DNA of 37,021 nucleotides from a virus. Positions 1 to 37,021 of this stretch are shown one piece after another. The position numbers were made by a program, and so were the translations under genes. The notes below the pieces were generated by a model. That model was not told the DNA's origin, made no database searches, and saw only the letters and a list, made by a program, of their open reading frames with translations. Positions within the stretch are counted from its first letter, which is position 1; every line of letters begins with the position of its first letter. The DNA lies in the IMG/VR virus record IMGVR_UViG_3300043397_000019, positions 1 through 37,021 of that record; one strand, 5' to 3'.

Positions 1-302
1 TGTTGAAGCGCTGGCGGTTGGCAACCAGTGCGTATGGCATGGCCATCACATCGTCAGGGTTGTTGATGCGCTTGAGGTCGCGCTTGCTGGTCATGGCGAT
101 GCGCTGCACCTGCGGGCTTGGCTCCACACCAAACTCAGGGGCAATCTCCATTGCCAGGTTGTACGTGAACGCACGCAGGTAGCCTGGTGGGAAGTACAAA
201 TTGGTGGCAAGATCAGCCGGTTGATTCAATTCTTCAATCGACACAAAATGCCATTCCAAGTCCTGTGTGGGACGTGGGTAAATGAACATCTCGGCGTTGG
301 GA
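1..302. repeat. Left copy of imperfect terminal overlap
   Basis: This stretch matches 36720-37021 base for base except at 8 positions: 128, 137, 182 and the block 199-203. That is 294 of 302 identical. Both copies read as the same reading frame of the gp4-like gene, and three of the changes are silent. Only the 199-203 block changes a residue (Asn here, Pro in the right copy). True phage direct terminal repeats are normally identical, so I read this as closure of a circular or circularly permuted genome assembled from two strain variants. Confidence 0.85.
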
Positions 303-694
303 TACGTCATGTTGACGAAGATCACCTGCGGGTAGGTAGACGTCACGGTCTTGACCGCGATGCCGTCATACTGCTGCTGGTTGATGAACTTGATGCCGTA
401 CGACACGCCGTTGGGCGCTTTGAAGTACGTGGCGTCGTCAAACAAAACGGGGCGATTGCCCACGAAGTCGCCCGAGGGGCCAAGGGTGCGGCTGATAAGA
501 CCAGACGGCCAGGTGAACACCTGGTCCTGAGTGGAGAACACTGACAAACGCTCGATGTTCCACGACTCGATCATCTGGTTCAACGCCGTCAAGGCGTCTT
601 GAGACATTGAGGCAGACGGCGTTTCACCTTCGGCAAGAATGCCAAGCAAGCGGAATGCTCGATTGATTTGATCGCCAGCGGTGTACGTTGCCAT
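1..694 (-). CDS. P22 gp4-like head-completion / portal accessory protein (3' end at other edge)
   Basis: The reading frame starts at ATG 694, behind a good ribosome site (GGAGT, 7 nt upstream), and runs off the left edge. Across the terminal overlap it continues to a TGA at 36700-36702, giving about 237 residues. In P22, gp4 seals the portal after DNA packaging and carries gp10. The N-terminal half (residues about 1-60) has the Ala/Leu-rich helices and the 'NQMIESW' type segment typical of this head-tail adaptor family. The gp10-like gene follows at once with an ATGA overlap, as in P22-type tail modules. It is longer than P22 gp4 (about 166 residues). The family call comes from remembered similarity and from position. 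Confidence 0.7.
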   Translation of the reverse strand, partial: MATYTAGDQINRAFRLLGILAEGETPSASMSQDALTALNQMIESWNIERLSVFSTQDQVFTWPSGLISRTLGPSGDFVGNRPVLFDDATYFKAPNGVSYGIKFINQQQYDGIAVKTVTSTYPQVIFVNMTYPNAEMFIYPRPTQDLEWHFVSIEELNQPADLATNLYFPPGYLRAFTYNLAMEIAPEFGVEPSPQVQRIAMTSKRDLKRINNPDDVMAMPYALVANRQRFN

Positions 695-696
695 GC

Positions 697-891
697 TCAG
701 ACTCCTTCAGATTCAGCTTCAGCTTTGCGCGTGTATTTGCGCTTCACAACGAGTGTGTTGGCCGCTTCTTCGGGAGCCGAAGGCGTGTCTGGATTGTAGC
801 GTGTCCAGCCGTTTCTTTCATCAGCTTCAGCTTCGAGATCCATCGTTGCCACTTTGGCACCGTGAACTGGATGTGTGAGGTAAATGACCAT
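697..891 (-). CDS. Small virion-module protein, unknown function
   Basis: Sixty-four residues, ending 2 nt before the gp4-like start codon. The N-terminal half reads like a short beta unit (MVIYLTHPVHGAKVATM). The middle is acidic, with a 'NGWTRY' motif, and the C-terminus is a Lys/Arg patch followed by an acidic tail. Short proteins of this style sit between coat and connector genes in many tailed phages, but I cannot name a function. The ATG lies only about 5 nt beyond the U-tract of the terminator-like hairpin at 897-919 and has no clear Shine-Dalgarno sequence. Translation may depend on read-through and coupling, or the true start could be internal. Confidence 0.6.
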   Translation of the reverse strand: MVIYLTHPVHGAKVATMDLEAEADERNGWTRYNPDTPSAPEEAANTLVVKRKYTRKAEAESEGV

Positions 892-896
892 AGTTT

Positions 897-919
897 AAAA
901 AGGCCCCCGAAGGGGCCTT
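897..919 (-). terminator. UUCG-tetraloop terminator or attenuator
   Basis: Read on the minus strand, AAGGCCCC pairs with GGGGCCTT around a UUCG loop, followed by a short U-tract (TTTTT) running into the next start codon. This is a near-perfect intrinsic terminator between the genes at 924-1331 and 697-891. Because the connector genes downstream must still be expressed, partial termination (attenuation) is likely. Confidence 0.8.
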
Positions 920-923
920 CCTT

Positions 924-1331
924 TTACACTGCGCAGTGAATAATTGCGAAGTTGATGACAACAGCTTCAGACAGCGTGCCGCCTGAAATGTTTCGCAAGG
1001 TGATGCTGACACTACCTGTATCCAAGGAGTTGGCAAACACGTTGTAAGAACCAGCCGTGGCTTGACCACCAGAGATGGTCAAAATCACGCAATCGTTTGC
1101 GCTGATCAAGTTGTTGTTCAAAGTAAACGTGGCGTTAGTGGCAGTAGCCAAAGACGCATTGTTCATTGTGATTCGACCAGCCGACTTGTTCAGCGTAACC
1201 GCTGTTGACTTGTTGGTAGCCTGAGTCACAGTACCTTGAGCAGCAGAAGCGTAACCGATCTCCTCAGTTGCGTACATCGTGCTGAACTCGGGGTCCAGAT
1301 ATGCAACGCCAGTAGCTTTGGTATTTGACAT
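924..1331 (-). CDS. Small beta-rich virion protein, possible head decoration
   Basis: The product has 135 residues rich in Thr, Ser, Asn and Ala, with alternating beta-type segments and no membrane segment or signal peptide. It is preceded by a Shine-Dalgarno sequence (AAGGAAC) right behind the hairpin at 1343-1366 and followed by the hairpin at 897-919. Its place, two genes after coat and before the connector genes, suggests a capsid-associated or decoration protein made in amounts set by the flanking hairpins. I do not recognise the family, so the role is inferred only from position and composition. Start ATG 1331 is well supported. Confidence 0.6.
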   Translation of the reverse strand: MSNTKATGVAYLDPEFSTMYATEEIGYASAAQGTVTQATNKSTAVTLNKSAGRITMNNASLATATNATFTLNNNLISANDCVILTISGGQATAGSYNVFANSLDTGSVSITLRNISGGTLSEAVVINFAIIHCAV

Positions 1332-1342
1332 GATTGTTCCTT

Positions 1343-1366
1343 AAAAAAGGCCCCCGAAGGGGCCTT
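1343..1366 (-). terminator. UUCG-tetraloop terminator or attenuator
   Basis: On the minus strand, AAGGCCCC-UUCG-GGGGCCTT is followed by TTTTAA, and the ribosome site of the next gene (GGAAC) begins immediately after. The 20-base stem-loop is identical to the one at 900-919, so the same element is used twice, once before each of two consecutive genes. Confidence 0.85.
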
Positions 1367-1371
1367 CAGGT

Positions 1372-1782
1372 TTAGGCCAAGCGGTACAAGGTCCAAGTAC
1401 CGTCGCCGGTTTTACGGGCGCGGAAAGCACCAGTAGTACCTGCGGTGGCAGCAATCGTGGCCAAGCCAACGATGGTCCAACCAGTGCCAGCGGTCATGGT
1501 GATGACGCCAGAGCTGGAACCGTCCACGTTGGTCACGCTGAAGTCGAACGAGCTGTTGACTTTGGCGCTGGACACCACTGCATCCAGGCTAGAGCCGGAG
1601 GGCAGAGTGTAAGCAGCAGCCGAGCTACCGGGCGAACCCAGCAGAATGCCACCAGTGATTTGAGCGACCGACAGAGTTGCAGTAGCAGTTGCGGTTTGGG
1701 GAGCGGGTTGGACGTCGAGTTGAACTTCGTTCAGGTTGCCGTCACCAACTTGGTAACCGCCTGCGCCGTTAGGGAGTGCCAT
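1372..1782 (-). CDS. Putative head-associated virion protein downstream of coat
   Basis: The product has 136 residues. It starts with a Gly-rich segment (ALPNGAGGYQVGDGN), followed by Ala/Thr/Ser/Gly-rich beta-type sequence and a C-terminal 'GAFRARKTGDGTWTLYRLA' end. This looks like a small trimeric or decoration-type structural protein, a type often found right after the coat gene. It has a strong ribosome site (AAAGGAAA) nearly identical to the coat leader, implying high expression. UUCG hairpins lie on both sides. No specific family is recognised; 'decoration' is inferred from position. Confidence 0.6.
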   Translation of the reverse strand: MALPNGAGGYQVGDGNLNEVQLDVQPAPQTATATATLSVAQITGGILLGSPGSSAAAYTLPSGSSLDAVVSSAKVNSSFDFSVTNVDGSSSGVITMTAGTGWTIVGLATIAATAGTTGAFRARKTGDGTWTLYRLA

Positions 1783-1810
1783 GATAATTTCCTTTCAAAA
1801 TTGAGATGCG

Positions 1811-1831
1811 AGAAAGGGGACCGAAGTCCCC
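1811..1831 (-). terminator. UUCG-tetraloop hairpin after coat gene
   Basis: On the minus strand, GGGGAC-UUCG-GUCCCC begins 8 nt after the coat stop codon, followed by a weak U-tract (TTTCT). It may act as a leaky terminator or as a 3' stabiliser of coat mRNA. It is the third such cUUCGg hairpin in the head module. Confidence 0.7.
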
Positions 1832-1839
1832 GTTTCAGT

Positions 1840-3048
1840 TTAGCCCCACAGACGAACGCCCATTTGAGGACGGATCGTGCTGTAGCCGTACAGAACGTCG
1901 ATACGGCAAGGCAGGCGGTCGTTGTTGATGTCGTACTGGCGCACAACACGCAGGCTGATGCCATTGTGAACAGCGCGTGCGGCCATGTCAACGCCCTGGG
2001 GCAGCAACAGGTCGGCAGTAGCGAAGGTGATGGCATCCTTGTGGTACACCAAGTTTTGGGCGTACTGGGTAGATGCAGCGCCGTAGAACACGACTGCTTT
2101 GCCGGAGGCAGGCAGGCTGTCCACAGTAGCCAGAGCGTTGTTGGCCGAGTAGATCGGGGCAACAGTGATGCTGCCAGCGCCAGAGCCGTTCAGGGTCACG
2201 TCAGCGGTGGCCACGAACTGGAACAGCGAACCGGTAGATTCACGGGTCTGGGGGTTCACAGCGTAGCAGTCAGCCACGGTGAACACGTCGCCTTGCTTCA
2301 CGGTAGCGTTGGCACCTGCGCCGGTGATGGCGATGGTGGTAGCGCCTTCGGAAGTCACGGCAGCCGACAGGGTACCGCCGGTGGCAGTGCGCGAACCAGT
2401 GGTGAACTGTTTGATCGACTGAGACATGTTGATCTCGTCAAAGCCCAGCACGCCAGTGCCCATCATGCCGTTCTTGAACTGCTTGCTGATGGTGTCGGTG
2501 GGGTTGAACAGACCTTTCATGCCTTCGACCAGACCGGCGTTGGCAGCAGGGTTCACGGTGGCGTAACGTGGGGACATCACGGCAGCGTTTTCGTTCAGCT
2601 TCTGCTGGGCTTGGAGCAGCACCAAAGAAGTCGAAGGAGTGGTGCCAGGAGTACCGACGGAGTTGCCGATGCCCTTATAGGCGTTGGCCACGTCAGCGTC
2701 GATGCTGGAGGCCAGCTGGCTGATACGAGGCTTCAGAACACGCTCTGCGAAGTCGTCCAATTGCATGGTCAATTCAGCAGATGTGAAGTTGACGCCGATG
2801 TGCTTTTGGCTGGCCACGGTCAGGGTTGTGTACTGTTCGTTGTCGTCCTGGACTTGCAGGGCGGCACCGTCAGTCACCAGAGCGCGGTCGGGCAGGCGGA
2901 TACGCAGGGTCGAACCGATCTTGGCACCTTCAACAGCGAAGCTGTCGTCGTACTGGCGGTTCACGTTGCGAGTGAGGACCAAGTTGTTTTCAAGGATCTC
3001 CAAACTCTTTCTTGTGATCATGTCGATCGTGAGAATACTGTTGCTCAT
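1840..3048 (-). CDS. Major coat (capsid) protein, P22 gp5-like
   Basis: This 402-residue protein is the HK97-fold shell subunit; P22 gp5 has 430. Several features fit the P22 coat family. The N-terminus is helical ('MITRKSLEILENNLVLTRNVNR'), then comes a segment on strands and loops (about residues 45-80), and a long-helix region (about 95-125) has 'LKPRISQLASSIDADV'. A Thr/Gly/Ala-rich insertion at about residues 225-305 could be the counterpart of the P22 I-domain. The C-terminal 'DINNDRLPCRIDVLYG' segment resembles the family's end. It lies downstream of the scaffold gene, with an HNH gene wedged between them. The leader has a strong AAAGGAAA ribosome site. Capsid role is firm, subfamily fairly firm. 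Confidence 0.88.
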   Translation of the reverse strand: MSNSILTIDMITRKSLEILENNLVLTRNVNRQYDDSFAVEGAKIGSTLRIRLPDRALVTDGAALQVQDDNEQYTTLTVASQKHIGVNFTSAELTMQLDDFAERVLKPRISQLASSIDADVANAYKGIGNSVGTPGTTPSTSLVLLQAQQKLNENAAVMSPRYATVNPAANAGLVEGMKGLFNPTDTISKQFKNGMMGTGVLGFDEINMSQSIKQFTTGSRTATGGTLSAAVTSEGATTIAITGAGANATVKQGDVFTVADCYAVNPQTRESTGSLFQFVATADVTLNGSGAGSITVAPIYSANNALATVDSLPASGKAVVFYGAASTQYAQNLVYHKDAITFATADLLLPQGVDMAARAVHNGISLRVVRQYDINNDRLPCRIDVLYGYSTIRPQMGVRLWG

Positions 3049-3067
3049 TTCAATTTCCTTTCAAAGT

Positions 3068-3583
3068 TCAAACAGATTGGTGAGGACAAACGCCGCCGTT
3101 CTTATGTTTTCCCGTGTTGCAGTTCATACAGAGAACTTGGTAACCTGGAGGAAATCCAGATTTCCTAAGCCACTGGTAAAAACCAATACCAGAACCTGCG
3201 TACAGACCTGATCTTCGTTCCTCAGCGCCGTTGTTGTCAATATGATCTATCGAAAGAAACATTGGTTCAATTTCACCGCAACAGTTGCATTTGTATCCGC
3301 CATAGGCTTCAAACACTTGTTCCCTGCACCGGTCTTGACTACGTTTGGTTTTTGCAGATTCGGCGGCTCGCATTGCGGCAACTTCTTCTGGTGTTCCATT
3401 TGCAATCTTCCGGTTACGGTGTTCGCGTTTATGCTCCCGGTCTTTCTCCCGATTTGCTTCACGCCAATCCCGCATACGCTGATTGAACTTTTCCCGGTTT
3501 CGTTCTCTATATCTGGCTGCCGCTTCCCTGTTGCGTTGCCGCTTCAGTTCTTCAGCCGTCAAATTTAAATTGTCACTCTCCAT
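3068..3583 (-). CDS. HNH homing endonuclease inserted between scaffold and coat genes
   Basis: The 171-residue protein has a very basic, Arg/Glu-rich helical N-terminal half (residues about 1-85), probably for DNA contact. A C-terminal HNH zinc-type nuclease follows: CNCCG, then 'LSIDHIDNNG' carrying the catalytic His, then 'VLCMNCNTGK' and a final Cys-Pro-His. The two Cys pairs should hold a structural zinc. Free-standing HNH genes in phages are usually selfish homing elements. Its place inside the tightly packed scaffold-coat pair, which P22-type phages normally keep adjacent, fits insertion. It has its own Shine-Dalgarno (AGGAG) and a small GGGTA/TACCC hairpin upstream at 3601-3617. Confidence 0.85.
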   Translation of the reverse strand: MESDNLNLTAEELKRQRNREAAARYRERNREKFNQRMRDWREANREKDREHKREHRNRKIANGTPEEVAAMRAAESAKTKRSQDRCREQVFEAYGGYKCNCCGEIEPMFLSIDHIDNNGAEERRSGLYAGSGIGFYQWLRKSGFPPGYQVLCMNCNTGKHKNGGVCPHQSV

Positions 3584-3631
3584 TGTGGTTCTCCTGATTT
3601 CGGGTAATCATTGTACCCAATTTCAGGAGAG

Positions 3632-4423
3632 TTAGCGGTTCATCTGCGCTTGCAGTTTCTTAATCTGACGGGCACGTTCAGCTTCAATCCACTGCGAATC
3701 TGTCATGGTCTTGATAGACCGAGGATCCGTAGTGTCAAGTGCTGGCGCTCCAGTGGAGCGTGCCGCAACAGGCTTAATCGGTGCAGGTGCGGATGTGGTA
3801 CGTTTTGTGGGAGGTTCAGCTGCCAATTTGGCTTCGATCTTCCCGATTTCCTTTGCCTGTGCGAGTGGCGACATGCGTGAGATACGTTCCGCATCTTTGG
3901 GGTTGGAGCCGAGGTAGTAAGCCAACTCGGGGCCAATCTCCGAAGACTGGATCGTTTCGGCCATCACGGTGGTGATTGGAAGCTTGGGGTTGTAGGCGAC
4001 TTGCTCGAAGTCATCGTACTTGTCCCGTGCTGCGTCTTCACGTTCCTGATAGCTCTCGAGAATTTGCGATTGCTGTCGGGCTGCTTCACGCTTGGCAAGC
4101 AGTTCTTCGGCTTTCTGAAGAGCCAGTGCTTCCGCATAGGCTTCAGGGCTTTCAAACTGGTCAGCGCTGGCTGCCGTAGGAGCTTTCAACACCTGCTGTT
4201 CGACCTTGCGTTGCGCTTGTTCTCGTTCCCACTTACGTTGCTCTCTTGCGAGGCGCTTGCCGATCATCGCATCGATTTCAGCCTGGGAGTATTTCTTCTC
4301 CTCGACCGTTTCGGGTTGACTCTCGACGACTTCCGGCGCGTTTTCAGCATTCTCAGGAGTGGCCGTCACTTCTGGTGCAGGCGCGGAGTCTACTTCCGCT
4401 AAGGCTTGGACTTCTTCAGTCAT
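3632..4423 (-). CDS. Capsid scaffolding protein
   Basis: The 263-residue protein is highly charged and helical. It has an acidic Pro/Glu/Ala-rich N-terminus (about 1-45), a long predicted coiled coil (about 50-140, rich in Glu, Lys, Arg, Gln and Ala), and a basic C-terminal helix pair ('SQWIEAERARQIKKLQAQMNR'). This matches tailed-phage scaffolding proteins, which fill the procapsid and bind coat through a positively charged C-terminal helix-turn-helix; P22 gp8 is 303 residues. It lies just upstream of coat, apart from an inserted HNH gene. A sigma70-like promoter (4474-4500) precedes it, allowing extra expression of scaffold and coat. Confidence 0.82.
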   Translation of the reverse strand: MTEEVQALAEVDSAPAPEVTATPENAENAPEVVESQPETVEEKKYSQAEIDAMIGKRLAREQRKWEREQAQRKVEQQVLKAPTAASADQFESPEAYAEALALQKAEELLAKREAARQQSQILESYQEREDAARDKYDDFEQVAYNPKLPITTVMAETIQSSEIGPELAYYLGSNPKDAERISRMSPLAQAKEIGKIEAKLAAEPPTKRTTSAPAPIKPVAARSTGAPALDTTDPRSIKTMTDSQWIEAERARQIKKLQAQMNR

Positions 4424-4473
4424 TTAAATGAACCTTTCGATTCCCCGGTCTACTGGGCCGGTACAGTTCTCAG

Positions 4474-4500
4474 ATTATGCGCTAAGAAAGCGCTTGTCAA
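4474..4500 (-). promoter_or_regulatory. Sigma70-like promoter for scaffold-coat genes, with dyad in the spacer
   Basis: On the minus strand, a perfect -35 TTGACA (4495-4500) and CATAAT (4474-4479) are 15 bp apart. The spacer contains the inverted repeat GCGCT-TTCTT-AGCGC. Transcription would start about 45 nt before the scaffold gene's start codon. The 15-bp spacing is short, so the dyad may be an operator or may need an activator. It sits in the only sizeable gap between the tail-fibre genes and the head genes. Confidence 0.6.
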
Positions 4501-4502
4501 GA

Positions 4503-5099
4503 TTATGTAATCGAAACACTAGCCAAAGAGAATCCTTTGACCAGCGCAGAAATTCTTACAGCACCGGTTGATGCGTTGGTGTAAGTGATGCGAATCGTGC
4601 GAGCAGCGGGACGAGACACCACAAAATTACCAGTGGCTACGGAAAAACTACCCGCAGAGCCATTGAACATTTCAGCGATAGTTGCAGTGCCACCGCCTGT
4701 GGAGTTGTTCACTGTGATGTACTGGTATTTGTAATGACCTTGAAGCGTCTGAGGTGAGCCATTCCACGCAACAATCAAGTCAACTTCAGCTACGCCAGCG
4801 GAAAAACCGTTACCTGAGGCATCGTTGACAACAATGTCAATAACCGCAGTTCCGCTTGCAGCAATGCTTGCTTTTGTCAATTTATCAAAGATTGCGTACT
4901 GGCTAGGGTTGACAAGGCTGAGTGTGCCAAACAAACCCTTGCCTGTTGCGGACAAATTTGCAGCAGCGACATCTCGTCCTGCGGTCAAATTGTCAACAGA
5001 TACTTGTTTGTTCGTACCGCTTTGAACAATCGGCAAAATTTCGGTTCCGGCAAGCGGAGTGGTTGCGCCAGTCAGTTGTGAAATTTTAAGATTGGCCAT
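4503..5099 (-). CDS. Fibre-like structural protein downstream of tailspike
   Basis: The product has 198 residues. Its N-terminus 'ANLKISQLTGATTPLAGTEILPIVQ' matches a motif commonly seen at the start of phage fibre and neck-appendage proteins. The rest is Ser/Thr/Gly/Asn-rich and beta-type, ending in a compact domain ('RTIRITYTNASTGAVRISALVKGF') reminiscent of trimeric fibre tips. The region is visibly richer in A+T than the portal and terminase genes, as is the adjacent tailspike gene, which fits exchange of a host-range cassette. A receptor-binding or adaptor role is inferred. Confidence 0.6.
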   Translation of the reverse strand: MANLKISQLTGATTPLAGTEILPIVQSGTNKQVSVDNLTAGRDVAAANLSATGKGLFGTLSLVNPSQYAIFDKLTKASIAASGTAVIDIVVNDASGNGFSAGVAEVDLIVAWNGSPQTLQGHYKYQYITVNNSTGGGTATIAEMFNGSAGSFSVATGNFVVSRPAARTIRITYTNASTGAVRISALVKGFSLASVSIT

Positions 5100-5108
5100 T
5101 TCAAATCT

Positions 5109-7034
5109 TTATGCGATTGTAATGTTGCTCAAATCAATAATCTTAGGATCGGTGGATAAAATCTCAATCCAAATGATTGGATTTACCAACGCTGTTGTCA
5201 AATTGATTTGCAAATTCATGCCAGAAGATGTAACGGATGTAATGTTATTTGAGTTCCAAAATCCGATGTTCAAAAGGCTTGTTAGACTTGCAAAATTGAT
5301 AGTCGCTTCTGTGCCGCGAGCTGCCGCAAAGTTAAAATCATCTGTGACGCCAAGAATTTTGATGACGTGGCGCTCGGCGGCAGATGCTTGCGATGTAACC
5401 GGAATTGTGATGGTTGATCCAGAACCAGATAAAACGAATTGATATTTGGGCTGATTATTCCAAGCCGACCGGCAAAATTCGTAATAATTGCCGTTACCTG
5501 CAAATGGAAAAGTGTTATCACTAGGAAGCAATGTTCCCGACAGGTTGACCATAATGTTTTTACGGCCAGGTGAACCACCAGCATCGAAGTTAAAAGCAAC
5601 AATAGATGCAATAGGCTTTGTCGGAAACGACACCGGCACAACAGTGTTTGACCAATTCCATCGTCCACCATTGACTTGCAGCGAGTTAGGGCCGCTACCG
5701 GTTTGAATAGGGCCAACCGCCCAATTCGGATAAGTAGTCCATTCAGTAGTTGGCACGTACTCGGAACTCGCAAGATAAGCAGTCATTGTATTAATGACAA
5801 TGCTATTTCCTCCATCAGTTCCAAGGTTTATAACACCATTACCGTATGAGTTTTCAGTACCGCATCCATCCAAAGTGATGTCGCACTTGTTGAAATGGTA
5901 AATGCCGTAACTTGAGGCTTTGCTGCCAAACCCTACACCGTAAGGGTTCCCTGGCATTGGATAGTTCACATAGTCGGCAAAACATGCCGTCATTGAGCTG
6001 TAAACAGCGTCAGCAATCAAGAAACCGTTACCACAGTTTTCAATACCACAATTTCTAAACGCCAACGATGTTTTACCAAACACCCCAGATGTCAAAAAGT
6101 CAAATGCGGTTTCGCTGGCGTATTTCGCAATCAGTCGATCAAAAATGCAAATATACGGCTGGAAAGCGTAATAGCCTCTGCGAGTGAACTCAGTCCAAAC
6201 ATTGCTGATTGTCGTGCGAGCGCAGTCAAGCACCATGCCGTCAATAGTACCGACTTCGCCAAGAATGTAGAAGTTTTCAACAATATGGTCAAAACCACCG
6301 ACAAACATCACGCAAGTAACAGTGCGGCCACCAATTACTTCTGAATTAGTCGTTGTTCTTTTGATTTTTGCATTAAATGATTGTGAGCCGTAAAGATGAC
6401 GGCCGTCTTCTCTGTTGTCTGTGAGCGCAATTGCTCTGGAAACCAAATACCCACCAGGGGGGAAATAAACAGCAGAAGAAGCATTAATAGCCGCTTCAAT
6501 CGCATTGATAGTGTCCAGCGTGTACGTTTCAGCCTGCACGTCTGCAATTTGTTCGGCAGTCATAAAATCAAAAACGCTGACCATATCTCGCATTTTGTCT
6601 TGCGCTGACCGAGCAACTGCGTAAGTACCTGCTGGTTGAAAACCAATCCAGTCGGAACCATTGTCGCTAGCAAGTGATTCAATTGTTCCAACTTGATCTT
6701 TGAACCCAATAAAAGGAATATTGCTTGCCGCAACATTGTTGATGCCGGTGATGTTGTCGTAGGTGGCAATCAACACGTCATTGCTGTCTTTAAGCACAAA
6801 CTTGTAAATTACACCATCGGTCAGCCAGATTTCCCCGCCACTGGACACACGACCTGCGGCATCAAGCACGATGGGGTTTGTGTGAGCAGTACCGCCGGAA
6901 GAACTGGTATACGTAGTCGCAGGTGTCGTCGTGCCCGCAGCGTAGGAATACAACTTGCCGCCGGACAACGGGACACCGTTGTTGGAAAAGAACTGGGCCG
7001 CAACGCCGCCCACGGGGGAGAGAAACACGGCCAT
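5109..7034 (-). CDS. Tailspike protein with P22-type head-binding N-terminus
   Basis: This 641-residue protein begins with a segment (about 1-115) resembling the P22/HK620 tailspike head-binding domain: 'VFLSPVGGVAAQFFSNNG', 'GGKLYSYAAGTTTPATTY', then 'DAAGRVSSGGEIWL' and 'YKFVLKDSNDVLIATYDNI'. The middle (about 160-480) looks like a right-handed parallel beta-helix, with an 'AINAIEAAINASSAVYFPPGGYLV'-like entry followed by repeated short Asn/Gly/Cys beta turns. The C-terminal domain (about 480-641) is Ser/Thr/Asn-rich. Such spikes bind, and often cleave or deacetylate, surface polysaccharide. Active-site residues cannot be assigned by eye. It lies in an A+T-rich patch, consistent with a transferred host-range module. 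Confidence 0.82.
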   Translation of the reverse strand: MAVFLSPVGGVAAQFFSNNGVPLSGGKLYSYAAGTTTPATTYTSSSGGTAHTNPIVLDAAGRVSSGGEIWLTDGVIYKFVLKDSNDVLIATYDNITGINNVAASNIPFIGFKDQVGTIESLASDNGSDWIGFQPAGTYAVARSAQDKMRDMVSVFDFMTAEQIADVQAETYTLDTINAIEAAINASSAVYFPPGGYLVSRAIALTDNREDGRHLYGSQSFNAKIKRTTTNSEVIGGRTVTCVMFVGGFDHIVENFYILGEVGTIDGMVLDCARTTISNVWTEFTRRGYYAFQPYICIFDRLIAKYASETAFDFLTSGVFGKTSLAFRNCGIENCGNGFLIADAVYSSMTACFADYVNYPMPGNPYGVGFGSKASSYGIYHFNKCDITLDGCGTENSYGNGVINLGTDGGNSIVINTMTAYLASSEYVPTTEWTTYPNWAVGPIQTGSGPNSLQVNGGRWNWSNTVVPVSFPTKPIASIVAFNFDAGGSPGRKNIMVNLSGTLLPSDNTFPFAGNGNYYEFCRSAWNNQPKYQFVLSGSGSTITIPVTSQASAAERHVIKILGVTDDFNFAAARGTEATINFASLTSLLNIGFWNSNNITSVTSSGMNLQINLTTALVNPIIWIEILSTDPKIIDLSNITIA

Positions 7035-7043
7035 TTCTGATCC

Positions 7044-7310
7044 TTATTCGTAGACGATAGTGTATTCGATGGTGTTGGCAATGTCGATGAACAGACCCTT
7101 GCTGAACCAGATACCTGCGGGGAAGCTGAGGTACTGAGTGCCTGCGGCCACAGTCACCGTGTTGGCGATTTTGGGGTCGCTGGTGCTGGCCGTGGCGCTG
7201 TCGTACAGGGCAAACGTGCCACTGGAGGTGCTCGAGATGAAGATGCCGTACAGCTTGCCTGCACCAACTTTGACTTGTGCGTCTGCGTTGCCTTGTTTGT
7301 AGAGGGCCAT
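7044..7310 (-). CDS. Small beta-rich structural protein, unknown
   Basis: Eighty-eight residues, beginning MALYKQGNADAQVKVGAGKLYGIFISS. It is beta-rich with Thr, Ala and Gly and ends in an acidic VYE. There is no membrane segment and no catalytic motif. It lies 9 nt upstream of the tailspike gene in the same direction, so it may be a small virion or spike-associated protein. Small proteins of this sort next to tail fibres occur in many environmental phages, but I cannot name a family. Confidence 0.6.
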   Translation of the reverse strand: MALYKQGNADAQVKVGAGKLYGIFISSTSSGTFALYDSATASTSDPKIANTVTVAAGTQYLSFPAGIWFSKGLFIDIANTIEYTIVYE

Positions 7311-7319
7311 GATTTGTCC

Positions 7320-7682
7320 TTATGCCAAAAAGCGGAGTTTGTAGAGGGTCGTGAGGTACAGCTCCACGATATTATCGATCAACTGCTGCAACGAAGAGTC
7401 CGTCTTACTCGCCACATCGTAACGGCCTTTTTCGATCTCATCAAGCTGGTCTTGCAAGAACTCGATGATGTTGGTCGTCTTTTTGGCGGCAGGAATGGCG
7501 ATGGGGCCAATCAAGCCATGACGGCCTTGGTACGCCTCGGCAAATGCGTCAGCGTGCTCAATCACTTGCTCGTAAAACGTGTTCAGAGCCATGTGTTTGG
7601 AGAAACTGCGGGTGTTCAGATGCACCGAATGGGCCACGTTGCGGCCCAAAAACAGCAGTCCTACGAATTGTGCTGCGTTCAT
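7320..7682 (-). CDS. Helical protein resembling phage DUF5856 family
   Basis: The product has 120 residues and is predicted all-helical. 'AAQFVGLLFLGRNVAHSVHLNTRSFSKHMALNTFYEQV' is followed by 'ADAFAEAYQGRHGLIG' and two further helices. The His/Glu-bearing helices and the 'HMALNTFYE...EAYQG' pattern recall a phage family catalogued as DUF5856 and look ferritin-like in outline; this is from memory and not verified. The start overlaps the portal stop (ATGA), so the two are translationally coupled. Function is unknown; association with the virion or the portal module is a guess from position. Confidence 0.55.
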   Translation of the reverse strand: MNAAQFVGLLFLGRNVAHSVHLNTRSFSKHMALNTFYEQVIEHADAFAEAYQGRHGLIGPIAIPAAKKTTNIIEFLQDQLDEIEKGRYDVASKTDSSLQQLIDNIVELYLTTLYKLRFLA

Positions 7683-9847
7683 TGCTGCTCCATTTGATCA
7701 GGCATCATTTCAGGCCCAACATCCACGTCTTGACCAGGCATCTCGGCAACCAGGTCGCCCGATGTGATCATGCCATGCACGGTACCAAGCACGATGTCTT
7801 GGATCTGCTCGGGCGACATGCTGGCTTGGACCACCGACAAACGCTTGGTTTCGGCATCAAACCCTTTGACCATAGCCTCGAAGTCCTTGCGTTGCTGTTC
7901 TTGCACTTCAATTGATTTGCCCACGTTTTGGATCATCTGGTGCATGTTTTCCATCTCTGCACCCATCGCTTGGATCTGCTGCTCGGCAGCTTGCAGGGCT
8001 GGAGACTTGTCGTCGTCGGCCAGAATCTTCGGGTCGATGGTCTTGGCGAAACGCTTGGACATTTCCTGAGCACCTGGCCAGTCCATGTTCTTGACGAACA
8101 AGTCGCCAGCAACTTGCCACAGCTGTGGGTTGCCTTGCAGCAACTGAGCCATCGCTTCCAGAGCTTCTTGGCGCTTGGTTGCATAGCCTGGACCAGTGAT
8201 CGCCACCACATCGTACTTGCCGACGCCGGGGTTGTAGATCTTCTCGATCACGATGCCACGCTCGTCTTGGATCTCGTTGACGGGCATTGGTTGGTCAGGG
8301 TTGATCTTGACCATCTTTGTCTCGCCGTCCTCACCAATGATCCGGGCGATACGCTGGGTATCGTAGATCTTGGGGATCAGGTCGATCAGCTGACGGGCAA
8401 TGTGACGCACGCCACGGGCCAGGTTGTCACCGTAGTGGTACGTGCCCACGTCGCCTTCACGCTGGCGGGCCAGGATGGCCTTGCCAGAGCGCTCGTTGGA
8501 ACCCATACCCAACGATGCGTTGTACTGGCCGGTGGTCGCCTTGATGTCCTCGGCAGCGCCCGATTTGGCTTGCAGCAGGCCAGAAGACGCCATTGGAGGC
8601 TGCGCACGCTGTGGCAGGGGCAACACGGCACCCTGACCGTCTGTGACGTCAGGATTGACCTCCAGATAAGGCCAGTTGTTCGTGTTGGCGGTCTTCCACT
8701 TGTCTTCGTAGCCCTCAAACTGGCCGCCGTAGCCAATGAACGGAGCCTTGGGTGCCAGCGCCAGCATCTCGGCTTCCTGCGACACCCAGTAGTTGTACAT
8801 GCGCTGAGCGTCTTTGGCGTTGCGCACCAAACCGCTCACGTACAAACGGCCATCGACCTCGAACTCGTTGCCGACAATGCGGATCACCGGAATCCACTTG
8901 CCAGCCCACTCGCGTTCTTCGAGGATCTCGTAGCCGTTGATCTTGCAGTACCGCACCTTCGGACGCTCGGACACACGGTTGCGCTTGGGCTTACCGTACA
9001 CAGCACGCAGCTGCTTGTCTTCAGGCGTGCCCTCAAACGCAGTCTGGTTGCCAGGGTACAGGTTCAGCGTGGCCTTGTCGTAGTCGATGTAGTAGTAGTC
9101 CGCGATGCGAACTGTGTCCTCGTTCAGCCAGTTGCTGATCGACTGATCGCCCACGCCCAGGGACTGGAGGGTTGAGATGGGCGCTGCATCGGGGTACATG
9201 CGCTCATATTCCGCCTTGGTCACGTCTTCCGTGATGAAGCACCACTTGGCGTCAGCGCCGGTGGGGTCTTGGATCAGCGGATCCATGTAGACCGAGAAGC
9301 TGTTGCGGATACGCCCGATCTTGATGTCTTGGTCGAACGTGTTGTCGTCGCAATACTCGGTCAGCAGACGAATGTAGCCTTCGCCGTAGGCCACCTGGTT
9401 CTCGCAGGCGGTGTCGTAGGCCACGTCAGCATCGGAGATGTACTCGATGTGACGAATCATGCCGTTGAACACCTCGGCTACCTGCACATCAGCGTTGTCA
9501 TCCACAGGGATGACCTTGGCACCGGGCCGGTTTTGACGCTGGTCGTTGGTGACCTGGCGCACATGCTGGGGTAGCTTGTTGATCGTCAGGGTGGGGCGGG
9601 CGTTGATGGTCTGGCCTTGGACCGCGCCACGGGTCGCCAGCACGTCGGCTGGCCACTGCCAATGGTTGTCGGGCGATCCGGCATAGAACCGCAGGTCATC
9701 GATCTCGTCTTCACGGGATTCGGCAAGCGCCGAAACCGCCATATCGAGGCGGGCACGGGCGACGGTCAGAATGTCTGAGTCGGATTTCAGGGGTTTGCCA
9801 CCAGCGGCTACGTTAGCTGCGGCAACGATGCCAGTTGGGTCAGCCAT
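7679..9847 (-). CDS. Portal protein, P22 gp1-like
   Basis: The 722-residue length matches the P22 portal (725). Characteristic parts are the early 'DDLRFYAGSPDNHWQWP' segment, 'RPTLTINKLPQHVRQVTNDQRQNRPGAKV', 'EYISDADVAYDTACENQVAYGEGYIRL' and 'NERSGKAILARQREGDVGTYHYGDNLARGVRH'. A long C-terminal helical, Gln/Glu-rich coiled-coil stretch (about 600-690) corresponds to the barrel of P22-type portals. Twelve copies form the DNA entry ring where terminase docks. The start overlaps the GroES-like gene stop by a few bases. The product call is strong. Confidence 0.92.
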   Translation of the reverse strand: MADPTGIVAAANVAAGGKPLKSDSDILTVARARLDMAVSALAESREDEIDDLRFYAGSPDNHWQWPADVLATRGAVQGQTINARPTLTINKLPQHVRQVTNDQRQNRPGAKVIPVDDNADVQVAEVFNGMIRHIEYISDADVAYDTACENQVAYGEGYIRLLTEYCDDNTFDQDIKIGRIRNSFSVYMDPLIQDPTGADAKWCFITEDVTKAEYERMYPDAAPISTLQSLGVGDQSISNWLNEDTVRIADYYYIDYDKATLNLYPGNQTAFEGTPEDKQLRAVYGKPKRNRVSERPKVRYCKINGYEILEEREWAGKWIPVIRIVGNEFEVDGRLYVSGLVRNAKDAQRMYNYWVSQEAEMLALAPKAPFIGYGGQFEGYEDKWKTANTNNWPYLEVNPDVTDGQGAVLPLPQRAQPPMASSGLLQAKSGAAEDIKATTGQYNASLGMGSNERSGKAILARQREGDVGTYHYGDNLARGVRHIARQLIDLIPKIYDTQRIARIIGEDGETKMVKINPDQPMPVNEIQDERGIVIEKIYNPGVGKYDVVAITGPGYATKRQEALEAMAQLLQGNPQLWQVAGDLFVKNMDWPGAQEMSKRFAKTIDPKILADDDKSPALQAAEQQIQAMGAEMENMHQMIQNVGKSIEVQEQQRKDFEAMVKGFDAETKRLSVVQASMSPEQIQDIVLGTVHGMITSGDLVAEMPGQDVDVGPEMMPDQMEQQ

Positions 9848-10082
9848 TCAGGACTCCTAGTACGTGAGGCTCACGCATGACGACGTATTCTTTGCCCTCA
9901 TGCTTGAATTCTTGCCCTACGCCGAAGTATAGATGATCACCGACTTTCAGCTCTTTGCAATCAGGGCCAGCAGACACCACTATACCCGTTTCCTGCTTTT
10001 CTGTCGAAAGAAGCTCGAACATGGCGTGTTTTTCAACGTCACGCTCGATGATCAAGCAGTTTTGCATTGCTTTGAGGGTCAT
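9840..10082 (-). CDS. GroES-like (Cpn10-fold) small protein
   Basis: Eighty residues. The order of elements follows co-chaperonin Cpn10: an N-terminal strand 'NCLIIERDVE', a short Glu/Ser/Thr loop where GroES has its mobile loop, 'ETGIVVSAGPDCKELKVGDHLYFGVGQEF', then 'HEGKEYVVMREPHVLGVL' at the end. GroES has about 97 residues with 'GGIVL', 'GEVLAVG', 'VKVGDIVIF' and 'VLIMSESDILAIV' at matching places. T4 Gp31 is a precedent for a phage GroES replacement needed for coat folding. The loop here is short, so GroEL binding is uncertain. The start overlaps the preceding gene (ATGA); an internal ATG at 10067 is an alternative. It lies between terminase and portal in the head module. Confidence 0.68.
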   Translation of the reverse strand: MTLKAMQNCLIIERDVEKHAMFELLSTEKQETGIVVSAGPDCKELKVGDHLYFGVGQEFKHEGKEYVVMREPHVLGVLNG

Positions 10083-10228
10083 TTTTTGCTTTTCGGTGCT
10101 GATTTCTGGGCTTCGCGCTTCACGGAATACGCGATGGCCGCGGCCTGTTTGACCGGTTTTCCGGCTTTCACCTCGGCTTTGACGTTGGCGCTGAAAGCCT
10201 TGGGCGATGCAGATTTCTTCAGTGGCAT
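10079..10228 (-). CDS. Small Lys/Ala-rich basic protein
   Basis: Forty-nine residues starting MPLKKSASPKAFSANVKAEVKAGKPVKQ and ending in a Lys/Ser tail. It is strongly basic (many Lys, few acidic residues) with a central helix 'QAAAIAYSVKREAQ'. Small proteins of this pattern ('KPVKQAxAIAYSxKR') are widespread in phages next to terminase genes. Function is unknown; a DNA- or RNA-binding role is a guess from charge. It starts 1 nt after the large terminase stop and overlaps the GroES-like gene. The ATG at 10228 is chosen because the upstream extension lies inside terminase. Confidence 0.7.
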   Translation of the reverse strand: MPLKKSASPKAFSANVKAEVKAGKPVKQAAAIAYSVKREAQKSAPKSKK

Positions 10229-10229
10229 T

Positions 10230-11762
10230 TTATGACCCCATCCATCCAGTTGATGCCGCGCTGCGGTCATAAGTGACCTGGCGCGTTGTGTTACGAGAAT
10301 TGTACTCCCCACGGCTGGCCACGGGAAACGCAAACGTCACGGCCAGGGCGTCAGCCGCATCAGGAGAGGCCAGCCCACGGGCTTTCATCTCCTTTTTCCC
10401 TTCCAAAAAGATCGTCCCAGCCGAGTTGGGCTTCTTCATCGGGCCGATCAGGTCGTTCCTGAGCGATCGATCGTTGGGAATCGATGCAGTCCTGAGCCAG
10501 TCGCGCATCGCACCCCAGATTTCGGCCCGTTTGTTGCCCCACATGACCGGGTTTTTTGCTTTCCAAGCGAAGTTGACCCCGCGCACTTTGTAACGCTGCT
10601 CGGTCAATCTGTCAAGGATGCCGTAGCCCAGGCCACCCTCGTCGATCACAGTCAGCGCAGGCTTGTATTCGTCGATGGCATCGATCACGTGCCCCACGAC
10701 GCTCATGGTGTCCTCACCTTTGAGCCGCTTGATGGCCACAACGTCACGCCCTTGGCGCACCAGGATCACGGTGCTGTCCATGCCGCCCCGCGCCGGGTCC
10801 ACGCCGATCACAATTGGTGCCGTTTGGTCTTTCCACTTCTCCCGTTTCATGGCGTCTTCGACCACCACGGGCGAGATGAACTGGTCTTCACCGGCAGCGG
10901 GGAACTCGCCGTAGACCTCGACACGGGCTTGGATCGAGTCTTCACCGTATTCGGCGATGATCTGGTCGTAGACAGCCTTGTCGGTGCCCTCCACGGTCCT
11001 GGCATCGATGATCTGCCCTTTCCAAAAGTCCCGCTTACCGTGGAACGTCTCGAAAAAGTACCCGGTGTTTCGCCGTGGGTTGGAGAACGCGAACCAGTAG
11101 CGATCTAGGATCTTCTCGGTAAAGAAGCCCGCAGCCACTGACCAGATGCCGTCCGGGATACCGCTGGCCTCGTCAAAGATCACCATCATGCCGTCGTGGT
11201 TGTGCACACCGGCATACGAGTCAGGGTTCTCCTCGCTCCACAATTTCCCCTCGGCAGACCAGTACCGGGTGCCCTTCTTCAGGTCACGCTCGACCAGCTC
11301 GGTCAACCACTGCGCAGGCACCAGCTTCGTAGCGCTCGGCTCCCACCAGTGCGAGTTGATGCTCATCGTGGCCCATTTAGTCAGTTCACCCCAGGTCACC
11401 GTGCGCAACTGGTTCTCGCTGTTAGCCGAGACGATGACGCTACTGCCGATGCGGGTGGACAGCATCCACAAGATGAGCCAGCTCACCAGGGCCGACTTGC
11501 CAATCCCCCGGCCAGACGACACCGCGACGCGCAGGGCGTCCATGTCCAGCTGACCCTTGTTGGCCTTGATGTGGTCCGAGATCTCACGCAGCACCCTGCG
11601 CTGCCACTTCCTAGGACCACTGAACTTCTCGAGGGGTGTGTTCTTCTGTCCCCAGGGGAACGCGAACAGAACGAATGTCTCTGGGTTGTCCTTGATCTGT
11701 GGCGACCACAGCTGGGTCATCAAGACCTGTTCATCTTCAGGCAAGTAAATCGGTTTCTGCAT
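10230..11762 (-). CDS. Terminase large subunit (packaging ATPase/nuclease)
   Basis: The 510-residue protein is the motor that pumps DNA into the procapsid. The ATPase domain shows Walker A 'SSGRGIGKSAL' (82-92), Walker B 'MMVIFDEAS' (192-200, Asp197/Glu198) and a coupling segment around 'FAFSNPRRNTGYF'. The RNase H-like nuclease domain shows 'IVIGVDPARGGMDS' (Asp322), 'LTVIDEGGLGYG' (Asp374) and 'SPDAADALAVTFA' (Asp468/Asp471). The length is normal. Its ATG overlaps the stop of the small terminase gene. Such terminases are usual in pac-type, headful packagers, which fits a circularly permuted genome. Confidence 0.94.
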   Translation of the reverse strand: MQKPIYLPEDEQVLMTQLWSPQIKDNPETFVLFAFPWGQKNTPLEKFSGPRKWQRRVLREISDHIKANKGQLDMDALRVAVSSGRGIGKSALVSWLILWMLSTRIGSSVIVSANSENQLRTVTWGELTKWATMSINSHWWEPSATKLVPAQWLTELVERDLKKGTRYWSAEGKLWSEENPDSYAGVHNHDGMMVIFDEASGIPDGIWSVAAGFFTEKILDRYWFAFSNPRRNTGYFFETFHGKRDFWKGQIIDARTVEGTDKAVYDQIIAEYGEDSIQARVEVYGEFPAAGEDQFISPVVVEDAMKREKWKDQTAPIVIGVDPARGGMDSTVILVRQGRDVVAIKRLKGEDTMSVVGHVIDAIDEYKPALTVIDEGGLGYGILDRLTEQRYKVRGVNFAWKAKNPVMWGNKRAEIWGAMRDWLRTASIPNDRSLRNDLIGPMKKPNSAGTIFLEGKKEMKARGLASPDAADALAVTFAFPVASRGEYNSRNTTRQVTYDRSAASTGWMGS

Positions 11763-12334
11763 CAGACGTCCCTCGAGTCCACATCAATCACTTCAGCTTC
11801 AATGATCCGAGCCTGGGCCGCAGCCAGCGCATCGGTGATCGAGATCGACCCGCCAAGCTCCACGGTCTTGGTCTCACCGTACTTCTTACGATTGTGTGCG
11901 CCCATGAGCCACTTACGAGTGTCGATCTTTAATCGGGAACGCTGGACGTCCTCCAGCGAGTCATCGGCGTCGGCAATCTCGATGATCTCGCCCGCCATGA
12001 ACTCGGTGCGCATCTCTTGGGCTTCGTCGAACAACTGCTTGCGCTGCGGATCTTTCTTGATCCACCGGTAGAAGTCGTTGTAGTCAATGTCCCGTTGGTC
12101 GTCCCGCAGCACCTGGGACAGGGACTTGCCGTGGGCAATCGAGTCGATGGCACGCATGAACACCTGCTCGTACTGCACGAGGGTGAGTGCCTTGACCTCT
12201 GCGGGCATCTTGGCCAGCGGGGTGTCGGATCGTGGCGCAGGGTCGAGCCAGTCGGGCAACTCGATTGAATGTTCGAGTTGGGTTGATTGATGTGCGACAT
12301 CTGCGCCTACGGATTGGGGTTGTGATGTGTCCAT
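11762..12334 (-). CDS. Terminase small subunit
   Basis: About 190 residues from ATG 12334. The middle has a helix-turn-helix-like block for pac-site recognition ('SIAHGKSLSQVLRDDQRDIDYNDFYRWIKKDPQRKQLFDEAQEMRTEFMAGEI' in outline), followed by 'IADADDSLEDVQRSRLKIDTRKWLMGAHNRKKYGE', a stretch I know from phage small terminase subunits, and an acidic Ala-rich C-terminus. Its stop overlaps the large subunit start (ATGA). No Shine-Dalgarno sequence precedes ATG 12334, and a TTG at 12355 is possible. A -10-like TACCCT with an upstream TG at 12344-12351 would make the mRNA nearly leaderless from the ATG. Confidence 0.82.
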   Translation of the reverse strand: MDTSQPQSVGADVAHQSTQLEHSIELPDWLDPAPRSDTPLAKMPAEVKALTLVQYEQVFMRAIDSIAHGKSLSQVLRDDQRDIDYNDFYRWIKKDPQRKQLFDEAQEMRTEFMAGEIIEIADADDSLEDVQRSRLKIDTRKWLMGAHNRKKYGETKTVELGGSISITDALAAAQARIIEAEVIDVDSRDV

Positions 12335-12376
12335 AGTGTCTATAGGGTAGCACAAGAATTGTCCGTGGGGAAGTGA

Positions 12377-12387
12377 ACCCAGTGGGT
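12377..12387. promoter_or_regulatory. ACCCAGTGGGT palindrome, copy 1
   Basis: This perfect 11-bp palindrome lies about 43 bases upstream of the small terminase ATG at 12334 and roughly 30 bases behind its possible -10 box. It is one of five copies (ACCCA-C/G-TGGGT) within 1.13 kb. It is probably an operator for a phage-encoded regulator. Confidence 0.6.
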
Positions 12388-12545
12388 CTAGGTGTCATTT
12401 GAAAAAATAAAAAATTGTTCGCGGGGCCTCCGTAGCCGTGACCCTTGGTCCGTCGGCCCTACCCCCTCCCCCTTGGACGCCAAGGCTCCCGCGATCCACT
12501 GCGCCACGGCACGCGCCATGATCCCCCATGAGCCAGTGCGTCCAT

Positions 12546-12609
12546 GTTAGTGAGCACTGACTAACATAATCAGTGAACCCACTGGGTTAGTTAGTGAGCA
12601 CTGACTAAC
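12546..12609. repeat. 20-bp direct repeat pair flanking palindrome copy 2
   Basis: GTTAGTGAGCACTGACTAAC occurs at 12546-12565 and again, identically, at 12590-12609. The copies are 44 bases apart start to start, and each is itself imperfectly palindromic (GTTAGT...ACTAAC arms). The ACCCACTGGGT palindrome (12577-12587) lies between them. The arrangement suggests a nucleoprotein control site, such as iterons, operators or packaging-protein sites. Confidence 0.75.
12577..12587. promoter_or_regulatory. ACCCACTGGGT palindrome, copy 2
   Basis: This perfect palindrome (13 bp as AACCCACTGGGTT) begins 6 bases after a CATAAT box at 12565-12570 on the plus strand. That is the position expected of an operator overlapping a start site. 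It lies exactly 200 bases from copy 1. Confidence 0.6.
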
Positions 12610-12626
12610 TGAATCCATGAGTCATG

Positions 12627-12637
12627 ACCCACTGGGT
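12627..12637. promoter_or_regulatory. ACCCACTGGGT palindrome, copy 3
   Basis: This is a perfect palindrome, 13 bp as GACCCACTGGGTC, placed 50 bases after copy 2 and 13 bases before the ATTCTC array. It is probably part of the same operator set. Confidence 0.6.
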
Positions 12638-12650
12638 CTAAATGCGAATC

Positions 12651-12668
12651 ATTCTCATTCTCATTGTC
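12651..12668 (+). promoter_or_regulatory. Tandem ATTCTC-ATTCTC-ATTGTC array, Fur-box-like
   Basis: Three adjacent hexamers ATTNTC follow 'AATGCGAATC'. Fur boxes can be described as three or more adjacent NAT(A/T)AT-type hexamers, and 'GAATCATTCTCATT' is typical of proteobacterial Fur sites. The alternative is a simple iteron or chance repeat. No iron-related gene is seen nearby. Confidence 0.35.
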
Positions 12669-12690
12669 ATTTGTGACTCCGCGCAGGCGT

Positions 12691-12720
12691 GGAATCCGGG
12701 GTCAAAGTTTCCCGGATTCC
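12691..12720. repeat. Perfect inverted repeat, 10-bp arms and 10-nt loop
   Basis: GGAATCCGGG (12691-12700) and CCCGGATTCC (12711-12720) are exact reverse complements around GTCAAAGTTT. Neither strand has a U-tract after the stem, so a simple terminator is unlikely. A DNA cruciform, protein-binding site or structured 5' leader RNA are the options. The half-sequence GGATTCC recurs near 12824. Confidence 0.8.
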
Positions 12721-12932
12721 TGAATTAACCCAGAGAACCCCAAGAACCCACGGAAAACCTAAAACCTTGCCCCATTTTTCATATCCGAGCGAGGAAGCCG
12801 CTAACCGCTGTGACAATTTGACGGATTCCTACATAAGCGCTTTACAAATAAAATAACCATTACGTGATTATTTAAGTTACAATGGGGTTTTGTAGGAAAC
12901 TGACGCTTTGTCACACTTGAAAGGACAACTCA

Positions 12933-13448
12933 ATGAAACCGTTTGACGACTCTTTATTACATGCCGCTCTTGAGCGCTACCACTTTTGCAAGGACAGCGG
13001 AAGCTTCTTTCAAATCGTTCGGGGTGTAGACAACAAATCCACAATCACTGGAAAGTTTGCCGGAACCACAACACCCTCAGGAATCCGGTTAACTGTGCAA
13101 AACCGGCATGTGATGGCGCACCACTTGGCATGGCGAATCTATGAGGGTGAATGGCCCATCGCAAGCGTGAAATTTCATGATGGGGATGTGATGAACTGCA
13201 AAGCCTCGAATCTGTATTCACCTGGGCGAGTCAAGAAGATCAAGGCGATGGCAGACAAAGAATCATTAGCAAAGGTTGATTTCCTGAAATCCATTGGCAT
13301 CACCCGCGAATCAATCCAGCGTGCAATGCTTGACCGCATACGCAATGAACAAGGCGACAAAGCCTACATTGAAGCCATGCACATGATGGGACGGATTGAC
13401 GACGATCAAAAAACGGCAATGCTGCGAGAAATTAGGGAAAATACCTAG
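12933..13448 (+). CDS. HNH-like protein at the start of the early operon
   Basis: The product has 171 residues. The centre reads 'VMAHHLAWRIYEGEWPIASVKFHDGDVMNCKASNLYSP', which aligns with the phage HNH_3 motif (AHRLAWxxxxGEWP...DHINGDxxDNRxSNL). The usual Asp-His is here Phe-His, and the Asn of the DNR position is Asn-Cys-Lys. The His is kept but the metal site may be weakened. The C-terminal half is helical ('ESIQRAMLDRIRNEQGDKAYIEAMHMMGRIDDDQ'), perhaps DNA-binding. It has a good ribosome site (AAAGGAC) and follows the repeat-rich control region. It could be a homing nuclease, a decayed one, or one reused as a regulator. Confidence 0.6.
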   Translation: MKPFDDSLLHAALERYHFCKDSGSFFQIVRGVDNKSTITGKFAGTTTPSGIRLTVQNRHVMAHHLAWRIYEGEWPIASVKFHDGDVMNCKASNLYSPGRVKKIKAMADKESLAKVDFLKSIGITRESIQRAMLDRIRNEQGDKAYIEAMHMMGRIDDDQKTAMLREIRENT

Positions 13449-13459
13449 TAAATAATTCA

Positions 13460-13490
13460 TTGACCCAGTGGGTGAAGTGTGTGCTACAAT
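13460..13490 (+). promoter_or_regulatory. Early promoter with extended -10, overlapped by operators
   Basis: The -35 is TTGACC (13460-13465), with a 19-bp spacer and an extended -10 TGC-TACAAT (13482-13490). One ACCCAGTGGGT palindrome covers the -35 end (13463-13473) and another (13494-13504) covers the expected start site. The same format (19-bp spacer, TGNTACANT) recurs at 18435-18465 and 26150-26180. Confidence 0.7.
13463..13473. promoter_or_regulatory. ACCCAGTGGGT palindrome, copy 4
   Basis: It overlaps the last bases of the TTGACC -35 box of the early promoter at 13460-13490. A protein bound here would touch RNA polymerase. Confidence 0.65.
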
Positions 13491-13493
13491 CTA

Positions 13494-13504
13494 ACCCACT
13501 GGGT
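13494..13504. promoter_or_regulatory. ACCCACTGGGT palindrome, copy 5
   Basis: It lies 3 bases after the -10 box, over the predicted transcription start, where a bound repressor would block initiation. A half site (CACCCAGT) follows at once. Confidence 0.65.
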
Positions 13505-13549
13505 CACCCAGTCACTGTAATCTGTAACCCGTAACCCTGGAGAAACACC

Positions 13550-13684
13550 ATGCACCACCATAACCAAACCATCGCCGATCTCGAACGTGAGCAAGCCCCC
13601 AGCGCTTGGGCCATTGTTGCAGGCGCGTGCCTGACCCTTGCCGCGCTTATCGTGCTGATGCTCCTGTCCCAGCTGATCAGCTGA
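13550..13684 (+). CDS. 44-residue single-span membrane protein
   Basis: MHHHNQTIADLEREQAPS forms a short polar N-terminus. It is followed by a clear membrane span of about 24 residues (from A19 to the C-terminus: WAIVAGACLTLAALIVLMLL, then SQLIS). A GGAG ribosome site lies 9 nt before the ATG. It is the first gene behind the operator-bound early promoter. The leader carries TGTAACCCGTAACC (13523-13536), which is repeated before the next gene (13688-13701). Function is unknown; small early membrane proteins in phages often act in superinfection exclusion or host takeover, but nothing here proves that. Confidence 0.6.
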   Translation: MHHHNQTIADLEREQAPSAWAIVAGACLTLAALIVLMLLSQLIS

Positions 13685-13717
13685 TTTTGTAACCCGTAAC
13701 CGTAAAGGACTGACACC

Positions 13718-14047
13718 ATGAAAACCACCGTTTCCCGCTATGACTTCGAGCGTGCCTTTGTTGACGCCGACCGCAAAGAAAACTTCTCATATGAGGCGCT
13801 GGGCCTCTTGTTCGACTATTTTGAGGACTATGAAGAACAAACGGGCCAAGAGATTGAACTGGACGTTATCGCCATCTGCTGCGACTACACCGAGGACACT
13901 TGGCAAAGCATCGCGGCAAATTACCGGATTGATCTGGACGACTGCGAAGACGAAGACGACAAAATCGAAGTCGTGCGCGACTACCTGATCGACAACACCC
14001 AGTTAATCGGCGAAACCGCTGATGGTTTTGTCTATTTGGCATTTTGA
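13718..14047 (+). CDS. Very acidic small protein, possible DNA mimic
   Basis: The product has 109 residues. About 30 are Asp or Glu against about 8 Lys or Arg, so the net charge is near -22. The pattern 'FSYEALGLLFDYFEDYEEQTGQEIELDVIAICCDYTED' is one I have seen in small phage and prophage proteins of unknown function. An 'LDDCEDEDDKIE' stretch follows. Size, acidity and early expression recall DNA-mimic anti-restriction proteins such as Ocr or ArdA, but no clear homology to these is visible, so that role is inference. It has its own ribosome site (AAAGGAC). Confidence 0.65.
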   Translation: MKTTVSRYDFERAFVDADRKENFSYEALGLLFDYFEDYEEQTGQEIELDVIAICCDYTEDTWQSIAANYRIDLDDCEDEDDKIEVVRDYLIDNTQLIGETADGFVYLAF

Positions 14048-14058
14048 GGGGGCGCACG

Positions 14059-14271
14059 ATGACAAACGAACAAATTAAGGCAATTCGTGAACTCCGCGCC
14101 GCCGGGTGGGCCGTGATCCTCTGGACACCCGAGGAACTCAATGGAGCCGACCCCTCGAATGTTGAGGACAGCTCTATCCAATTTGCCGCAGAGTATCTGA
14201 TCCCCGAAGAACCCGAGGACGAGACGGGCGAAGACCTCGCGCAGTTCTACGGCCCATCGTGCCGCATCTAA
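14059..14271 (+). CDS. Small acidic early protein, unknown
   Basis: Seventy residues from ATG 14059 (GAGGGGG ribosome site). The N-terminus 'TNEQIKAIRELRAAGWAVILWTPEEL' forms a helix-strand unit, and the C-terminal part is acidic (EEPEDETGEDLAQFYG). This N-terminal motif recurs in many phage small proteins, but I know of no assigned role. It follows the acidic protein by 11 bases and probably shares its transcript. Confidence 0.6.
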   Translation: MTNEQIKAIRELRAAGWAVILWTPEELNGADPSNVEDSSIQFAAEYLIPEEPEDETGEDLAQFYGPSCRI

Positions 14272-14283
14272 GGAGCACTGACC

Positions 14284-14595
14284 ATGATTGACCTGTTAAA
14301 CCTCGAACCCTCCGAGGCCGAGCGTATCGCATATGCCGAGGGCTTCACGATGGCCGCTGAACTGTTCAAGCGCATAGACGCACTGACCCAGCGGGTCGAT
14401 GCGCTTGGCGAATTTGAAGACCGTTTACCCGTCCGATATTTCATCATCGACTATGACCTAGACGATGGCCCCGATTTGGCTGAATGCGACGAATTCGAGT
14501 TTTTGAAGGCCGAGGGGCGCATTACTTACCAACGCCACACGATGCGCGAAAACGGATGCGATCAGATTTGCCTGACAAAAGGGCTCGATTCATGA
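14284..14595 (+). CDS. Small acidic early protein, unknown
   Basis: The product has 103 residues. The N-terminal half is helical ('SEAERIAYAEGFTMAAELFKRIDALTQRVDAL'). The C-terminal half is acidic and beta-type ('RYFIIDYDLDDGPDLAECDEFEFL'). The ribosome site AAGGAGC lies just before ATG 14284. No family is recognised. Its stop overlaps the start of the next short gene (ATGA), showing translational coupling in this early cluster. Confidence 0.55.
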   Translation: MIDLLNLEPSEAERIAYAEGFTMAAELFKRIDALTQRVDALGEFEDRLPVRYFIIDYDLDDGPDLAECDEFEFLKAEGRITYQRHTMRENGCDQICLTKGLDS

Positions 14596-14702
14596 AAACC
14601 TGGCCATTTCCACCACCTGGGGGGCCTACCCCTTGGACACCTGCTCAGGTCAAACGATACGCCCGCGAACAACGGCAAACCCTACCGGATGCACCACTAT
14701 GA
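14592..14702 (+). CDS. 36-residue Pro-rich peptide
   Basis: MKTWPFPPPGGPTPWTPAQ is followed by a basic helical tail (VKRYAREQRQTLPDAPL). It begins and ends with ATGA overlaps to its neighbours, which is the main reason to call it. The Pro-rich head and Arg-rich tail suggest a protein-protein contact peptide; no function is known. Confidence 0.45.
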   Translation: MKTWPFPPPGGPTPWTPAQVKRYAREQRQTLPDAPL

Positions 14703-14758
14703 GCGCCCTTATCGTGTCTGCCCTTGTCGCCCTGATCCTGGCCGCTTGGGACAGTTAA
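14699..14758 (+). CDS. 19-residue hydrophobic micropeptide
   Basis: MSALIVSALVALILAAWDS is a single membrane-spanning segment with almost nothing else. The ATG overlaps the previous stop (ATGA), and its TAA overlaps the next ATG (TAATG). Such coupling supports real translation, although so short a gene cannot be proven from sequence. Confidence 0.4.
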   Translation: MSALIVSALVALILAAWDS

Positions 14759-14826
14759 TGATCTTTGCCATCTATGTGACCATTATCTGCATCATCGGGC
14801 TAGTCTGCCTGGTGTATGACCTTTAA
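14758..14826 (+). CDS. 22-residue hydrophobic micropeptide
   Basis: MIFAIYVTIICIIGLVCLVYDL is a second consecutive membrane-span peptide, coupled to the previous one by TAATG. Its stop is followed 8 bases later by a strong terminator stem (14834). Two tandem single-span peptides resemble toxin- or holin-like micropeptides, but the function is unknown. Confidence 0.4.
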   Translation: MIFAIYVTIICIIGLVCLVYDL

Positions 14827-14833
14827 CCCCAGC

Positions 14834-14864
14834 GCCCCCAGGTTAGCCCCTGGGGGCATTTTTT
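14834..14864 (+). terminator. Rho-independent terminator of first early operon
   Basis: GCCCCCAGG (14834-14842) pairs perfectly with CCTGGGGGC (14849-14857) around a 6-nt loop, followed by ATTTTTT. It ends the transcript that starts near 13497. Confidence 0.92.
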
Positions 14865-14887
14865 GACCCTTACCCTGACTGACCCCT

Positions 14888-15181
14888 ATGCCCGACAAAA
14901 AAGCCCCTCAAAACCCCGATTTTGCCCCTACCCTGGTCGCGCTACTGACTCGCCACCAGTTGACCGAAGCCCAGACCGCCGGGCTACTGGGTGTACCCGT
15001 GTTCACTTTGCGCAAGTGGACAGCCGGACAGCGTGCCCCCAGCGCGGCAGCTGTTCGCCTGCTCGATGTGCTTTGCACGATGGAAGCACTGGCCCCCAGC
15101 TTGCTGGGCGCGTTCATCCCCGCACCAGTCCCACCGAAACCCCCTAAGCGGAAAACAAAAATGGAAAAATCCCCCTTATAA
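14888..15181 (+). CDS. Helix-turn-helix DNA-binding regulator
   Basis: The product has 97 residues. Residues about 14-62 read as an XRE/YdcQ-like helix-turn-helix ('LVALLTRHQLTEAQTAGLLGVPVFTLRKWTAGQRAPSAAAVRLLDVL'), with the recognition helix near 'PVFTLRKWTAG'. A Pro/Lys-rich tail follows. It lies after the terminator at 14834-14864 and must be read through or have its own weak promoter. It is one of two DNA-binding regulators in the genome and so a candidate binder of the ACCCANTGGGT palindromes. It has no CI-type protease domain, so it is not a classical lambda-like repressor. Confidence 0.75.
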   Translation: MPDKKAPQNPDFAPTLVALLTRHQLTEAQTAGLLGVPVFTLRKWTAGQRAPSAAAVRLLDVLCTMEALAPSLLGAFIPAPVPPKPPKRKTKMEKSPL

Positions 15182-15208
15182 GGCGTTTGGAACTTTTTTG
15201 AAAATGGA

Positions 15209-15397
15209 ATGAAAATCATGAACCACACAGAATCTGACTACATCAACGAGGGCGCACGCTACGAGCGTGCCACCAATAGCGAGGTGGCACGCGCTGTCGC
15301 CTACAAGCTGCGGGCCATGCTCTCCAGCGAGAGGCCCGAGGACCAGACATATGCCCGGCAGCTCATCGAGCAGGGTCGTAAGGAGGTGCGGGGATGA
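15209..15397 (+). CDS. Small helical protein, unknown
   Basis: Sixty-two residues. 'MNHTESDYINEGARYERATNSEVARAVAYKLRAMLSSERPEDQTYARQLIEQGRKEVRG' is predicted helical and mildly basic at the C-terminus. Either ATG 15209 or ATG 15218 could be the start; the latter gives 59 residues. Its stop overlaps the next start (ATGA). Function is unknown. Confidence 0.5.
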   Translation: MKIMNHTESDYINEGARYERATNSEVARAVAYKLRAMLSSERPEDQTYARQLIEQGRKEVRG

Positions 15398-15708
15398 GAG
15401 ACACTATAGACATGGCCCGTGAGGCTGGCTTGTTGGAAACATCAAGCGGATATGACGTTTGGTATGTGGACAACCTCAAAGATTTTGAAGCCCTTGTTCG
15501 TGCTGATGAAGCGGCGAAATACACATGGGACGTTCACTCATGTGGCCCGACCTGTACAAAGGCTGCGTGTGTGGCAACTCGTAAGGCTGTTGAGGCCGAG
15601 CGTGAGGCGTGTGCAAAGGTGTGTGAGGCAAAAATTGATGGAACACCTGATTACAACCAAGGCGCATGGGATTGTGCTGAATCCATCCGAGCGAGGGGAA
15701 ACACATGA
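15394..15708 (+). CDS. Small Cys-containing phage protein, unknown
   Basis: The product has 104 residues. The N-terminal half 'MAREAGLLETSSGYDVWYVDNLKDFEALVRADE' is followed by a Cys-rich helical part: 'CGPTCTKAACVATRKAVEAEREACAKVCEAKIDGTPDYNQGAWDCAESIRARG'. The 'EREACAKVCE...CAxxIRARG' pattern is very common in small proteins of proteobacterial phages, but it has no established role that I know. It is coupled to both neighbours by overlaps, so it belongs to the same short operon as the zinc-ribbon-like gene. Confidence 0.65.
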   Translation: MRDTIDMAREAGLLETSSGYDVWYVDNLKDFEALVRADEAAKYTWDVHSCGPTCTKAACVATRKAVEAEREACAKVCEAKIDGTPDYNQGAWDCAESIRARGNT

Positions 15709-15845
15709 ATTGCAAACACCGCTGGGAACCGAGCAACTTCGGCATCAAATACCGTAACCCTGGCAGCTACTTGTACTGCTGTGCCCGCTGCGGCCAGGTT
15801 ATATTTACCGAACTGGTAAAGAAAAAGGGGCCAGAGGCCCCCTAA
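15705..15845 (+). CDS. 46-residue zinc-ribbon-like protein
   Basis: MNCKHRWEPSNFG begins the protein and 'YLYCCARCGQVIF' carries a Cys-x2-Cys knuckle. Together with Cys3 and His5 this could bind one zinc ion. The start overlaps the upstream gene (ATGA). The last codons (KKKGPEAP) are encoded by the terminator stem of the opposing primase transcript, and the TAA stop ends exactly where the primase stop begins. Small zinc ribbons may bind nucleic acid or RNA polymerase; the function here is unknown. Confidence 0.55.
   Translation: MNCKHRWEPSNFGIKYRNPGSYLYCCARCGQVIFTELVKKKGPEAP
15822..15841 (-). terminator. Terminator of primase transcript, inside an opposing gene
   Basis: On the minus strand, GGGGCC-TCT-GGCCCC is followed by TTTTTC, which is a canonical intrinsic terminator 5 bases past the primase stop. 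It is entirely contained in the 3' end of the plus-strand zinc-ribbon-like gene. Confidence 0.9.
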
Positions 15846-18323
15846 TCAATCCAGCAACTCGGCCCCGTATACACGGGGCTTTTCTTTTCTCGACAGCCGG
15901 TAGATGTCATCGAGCTGGCGCTGTTTGGCATCGATCACGGCCTTGCGGTGATCCTTGAACTGCACGGCCAGCGCGGGGTTGATGGCCCACTGGGCGTGGT
16001 GCTGGTTCTCTTTCGAGCCATCGTCCATGCGCATGACCCATCTGCCCTGCTCCAGCGGGTACATGGCCCCGTAGATCATCTGGTCTTGCTGCCACACGTT
16101 GGTCTTCTCGATCTGACGGCGTGCTGATCGTTTGATCTCGGCCATCGTGATTGTCGGCTCATCGGCGTGCTGGATGATGTAGTCCCGCAACCATGTGTCG
16201 AAGTTGGACGCACCGGACAGCTCGCTCAAGGCATACCGATATGCAGGCACCACGTAGGTCTGGACCATGTGGATCACCCGCTTGGCCAGGTCTGCGGACA
16301 CCGTGGGGCTGAAGGGCGCTTCGATCAAGTGGAACATGAGCATGATGCGCCCGGCCAACCCCTCGATCTTGCCAAAGGCAGTCATGAACGTGTCGTCAGA
16401 CTGGAGCAGGCGCTCATCGTGGCGCTTGGCGTCGTACCAGTCTTGGAACTCCTGATACACGGCTTTGGCCTCTGGGGACAGCTGGTAGGTCATGGGAGGC
16501 AGGGCAAACACGATGCGCAGGGTCTGCTCCCATTGCTGCTTGTTCAGCAGGTAATCGGGGATCTCGACGGGCTTGCGGGTCAAATCACCGTTCAAGATGC
16601 ACGGCACGAAGCGCTGCACCAGACCATCGGCGCTCAGGTTGTGCAGGCTCTCACGGAACACGCGAGGCTGGATGTTCCCGTAGATCGACACAGCCAGGTT
16701 TTCGGCAAAGATCGAGCCACTGCCCACCCGGTCCATCTCGTAGCTACTCGACTCGTAGGCCTTGACCCATGCAGAGCGATCCTCACCGCTGGCCTTGTCG
16801 GTCAACTTGCGCACCCAGCTGTTCATCTCATCGAGGGCGCACAGCAGACCCCGTGGGCGATCAGCTGCCAAGCGCACCAGCTTCTGACTGGTCACGTCAT
16901 CCACGGTGATGCGCAGGGGCACGGGCTGGGGTGGCAAGTCATGCACCGGTGGAGCTTGGCTGGTATCGAGCAGTGCGTCAGGGCTGGCCGAGAACTCAAG
17001 GAATGCCTTTTTGCTGGAGGCAAACATGGCCTCCTGACCCTCCCAGTCCAGCAGATCCTTCTTGAACCGTGGACGGTCCTCCAACTCGAGCAGCTTTAGG
17101 GGTGCCAGCATAGGCCCAGAGCCTGGGGTTTTCTTGTCCGCTGGGGCACCGATGGTCATGAGCCACAGCACCGGTGGCACCTTGAAGTCCTTGATCAGCT
17201 CCAGCCGGGTGCGTGCATCGGCGACACCACAGACAGCAGCCAGTCCTGCGAACAGGGGCACCAGAGGGTCACAACCCACGGTCTGGCCGATCTCCTCGGC
17301 ACGGCGGGCGATGACAGCAGGCCACAGGGATACGTCCATCATCGGTGGCCGTGGCCTGAGGTCAACGATGACTGATTTTGGGTCGGCTGGGGCCTCCACA
17401 GCTGCAAACATCGAGGAGATGTCTGGCAGGGGCTTGACCCATCCGTGCTGCTTGGCGATGTGGAACAAGCTGCCCAGCTTGACCGCTGTGGCCTTGTCGT
17501 TCCTGAAGCTGACCCACTGGTTGACAATTTCCTTTTCGCCGGGGTATTTGTCAGCCGACTGCTGGCTCCAGTCGTGCCAGAGCGTCAGGGCCTGATCCAG
17601 CTGATCCGTCTGATCGCCTGCCCACTTGAGCGCCATGCCCACGGTGACCCACTCCTCACGGGAGCAGTTGGCAGGGATGGACTCGAGAGCTGATCGGATG
17701 TCGGACCATGACGCATCGATGGTGTCATTTGTATCAATGTTACGGACCTTATCGGATTCCAATAACTTTTGCCACAGATCGAGCAGAGGCTGGGGGATCG
17801 TGGGCAGACGGGTCCAGTGGCCCTTGCCAGCCCAGCGGTAAGGCTGGAGCGTGTCAGGGTGAATCGATGGGGGCATGACGTCTTGCACCGTCAGGCCGTT
17901 GGCCGTGGCGCAGCGCAGCTCGTAGGCTGTGACGCTGTTGATCAGGATCTTTTTGGACGGCAGCGCCAAGCCGAAGGGCATCTGGTACAGCAGCTTGCCG
18001 TGACCAGCCCTGCCCGAGTCCACGATGACAGCATCGTTGGCATCATACAGCGCTTGCAGATCGATGCCGTGTTGCTGGAGCGCCACAGCTGTGGACTCCC
18101 ACTCGTCAATGTCCAAGGCCATTGTGCCGCTGTATGCATGGGCCAAGCCGATGCCAAAGCCTGCGGGCAGATCGAGCTGCGACTTCAGGGCGTTGGTCTT
18201 GAGGTTCCAGCCTGGTGTGCGTGGCCCCTTGGTGCCAGCGGGGATGGGCACAAGTGACCAGCCGTGACGGATGTAGGCATCGATGGATGCGGGGTGTGCT
18301 TGTACGGATGGTATTGCTGTCAT
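15846..18323 (-). CDS. Primase-polymerase / DUF3987 helicase-like replication protein
   Basis: The 825-residue protein appears to combine three parts. (1) An archaeo-eukaryotic type primase-polymerase domain (about 10-190) has 'GWSLVPIPAGTKGP', the metal-binding 'ALDIDEWE' (Asp71/Asp73) and 'SGRAGHGKLLY' (His108), then 'YRWAGKG'. (2) A PriCT-2-like linker (about 205-300) has 'SREEWVTVGMALKW...ALTLWHDWSQQSADKY'. (3) A DUF3987 domain (about 330-780) has a degenerate P-loop ('APADKKTPGSGP', near 395) and a Walker B-like 'LLCALDEMNSW' (near 495). The canonical GKS is absent, as is common in DUF3987. It should prime replication. It is transcribed against its neighbours and follows a 14-codon leader peptide. 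Confidence 0.85.
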   Translation of the reverse strand: MTAIPSVQAHPASIDAYIRHGWSLVPIPAGTKGPRTPGWNLKTNALKSQLDLPAGFGIGLAHAYSGTMALDIDEWESTAVALQQHGIDLQALYDANDAVIVDSGRAGHGKLLYQMPFGLALPSKKILINSVTAYELRCATANGLTVQDVMPPSIHPDTLQPYRWAGKGHWTRLPTIPQPLLDLWQKLLESDKVRNIDTNDTIDASWSDIRSALESIPANCSREEWVTVGMALKWAGDQTDQLDQALTLWHDWSQQSADKYPGEKEIVNQWVSFRNDKATAVKLGSLFHIAKQHGWVKPLPDISSMFAAVEAPADPKSVIVDLRPRPPMMDVSLWPAVIARRAEEIGQTVGCDPLVPLFAGLAAVCGVADARTRLELIKDFKVPPVLWLMTIGAPADKKTPGSGPMLAPLKLLELEDRPRFKKDLLDWEGQEAMFASSKKAFLEFSASPDALLDTSQAPPVHDLPPQPVPLRITVDDVTSQKLVRLAADRPRGLLCALDEMNSWVRKLTDKASGEDRSAWVKAYESSSYEMDRVGSGSIFAENLAVSIYGNIQPRVFRESLHNLSADGLVQRFVPCILNGDLTRKPVEIPDYLLNKQQWEQTLRIVFALPPMTYQLSPEAKAVYQEFQDWYDAKRHDERLLQSDDTFMTAFGKIEGLAGRIMLMFHLIEAPFSPTVSADLAKRVIHMVQTYVVPAYRYALSELSGASNFDTWLRDYIIQHADEPTITMAEIKRSARRQIEKTNVWQQDQMIYGAMYPLEQGRWVMRMDDGSKENQHHAQWAINPALAVQFKDHRKAVIDAKQRQLDDIYRLSRKEKPRVYGAELLD

Positions 18324-18364
18324 ACAATGTTCTCGCTGGTGATCGCAGTTGCCAGTTTCTTCAT
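18320..18364 (-). CDS. 14-residue leader peptide coupled to primase gene
   Basis: MKKLATAITSENIV has an excellent ribosome site (AAAGGAAG, 7 nt before ATG), while the primase ATG itself has none. The leader's TGA overlaps the primase ATG as ATGA. Translation of the primase therefore probably depends on termination-reinitiation from this leader. The hairpin at 18378-18407 ends just before the leader's ribosome site. Confidence 0.6.
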   Translation of the reverse strand: MKKLATAITSENIV

Positions 18365-18377
18365 GGTGTCTTCCTTT

Positions 18378-18407
18378 AAAAGCCCCGGTCTAACCACTGG
18401 GGCTTTT
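18378..18407. terminator. Bidirectional terminator/attenuator stem upstream of primase leader
   Basis: AAAAGCCCC (18378-18386) and GGGGCTTTT (18399-18407) are perfect 9-bp arms. The plus strand continues as CTTTTT, a good terminator for antisense read-through into the right operon. On the minus strand the stem ends in TTTT and runs straight into the leader peptide's ribosome site, so it may attenuate primase expression. Confidence 0.75.
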
Positions 18408-18433
18408 CTTTTTCCAAAAATATTTTTGAATCT

Positions 18434-18474
18434 GTTGCACAATCGTATCACAGCTGTGCTACACTTTGTGCAAC
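18434..18474. promoter_or_regulatory. Divergent promoter with concentric dyad operator
   Basis: GTTGCACAA (18434-18442) and TTGTGCAAC (18466-18474) are perfect 9-bp inverted arms. The central palindrome CACAGCTGTG (18449-18458) is centred within half a base of them. On the plus strand, TTGCAC (18435-18440), a 19-bp spacer and extended -10 TGC-TACACT (18457-18465) drive the replication operon. On the minus strand, TTGCAC (18468-18473) could drive the primase, with TGATAC or TACGAT as weak -10. One regulator dimer or tetramer could control both directions; the adjacent RHH protein is the obvious candidate. Confidence 0.75.
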
Positions 18475-18490
18475 CGATCAGGAAATATTT

Positions 18491-18688
18491 ATGGCAACCG
18501 TCAAATCCAAATCCAAGTTTCTGACTGTACGGGTGTCCCCCGACAGTCACAAGAAATTTCACACCAAAGTGCGAAAGTACGGGCAACCGTCTGATGTGCT
18601 TCGTGAAATCATCGAGGCGTTCATTGAAGACCGCCTCGTAATTCAACCTCCCGTAACTCGTAAAGAAAGCCTCTACCATGTCTCTTGA
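18491..18688 (+). CDS. Ribbon-helix-helix (Arc/CopG-type) regulator
   Basis: Sixty-five residues. 'SKFLTVRVSPDSHKKFHTKVRKYGQPSDVLREIIEAFIEDRL' (about 8-50) fits a beta strand followed by two helices, with the strand 'FLTVRVS' expected to enter the major groove. The N-terminus is basic. It is the first gene after the divergent promoter and dyad (18434-18474), the classical place for an autoregulating RHH repressor. Its 3' end overlaps the next gene by 11 bases. The C-terminal 15 residues are outside the fold. Confidence 0.75.
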   Translation: MATVKSKSKFLTVRVSPDSHKKFHTKVRKYGQPSDVLREIIEAFIEDRLVIQPPVTRKESLYHVS

Positions 18689-19091
18689 ATCCAAAATCGA
18701 AGCCCTGACCGCTGCCGTGGTTGCCCTGACTGCCAAGCTGGAAACTGTGAATGTAGCAGCCCCGGCTCCTGTTGCGCCAACCCCCGCACCCGTGGTACAA
18801 GCTGCTCCCGCTCCTGTGGCTGCGCCAGCTCCTGTGGCCGCTGCTCCCGCGATGCCAGCCCCTCCTGCCTTTGTGGCCCCCGCACCCGTTGCAGCACCTG
18901 CACCCGCTGGCGCACCGTTCACTGACGGCAAAGGTCTGATTGACTACGTGATGGCCTCGTACAAGGCACTCGGCGCAGCTAAGGGCGCAGAGATCCAAGG
19001 CGTCCTGGTGGGTCTGGGTTACCAGAACATCAACGATGTCAAGCCTGAGCACTACGGCGCACTGTTCGCTGGTGTGGAAGCACTCAAGTGA
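18678..19091 (+). CDS. Ala/Pro-linker protein of the replication operon
   Basis: The product has 137 residues in three parts. An N-terminal coiled coil ('LESKIEALTAAVVALTAKLETV') covers about 2-26. A long Ala-Pro-Val repeat linker covers about 28-80. A small C-terminal helical domain is seen in 'GLIDYVMASYKALGAAKGAEIQGVLVGLGYQNINDVKPEHYGALFAGVEAL'. Similar proteins accompany DUF2800/DUF2815 genes in other phages, from memory. The build (oligomeriser, tether, binding domain) suggests a scaffold linking replication or recombination proteins; this is inference. The GTG of the next gene overlaps its stop. Confidence 0.6.
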   Translation: MSLESKIEALTAAVVALTAKLETVNVAAPAPVAPTPAPVVQAAPAPVAAPAPVAAAPAMPAPPAFVAPAPVAAPAPAGAPFTDGKGLIDYVMASYKALGAAKGAEIQGVLVGLGYQNINDVKPEHYGALFAGVEALK

Positions 19092-20395
19092 GCGCACACG
19101 CCCAACTGTCTCCATCGAAGCGCAGCCGTTGGGCCTTGTGCCCCGGCAGCATTCGAGAGGAAGCCAAGTACCCTGACACCGGTAGCGGCCCCGCTGCTAT
19201 CGATGGCACCCACAGCCACACGCTGCTGGAGCACTGCATCAAAACAGGTGGCTCTGCTACGGCGTATATTGGCATGAAAATGCGCGATCACGAAGGTGAT
19301 TTCATCGTGGACAAGGCCCGTGCCGAGCGGGTGCAGATCGCTCTTGACTACATTGCCAAGCGCGTGGACGAGGAGTCCACACCGTTCATCATCCCCGTGG
19401 TGATCAGCGAAACCCGTGTTGACCCTGAACACCTGCTCGGTCGTGACGATCTGTCGGGCACAGTGGACATCCAGATCCACGGTTACGACATGCTCGAGCT
19501 GATCGACTACAAGGATGGCATGGGTGTCGTTAGCGCTGAAGGTAATTTGCAGCTTGACCAGTACGCCTACGGTGTCCTGGCTGGCTTCAAGTTGCCCGTT
19601 AACGGCACCTACCCCTTCAAGACGGTGCGCATGACCATCATCCAGCCTAAGCTGGCGCTGCGTGGGATGCCTGCCATCACATCGCACGATGTTCTTGTGC
19701 GTGACTTGCTGGCAAACATGGGTACAATCATCGCTCAAGCTGCTGCAACTGATCGACCAGATGCACCGCTTGTACCGGGTGAAAGTCAATGTAAATTCTG
19801 CCGCGCCAAAGGCTCATGTGCCGCGCTGGCTGGTAACGTAATGAAGGAAGTCGGAATCATGTTCCAACCTGTTGTAACTCAAACACTCGATGTCGCGCAG
19901 CAAAGCGCTGACAAAGATCCATCCACGATGGACGACGCCCAGATCGCTCAGATCATGGAAGCTGCTCCCCTGATGCGCCAACTCCTTGAAGGTGTCGAAG
20001 CCGAAGCGCTGCGCCGCATGCAGGCTGGCCAAACCATCCCCGGCCTCAAGCTGGTTAATGGTCGTGGCTCCCGTGCTTGGGCGCTACCCGAGGCTGAAAT
20101 GGCCGAGAAGCTGATCAAGATGGGCATCCCCAAAGGCTCGGTCTACGAAACCAAACTCGTCACTCCCGCCAAGGCTGAAAAGCTGACATGGGAAAAACGC
20201 GATGGTACGAAGGTCCAACTGACTGACCGCCAACTTAAGCGCATGGAGCAAGAGTACGTGGTCAAGATGGCGGGCAAGATCACCGTGGCTCATGAATCTG
20301 ACAGCCGCCCCGCTGTCGTAACGAATGCTGCGCCGCTGTTCAGCGCAGTACAGGCAGCACCCGCTGTCGAATCCCTGCCCTCGTGGCTTTCTTAA
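19088..20395 (+). CDS. DUF2800 family PD-(D/E)XK nuclease with Fe-S-type cysteines
   Basis: The 435-residue protein starts at GTG 19088 (GTGA overlap). The N-terminus 'AHAQLSPSKRSRWALCPGSIREE' supplies Cys18. 'DGTHSHTLLEHC' (about 39-50), 'LSGTVDIQIHGYDMLELIDYKDGMG' (Asp127, Asp140, Lys142) and 'NLQLDQYAYGVL' (about 153-163) match the RecB/Cas4-like nuclease core. 'CKFCRAKGSCAA' near residue 235 gives three more cysteines. One N-terminal plus three C-terminal cysteines is the Cas4/AddB iron-sulphur arrangement. In phages DUF2800 normally pairs with DUF2815, as here. A role in recombination or end processing is likely. Confidence 0.85.
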   Translation: MSAHAQLSPSKRSRWALCPGSIREEAKYPDTGSGPAAIDGTHSHTLLEHCIKTGGSATAYIGMKMRDHEGDFIVDKARAERVQIALDYIAKRVDEESTPFIIPVVISETRVDPEHLLGRDDLSGTVDIQIHGYDMLELIDYKDGMGVVSAEGNLQLDQYAYGVLAGFKLPVNGTYPFKTVRMTIIQPKLALRGMPAITSHDVLVRDLLANMGTIIAQAAATDRPDAPLVPGESQCKFCRAKGSCAALAGNVMKEVGIMFQPVVTQTLDVAQQSADKDPSTMDDAQIAQIMEAAPLMRQLLEGVEAEALRRMQAGQTIPGLKLVNGRGSRAWALPEAEMAEKLIKMGIPKGSVYETKLVTPAKAEKLTWEKRDGTKVQLTDRQLKRMEQEYVVKMAGKITVAHESDSRPAVVTNAAPLFSAVQAAPAVESLPSWLS

Positions 20396-20410
20396 ACTGG
20401 AGTAACTGTA

Positions 20411-21100
20411 ATGTCCGACATCATTTTTCTGTCAAACGTCCGTCTGTCTTTCCCCCACCTCGCTGAACCCCAGCGTCAGGTAAATGAGCAGACCGGTAAA
20501 GAGCGTATCTCTTACAACTGTGAATTTCTCATGCCGCAAGACCACGCTGGCTTCCAGCAGTTCATGCAGCGTTACGGCGCGATGGCGCTGGAGAAGTGGA
20601 AAGAGCATGCCAATACCGTTATGGGCATGATCCAGCAAGACCGCAAGCTGCGCTGCTTCGGTATGGGTACTGAGAAGATCAACAAGAAGACCTTCCAGCC
20701 CTACGATGGCTACGCTGGCAACGTGTTCATCACCGCAGGCCGTGACAACCAGCCTCAGATGATCCAAGCCGATGGCAGCGCCATTGATCCGGCCAACACG
20801 ATGGCCTATCAGCAATTGGCCCGCAAGATGTACGGTGGTTGCCGTGTCAATGCGGCCGTGAAGCCTTGGTTGCAAGAGAACAAGCACGGCCGTGGCATCC
20901 GCTGCGACCTGATCGCTGTTCAATTTACTGGTGACGATACTGCATTCGGTGAAGGAGCCGTTGATGCGTCTAACTTGTTTGGTGCGGTGGCGGGTGCTCC
21001 TGCTGGCATGTTCGGTGGTGCGCCTCAAGGTGCGCCTCAAATGCCTGCTGCGCCGTTTGCGGCACCGACTGGCCTGCCTTCGTTCTTGGGCGGTCAATAA
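20411..21100 (+). CDS. DUF2815 family putative ssDNA-binding protein
   Basis: The 229-residue protein starts 'DIIFLSNVRLSFPHLAEPQRQ' and has 'ISYNCEFLMPQDH', 'YDGYAGNVFITAGRDNQPQMI' and 'GGCRVNAAVKPWLQENKHGRGIRCDLIAVQFTGDD', all typical of DUF2815, an OB-fold-like family thought to bind single-stranded DNA. The C-terminal 35 residues are Gly/Ala/Pro-rich and flexible, like the tail of SSB proteins, though without the usual acidic tip. It is preceded by the repeated start cassette GGAGTAACTGTAATG. It probably coats ssDNA during replication and recombination with the DUF2800 nuclease. Confidence 0.85.
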   Translation: MSDIIFLSNVRLSFPHLAEPQRQVNEQTGKERISYNCEFLMPQDHAGFQQFMQRYGAMALEKWKEHANTVMGMIQQDRKLRCFGMGTEKINKKTFQPYDGYAGNVFITAGRDNQPQMIQADGSAIDPANTMAYQQLARKMYGGCRVNAAVKPWLQENKHGRGIRCDLIAVQFTGDDTAFGEGAVDASNLFGAVAGAPAGMFGGAPQGAPQMPAAPFAAPTGLPSFLGGQ

Positions 21101-21107
21101 GTAATTC

Positions 21108-21153
21108 GGGGCCGCTGCCTCTGGGGGTTCCCGGGGGACCGGACAGCGGCCCC
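21108..21153 (+). other. Large GC-rich hairpin between DUF2815 and membrane-protein genes
   Basis: GGGGCCGCTG (21108-21117) and CAGCGGCCCC (21144-21153) form a perfect 10-bp stem. The 26-nt loop can itself fold (GGTTCC with GGGACC, one G-U pair). There is no U-tract, so it is more likely an mRNA stabiliser, processing site or structured regulator than a terminator. Confidence 0.7.
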
Positions 21154-21172
21154 ACCTTGTAAGGAGTAACAA

Positions 21173-21391
21173 ATGACAAGCGACGATAAATTTCGGATTT
21201 CTGTGTGGACACTTGCTGCAATTGTTGTAATAGCGTTGATTGCGGGTGGTACTTACAGCGGATATCACTCTCGTACAGTGTTGCGAGAACTGGTTGAAAA
21301 GGGTGCTAACCCCTTGGCGGTATCTTGCTCTTTGGGAGTAGGCCAATCAGAACAAGGTATTTGCACACTGGTTGCCGCAAACGCAAAATAA
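21173..21391 (+). CDS. Small inner-membrane protein
   Basis: Seventy-two residues. A short polar start is followed by one membrane span (about residues 11-29, 'VWTLAAIVVIALIAGGTYS') and a small C-terminal domain with two cysteines ('VSCSLG...GICTLV'). The ribosome site AAGGAG is strong. If the N-terminus stays inside, the C-terminal domain is periplasmic and the cysteines could form a disulphide. It is placed between SSB-like and polymerase genes. Function is unknown. Confidence 0.65.
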   Translation: MTSDDKFRISVWTLAAIVVIALIAGGTYSGYHSRTVLRELVEKGANPLAVSCSLGVGQSEQGICTLVAANAK

Positions 21392-21493
21392 ACAAAATCG
21401 GGGCTGAAATCGCTTCCCTTCGCGGTACTTCCGTATTGAACCGGCCACGCCGCAAGACCCCGAAAGTAAGCCCCACCTAACCGAGTAACTGTA
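21392..21493 (+). other. Structured-looking 100-base leader before DNA polymerase gene
   Basis: No gene is seen. GGGGCT near the 5' end (about 21401-21406) can pair with AGCCCC near the 3' end (about 21470-21475), with several GC-rich short stems possible inside. The end, 'GCCCCACC' plus a start cassette, resembles the end of the preceding hairpin region. It may be a regulatory leader for polymerase translation. Confidence 0.4.
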
Positions 21494-23344
21494 ATGAGTA
21501 ACGACTATGTGTTCGACATCGAAACCTACCCCAACGTCTTTACGTTGGCGCTGGAGCATGCAGATGCACCGCTTCGCTGGGCTTTTGAAATCAGCGACTG
21601 GCGCAACGACTCCAAAGACATCATCGCGTTTCTCCAGTATCTCAAGGATACGAACGCCCGGATGGTCGGGTTCAACAGCTTGGGGTTTGACTACCCCGTC
21701 CTGCATACGCTGATTCGCATGGGGCACAGCGATGCCAACACGCTGTACCAAAAAGCAATGGCGATCATCCATTCGCAAGACGATGACAGCAAGTGGATGC
21801 ACCAAGTGAACCCAAGCGACCGATTCGTTGAGCAGATCGACCTTTTCAAGATTCACCACTTCGACAACAAGGCCCGCGCTACCAGCCTCAAGGTGCTGGA
21901 GTTCAACATGCGCTCGGACAACATTGAAGACCTGCCCTTCAAAGTCGGCACAACGCTGACCCAAGAGCAGACGATCAAACTGAAACAGTACAACGCGCAC
22001 GATGTGGCGCAGACCAAACTGTTTTATCACAAGTCACTGGACATGATTCGGTTCCGTGAAGAACTCACGCACAAGTATCAGCGTGACTTCATGAACCACA
22101 ACGACACCAAGATCGGCAAAGACTACTTCATCATGAAGATGGAAGAGTCGGGTGTCGCTTGCTATGACTTTGGACCCAAGGGCCGCACACCCCGTCAGAC
22201 AGTGCGCCCGGTGATCTATCTCAAAGACGCCATCTTGCCGTGGATTCAGTTTCAAGAACCTGAGTTTAATCGGGTGCTCAACTGGCTCAAGGATCAGTCA
22301 ATCACCGAGACCAAGGGTGTTTTTGATGACGTTACCGCCAGAGTTCAAGGGTTTGAATTTGTGTTTGGTCTTGGCGGCATTCATGGCTCCATTGAATCCG
22401 AGGTGGTTGAATCGGATGACGAGCATGTCATTGTCGATCTGGACGTCAGTTCCTACTACCCCAACTTGGCCATCGCCAACAATTTCCACCCGGCTCACTT
22501 GGGCAAGGACTTCTGCGCCATCTACAAGCACTTGTACGAGCAGCGCAAGACCTACCCAAAGAAGTCGGCTGAGAACGCGATGCTGAAGCTGGCGCTCAAC
22601 GGTGTGTACGGTGACAGCAACAACCGATTCAGCGTGTTCTATGACCCGCTGTTCACCATGTCGATCACACTCAACGGTCAACTGCTGCTGTGCCTGTTGG
22701 CCGAAGGGTTGATGCACATTGAAGGGCTGCGGCTGATCCAAGTGAACACTGACGGCCTGACTGTGCGTGTGCCCCGGGCCAACAAGTGGCTGGTAGACAC
22801 AGCCCGAGCAGCATGGCAACTTCGCACTGGGTTGGAGTTGGAAGAAGCCATTTACAAGACCATGATGATCCGGGATGTGAACAACTACATCGCTCAATAC
22901 GAGAACGGGTCAGTCAAACGCAAAGGTGCTTACGAGTACAGCATGGGTTGGCACCAGAATGCCGGGGGCTTGGTGATTGCCAAGGTAGCCGAGAAGGTCT
23001 TGACCGAAGGCGCACCGATCCGCGAGACCTTGCACAACTGGCCCGACATCATGGACTTCATGTTGCGCACCAAGGTGCCCCGATCCAGTTACTTGGCAAT
23101 CGAGTACCCCGAGCAGCCGCCGCAGCAGTTGCAGAACATCACGCGCTACTACATTGCAGAAAGTGGTGGACGCTTGTTCAAGTGGATGCCACCACTCAAG
23201 GGCAAACAAGAGTGGCGCAAGATTGGTGTTGAGTCTGGATGGGGTGTACAGCCCTGCAACGACATTCGTGACGCTGGCAAGCTGCCAGTGGATTTTGAGT
23301 GGTATATTCGTGAAGTAGAAAAACTCGTTCTCGGCCTATCATGA
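21494..23344 (+). CDS. Family-B DNA polymerase with 3'-5' exonuclease
   Basis: The 616-residue protein has exonuclease motifs 'VFDIETYPN' (ExoI, Asp8/Glu10), 'VGFNSLGFDYPVL' (ExoII, near 60) and 'YNAHDVAQTKLF' (ExoIII, near 165). The polymerase motifs are A 'VDLDVSSYYPNLAI' (near 314), B 'KLALNGVYGDSNNRFS' (near 362) and C 'IQVNTDGLTV' (near 415). Motif C has Asn-Thr-Asp instead of Asp-Thr-Asp but keeps the second, catalytic Asp. At 616 residues it is compact, with few bases between motifs A and B. It should copy the phage genome with primers from the primase-polymerase. Start follows GAGTAACTGTAATG. Confidence 0.88.
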   Translation: MSNDYVFDIETYPNVFTLALEHADAPLRWAFEISDWRNDSKDIIAFLQYLKDTNARMVGFNSLGFDYPVLHTLIRMGHSDANTLYQKAMAIIHSQDDDSKWMHQVNPSDRFVEQIDLFKIHHFDNKARATSLKVLEFNMRSDNIEDLPFKVGTTLTQEQTIKLKQYNAHDVAQTKLFYHKSLDMIRFREELTHKYQRDFMNHNDTKIGKDYFIMKMEESGVACYDFGPKGRTPRQTVRPVIYLKDAILPWIQFQEPEFNRVLNWLKDQSITETKGVFDDVTARVQGFEFVFGLGGIHGSIESEVVESDDEHVIVDLDVSSYYPNLAIANNFHPAHLGKDFCAIYKHLYEQRKTYPKKSAENAMLKLALNGVYGDSNNRFSVFYDPLFTMSITLNGQLLLCLLAEGLMHIEGLRLIQVNTDGLTVRVPRANKWLVDTARAAWQLRTGLELEEAIYKTMMIRDVNNYIAQYENGSVKRKGAYEYSMGWHQNAGGLVIAKVAEKVLTEGAPIRETLHNWPDIMDFMLRTKVPRSSYLAIEYPEQPPQQLQNITRYYIAESGGRLFKWMPPLKGKQEWRKIGVESGWGVQPCNDIRDAGKLPVDFEWYIREVEKLVLGLS

Positions 23345-23826
23345 TCACTCAATCAAAACTTCACGAAATGTTTGAGTATCGGGATGACGGCAATCTTATT
23401 CATCGTCACACCGTGCAAGGTGGTAAACGAATGGGTGAAGTTGCTGGCTCTCCGCACAATATGGGGTATCGACAGATCACAATTTGTCGAAAGAAATACC
23501 TGATCCACAGATTGGTGTGGCTATACCACTACGGGAATATTCCAGATCAACTTGACCATATCAACGGTAAGCGGTCAGACAACAGAATTGAGAATTTGCG
23601 TGAATGTACGTACAGCCAAAACCACGGCAATAAGCGTATAAACCGCAACAACACGACTGGGTACAAAGGTGTGTTTTTAGACAAACGCGATGGGTTTTGG
23701 TTTGTGTATGTAGCGCATCAATACATTGGGCGCAGTCAATCAATAGAAGAAGCTGCTGCAATGTATGACAAAGCAGCCAAGAAGCATTTTAAAAAATTTG
23801 CATTGACCAACAAGGAATTGAAATGA
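23341..23826 (+). CDS. HNH homing endonuclease with AP2-like domain
   Basis: The product has 161 residues. The HNH_3 core is 'KKYLIHRLVWLYHYGNIPDQLDHINGKRSDNRIENLRECTYSQN', with the catalytic Asp-His and Asn intact. An AP2-type DNA-binding domain follows ('GYKGVFLDKRDGFWFVYVAHQYIGRSQSIEEAAAMYDKAAKKHFKKFA'). It is more A+T-rich than the polymerase gene before it, and its ATG overlaps the polymerase stop (ATGA). Homing nucleases often sit beside DNA polymerase genes, where their target lies. It is probably selfish and recently acquired. Confidence 0.92.
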   Translation: MITQSKLHEMFEYRDDGNLIHRHTVQGGKRMGEVAGSPHNMGYRQITICRKKYLIHRLVWLYHYGNIPDQLDHINGKRSDNRIENLRECTYSQNHGNKRINRNNTTGYKGVFLDKRDGFWFVYVAHQYIGRSQSIEEAAAMYDKAAKKHFKKFALTNKELK

Positions 23827-24068
23827 ACGCATTGGACAAACAAGTTAGTGGCAACCATTACAAGGATTTGCCGATTCAGCCAGTCGAGTACATCTACGCA
23901 AATGCGCTGGGGTACTTTGAAGGCAACGTGGTCAAGTACATCAGCCGCTGGCGCAAGAAAAACGGCCTCGCTGATCTTGAGAAAGCCAAACACTACATCG
24001 AGCTGCTGATCGAGTTGGAAAACCGCAAAGCGGACAAGGAGTGCCAAGGTGTTGGAAAAGGACATTGA
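23823..24068 (+). CDS. DUF3310 family protein
   Basis: Eighty-one residues. 'QVSGNHYKDLPIQPVEYIYANALGYFEGNVVKYISRWRKKNGLADLEKAKHYIELLIELE' is the hallmark of DUF3310 (conserved 'HY...QP.E.I..N.L.F..GNVIKY..R...K.....DL.KA..Y...L'). Members are common in phage replication and nucleotide modules; some are annotated as nucleotide kinases, without firm evidence I know of. The start overlaps the HNH stop and its end overlaps the VRR-NUC gene by 20 bases. Confidence 0.88.
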   Translation: MNALDKQVSGNHYKDLPIQPVEYIYANALGYFEGNVVKYISRWRKKNGLADLEKAKHYIELLIELENRKADKECQGVGKGH

Positions 24069-24333
24069 AAAGAAAGTCTGTGACTACGCCCGCTCCAAGG
24101 GTGTGCTTGCGTACAAGTTCACCAGCCCCGCACGGGCTGCTGTGCCTGATCGTATGTTCATCCGACAAGATGGCCTTGTGTGGTTCTGTGAATTCAAGCG
24201 TGAGGGCCAAAAGCCAACGCCAGCACAAGAGCGAGAACACACCAGGCTCAGAGAACACAAAGTAAACGTATTTGTAATTGACAACGTAAGTGAGGGTAAG
24301 ACGATGATTGATGTAATGGTGATGGGATGCTGA
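24049..24333 (+). CDS. VRR-NUC domain nuclease
   Basis: The 94-residue protein starts at GTG 24049 behind GGAG. 'LEKDIEKKVCDYARSKGVLAYKFTSPARAAVPDRMFI' and 'GLVWFCEFKREGQKPTPAQEREHTRLREHKVNVFVIDNV' form the compact PD-(D/E)XK fold of VRR-NUC, with Asp34, Glu48 and Lys50 as metal and catalytic residues. The family includes the FAN1 nuclease domain; stand-alone phage versions are probably structure-specific nucleases, such as Holliday junction resolvers. It is directly coupled to the SNF2-like helicase gene, with which it likely acts in branched-DNA processing. Confidence 0.9.
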   Translation: MLEKDIEKKVCDYARSKGVLAYKFTSPARAAVPDRMFIRQDGLVWFCEFKREGQKPTPAQEREHTRLREHKVNVFVIDNVSEGKTMIDVMVMGC

Positions 24334-25733
24334 CACCTGACCTGCTTCACGGCTACCAGCAAAAGGCCGTGAACTTCCAATGCACCCACCCCAACTCGAT
24401 GCTGTGGCTCGACATGGGGCTGGGCAAGACCGTGATCACGTTGACCAGCCTGGCCCACCTGATCCGCACCCAGTTCCTGCGTGGCGTGATCATCGTGGCA
24501 CCGATCAGGGTTATCCGTCTGGTCTGGCGTCAAGAGGCTGCGAAGTGGGAGCACACCAAGCACCTGCGGTTCAGCATGGTCACGGGCACCAAGGACCAGC
24601 GCACCCGTGCCCTGCTGCGCCCAGCTGACGTCTACATGATCAACTACGAGAACCTGGGCTGGCTCTCGGAAACTTTGCAGACCTACTTCGTCAAGAAAGA
24701 TCGTCCGATGCCGTTCAACGGAATCATTTGGGACGAAATCAGCAAGATGAAAAACAGCGCCACGAACCGGGTCAAAGCGTTTCGCAAGATCGCTGACAAG
24801 TTCGACTGGACCACTGGCCTCACGGGCACCCCGGCGTCCAATGGTTACAAAGACCTGCACGGCCAGTTCCTTGTGGTTGACCGTGGTGAGCGTCTGGGCA
24901 CCAGCAAGACGGCTTTCCGCACCCGGTTCTATAAAAAGGCCGGACCGTACAAAGAGGTGCCCTACGAAGACACCGAAGACACCATCAAAAAGCTGATCGG
25001 TGACATCACGCTGGAGATGAGCGCAGAGGACTACAACCCGCTGCCGGACCTCATGGTCAACAACATCGAGATCGAGATGCCGGACAGCCTGCGGTCCATG
25101 TACGAGAAGATGGAAAAGGAGTTCTTCCTGACCCTTGACAGCGGCACCACGGTGGAGGCGTTCAACCAAGCTTCGCTGACCAACAAGTGCTTGCAGTTCT
25201 CCAATGGTGCGATGTACCCGATCCCCGGTATGCCGCTGTGGGAGCCTGTGCATGACCTGAAGCTGGAAGCCCTTGAAGACATCATTGACGAGGCCAACGG
25301 ATCGCCGATCCTGTGCGCCTATTCGTACCGGTCTGACGCTGCCCGGATCATGGAGAAGTTCAAACACCTTGACCCGATCAACTTGACCGAGTGCAAAAGC
25401 GAGATGTCTTTAACCAACGCCATGCACCGCTGGAAGACTGGCGACTGCCAACTCATGATCGGTCACCCCGCATCAATGGGTCACGGCATCGATGGCTTGC
25501 AGAAGAACGGCCACATCCTTGTGTGGTTTGGCCTCAATTGGTCACTAGACCTGTACGAGCAGTTCAACGCCCGTGTGCGCCGTCAAGGTCAAGGGGTGCC
25601 GGTGATTTGTCACCGCATCCTGTGCCAAGACACACTGGATCAAGCGCAGGCTTTGGCGCTGGATGACAAAGCAACAACTCAAGCTGGATTGCGTAACGCG
25701 ATCAAAGAATATCGCCAATCGAAAGGACACTGA
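24327..25733 (+). CDS. SNF2-like superfamily 2 DNA helicase
   Basis: The product has 468 residues. Motifs appear in order: Q-like 'LHGYQQKAVNF' (8-18), Walker A 'LDMGLGKTVITLTSL' (28-42), 'VIIVAPIRVI' (54-63), DEAD-box position 'IIWDEISKMKN' (133-143), motif III 'TTGLTGTPASN' (162-172), and C-terminal 'PILCAYSYRSDA' (about 330), 'GHPASMGHGIDGLQ' and motif VI 'QFNARVRRQGQ' (about 411-421). It is an ATP-driven DNA translocase or helicase for replication or fork remodelling. The DEAH box is reduced to DEIS. It is coupled to the VRR-NUC gene upstream. Confidence 0.9.
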   Translation: MLTPDLLHGYQQKAVNFQCTHPNSMLWLDMGLGKTVITLTSLAHLIRTQFLRGVIIVAPIRVIRLVWRQEAAKWEHTKHLRFSMVTGTKDQRTRALLRPADVYMINYENLGWLSETLQTYFVKKDRPMPFNGIIWDEISKMKNSATNRVKAFRKIADKFDWTTGLTGTPASNGYKDLHGQFLVVDRGERLGTSKTAFRTRFYKKAGPYKEVPYEDTEDTIKKLIGDITLEMSAEDYNPLPDLMVNNIEIEMPDSLRSMYEKMEKEFFLTLDSGTTVEAFNQASLTNKCLQFSNGAMYPIPGMPLWEPVHDLKLEALEDIIDEANGSPILCAYSYRSDAARIMEKFKHLDPINLTECKSEMSLTNAMHRWKTGDCQLMIGHPASMGHGIDGLQKNGHILVWFGLNWSLDLYEQFNARVRRQGQGVPVICHRILCQDTLDQAQALALDDKATTQAGLRNAIKEYRQSKGH

Positions 25734-25734
25734 A

Positions 25735-26166
25735 ATGACAACTGAAGCAATTGAACTCTGGCACAAACGCGCCCGCCCTGAACCAACTGACAAAGACTTC
25801 AACGTGCAACTCGGGTGTCACTTCGAGGAGATCGAGGAGATGATGCGTTCTCTTGATGCCAATGATGACGAGTTGTGGACCGATGTGCGGTTGCAAATAT
25901 TGGTGCTGTCCAAACTGCTCAAGATCAATGAACTCAAAGTGACTGTCAATGACCGCAAAGAGTTTCTCGACAGCATCGCTGATCAAGTGGTCACCGGCAT
26001 CGGCGCGGCCTACTGCGCGGGCATGAAAGGTGCTGCTGCTTGTGAGCGCGTGAACACCAGCAACTGGTCCAAGTTTGATGAGAACGGCCAGCCAATCCGT
26101 GACGCCAACGGCAAGATCACCAAGGGTCCAAATTATCAGCCACCAGTGCTTGACGGACTCTACTAA
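25735..26166 (+). CDS. MazG-like nucleotide pyrophosphohydrolase
   Basis: The product has 143 residues from ATG 25735 (GAAAGGA ribosome site). It is all-helical with 'GCHFEEIEEMMRSL' (Glu31-Glu35) and 'RKEFLDSIADQVVTGIGAAYCAGM' (Glu76, Asp79, Asp83). These are the two metal-binding helices of the MazG/HisE-type NTP pyrophosphohydrolases. The C-terminal 'NTSNWSKFDENGQPIRDANGKITKGPNYQPPVLDGLY' is a tail I know from phage members of this family. It would remove unwanted nucleotides or lower ppGpp-type or NTP pools during infection. The precise substrate is unknown. Confidence 0.85.
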   Translation: MTTEAIELWHKRARPEPTDKDFNVQLGCHFEEIEEMMRSLDANDDELWTDVRLQILVLSKLLKINELKVTVNDRKEFLDSIADQVVTGIGAAYCAGMKGAAACERVNTSNWSKFDENGQPIRDANGKITKGPNYQPPVLDGLY

Positions 26167-26180
26167 AAGTGTGATACACT
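26150..26180 (+). promoter_or_regulatory. Internal early promoter before glutaredoxin cluster
   Basis: TTGACG (26150-26155), a 19-bp spacer and extended -10 TGA-TACACT (26172-26180). This is the same format as the promoters at 13460 and 18435. Part of it lies in the 3' end of the MazG-like gene. A GTGT/ACAC dyad covers the region after the -10. Confidence 0.6.
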
Positions 26181-26208
26181 GTGTAACACCAACTAAGGAG
26201 TAACTGTA

Positions 26209-26394
26209 ATGATCGAAGAACTGAAGAAACTGTGGCAGACCCCAAGCGCCGAAACACTGGCGCTGCGCGAACTGGAGGACGCCAAGCGCAAACTGCTGGA
26301 CGCCCAGTCTGGTCGTGAGTACGCCGACTCGATGTGCAAGTACCACGAAGCCCGCATCAAGCGTTTGACCGCATATTTGAAGGGCATCGAATGA
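26209..26394 (+). CDS. Small coiled-coil protein, unknown
   Basis: Sixty-one residues. 'IEELKKLWQTPSAETLALRELEDAKRKLLDAQSGREYADSMCKYHEARIKRLTAYLKG' is almost entirely helical with coiled-coil spacing. Short proteins with 'LAxRELEDAxRxLLxAQxxxEYA' are frequent in proteobacterial phages; the role is unknown. It is the first gene after the promoter at 26150 and carries the GGAGTAACTGTAATG start cassette. It is coupled to the glutaredoxin gene by ATGA. Confidence 0.65.
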   Translation: MIEELKKLWQTPSAETLALRELEDAKRKLLDAQSGREYADSMCKYHEARIKRLTAYLKGIE

Positions 26395-26624
26395 GGATCA
26401 TCATTTACACCAAGGCCAACTGCCCCAACTGCGTCAGCGCCAAGCAGCTGCTCAAGTCCAAAGGGCTGGAGTACGAAGAGATGGACTTTGACGACGAGGA
26501 CGTCCGCACCGTGTTCACACGCCTTTACCCGGACGCACGCCAGATGCCGCAGATCTTCATCGACAAACAGCGTGTTGGCGGTCTGGCTGGACTGCAAGCT
26601 GCACTCAAGCAGGTGGGCCTATGA
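26391..26624 (+). CDS. Glutaredoxin
   Basis: Seventy-seven residues from ATG 26391 (ATGA overlap). 'IIIYTKANCPNCVSAKQLLKSKGLEYEEMD' gives the strand-CxxC-helix start with active site Cys11-Pro-Asn-Cys14. 'ARQMPQIFIDKQRVGGLAGLQAAL' supplies the cis-proline (Pro53) and the Gly-Gly loop (63-64). The length and order match bacterial glutaredoxin 3 and T4 NrdC-like proteins. In phages such proteins reduce ribonucleotide reductase, but no reductase gene is present, so it would serve the host enzyme or another thiol target. The CPNC site is unusual beside the common CPYC. Confidence 0.92.
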   Translation: MRIIIYTKANCPNCVSAKQLLKSKGLEYEEMDFDDEDVRTVFTRLYPDARQMPQIFIDKQRVGGLAGLQAALKQVGL

Positions 26625-26923
26625 TCCCGCGCACCGAGTGGGCCAAGCCCGAGAACCCTTACACGGGCAGCGTGCCGATCAAAGAGGTGCCGATCCCCAA
26701 GGTCGTGCAGCCACGCAAAGGGCACACCAAGTACGACACTGAGTTTGAGAAACTGCTCACGTTCAAGTCAGCCATCGAGTCCACGGAGTCAGGCTTTGAA
26801 GTGCTACGCCGCGCCATGATGCGCTTTGTCGAGTTTCGTGGGTTAAAAGGCAAGGTGAGCATACGCCGCAAGCTCGACAGAAAAACACGCATGGTCACGC
26901 TGTGGCTGGAGTCAAAAGAATGA
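26621..26923 (+). CDS. Unknown early protein
   Basis: The product has 100 residues with an ATGA start overlapping the glutaredoxin stop. It has a Pro-rich N-terminus ('IPRTEWAKPENPYTGSVPIKEVPIPKVVQPRKG') and a compact helical C-terminal part with many Arg/Lys ('AMMRFVEFRGLKGKVSIRRKLDRKTRMVTLWLESKE'). The basic C-terminus could contact nucleic acid. No family is recognised. Confidence 0.6.
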   Translation: MIPRTEWAKPENPYTGSVPIKEVPIPKVVQPRKGHTKYDTEFEKLLTFKSAIESTESGFEVLRRAMMRFVEFRGLKGKVSIRRKLDRKTRMVTLWLESKE

Positions 26924-27183
26924 TCACGATCACATTGACAAACGAGCAAATCAGTGCTGTCGTAAAGCCTGTTGATGACCGCTATCGTGCGTTGTTCAAT
27001 TCAGAGATTGACAGCAACGACAAGCGGTTCAAACAGCAGGAACGCAAATTCACCCGTCGTATTGACGCAGCAAATGCGAAAACAGCTGAATGGAAACAGC
27101 GGTACAGTGAAACCCGTAAACAGTTACTTGAGGCTCGGACTGAAATTGTTGAACTCAGGCGCACCCTGCGCGAAAGGTACTGA
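26920..27183 (+). CDS. Small coiled-coil protein, unknown
   Basis: Eighty-seven residues with ATGA overlap. The short N-terminal strand 'MITITLTNEQISAVVKPV' is followed by a long, highly charged helix to the end ('ERKFTRRIDAANAKTAEWKQRYSETRKQLLEARTEIVELRRTLRERY'). It is probably a dimeric coiled coil. Function unknown. Confidence 0.6.
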   Translation: MITITLTNEQISAVVKPVDDRYRALFNSEIDSNDKRFKQQERKFTRRIDAANAKTAEWKQRYSETRKQLLEARTEIVELRRTLRERY

Positions 27184-27184
27184 C

Positions 27185-27388
27185 ATGAACTGCTGTGACG
27201 GCGAATGCCACCAAGGTGACCATTGCCCTGTTCGAGTGGCCAAATACAAACCGGTGATGCGGGCCGCTGATCCATTGCCGCCCACCGTCTGGCGGGCGTA
27301 TGTGCGTCACCTGGCCCGCTGGATGCTACTGAGTATCCTGGGCCTGCTGTGGCTTGGATTCTTGGTAGCGCTGGCTCACGCTGCGTGA
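27185..27388 (+). CDS. Cys-rich small membrane protein
   Basis: Sixty-seven residues from ATG 27185. The N-terminus 'MNCCDGECHQGDHCPVR' has four cysteines and two histidines, a possible metal site. The C-terminal half is one membrane span ('WMLLSILGLLWLGFLVALAHAA'). It is the last gene of the rightward operon, and its last 13 bases overlap the end of the leftward endolysin gene. The cytosolic Cys cluster plus C-terminal anchor pattern recurs in small phage proteins of unknown role. Confidence 0.6.
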   Translation: MNCCDGECHQGDHCPVRVAKYKPVMRAADPLPPTVWRAYVRHLARWMLLSILGLLWLGFLVALAHAA

Positions 27389-27828
27389 TACTCGGCTTCG
27401 GTCAGGATGCCAGGTTTGTACTTGCCCTCGGGCTTGAAAATCGTCAGCTTTTGCTGACGCATCTCAGGCGCAAAGCTGATGTGCATCCAGCGACCAAACT
27501 CGTGGATCATCTGATCGAACTTGATGCCCAGCTCTTCGACCTTGTGGCACAACTCGATGGGTGACAGCTTGCTGCTGGACACGTCAATGGCCCAGCCGTC
27601 CATGTGCGACGACACTTTGGAGCCGCCCACGGCCACGTTGACCTCGGGCAGGCGCAGCCAAGAGTTGATGCGCAGCGGGCCAGAGACAGCACGAAGCTGC
27701 TCCAGACCAGCAGCGGCCTTTTTCATGTTCTCCAGCTGCGCAGGATTGGGCTGGTTGCTGATGCCCAAGCGCACGGCTGTTTCGCTGTACGTGGCTTCGT
27801 CAAGGGTAAAGTGTTCGCTGAGATTCAT
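27376..27828 (-). CDS. M15-family endolysin (peptidoglycan peptidase)
   Basis: The 150-residue protein has an HxxxxxxD zinc motif in 'SSHMDGWAIDV' (His75, Asp82), the catalytic Glu110 in 'MIHEFGRWMHISF', and the third zinc ligand His116. This is the M15A D-Ala-D-Ala carboxypeptidase/L-Ala-D-Glu endopeptidase layout. It cuts peptide stems of the cell wall at the end of infection. It has no signal peptide, so export depends on the holin encoded directly upstream (ATGA-type overlap). The length is typical. Confidence 0.92.
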   Translation of the reverse strand: MNLSEHFTLDEATYSETAVRLGISNQPNPAQLENMKKAAAGLEQLRAVSGPLRINSWLRLPEVNVAVGGSKVSSHMDGWAIDVSSSKLSPIELCHKVEELGIKFDQMIHEFGRWMHISFAPEMRQQKLTIFKPEGKYKPGILTEAEYHAA

Positions 27829-28325
27829 TTTTGCTCCAGTATGCTCGGCGTGACGTCTTTCTTGTGGTCATGCGACGCGCCGAAATAGTACGACAGCACT
27901 TGCACGGTCGCCGCATTCACGGCCCCAAGAACATAAATGGCGATTTCTTTGCGGTTGCCCGTGATGTCGGGCAAAAACATAATCATGCCAAGCAAGATAA
28001 ACGATATGGCCACCGTGCCCAGTGCCAGCACAGGGGTCACGATTTTGTTGATCATCGGGGCATCTTGGCTGGTAGCAATCCTGATCTCGCGGTCGCGGGA
28101 GCTGTTGCGGTCAGCAGAATCCAATTTGGCAAATTCCAACTCCAACTCGGTCAACTTTTGAGCAGCTTGCGGATCACCAGCAATTGCTTGAGCCACGGCT
28201 TCCACGCTGTCGGCCACGCCAAATTTGTCGGCAATCATTGACACAGCTTTGCCGCCAAGTGGACCAGCGACAACAGTTGCCAATGTAGGGGCAACACCTT
28301 TAAGAAGGTTAATCAGATCGTTCAT
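27825..28325 (-). CDS. Holin, GTA-type three-span family
   Basis: The product has 166 residues from ATG 28325 (ATGA overlap with the upstream gene; an upstream extension lies within that gene). Hydrophobic stretches lie at about 7-30 (weak), 93-118 ('IVTPVLALGTVAISFILLGMIMFLP') and 125-147 ('IAIYVLGAVNAATVQVLSYYFGAS'). A charged helical middle ('KLTELELEFAKLDSADRNSSRDREIR') and a His-Lys tail follow the pattern of the 3TM holins of gene transfer agents and phages. It lets the M15 endolysin reach the wall. It lies next to the endolysin gene. Confidence 0.82.
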   Translation of the reverse strand: MNDLINLLKGVAPTLATVVAGPLGGKAVSMIADKFGVADSVEAVAQAIAGDPQAAQKLTELELEFAKLDSADRNSSRDREIRIATSQDAPMINKIVTPVLALGTVAISFILLGMIMFLPDITGNRKEIAIYVLGAVNAATVQVLSYYFGASHDHKKDVTPSILEQK

Positions 28326-28819
28326 TTCTTGTGTCCACATTTAGCAGTTTGACAATGGTCGTACACCATGTAGACGCCGCCGCCCACAAGGGCGAAACAC
28401 AGCACCACAGCGCCCACGACCAGGATGATCTCCATCAGCTCCTCACGGGCGCGTTTGGCCTTCTTGGCGCGGTCACGTTCTGCCCGTTCGGCGTGCTTGT
28501 CTTCTTCGTTCATCTCGGCCACACGGACCATGATGTTGTTCCAGATGTCCATGTTGTTGGACGAAAAGAACAGACCCTTGAGCTGTTCTTCAAAGTCGCG
28601 CTGAGACTTGAGCGCCAGCTCGATCTCGATGGCTTTGCCCATGTTGGAGCCGCCAGCCTTCTTGGCCTCACGCACGGCCTTGGTAGCCTCATGTTTGGCG
28701 TCGAAATACTTGCCGATCAACGGCCCCAGGCTGGCCACGTCGTCCACCGTAGCGGAGACTTTTTTGATCATGTTGACGGCGGCTGAAACCGCCGCCATCG
28801 CTGTGATCGGATCGATCAC
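28322..28819 (-). CDS. Late membrane protein with C-terminal anchor, unknown
   Basis: The product has 165 residues. The N-terminus 'MIDPITAMAAVSAAVNMIKKVSATVDDVASLGPLIGKYFDAK' is followed by a charged helical section (about 45-126). One membrane span lies near 128-152 ('MEIILVVGAVVLCFALVGGGVYMVY') and a short Cys/Lys tail ends it. Proteins beginning 'MIDPITA...' with this layout occur in podoviruses near internal virion and lysis genes, from memory. It may be an ejection-associated or lysis-associated protein such as a spanin-like component; no lipobox or spanin pair is visible. Confidence 0.6.
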   Translation of the reverse strand: MIDPITAMAAVSAAVNMIKKVSATVDDVASLGPLIGKYFDAKHEATKAVREAKKAGGSNMGKAIEIELALKSQRDFEEQLKGLFFSSNNMDIWNNIMVRVAEMNEEDKHAERAERDRAKKAKRAREELMEIILVVGAVVLCFALVGGGVYMVYDHCQTAKCGHKK

Positions 28820-28820
28820 G

Positions 28821-29036
28821 TCAGACTTTCACATGGCTGGCCAACCAACCAAGAACACCGGACACGCCGGACATAATGGCCATGCCGAACCACAAACCAC
28901 CCCGGCCCTTGTTGGCAAGCGCCACCAAGTCGTCCAGCTGGCGTTCCATCTTGTCCATCTTTTTGTCCATCACTTGGACACGTTCCCAAAGCACACCGTA
29001 CTTCACCGGGTCAAAGTTTGTTTCGTCAAAGGCCAT
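28821..29036 (-). CDS. Small coiled-coil/membrane protein, XhlA-like
   Basis: Seventy-one residues from ATG 29036, overlapping the previous stop by one base. A helical, amphipathic first part ('VLWERVQVMDKKMDKMERQLDDLVALAN') is followed by a membrane span ('GGLWFGMAIMSGVSGVLGWLASHV'). This layout recalls haemolysin XhlA-type lysis accessory proteins or small holins. It lies in the lysis cluster and could act as a second holin or antiholin, but this is inferred from layout only. Confidence 0.6.
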   Translation of the reverse strand: MAFDETNFDPVKYGVLWERVQVMDKKMDKMERQLDDLVALANKGRGGLWFGMAIMSGVSGVLGWLASHVKV

Positions 29037-30943
29037 TACTTCACCAATGCGTTTTGATTTTCGGATTCTTTGGGGCGCATCATGTTCACAGTGCCCGATG
29101 CTGCGCCTGTAGACAAACCTACGCCTGCCTTTGTTGCCCACATTTTAGCGTCCGTCAACGCTTTGAGTACGGCATTACGCTCGACTGCTGGAAGTGTTGC
29201 CAGCAATGTGTTGGCATCTGCGCCAGATTCCATGCCTTTGGCGAGTGCTTCCATCGTTTTGTCGCTAACCTTGCCCTTGAGTGCATTGGTCACACGGTTG
29301 AACACGATGGCGGCTTTGCCGGTAGGTGGCAACGAAGTGGGTTCCTCTTTCAAGATCTTCGCCAATTGACGGCTACCCATGCTCGACAAACGTTCCATCT
29401 CGGCATCGCGTGTCAGCTGTCGCGCAACGTCTTGAGTTACCTGCATTTGCTCAGGGGTCAGCACATCTGTCAATCCACCGAATCGAGGATTTTGATCTGC
29501 ACGTTTAAGCAACGCATTCTCACCACGACCCAGCACATTCAGAAAAGGAGTTACACGTTCACCGCCGCCGCCCTTTTGAAGCACGGATGCCATTTCGTTC
29601 AGCACTTGGGCTTGATTGACCGGCTCAGACAATTTACTATGTAGCCAACGAGCACCACCATATTGAGGTGAAATTTCATCGATGGCGTTGAGCAATTGCG
29701 ATTTTGTGTTCTGCAATGCGTTGGCGCTGTATTTCTGCAAAGCCGTCGCAGCATTTGGACTTTTAAACTGCGAGTCAATTGCCAGCTTCATGTAATGCAA
29801 CCCCTCGAGTGTGCTCATTGGGTCTTTACCCAAATTGACACCTTTGGTCGCAGCTAAATCAATTGCTGTTTTTTCTGCCGCAGCGATGGCCGGGTTACCT
29901 TTAAGCGCTTGCAATGCTGGCGAAAGTTCAGCTTCAAATGTTGGGCCTGCTGTTCCAGACAATGAACGAGAAGCTTGTTCCTGTGCGACCAACTGAGCCA
30001 ATCGCACTTTATCTGCCGCCATTGCACCACCGTAAGTAGCAGCAGACCCAAGATCACGAACAGCCAGTGCGTTTTGAAGGTCAGGTGTCACACTACGCAG
30101 TGCATTCATGCGTGCTGCTTCTTCTCGCAAGACACGTTCAGCAGCAGGGCCAGATCGTTCTTGAGCAGCGCGAGTGCCCATAGCTTGAAGCACAGGTGCG
30201 GTAATACCGGCTTCTTGCACAGCCTGTGCCGCAGTCAGTTCAGGATTGGCTTGAGCAAGTGCTGCGCGGATCTCGGGCAATTTGTCGCCTGAGATCTGAC
30301 GCAAAATTTTTCCTGCTTTGATTTGGAACAGGTTACCTGAGGTGGCGTCCTGAATCCATCCTGCGGCTTTGGCGGCAGCAGGAATTGCAATCGGTGCAGC
30401 GGCACCAATGGTGCCACCAACTGCGGCACCAAGAGCTTGATCGCTCAGTTTCTGAGTGCCAGGTTGTGCAGCGCCTGTAATGGCACCGACTTTGGCACCC
30501 TCTTTGACAGCTTGCATCACTGTGCCAGCTTTACCTGCTGCTCCGACAGGCAATGCTATGCCTGCAACAGTGCCAGCAATATCGACAGGCTTTGCGCCAA
30601 ACATTGCCTCAGGTGAAGACGCAGCCATGCCACGTTCTTTCATCGCCTGAACTTCATTCCACCAATCGGAAATTGCTTTGCTGACGACAGGTTTCTGGCC
30701 AATCTTTTCATTGATCCAGTCACCCACGTTTGCGCCGAGTTGCACAGCGCCGACAAGAGGCGTTGCCGCACCAAGTGCCATCCGGGCAACAGGTGTTGCC
30801 AAAGCAAGCTCTGCTGTGGTGGCTTTTTGCCGAGGTGTCGGAGCGCTTGGTTCAGATGGAGCCGCAGAATAAGACTGACCGGAAGCCTTGGCTTCCAGTT
30901 CAGCCATGCGGCGTAAAGCCATCAGTTCTTCTCTTGGGTCCAT
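29036..30943 (-). CDS. Large internal virion / DNA-ejection-type protein
   Basis: The 635-residue protein has an Ala/Pro-rich N-terminus and two Gly/Ala-rich hydrophobic helices (about 45-75 and 118-170, 'VDIAGTVAGIALPVGAAGKAGTVMQAV', 'AAVGGTIGAAAPIAIPAAA'). A long helical Ala/Gln/Leu-rich body follows (about 210-600). Large helical proteins with membrane-active glycine-rich segments at this place are ejection proteins in P22-like phages (gp16, gp20), which leave the capsid to form a channel through the envelope. There is no specific motif; the call rests on position, size and composition. Confidence 0.65.
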   Translation of the reverse strand: MDPREELMALRRMAELEAKASGQSYSAAPSEPSAPTPRQKATTAELALATPVARMALGAATPLVGAVQLGANVGDWINEKIGQKPVVSKAISDWWNEVQAMKERGMAASSPEAMFGAKPVDIAGTVAGIALPVGAAGKAGTVMQAVKEGAKVGAITGAAQPGTQKLSDQALGAAVGGTIGAAAPIAIPAAAKAAGWIQDATSGNLFQIKAGKILRQISGDKLPEIRAALAQANPELTAAQAVQEAGITAPVLQAMGTRAAQERSGPAAERVLREEAARMNALRSVTPDLQNALAVRDLGSAATYGGAMAADKVRLAQLVAQEQASRSLSGTAGPTFEAELSPALQALKGNPAIAAAEKTAIDLAATKGVNLGKDPMSTLEGLHYMKLAIDSQFKSPNAATALQKYSANALQNTKSQLLNAIDEISPQYGGARWLHSKLSEPVNQAQVLNEMASVLQKGGGGERVTPFLNVLGRGENALLKRADQNPRFGGLTDVLTPEQMQVTQDVARQLTRDAEMERLSSMGSRQLAKILKEEPTSLPPTGKAAIVFNRVTNALKGKVSDKTMEALAKGMESGADANTLLATLPAVERNAVLKALTDAKMWATKAGVGLSTGAASGTVNMMRPKESENQNALVK

Positions 30944-30946
30944 GAT

Positions 30947-32347
30947 TTACTTTCCGAATCGTGCGCGAAGTTGCTGCAATTCTGCCTGTTCTGCGGGAGA
31001 AAGGCCACCTGTGGTAGCAGGTGTGGGACCACGACCACGAGCAGCTTCGCGTGACGCTTTCAATTCAGAGCTGGCAGTGCCAGCAGCTTCACGCGAAATA
31101 GCCATTTCTTGCTGCATGACGTCAAGAATAGCACCAAGCTGGCCTTGTGAGTACGCAGAGTTGATGACTTCGCGTGCGTGATTTTTGTCGGACACGGTGG
31201 GCGCGCCAGTTGGGCTGATAGCGCGAGCGTACGAGTTAACCAACGCGTTGATAGATGTATTGAGCTGAACGATTTCTTTGCTACCGGTGCCTTTAGCCAC
31301 GGCATTGGAAATGGCGTTGAGCGAAGGAAATTCACTGCGGTCAACTTTGTCTGACAATTCGCGAACCACGTCAACCATCTTATTAGCTTCGTTGGCGGCG
31401 GTAGACATTTTGGCGGTTTGTGTTGCCAGTGATTTTTCGGATGCCGTTGCACCTGCGGCAGAAACACCCAGTTCCAATACGTTGGCGTCAGGGTTTGACA
31501 ACAACGTAGTAGCCAAGATTTTGGCGTTACGACCATTGACGCGGTTCGGGTCCAGTCGGCCTTCAATAATGGCTTTGCTGATCGCAGCGTTTTCCGCTGG
31601 ATCAAGTCCTGCACCTTCTTTGGCCAGCCGATCTTGTGCCACTCTGAGCTGACCTTGCTGAACAGCCAAGTGGCCTTTTTCGTACTCAGTCATTGTTTTC
31701 TTGGACTCACTCAAAGTCGTAGGCGCGCCGCCAAAAGCAGGCACGGCAGAAACGCGAGAGGTGTTGCCAAGATTTTCTGTGACAATTTGTGGTTTCAATT
31801 CACCGGCTGTTGCGCCAGCCTGCGCCAGCAATGTTCTGCGGGCGTCAGGCGTCAAGTCCAACAACTGTTTAACAGTCATATCGACTTGTTCAGGTGTGTA
31901 GATGCCTTGCAGCACCGCGTCTTGACCCCAAGAAATTACGTTTTCATTGGAAGGATTGGCGGACAGATTTCGTTTGAGTTCGTCGCCAAACTTACGGCGA
32001 GCTGCCGTAAGATCAAATTCAGCTTTCTTGCGTACTGCTTCTTCTTGTTGCGCTTTAAGCAATTTGGCCTGAACATCAGGAATCATGTGACCCGCGCCAC
32101 CTTTGGCCAGTTCGCTCAAAATCAATGAGTTGTTGACTTCACCGGTTTGAGGGTTGATGCCTTTTTGATATGCCGCAGCCAAGGCATTTTGAGCCAAGTC
32201 CTGGCGCTTCGCAGCTTCAAGCTGGTACTGCGCCATTGCATTTTGGTTCTGCGCATTTTGAATCTGCGCAATTGCACCATATTGCGCCAAAGGGTTGGCA
32301 ATTTCAATGGGTTTGACGCCCAGCGCGATGTTTGGATCAAGTGCCAT
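30947..32347 (-). CDS. Internal virion / ejection-type protein
   Basis: The product has 466 residues from ATG 32347 (GGGGAG ribosome site; a 7-residue upstream extension is unlikely). The N-terminus 'ALDPNIALGVKPIEIANPLAQYGAIAQIQNAQNQNAMAQYQLE' is a pattern common in environmental podovirus structural proteins. The rest is helical and rich in Gln, Ala, Lys and Asn, with 'LDLTPDARRTLLAQAGATAGEL' and a long coiled section near 290-440. It is probably the P22 gp20 counterpart by order (after the gp7-like gene). Sequence alone does not prove this. Confidence 0.65.
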   Translation of the reverse strand: MALDPNIALGVKPIEIANPLAQYGAIAQIQNAQNQNAMAQYQLEAAKRQDLAQNALAAAYQKGINPQTGEVNNSLILSELAKGGAGHMIPDVQAKLLKAQQEEAVRKKAEFDLTAARRKFGDELKRNLSANPSNENVISWGQDAVLQGIYTPEQVDMTVKQLLDLTPDARRTLLAQAGATAGELKPQIVTENLGNTSRVSAVPAFGGAPTTLSESKKTMTEYEKGHLAVQQGQLRVAQDRLAKEGAGLDPAENAAISKAIIEGRLDPNRVNGRNAKILATTLLSNPDANVLELGVSAAGATASEKSLATQTAKMSTAANEANKMVDVVRELSDKVDRSEFPSLNAISNAVAKGTGSKEIVQLNTSINALVNSYARAISPTGAPTVSDKNHAREVINSAYSQGQLGAILDVMQQEMAISREAAGTASSELKASREAARGRGPTPATTGGLSPAEQAELQQLRARFGK

Positions 32348-32349
32348 GA

Positions 32350-33072
32350 TTAGATCTCCCCAGTCCATGCTGGAAGTGCAGTACTTCCACCAGTCGGAGT
32401 GTAGACGTTTCCGGCACCGTATTGATTCACCAATCGTTGATTTTGCAAAGCGTTGACCAGATTGTTGCCTTGGTTGTAGTTCAAATATGTACCCAACCCA
32501 CTGTTGACAGCGTTGGCCATACCTACAGTACCTGCTGCACTGGCTGCTGCGCCACCTGTCAAATAGTTGCCAACTGCGCCAGCGTTGGCCGCGCCCATTG
32601 CGCCCAAGTTTTGTGCTGTGGTCTGGCCAACGCCTGCCAGTGATTGCAACGGGTTCAGCTGCGCTTGACGTTCAGCTTGATAGCGGTTAAATGCGTTGGT
32701 GTATTCCTGTGACGCCATGTCTTGACCATACCGCGTAGCCGCTTTCAAAGCGCCGCCAGAGATCAAGCCGCCCCGCGCTGCTGCGCTGCGATCAAGCGCT
32801 TTTTGACCTTCAGACAAACGAAAAGCATAGCCTGGGTCTTGCTGAAACTGATCCATGCCGAACTTTTGATAGTTCGTGGCCAAAGGCACAAGCGCGTTTA
32901 GTGCAGTTTGGCCAGCTTGCATCCACGGCATTTGATCTTGCCGAGTCTGCTGGTATTGCGCATTTTGAAGATCAGCCGCACGGTTAGCTGCGTTTGCTTG
33001 CGTGCTGGCGGCTCGATTAGAAGATAACGCCCCGAGCGCTGCGCTGCCCAAAATTGCTGTTTCAATACCCAT
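32350..33072 (-). CDS. DNA ejection protein, P22 gp7-like
   Basis: The product has 240 residues from ATG 33072, which follows the previous stop by 1 base and uses AAGGAG. The N-terminus 'ETAILGSAALGALSSNRAASTQANAANRAADLQNAQYQQT', with 'MPWMQAGQTALNALVPL' and 'FQQDPGYAFRLSEGQKALDRSAAARGGLISGGALKA', is characteristic of the small ejection/injection protein family (P22 gp7: 229 residues). The Ala/Gly/Gln-rich C-terminus is flexible. It is first of three ejection-type genes, matching the P22 order gp7-gp20-gp16. Confidence 0.75.
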   Translation of the reverse strand: MGIETAILGSAALGALSSNRAASTQANAANRAADLQNAQYQQTRQDQMPWMQAGQTALNALVPLATNYQKFGMDQFQQDPGYAFRLSEGQKALDRSAAARGGLISGGALKAATRYGQDMASQEYTNAFNRYQAERQAQLNPLQSLAGVGQTTAQNLGAMGAANAGAVGNYLTGGAAASAAGTVGMANAVNSGLGTYLNYNQGNNLVNALQNQRLVNQYGAGNVYTPTGGSTALPAWTGEI

Positions 33073-33073
33073 T

Positions 33074-33433
33074 TCAGTTCTCCTTGACAAGCATTCCGCT
33101 GTCAGATTCTTTAAAGCCAAGCCGTTTCAGAATATCGTACATATAATCGTGTCCCGGCGTAACTTTGGTCGTCACTCTTGGCCCTTCAAAAAGCTGCCTT
33201 AGCAGCCCTTTGGTAACCCACACACGCCGCCATTCAGGAAGAATAGAGACGTGTATTTCGTCATTTTTACGATACGCCGCGCCGATAATTTGATCGTCGC
33301 GCTTGATTGCCTTGATTATCCAATCTTTTACGGCGTTTCGGTAGTCTTCAAACGATATTGGCGCGTTCCAATCCGTAGCGTCGTAACCTACGCGCAGCGC
33401 AGCCTCACGATCATCTACGAGTTGGGTTGGCAT
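33074..33433 (-). CDS. GNAT-like small protein (P22 gp14 / T7 gp13 position)
   Basis: The product has 119 residues. The sequence 'DDQIIGAAYRKNDEIHVSILPEWRRVWVTKGLLRQLF' followed by 'YMYDILKRLGFKESDSGMLVKE' reads like the central strands and the final 'LGF' motif of a GNAT acetyltransferase, although the acetyl-CoA P-loop (Q/RxxGxG/A) is absent. Similar acetyltransferase-like proteins lie next to ejection genes in T7-like and P22-like phages. A head-assembly or ejection helper role is inferred. ATGA-type overlaps join it to its neighbours. Confidence 0.55.
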   Translation of the reverse strand: MPTQLVDDREAALRVGYDATDWNAPISFEDYRNAVKDWIIKAIKRDDQIIGAAYRKNDEIHVSILPEWRRVWVTKGLLRQLFEGPRVTTKVTPGHDYMYDILKRLGFKESDSGMLVKEN

Positions 33434-33768
33434 CAGGTCACCTCGCGGCCAGAAACGCGAATGTTGATGGCGCTGGCGGTGCCTGCCAAAGTCGAAATGA
33501 AGTCACCTGCGCCCAAGACCTGACCCACCAGTTCGGGGAACGTGTAGACCTCGGACGGCTGAAGCGTCTTGGTCTTGGTGATCAAGTTGGTGTTGCCAGC
33601 CGAGCCAGCGGTGGTCACCAGGTTCACCGAGATCGTGGCAGCCGAGCCGCTGATGTTGGTCGCCGTGAACTTGTCGATGATGGTGGTCACACCGTTGGCT
33701 GTGTATTGTGTTGTCTGGCTGTTCTCGGCGTATTTGGCCGGAACGAGGACTTTGACGGTGACTGTCAT
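33433..33768 (-). CDS. Small beta-rich structural protein
   Basis: The product has 111 residues made almost wholly of beta-type segments: 'MTVTVKVLVPAKYAENSQTTQYTANGVTTIIDKFTATNISG', 'KTLQPSEVYTFPELVGQVLGAGDFIST', and 'SAINIRVSGREVT'. Such short beta-sandwich proteins sit beside fibre genes in many podoviruses. It may be a fibre-associated or decoration protein. It is tightly packed between the fibre gene (3 bases) and the GNAT-like gene (1-base overlap). Confidence 0.6.
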   Translation of the reverse strand: MTVTVKVLVPAKYAENSQTTQYTANGVTTIIDKFTATNISGSAATISVNLVTTAGSAGNTNLITKTKTLQPSEVYTFPELVGQVLGAGDFISTLAGTASAINIRVSGREVT

Positions 33769-33771
33769 GGA

Positions 33772-35268
33772 TTACTCCAAAAGAAGGATGTTGTTAGGCA
33801 CGTATTGTGTCATCAGCCAATTAGAGCCATCAGACACGAGTGTCGCAGAATCTCCTGAGCTTGCCAAGAGGATCGAAGTGCCAGCAGCACCGCCAGCCAA
33901 GGGTACAACGTTGCTCGATGCGGACACCAGCGCCTGGGCCTGGTAGTTCTGGAAGTGCAGCACTCGGCCAGAATACGAGGAGGCTGCTGGCAGCGTCGCC
34001 GTGCAGGTCGAACCCGATTTGTTGTTGATCAGCCAAAGATCAGTCGCTGCCACACTGAAGTCGGCAGTCTTGGTGACCGGCGCAGACACGCTCTGTTTGT
34101 TGTTGAACGTGTTCCAGTCAGTCGAGGTCAGATAGCCGTTCGTGCTGGTGTTGGCCGCAGCCATGCTGATTGCAGGAGTCGTGCCACCCGAGGACACCAC
34201 AGGCGCTGTACCGGTTACCGACGTGACGTAGGTTCCGGCAGGCTGCTTATTGTTGAACGTGTTCCAGTCCGTGCTGCTCAGGTAACCGTTGCTGGCCGTG
34301 CCCGACTGAGTGATGCTCAAGGTGCCAGCCGAGTACGACAGCGGGGCGTTGACCGTGGTGGCCGCCAGCGCGGTGCCGTTGCCATACAGCAGGCCCGTGA
34401 TCGACGTAGTGAGCGTAAGGGACGGCGTTGTGCCACCGCTGGATGTGCCAGCAAATCCATTGGCAGACGCCACCGACACAGCGGTCAAGTAAGACCCAGC
34501 AGGCTGCTTGTTGTTAAACGTGTTCCAGTCGGTCGAGGTCAAATAACCAGATTGGCTGGTGGTGGCTTGCTGGATCGTCAGGTTCGGCGTTGTCCCGCCG
34601 CTGGACGCCAACGGTGTGGATGCCGTCACCGATGTGACAGTACCGCCGGAGCCTGTGGCTGACAGCGTGCCACCTGCAAAGCTGACACCCGTGCCGATTG
34701 TGACGTTGCTGAACCCACCGCTACCGTTGCCGTACAAGATCGACGTACCACTGGTGGCTGGCGCTTTGCTGTTGAACGTGTTCCAGTCCGTCGAAGTCAG
34801 GTAGCCGTCAGTCGATGCGCTGGCAGCAGCCATGCTGATGTTGGGCGCAGTGCCCCCGCTGGACACGACCGGTGCAGTACCTGTGACTTCAGTCACCGTA
34901 CCTTGTGTCGGTGGGGGCGTCATGTTCAGCGCATCGACCTGCTTTTGCAACTCGGCAATCTGGGATAGCAGCGCGGACGACTGATCCACCAAACCAGCAG
35001 CTTCAATCTGCTTGGTCAGCTCGGCGCTCAGGTCCACGGGCACCGGCTGGGTGTCCACGTTCTGCGCCAGCGCTTGCAGGGCAGCATCGTAGGAAGAAAT
35101 CAGCGATTCGGAACTTGGCCCCAAATCCCCATCGTCCACAATTGTCGCAGCGTTGAGCAGCGATATGAAAAACATGTACCATGCCCTGTCGATCAACCCT
35201 GTGCGAGGGTCGATCAACGGCACCCGTGGGGGCGTGATGGGCGTGGGCGTTGCGTTAGGACTAGGCAT
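33772..35268 (-). CDS. Repeat-containing tail fibre / virion appendage protein
   Basis: The product has 498 residues. The N-terminus 'PPRVPLIDPRTGLIDRAWYMFFISLLN' looks like a virion-attachment segment I associate with phage fibres. A coiled coil ('AELTKQIEAAGLVDQSSALLSQIAELQKQVDAL') follows near 90-125. Then come four copies of GYL(T/S)STDWNTFN(N/S)K (about 165, 250, 335 and 390) within Thr/Ser/Gly-rich beta sequence, and a C-terminal domain (about 410-498). The repeat is also strong in the DNA (18-mer at 34102, 34252, 34513, 34771). Its start overlaps the gp10-like gene by 8 bases, where P22 has gp26. Role: adhesin or tail needle/fibre. Confidence 0.72.
   Translation of the reverse strand: MPSPNATPTPITPPRVPLIDPRTGLIDRAWYMFFISLLNAATIVDDGDLGPSSESLISSYDAALQALAQNVDTQPVPVDLSAELTKQIEAAGLVDQSSALLSQIAELQKQVDALNMTPPPTQGTVTEVTGTAPVVSSGGTAPNISMAAASASTDGYLTSTDWNTFNSKAPATSGTSILYGNGSGGFSNVTIGTGVSFAGGTLSATGSGGTVTSVTASTPLASSGGTTPNLTIQQATTSQSGYLTSTDWNTFNNKQPAGSYLTAVSVASANGFAGTSSGGTTPSLTLTTSITGLLYGNGTALAATTVNAPLSYSAGTLSITQSGTASNGYLSSTDWNTFNNKQPAGTYVTSVTGTAPVVSSGGTTPAISMAAANTSTNGYLTSTDWNTFNNKQSVSAPVTKTADFSVAATDLWLINNKSGSTCTATLPAASSYSGRVLHFQNYQAQALVSASSNVVPLAGGAAGTSILLASSGDSATLVSDGSNWLMTQYVPNNILLLE
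34102..34788. repeat. Four direct repeats inside the fibre gene
   Basis: GTTGAACGTGTTCCAGTC occurs at 34102-34119, 34252-34269 and 34771-34788, and with one change at 34513-34530. Longer similarity spreads around each copy. They encode the NTFNNK motif of the fibre repeats and could recombine to change fibre length. Confidence 0.85.
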
Positions 35269-36700
35269 TGGTGCCGCTCAAGATCAGTTCGGCACCCATG
35301 ATAGCGATTTTCACGGGGTCAGTGCCCGACACCTCGTACACCCGATCACGCAGCTTCAGGGTCATGCCCAGACGACGCCAGAACACACGGCGATAGTATT
35401 CGCCGATCTTGCCCATCTTGGACCAGTGCTCGTTCGACCAGGTGTGACCACCATCGTCAGACCAGCGCAGCATGATCTCAGGATCGCTGCCTTGGCCATC
35501 GTTCAGGCCGGTGCCTGACTCAATGTCGAGTTGGAGGCTGTGCTGCGCGGTGCGCTTGAGGTTGTTTTGCCCAGTGGGCAGGGCACGCCAAGACCGCAGC
35601 CACTTTTGGATGCTGCCGTTGTCCGAATAGTCGTCCAAGTCAAAAGCGTAGATGTTGCCGTTCTCAAAGTCGCCCACGACGACTTTGTTGTTGAACGCCA
35701 TCTGGCAGTTGCTGCGGTGGCGGGTAAACGCGCCGTTGACAAACCCGGCACGCTCATGCCAAGCCTGAGTCGCTGCATCGTACACCCAGGTGGTGTTGGC
35801 CGACGGGAAAATCAGGACGTAAAAGCTGTGGCCGTCTTGCTGGTAGGTGTAGGCCACGGCGTCCGAGATGTCGGCGTACTGCTGGATCTGCCATTCGACA
35901 GCATGGGTCGAGATGCGCACGCCGGAATAGCCGTTGGCGCGGTAGACCATGCCCTGACCACGACGATCACGGCCCAGCCAGAACAGACCGTTGTCCATCT
36001 TGGCCACCGAGAACGGGGCAGCGCAACCCAACTCGTTGAACGCGCCCTGGATGCGCTGGAGTGGGAAATCGGTGGCCCCGGTGTCGTACCAGACCTCAAT
36101 CGAGTTGGTGCCAAAGGCCCAGATCTCGCGGAAGTTGGACGCCACGGCCACCAGACCGTCAGGAGAGCCTTCGGTGCTAGCAAAGTCCAACGGGTCGATG
36201 GATGTGCCATCAAGAATGGCAGTCACCCACATCTTCTGGCTGTTGGGTTCGTTGAACACGAAGTAGCCGTCCAAATAGCATACGGTCACCGCGCCGGGAA
36301 AGTCAGCGTCGGTGATCTGACCGAACCCGCCGGTCGTGTTGTTGTAGATGTAGCTCGGGCCGTTGCAGGCAATGAACAGCTGGGTGCCGTTGTCGGCCAT
36401 GCTGACAGGCCCAGTGCCGCTGACGTTGCCAATTTTGGTGGCAGCGTAAGCGTTGTCAATTTTGTACAGCTCAATGCCCGACACCACAAAACCTACGCCG
36501 TCGTCTGACGAGAACGCCCACAGGCCACGGATCGGACCAAAGCCGACCGAGTTCAGCAGCTTGAGGCCGGGGGCGCGGTTCAGAAACGCAGGCTCTTTGC
36601 CTGCCTCTGGCACGATCTCGGGGAACAAGTTGACCATCCGGGCATCCGCAGCGTTGACGCTGCGGGCCACGTAGCTGGAGCCGAGGATCGGGGAGTCCAT
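35261..36700 (-). CDS. P22 gp10-like tail hub / packaged-DNA stabilisation protein
   Basis: The 479-residue protein (P22 gp10 is 472) opens with 'SPILGSSYVARSVNAADARMVNLFPEIVPEAGKEPAFLNRAPGLKLL', a signature of the gp10 family. It goes on with beta-propeller-like blades ('GVGFVVSGIELYKID', 'GREIWAFGTNSIEVWYDTGATDFPLQRIQGA', 'GHSFYVLIFPSANTTWVYDAATQAWHER') and ends in 'EIMLRWSDDGGHTWSNEHWSKMGKIGEYYRRVFWRRLG'. It should form the hexameric hub below gp4 that keeps packaged DNA in and binds the spikes. The start overlaps the gp4-like stop (ATGA). Confidence 0.88.
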   Translation of the reverse strand: MDSPILGSSYVARSVNAADARMVNLFPEIVPEAGKEPAFLNRAPGLKLLNSVGFGPIRGLWAFSSDDGVGFVVSGIELYKIDNAYAATKIGNVSGTGPVSMADNGTQLFIACNGPSYIYNNTTGGFGQITDADFPGAVTVCYLDGYFVFNEPNSQKMWVTAILDGTSIDPLDFASTEGSPDGLVAVASNFREIWAFGTNSIEVWYDTGATDFPLQRIQGAFNELGCAAPFSVAKMDNGLFWLGRDRRGQGMVYRANGYSGVRISTHAVEWQIQQYADISDAVAYTYQQDGHSFYVLIFPSANTTWVYDAATQAWHERAGFVNGAFTRHRSNCQMAFNNKVVVGDFENGNIYAFDLDDYSDNGSIQKWLRSWRALPTGQNNLKRTAQHSLQLDIESGTGLNDGQGSDPEIMLRWSDDGGHTWSNEHWSKMGKIGEYYRRVFWRRLGMTLKLRDRVYEVSGTDPVKIAIMGAELILSGTNA

Positions 36701-37021
36701 CAGTAGTTACCGGCGTAGATGTTGAAGCGCTGGCGGTTGGCAACCAGTGCGTATGGCATGGCCATCACATCGTCAGGGTTGTTGATGCGCTTGAGGTCGC
36801 GCTTGCTGGTCATGGCGATGCGCTGCACCTGCGGGCTTGGCTCCACGCCAAACTCGGGGGCAATCTCCATTGCCAGGTTGTACGTGAACGCACGCAGGTA
36901 ACCTGGTGGGAAGTACAGCGGCGTGGCAAGATCAGCCGGTTGATTCAATTCTTCAATCGACACAAAATGCCATTCCAAGTCCTGTGTGGGACGTGGGTAA
37001 ATGAACATCTCGGCGTTGGGA
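36700..37021 (-). CDS. 3' part of gp4-like gene (continues from position 694)
   Basis: Read on the minus strand from the right edge, this is the last ~107 codons of the gp4-like gene, ending 'RQRFNIYAGNY' and TGA at 36700-36702. Its frame is the same as that of the copy at 1-302, and it differs in protein only by Pro for Asn in 'LATPLYFPPG'. The apparent ATG at 37008 is an internal methionine, not the start. On the closed circle this completes the gene that begins at 694. Confidence 0.8.
   Translation of the reverse strand, partial: PNAEMFIYPRPTQDLEWHFVSIEELNQPADLATPLYFPPGYLRAFTYNLAMEIAPEFGVEPSPQVQRIAMTSKRDLKRINNPDDVMAMPYALVANRQRFNIYAGNY
36720..37021. repeat. Right copy of imperfect terminal overlap
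   Basis: It matches 1-302 except at 8 positions (equivalents of 128, 137, 182 and 199-203). The block of five changed bases in a row is more than sequencing noise and keeps the reading frame, so two natural alleles are likely represented. Confidence 0.85.

Follow-up and report, generated by a model that had tools for sequence, protein, structure and literature searches.

How early transcription gives way to late transcription is the question raised by the region between the leftward terminase operon and the rightward early operon of a freshwater phage with P22-like structural genes. The window analysed here is the whole virus record (37,021 bp), which also encodes a Prim-Pol, a RecB-like nuclease, an ssDNA-binding protein, a DNA polymerase and a SNF2 helicase. 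Neither an integrase, nor a CI-like repressor (C-terminal domain), nor a phage RNA polymerase was found among the scanned proteins, in keeping with an earlier note on this DNA that had described a phage without a recognisable CI repressor. The Prim-Pol/DUF3987 primase gene (15846-18323, minus strand) opposes the early genes on both its sides. The answer we favour, at a probability of roughly three in four, is a one-protein early-to-late switch: a small helix-turn-helix (HTH) protein would repress the early promoter and activate the late promoter via a set of short palindromes.

Five palindromes between the terminase and early operons

The exact 11-bp palindrome ACCCANTGGGT occurs at 12377, 12577, 12627, 13463 and 13494, and all five perfect palindromes reported in the earlier note were thereby recovered. 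As that note had also held, they lie outside likely genes, between the start of the leftward TerS gene (ATG at 12334) and the early operon: the first three fall within the non-coding stretch preceding the HNH gene, and the last two immediately behind that gene. The features of the region are the following:

11762-12334, minus strand: TerS, the Sf6-like terminase small subunit, first gene of the leftward late operon (Pfam Sf6_terminase, E 1.6e-20)
12344-12352, minus strand: predicted late TerS promoter, with an extended -10, TGC-TACCCT, no good -35 and a predicted start at ~12337
12377-12387: putative late operator ACCCAGTGGGT, centred 33 bp before the -10, at ~-45 of the predicted late start
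12577-12587: putative middle-cluster operator 1, ACCCACTGGGT
12627-12637: putative middle-cluster operator 2, ACCCACTGGGT
12933-13448, plus strand: HNH endonuclease gene between the middle and early operators (HNH_3, E 1e-5)
13460-13490, plus strand: predicted early promoter, TTGACC (13460-13465), 19 bp, TACAAT (13485-13490), a 19-bp layout also present in L010, L078, L131, L127 and L119
13463-13473: putative early operator overlapping the early promoter at its -35
13494-13504: putative early operator over the predicted early start site (~13497)
14834-14865, plus strand: strong intrinsic terminator, downstream of the early promoter and before the regulator gene
14888-15181, plus strand: proposed regulator, a 97-aa XRE-type HTH protein with the recognition helix PVFTLRKW

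The concern that the motif might be common in the genome falls away: the record has no exact copy of ACCCANTGGGT beyond these five, for which the chance expectation from dinucleotide shuffles is 0.04 on average. When up to two mismatches to the palindrome are allowed, the genome has 28 matches where 16.7 are expected; hence, the signal resides in the exact palindromes.

Conservation in related phages

The comparison set comprises 80 IMG/VR loci found by a terminase search, together with phage DSL-LC05 (OR003940) and two Manatee Spring genomes; among named phages, DSL-LC05 and a weak Akkermansia phage match were the only relatives. The palindrome is not lost in close relatives, the other ground for doubt: between 1 and 8 exact copies precede the terminase in most of the closer ones. 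When all 5-1-5 palindromes were searched de novo over as much as 3 kb of upstream sequence per locus, ACCCA came out top in nearly all closer relatives carrying the motif. Position and number vary while the sequence is kept, as would be the case for operators. This comparative evidence suggests that the palindromes are operators, conserved in about a hundred related phages. A literature search for the motif gave no relevant match.

In the layout of 59 loci, a single late operator is followed, at ~140-470 bp from TerS, by the middle cluster and then, mostly at ~500-760 bp, by the early operators. The early pair of the window lies ~500 bp further out than in most relatives, since the HNH gene sits between its middle and early sites. 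Upstream of the terminase in two further loci, L077 and L083, there is a different 5-1-5 palindrome, TATTGNCAATA, in four and two exact copies, respectively. No HTH of the window regulator's family was detectable in either, and they perhaps have a different regulator with a similar layout.

The early promoter

A sigma-70 scan with the standard 16-18 bp spacer found nothing in the region, the early promoter being missed on account of its 19-bp spacer. The earlier note had two palindromes bracketing this promoter, and indeed the one at 13463 lies on the -35 and the one at 13494 over the predicted start. Upstream of the HTH gene in 79 loci we found 75 promoter-like sequences (matching at least 10/12), of which 38 overlap an exact operator (shifted-site null: mean 3.35, at most 8), and 36 of these 38 are directed to the early operon. 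Counted by site, a promoter overlaps 43/125 operators in the forward direction as against 2/125 in the reverse, with few at the middle sites. Two early layouts recur: TTGACA-N5/6-ACCCANTGGGT-TATAAT, in which the operator occupies the -35/-10 spacer, and TTGACCCANTGGGT followed after 19 bp by the -10, which is the window type. An operator in the spacer or on the -35 is expected to exclude RNA polymerase, i.e. to repress; as the HTH gene lies downstream of the early promoter in the same direction, this would amount to negative autoregulation, subject to the terminator.

The late promoter and its helically phased operator

In nearly every locus a single operator just before TerS is followed by an extended -10 (TG in 53/67). 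The pattern TGnTAnnnT, placed 5-6 nt before CACTATG, the ATG of which is the TerS start, is conserved in relatives; the late -35 is conserved poorly. In nearly all relatives the TerS ATG comes only 9-10 nt past the -10 hexamer (in the window, the stretch 12332-12344), and the late mRNA would thus be almost leaderless. That the centre of the palindrome at 12377 is 33 bp upstream of the late -10 had escaped the earlier note, which could see neither the helical phasing of the late operator nor the terminator that precedes the gene of the proposed regulator.

The distances from the operator centre to CACTATG form groups one helical turn apart, at 44-46, 53-57, 64-66 and 74 bp, with a vector length of 0.84 at 10.5 bp. 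We pooled the loci already collected with those from IMG/VR scans by DNA pattern alone, which spanned gaps of 14-75 bases. Among the matches listed, 93 of 106 non-redundant cases fall within 2.1 bp of the 10.5-bp phase (40% expected), in groups at 44-45, 53-56, 63-66 and 74-77 bp; none has a distance of 58-62 or 67-73 bp, and out-of-phase late operators occur at 33, 41, 48, 82, 98 and 110 bp. The TerS tree needs at least 26 changes of turn class, a figure that is approximate because many forks of the tree are weak and phages recombine. Near relatives may be about one turn apart, as in the pairs L091/L092 (54/44), L010/L097 (57/44) and L122/L166 (45/56).

Such whole-turn changes in distance most likely reflect contact with RNA polymerase on a single helical face. 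The phasing reveals that the contact is face-specific and not what its sign is; given the poor -35 and the late timing, activation is the likely sign, and the contact at the late operator probably activates. Activator-dependent (class I/II-like) promoters have this arrangement too, being weak and preceded by a regulator site that keeps the helical phase.

The HTH protein might instead be a repressor only, with negative autoregulation of the early genes and a late promoter held off until another factor or replication relieves it. The placement of the early operators is that of classic repression, and the nearest HTH folds belong to antitoxins and repressors such as HigA2 and MqsA. However, simple blocking would not be expected of an operator that lies, as the late one does, further upstream than the -35 region (~-45 to -76, changing by whole turns), and the poor late -35 with its extended -10 resembles activator-dependent promoters. 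We accordingly regard pure repression as rather unlikely.

The candidate regulator and its covariation with the operator

When only loci extending 4 kb or more beyond the terminase on its upstream side are counted, exact ACCCA or AGCCA sites are present in 24/24 with an RKW/IKW- or RHW/RNW-type HTH as against 0/15 without the HTH. We gathered further HTH relatives and repeated the de novo palindrome search upstream of each. Proteins with RKW, IKW or IKY helices go with ACCCA (ACCCANTGGGT) nearly always, the exceptions being mostly loci cut short, and those with LRHW and LRNW recognition helices go with the palindrome AGCCANTGGCT (the AGCCA class). The second base of the half-site is C in 1125/1148 for the RKW/IKW class and G in 75/92 for the RHW/RNW class, fractions biased upwards by the picking of sites with at most one mismatch. 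A SALYAW-type HTH group may, tentatively, go with TCACANTGTGA-like sites, an assignment drawn solely from one-mismatch sites. A single origin of the RHW/RNW type is possible on an HTH tree from which the recognition helix was left out (support 60), and since the helix change may have arisen only once, the covariation counts few events. The AGCCA phages occupy two places on the TerS tree; it is possible that phages exchange the HTH and its operators as a module.

The modelled HTH protein has five helices (12-23, 27-34, 38-46, 53-68 and 70-76), with pLDDT >90 over most of the domain. The HTH_3 and HTH_31 profiles match 29 and 27 of 61 family members, respectively, at E<=0.01, the window protein alone being under the Pfam cut-off; together with the model, these matches point to an XRE/HTH_3 (lambda-repressor-like) DNA-binding fold. 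Its sequence and fold matches, none of them strong, include MqsA, HigA2, C proteins and P2 C. A search of bacterial and archaeal species genomes with peptide patterns taken from the window protein gave no relatives, an absence that speaks against lysogeny and fits a lytic life without proving it.

Both this protein and an RHH protein (18491-18688) had been put forward as candidate regulators in the earlier note; the HTH protein stands and the RHH protein, which does not covary with the operator, drops out. That the latter or another phage protein binds the operators, with the HTH gene merely travelling along, is very improbable: the RHH gene is also found in many of these phages, but its DNA-contacting strand, KFLTVRL, is the same in phages with ACCCA (L015, L026) and AGCCA (L037) operators, whereas the HTH recognition helix changes along with the operator.

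The middle cluster and neighbouring elements

The idea that the middle sites are further promoters finds no support, there being next to no promoters there; they may have a role in bridging, titration or as an origin. Gaps between neighbouring operators are hardly periodic at 10.5 bp (vector length 0.20 for 75 gaps), which leaves phased cooperative binding between neighbours unsupported. That the palindromes, chiefly those of the middle cluster, are replication-origin iterons or a packaging site and overlap promoters only secondarily would agree with the lack of a promoter in that cluster, where up to five or more sites follow one another, and with a conserved GC-rich and AT-rich element beside the cluster; yet the exact promoter geometry kept at the early and late sites, and the lack of a clear GC-skew switch at the region, make it a most doubtful account.

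Several other elements adjoin these sites. A Fur-box-like sequence, GAGAATGAGAATGATTCGC (minus strand, 12644-12662), is next to the operator at 12627; its 14/19 match to the consensus is on its own within chance, the notable part being the common place next to an operator, and similar sequences are found in L094 (17/19), L008, L090, L077 and L083. A second palindrome, GTTAGTGAGCACTGACTAAC, occurs twice around the operator at 12577 (12546-12565 and 12590-12609, 44-bp spacing), and also in L088 (twice), L090 and L094, and with one change in L091. Next to the late operator, 12390-12480 contains GGTAGGGCCGACGG...CGGCTACGGAGG and then a stretch like CACGAACAATTTTTTATTTTTTCAAA; it is conserved in distant relatives and is a candidate packaging or replication site.

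A terminator in front of the HTH gene

Strong intrinsic terminators precede the HTH gene in 76/95 loci, mostly 55-110 bp ahead of it, compared with 9/91 control stretches. The regulator thus needs readthrough or a promoter that we have not seen, and the terminator is perhaps a delay device.

A proposed early-to-late switch

The operators, their conservation, the co-occurrence with the HTH, the promoter geometry, the helical phasing and the terminator are computed features, from which we infer the following course of events. The HTH protein, an early gene product, would bind the palindromes directly as operators. At the early promoter it would block RNA polymerase and turn the early genes off, its own included; upstream of the TerS promoter it would touch the host RNA polymerase from a fixed face of the helix and turn late transcription on. 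The middle sites would probably aid occupancy or bridging, and dependence on readthrough past the terminator would delay the build-up of the regulator and thereby time the switch. The suggestion that one regulator could govern transcription of both kinds, early and late, thus draws good support from the comparative evidence.

Comparison with known systems

The p4 protein of Bacillus phage phi29 represses the A2b and A2c promoters and activates A3 with the host RNA polymerase; like the regulator proposed here, it is one early protein whose sites lie next to the late promoter as well as at early promoters, in part over the -35 (PMC3100819). In the window, the early promoter likewise has sites and another lies upstream of the late promoter, all of which the one protein would bind. 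The two systems differ in that p4 has a DNA-binding fold of its own, a CTTTTT-15 bp-AAAATG site and the nucleoid protein p6, whereas the present system combines an XRE-type protein with a larger number of sites, each an 11-bp dyad, and a late distance varying by whole turns. Sequence profile and fold searches with the HTH protein give XRE-type proteins and no homology to p4.

In lambda, CI and Cro combine a Cro-like HTH fold class with several short dyad operators between divergent operons, and one protein can both repress and activate. The window system shares the fold class and the operator arrangement, and the dual action is proposed here; unlike lambda, it is without a CI C-terminal domain, no integrase was found, and it would separate early from late rather than lysis from lysogeny. 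We therefore set aside a temperate CI/Cro immunity switch, there being no integrase or CI-like repressor among the scanned proteins and an HTH protein of just 97 aa. The C proteins of restriction-modification systems (C.AhdI, C.Esp1396I) are small Cro-like HTH proteins that both activate and repress; they are among the fold matches of the window HTH, which however has no restriction-modification genes beside it and a different operator. In sequence and fold the HTH domain matches the antitoxins HigA2 and MqsA best, but the window HTH is a free-standing protein with no toxin partner seen and no zinc domain. Most likely, then, the switch resembles phi29 p4 or lambda CI in action, through a different protein.

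Implications

More broadly, and only tentatively, lytic P22-like freshwater podoviruses, a large and little-described group, may have in a Cro-sized protein a complete early-to-late switch, with a terminator as its timer, a near-leaderless late mRNA, an activator site moved only by whole turns and middle sites that bridge the early and late operators into a looped complex. We found no description of transcription control in this group, and the word "repressor" is absent from the text of the DSL-LC05 paper. For this large environmental phage group, the present analysis supplies a candidate regulator with its putative operator, and an expectation of what binding would do at each promoter. About a hundred late promoters with whole-turn shifts in operator distance constitute a natural experiment, and from the series of recognition helices with matching operators the DNA code of the HTH protein could be derived.
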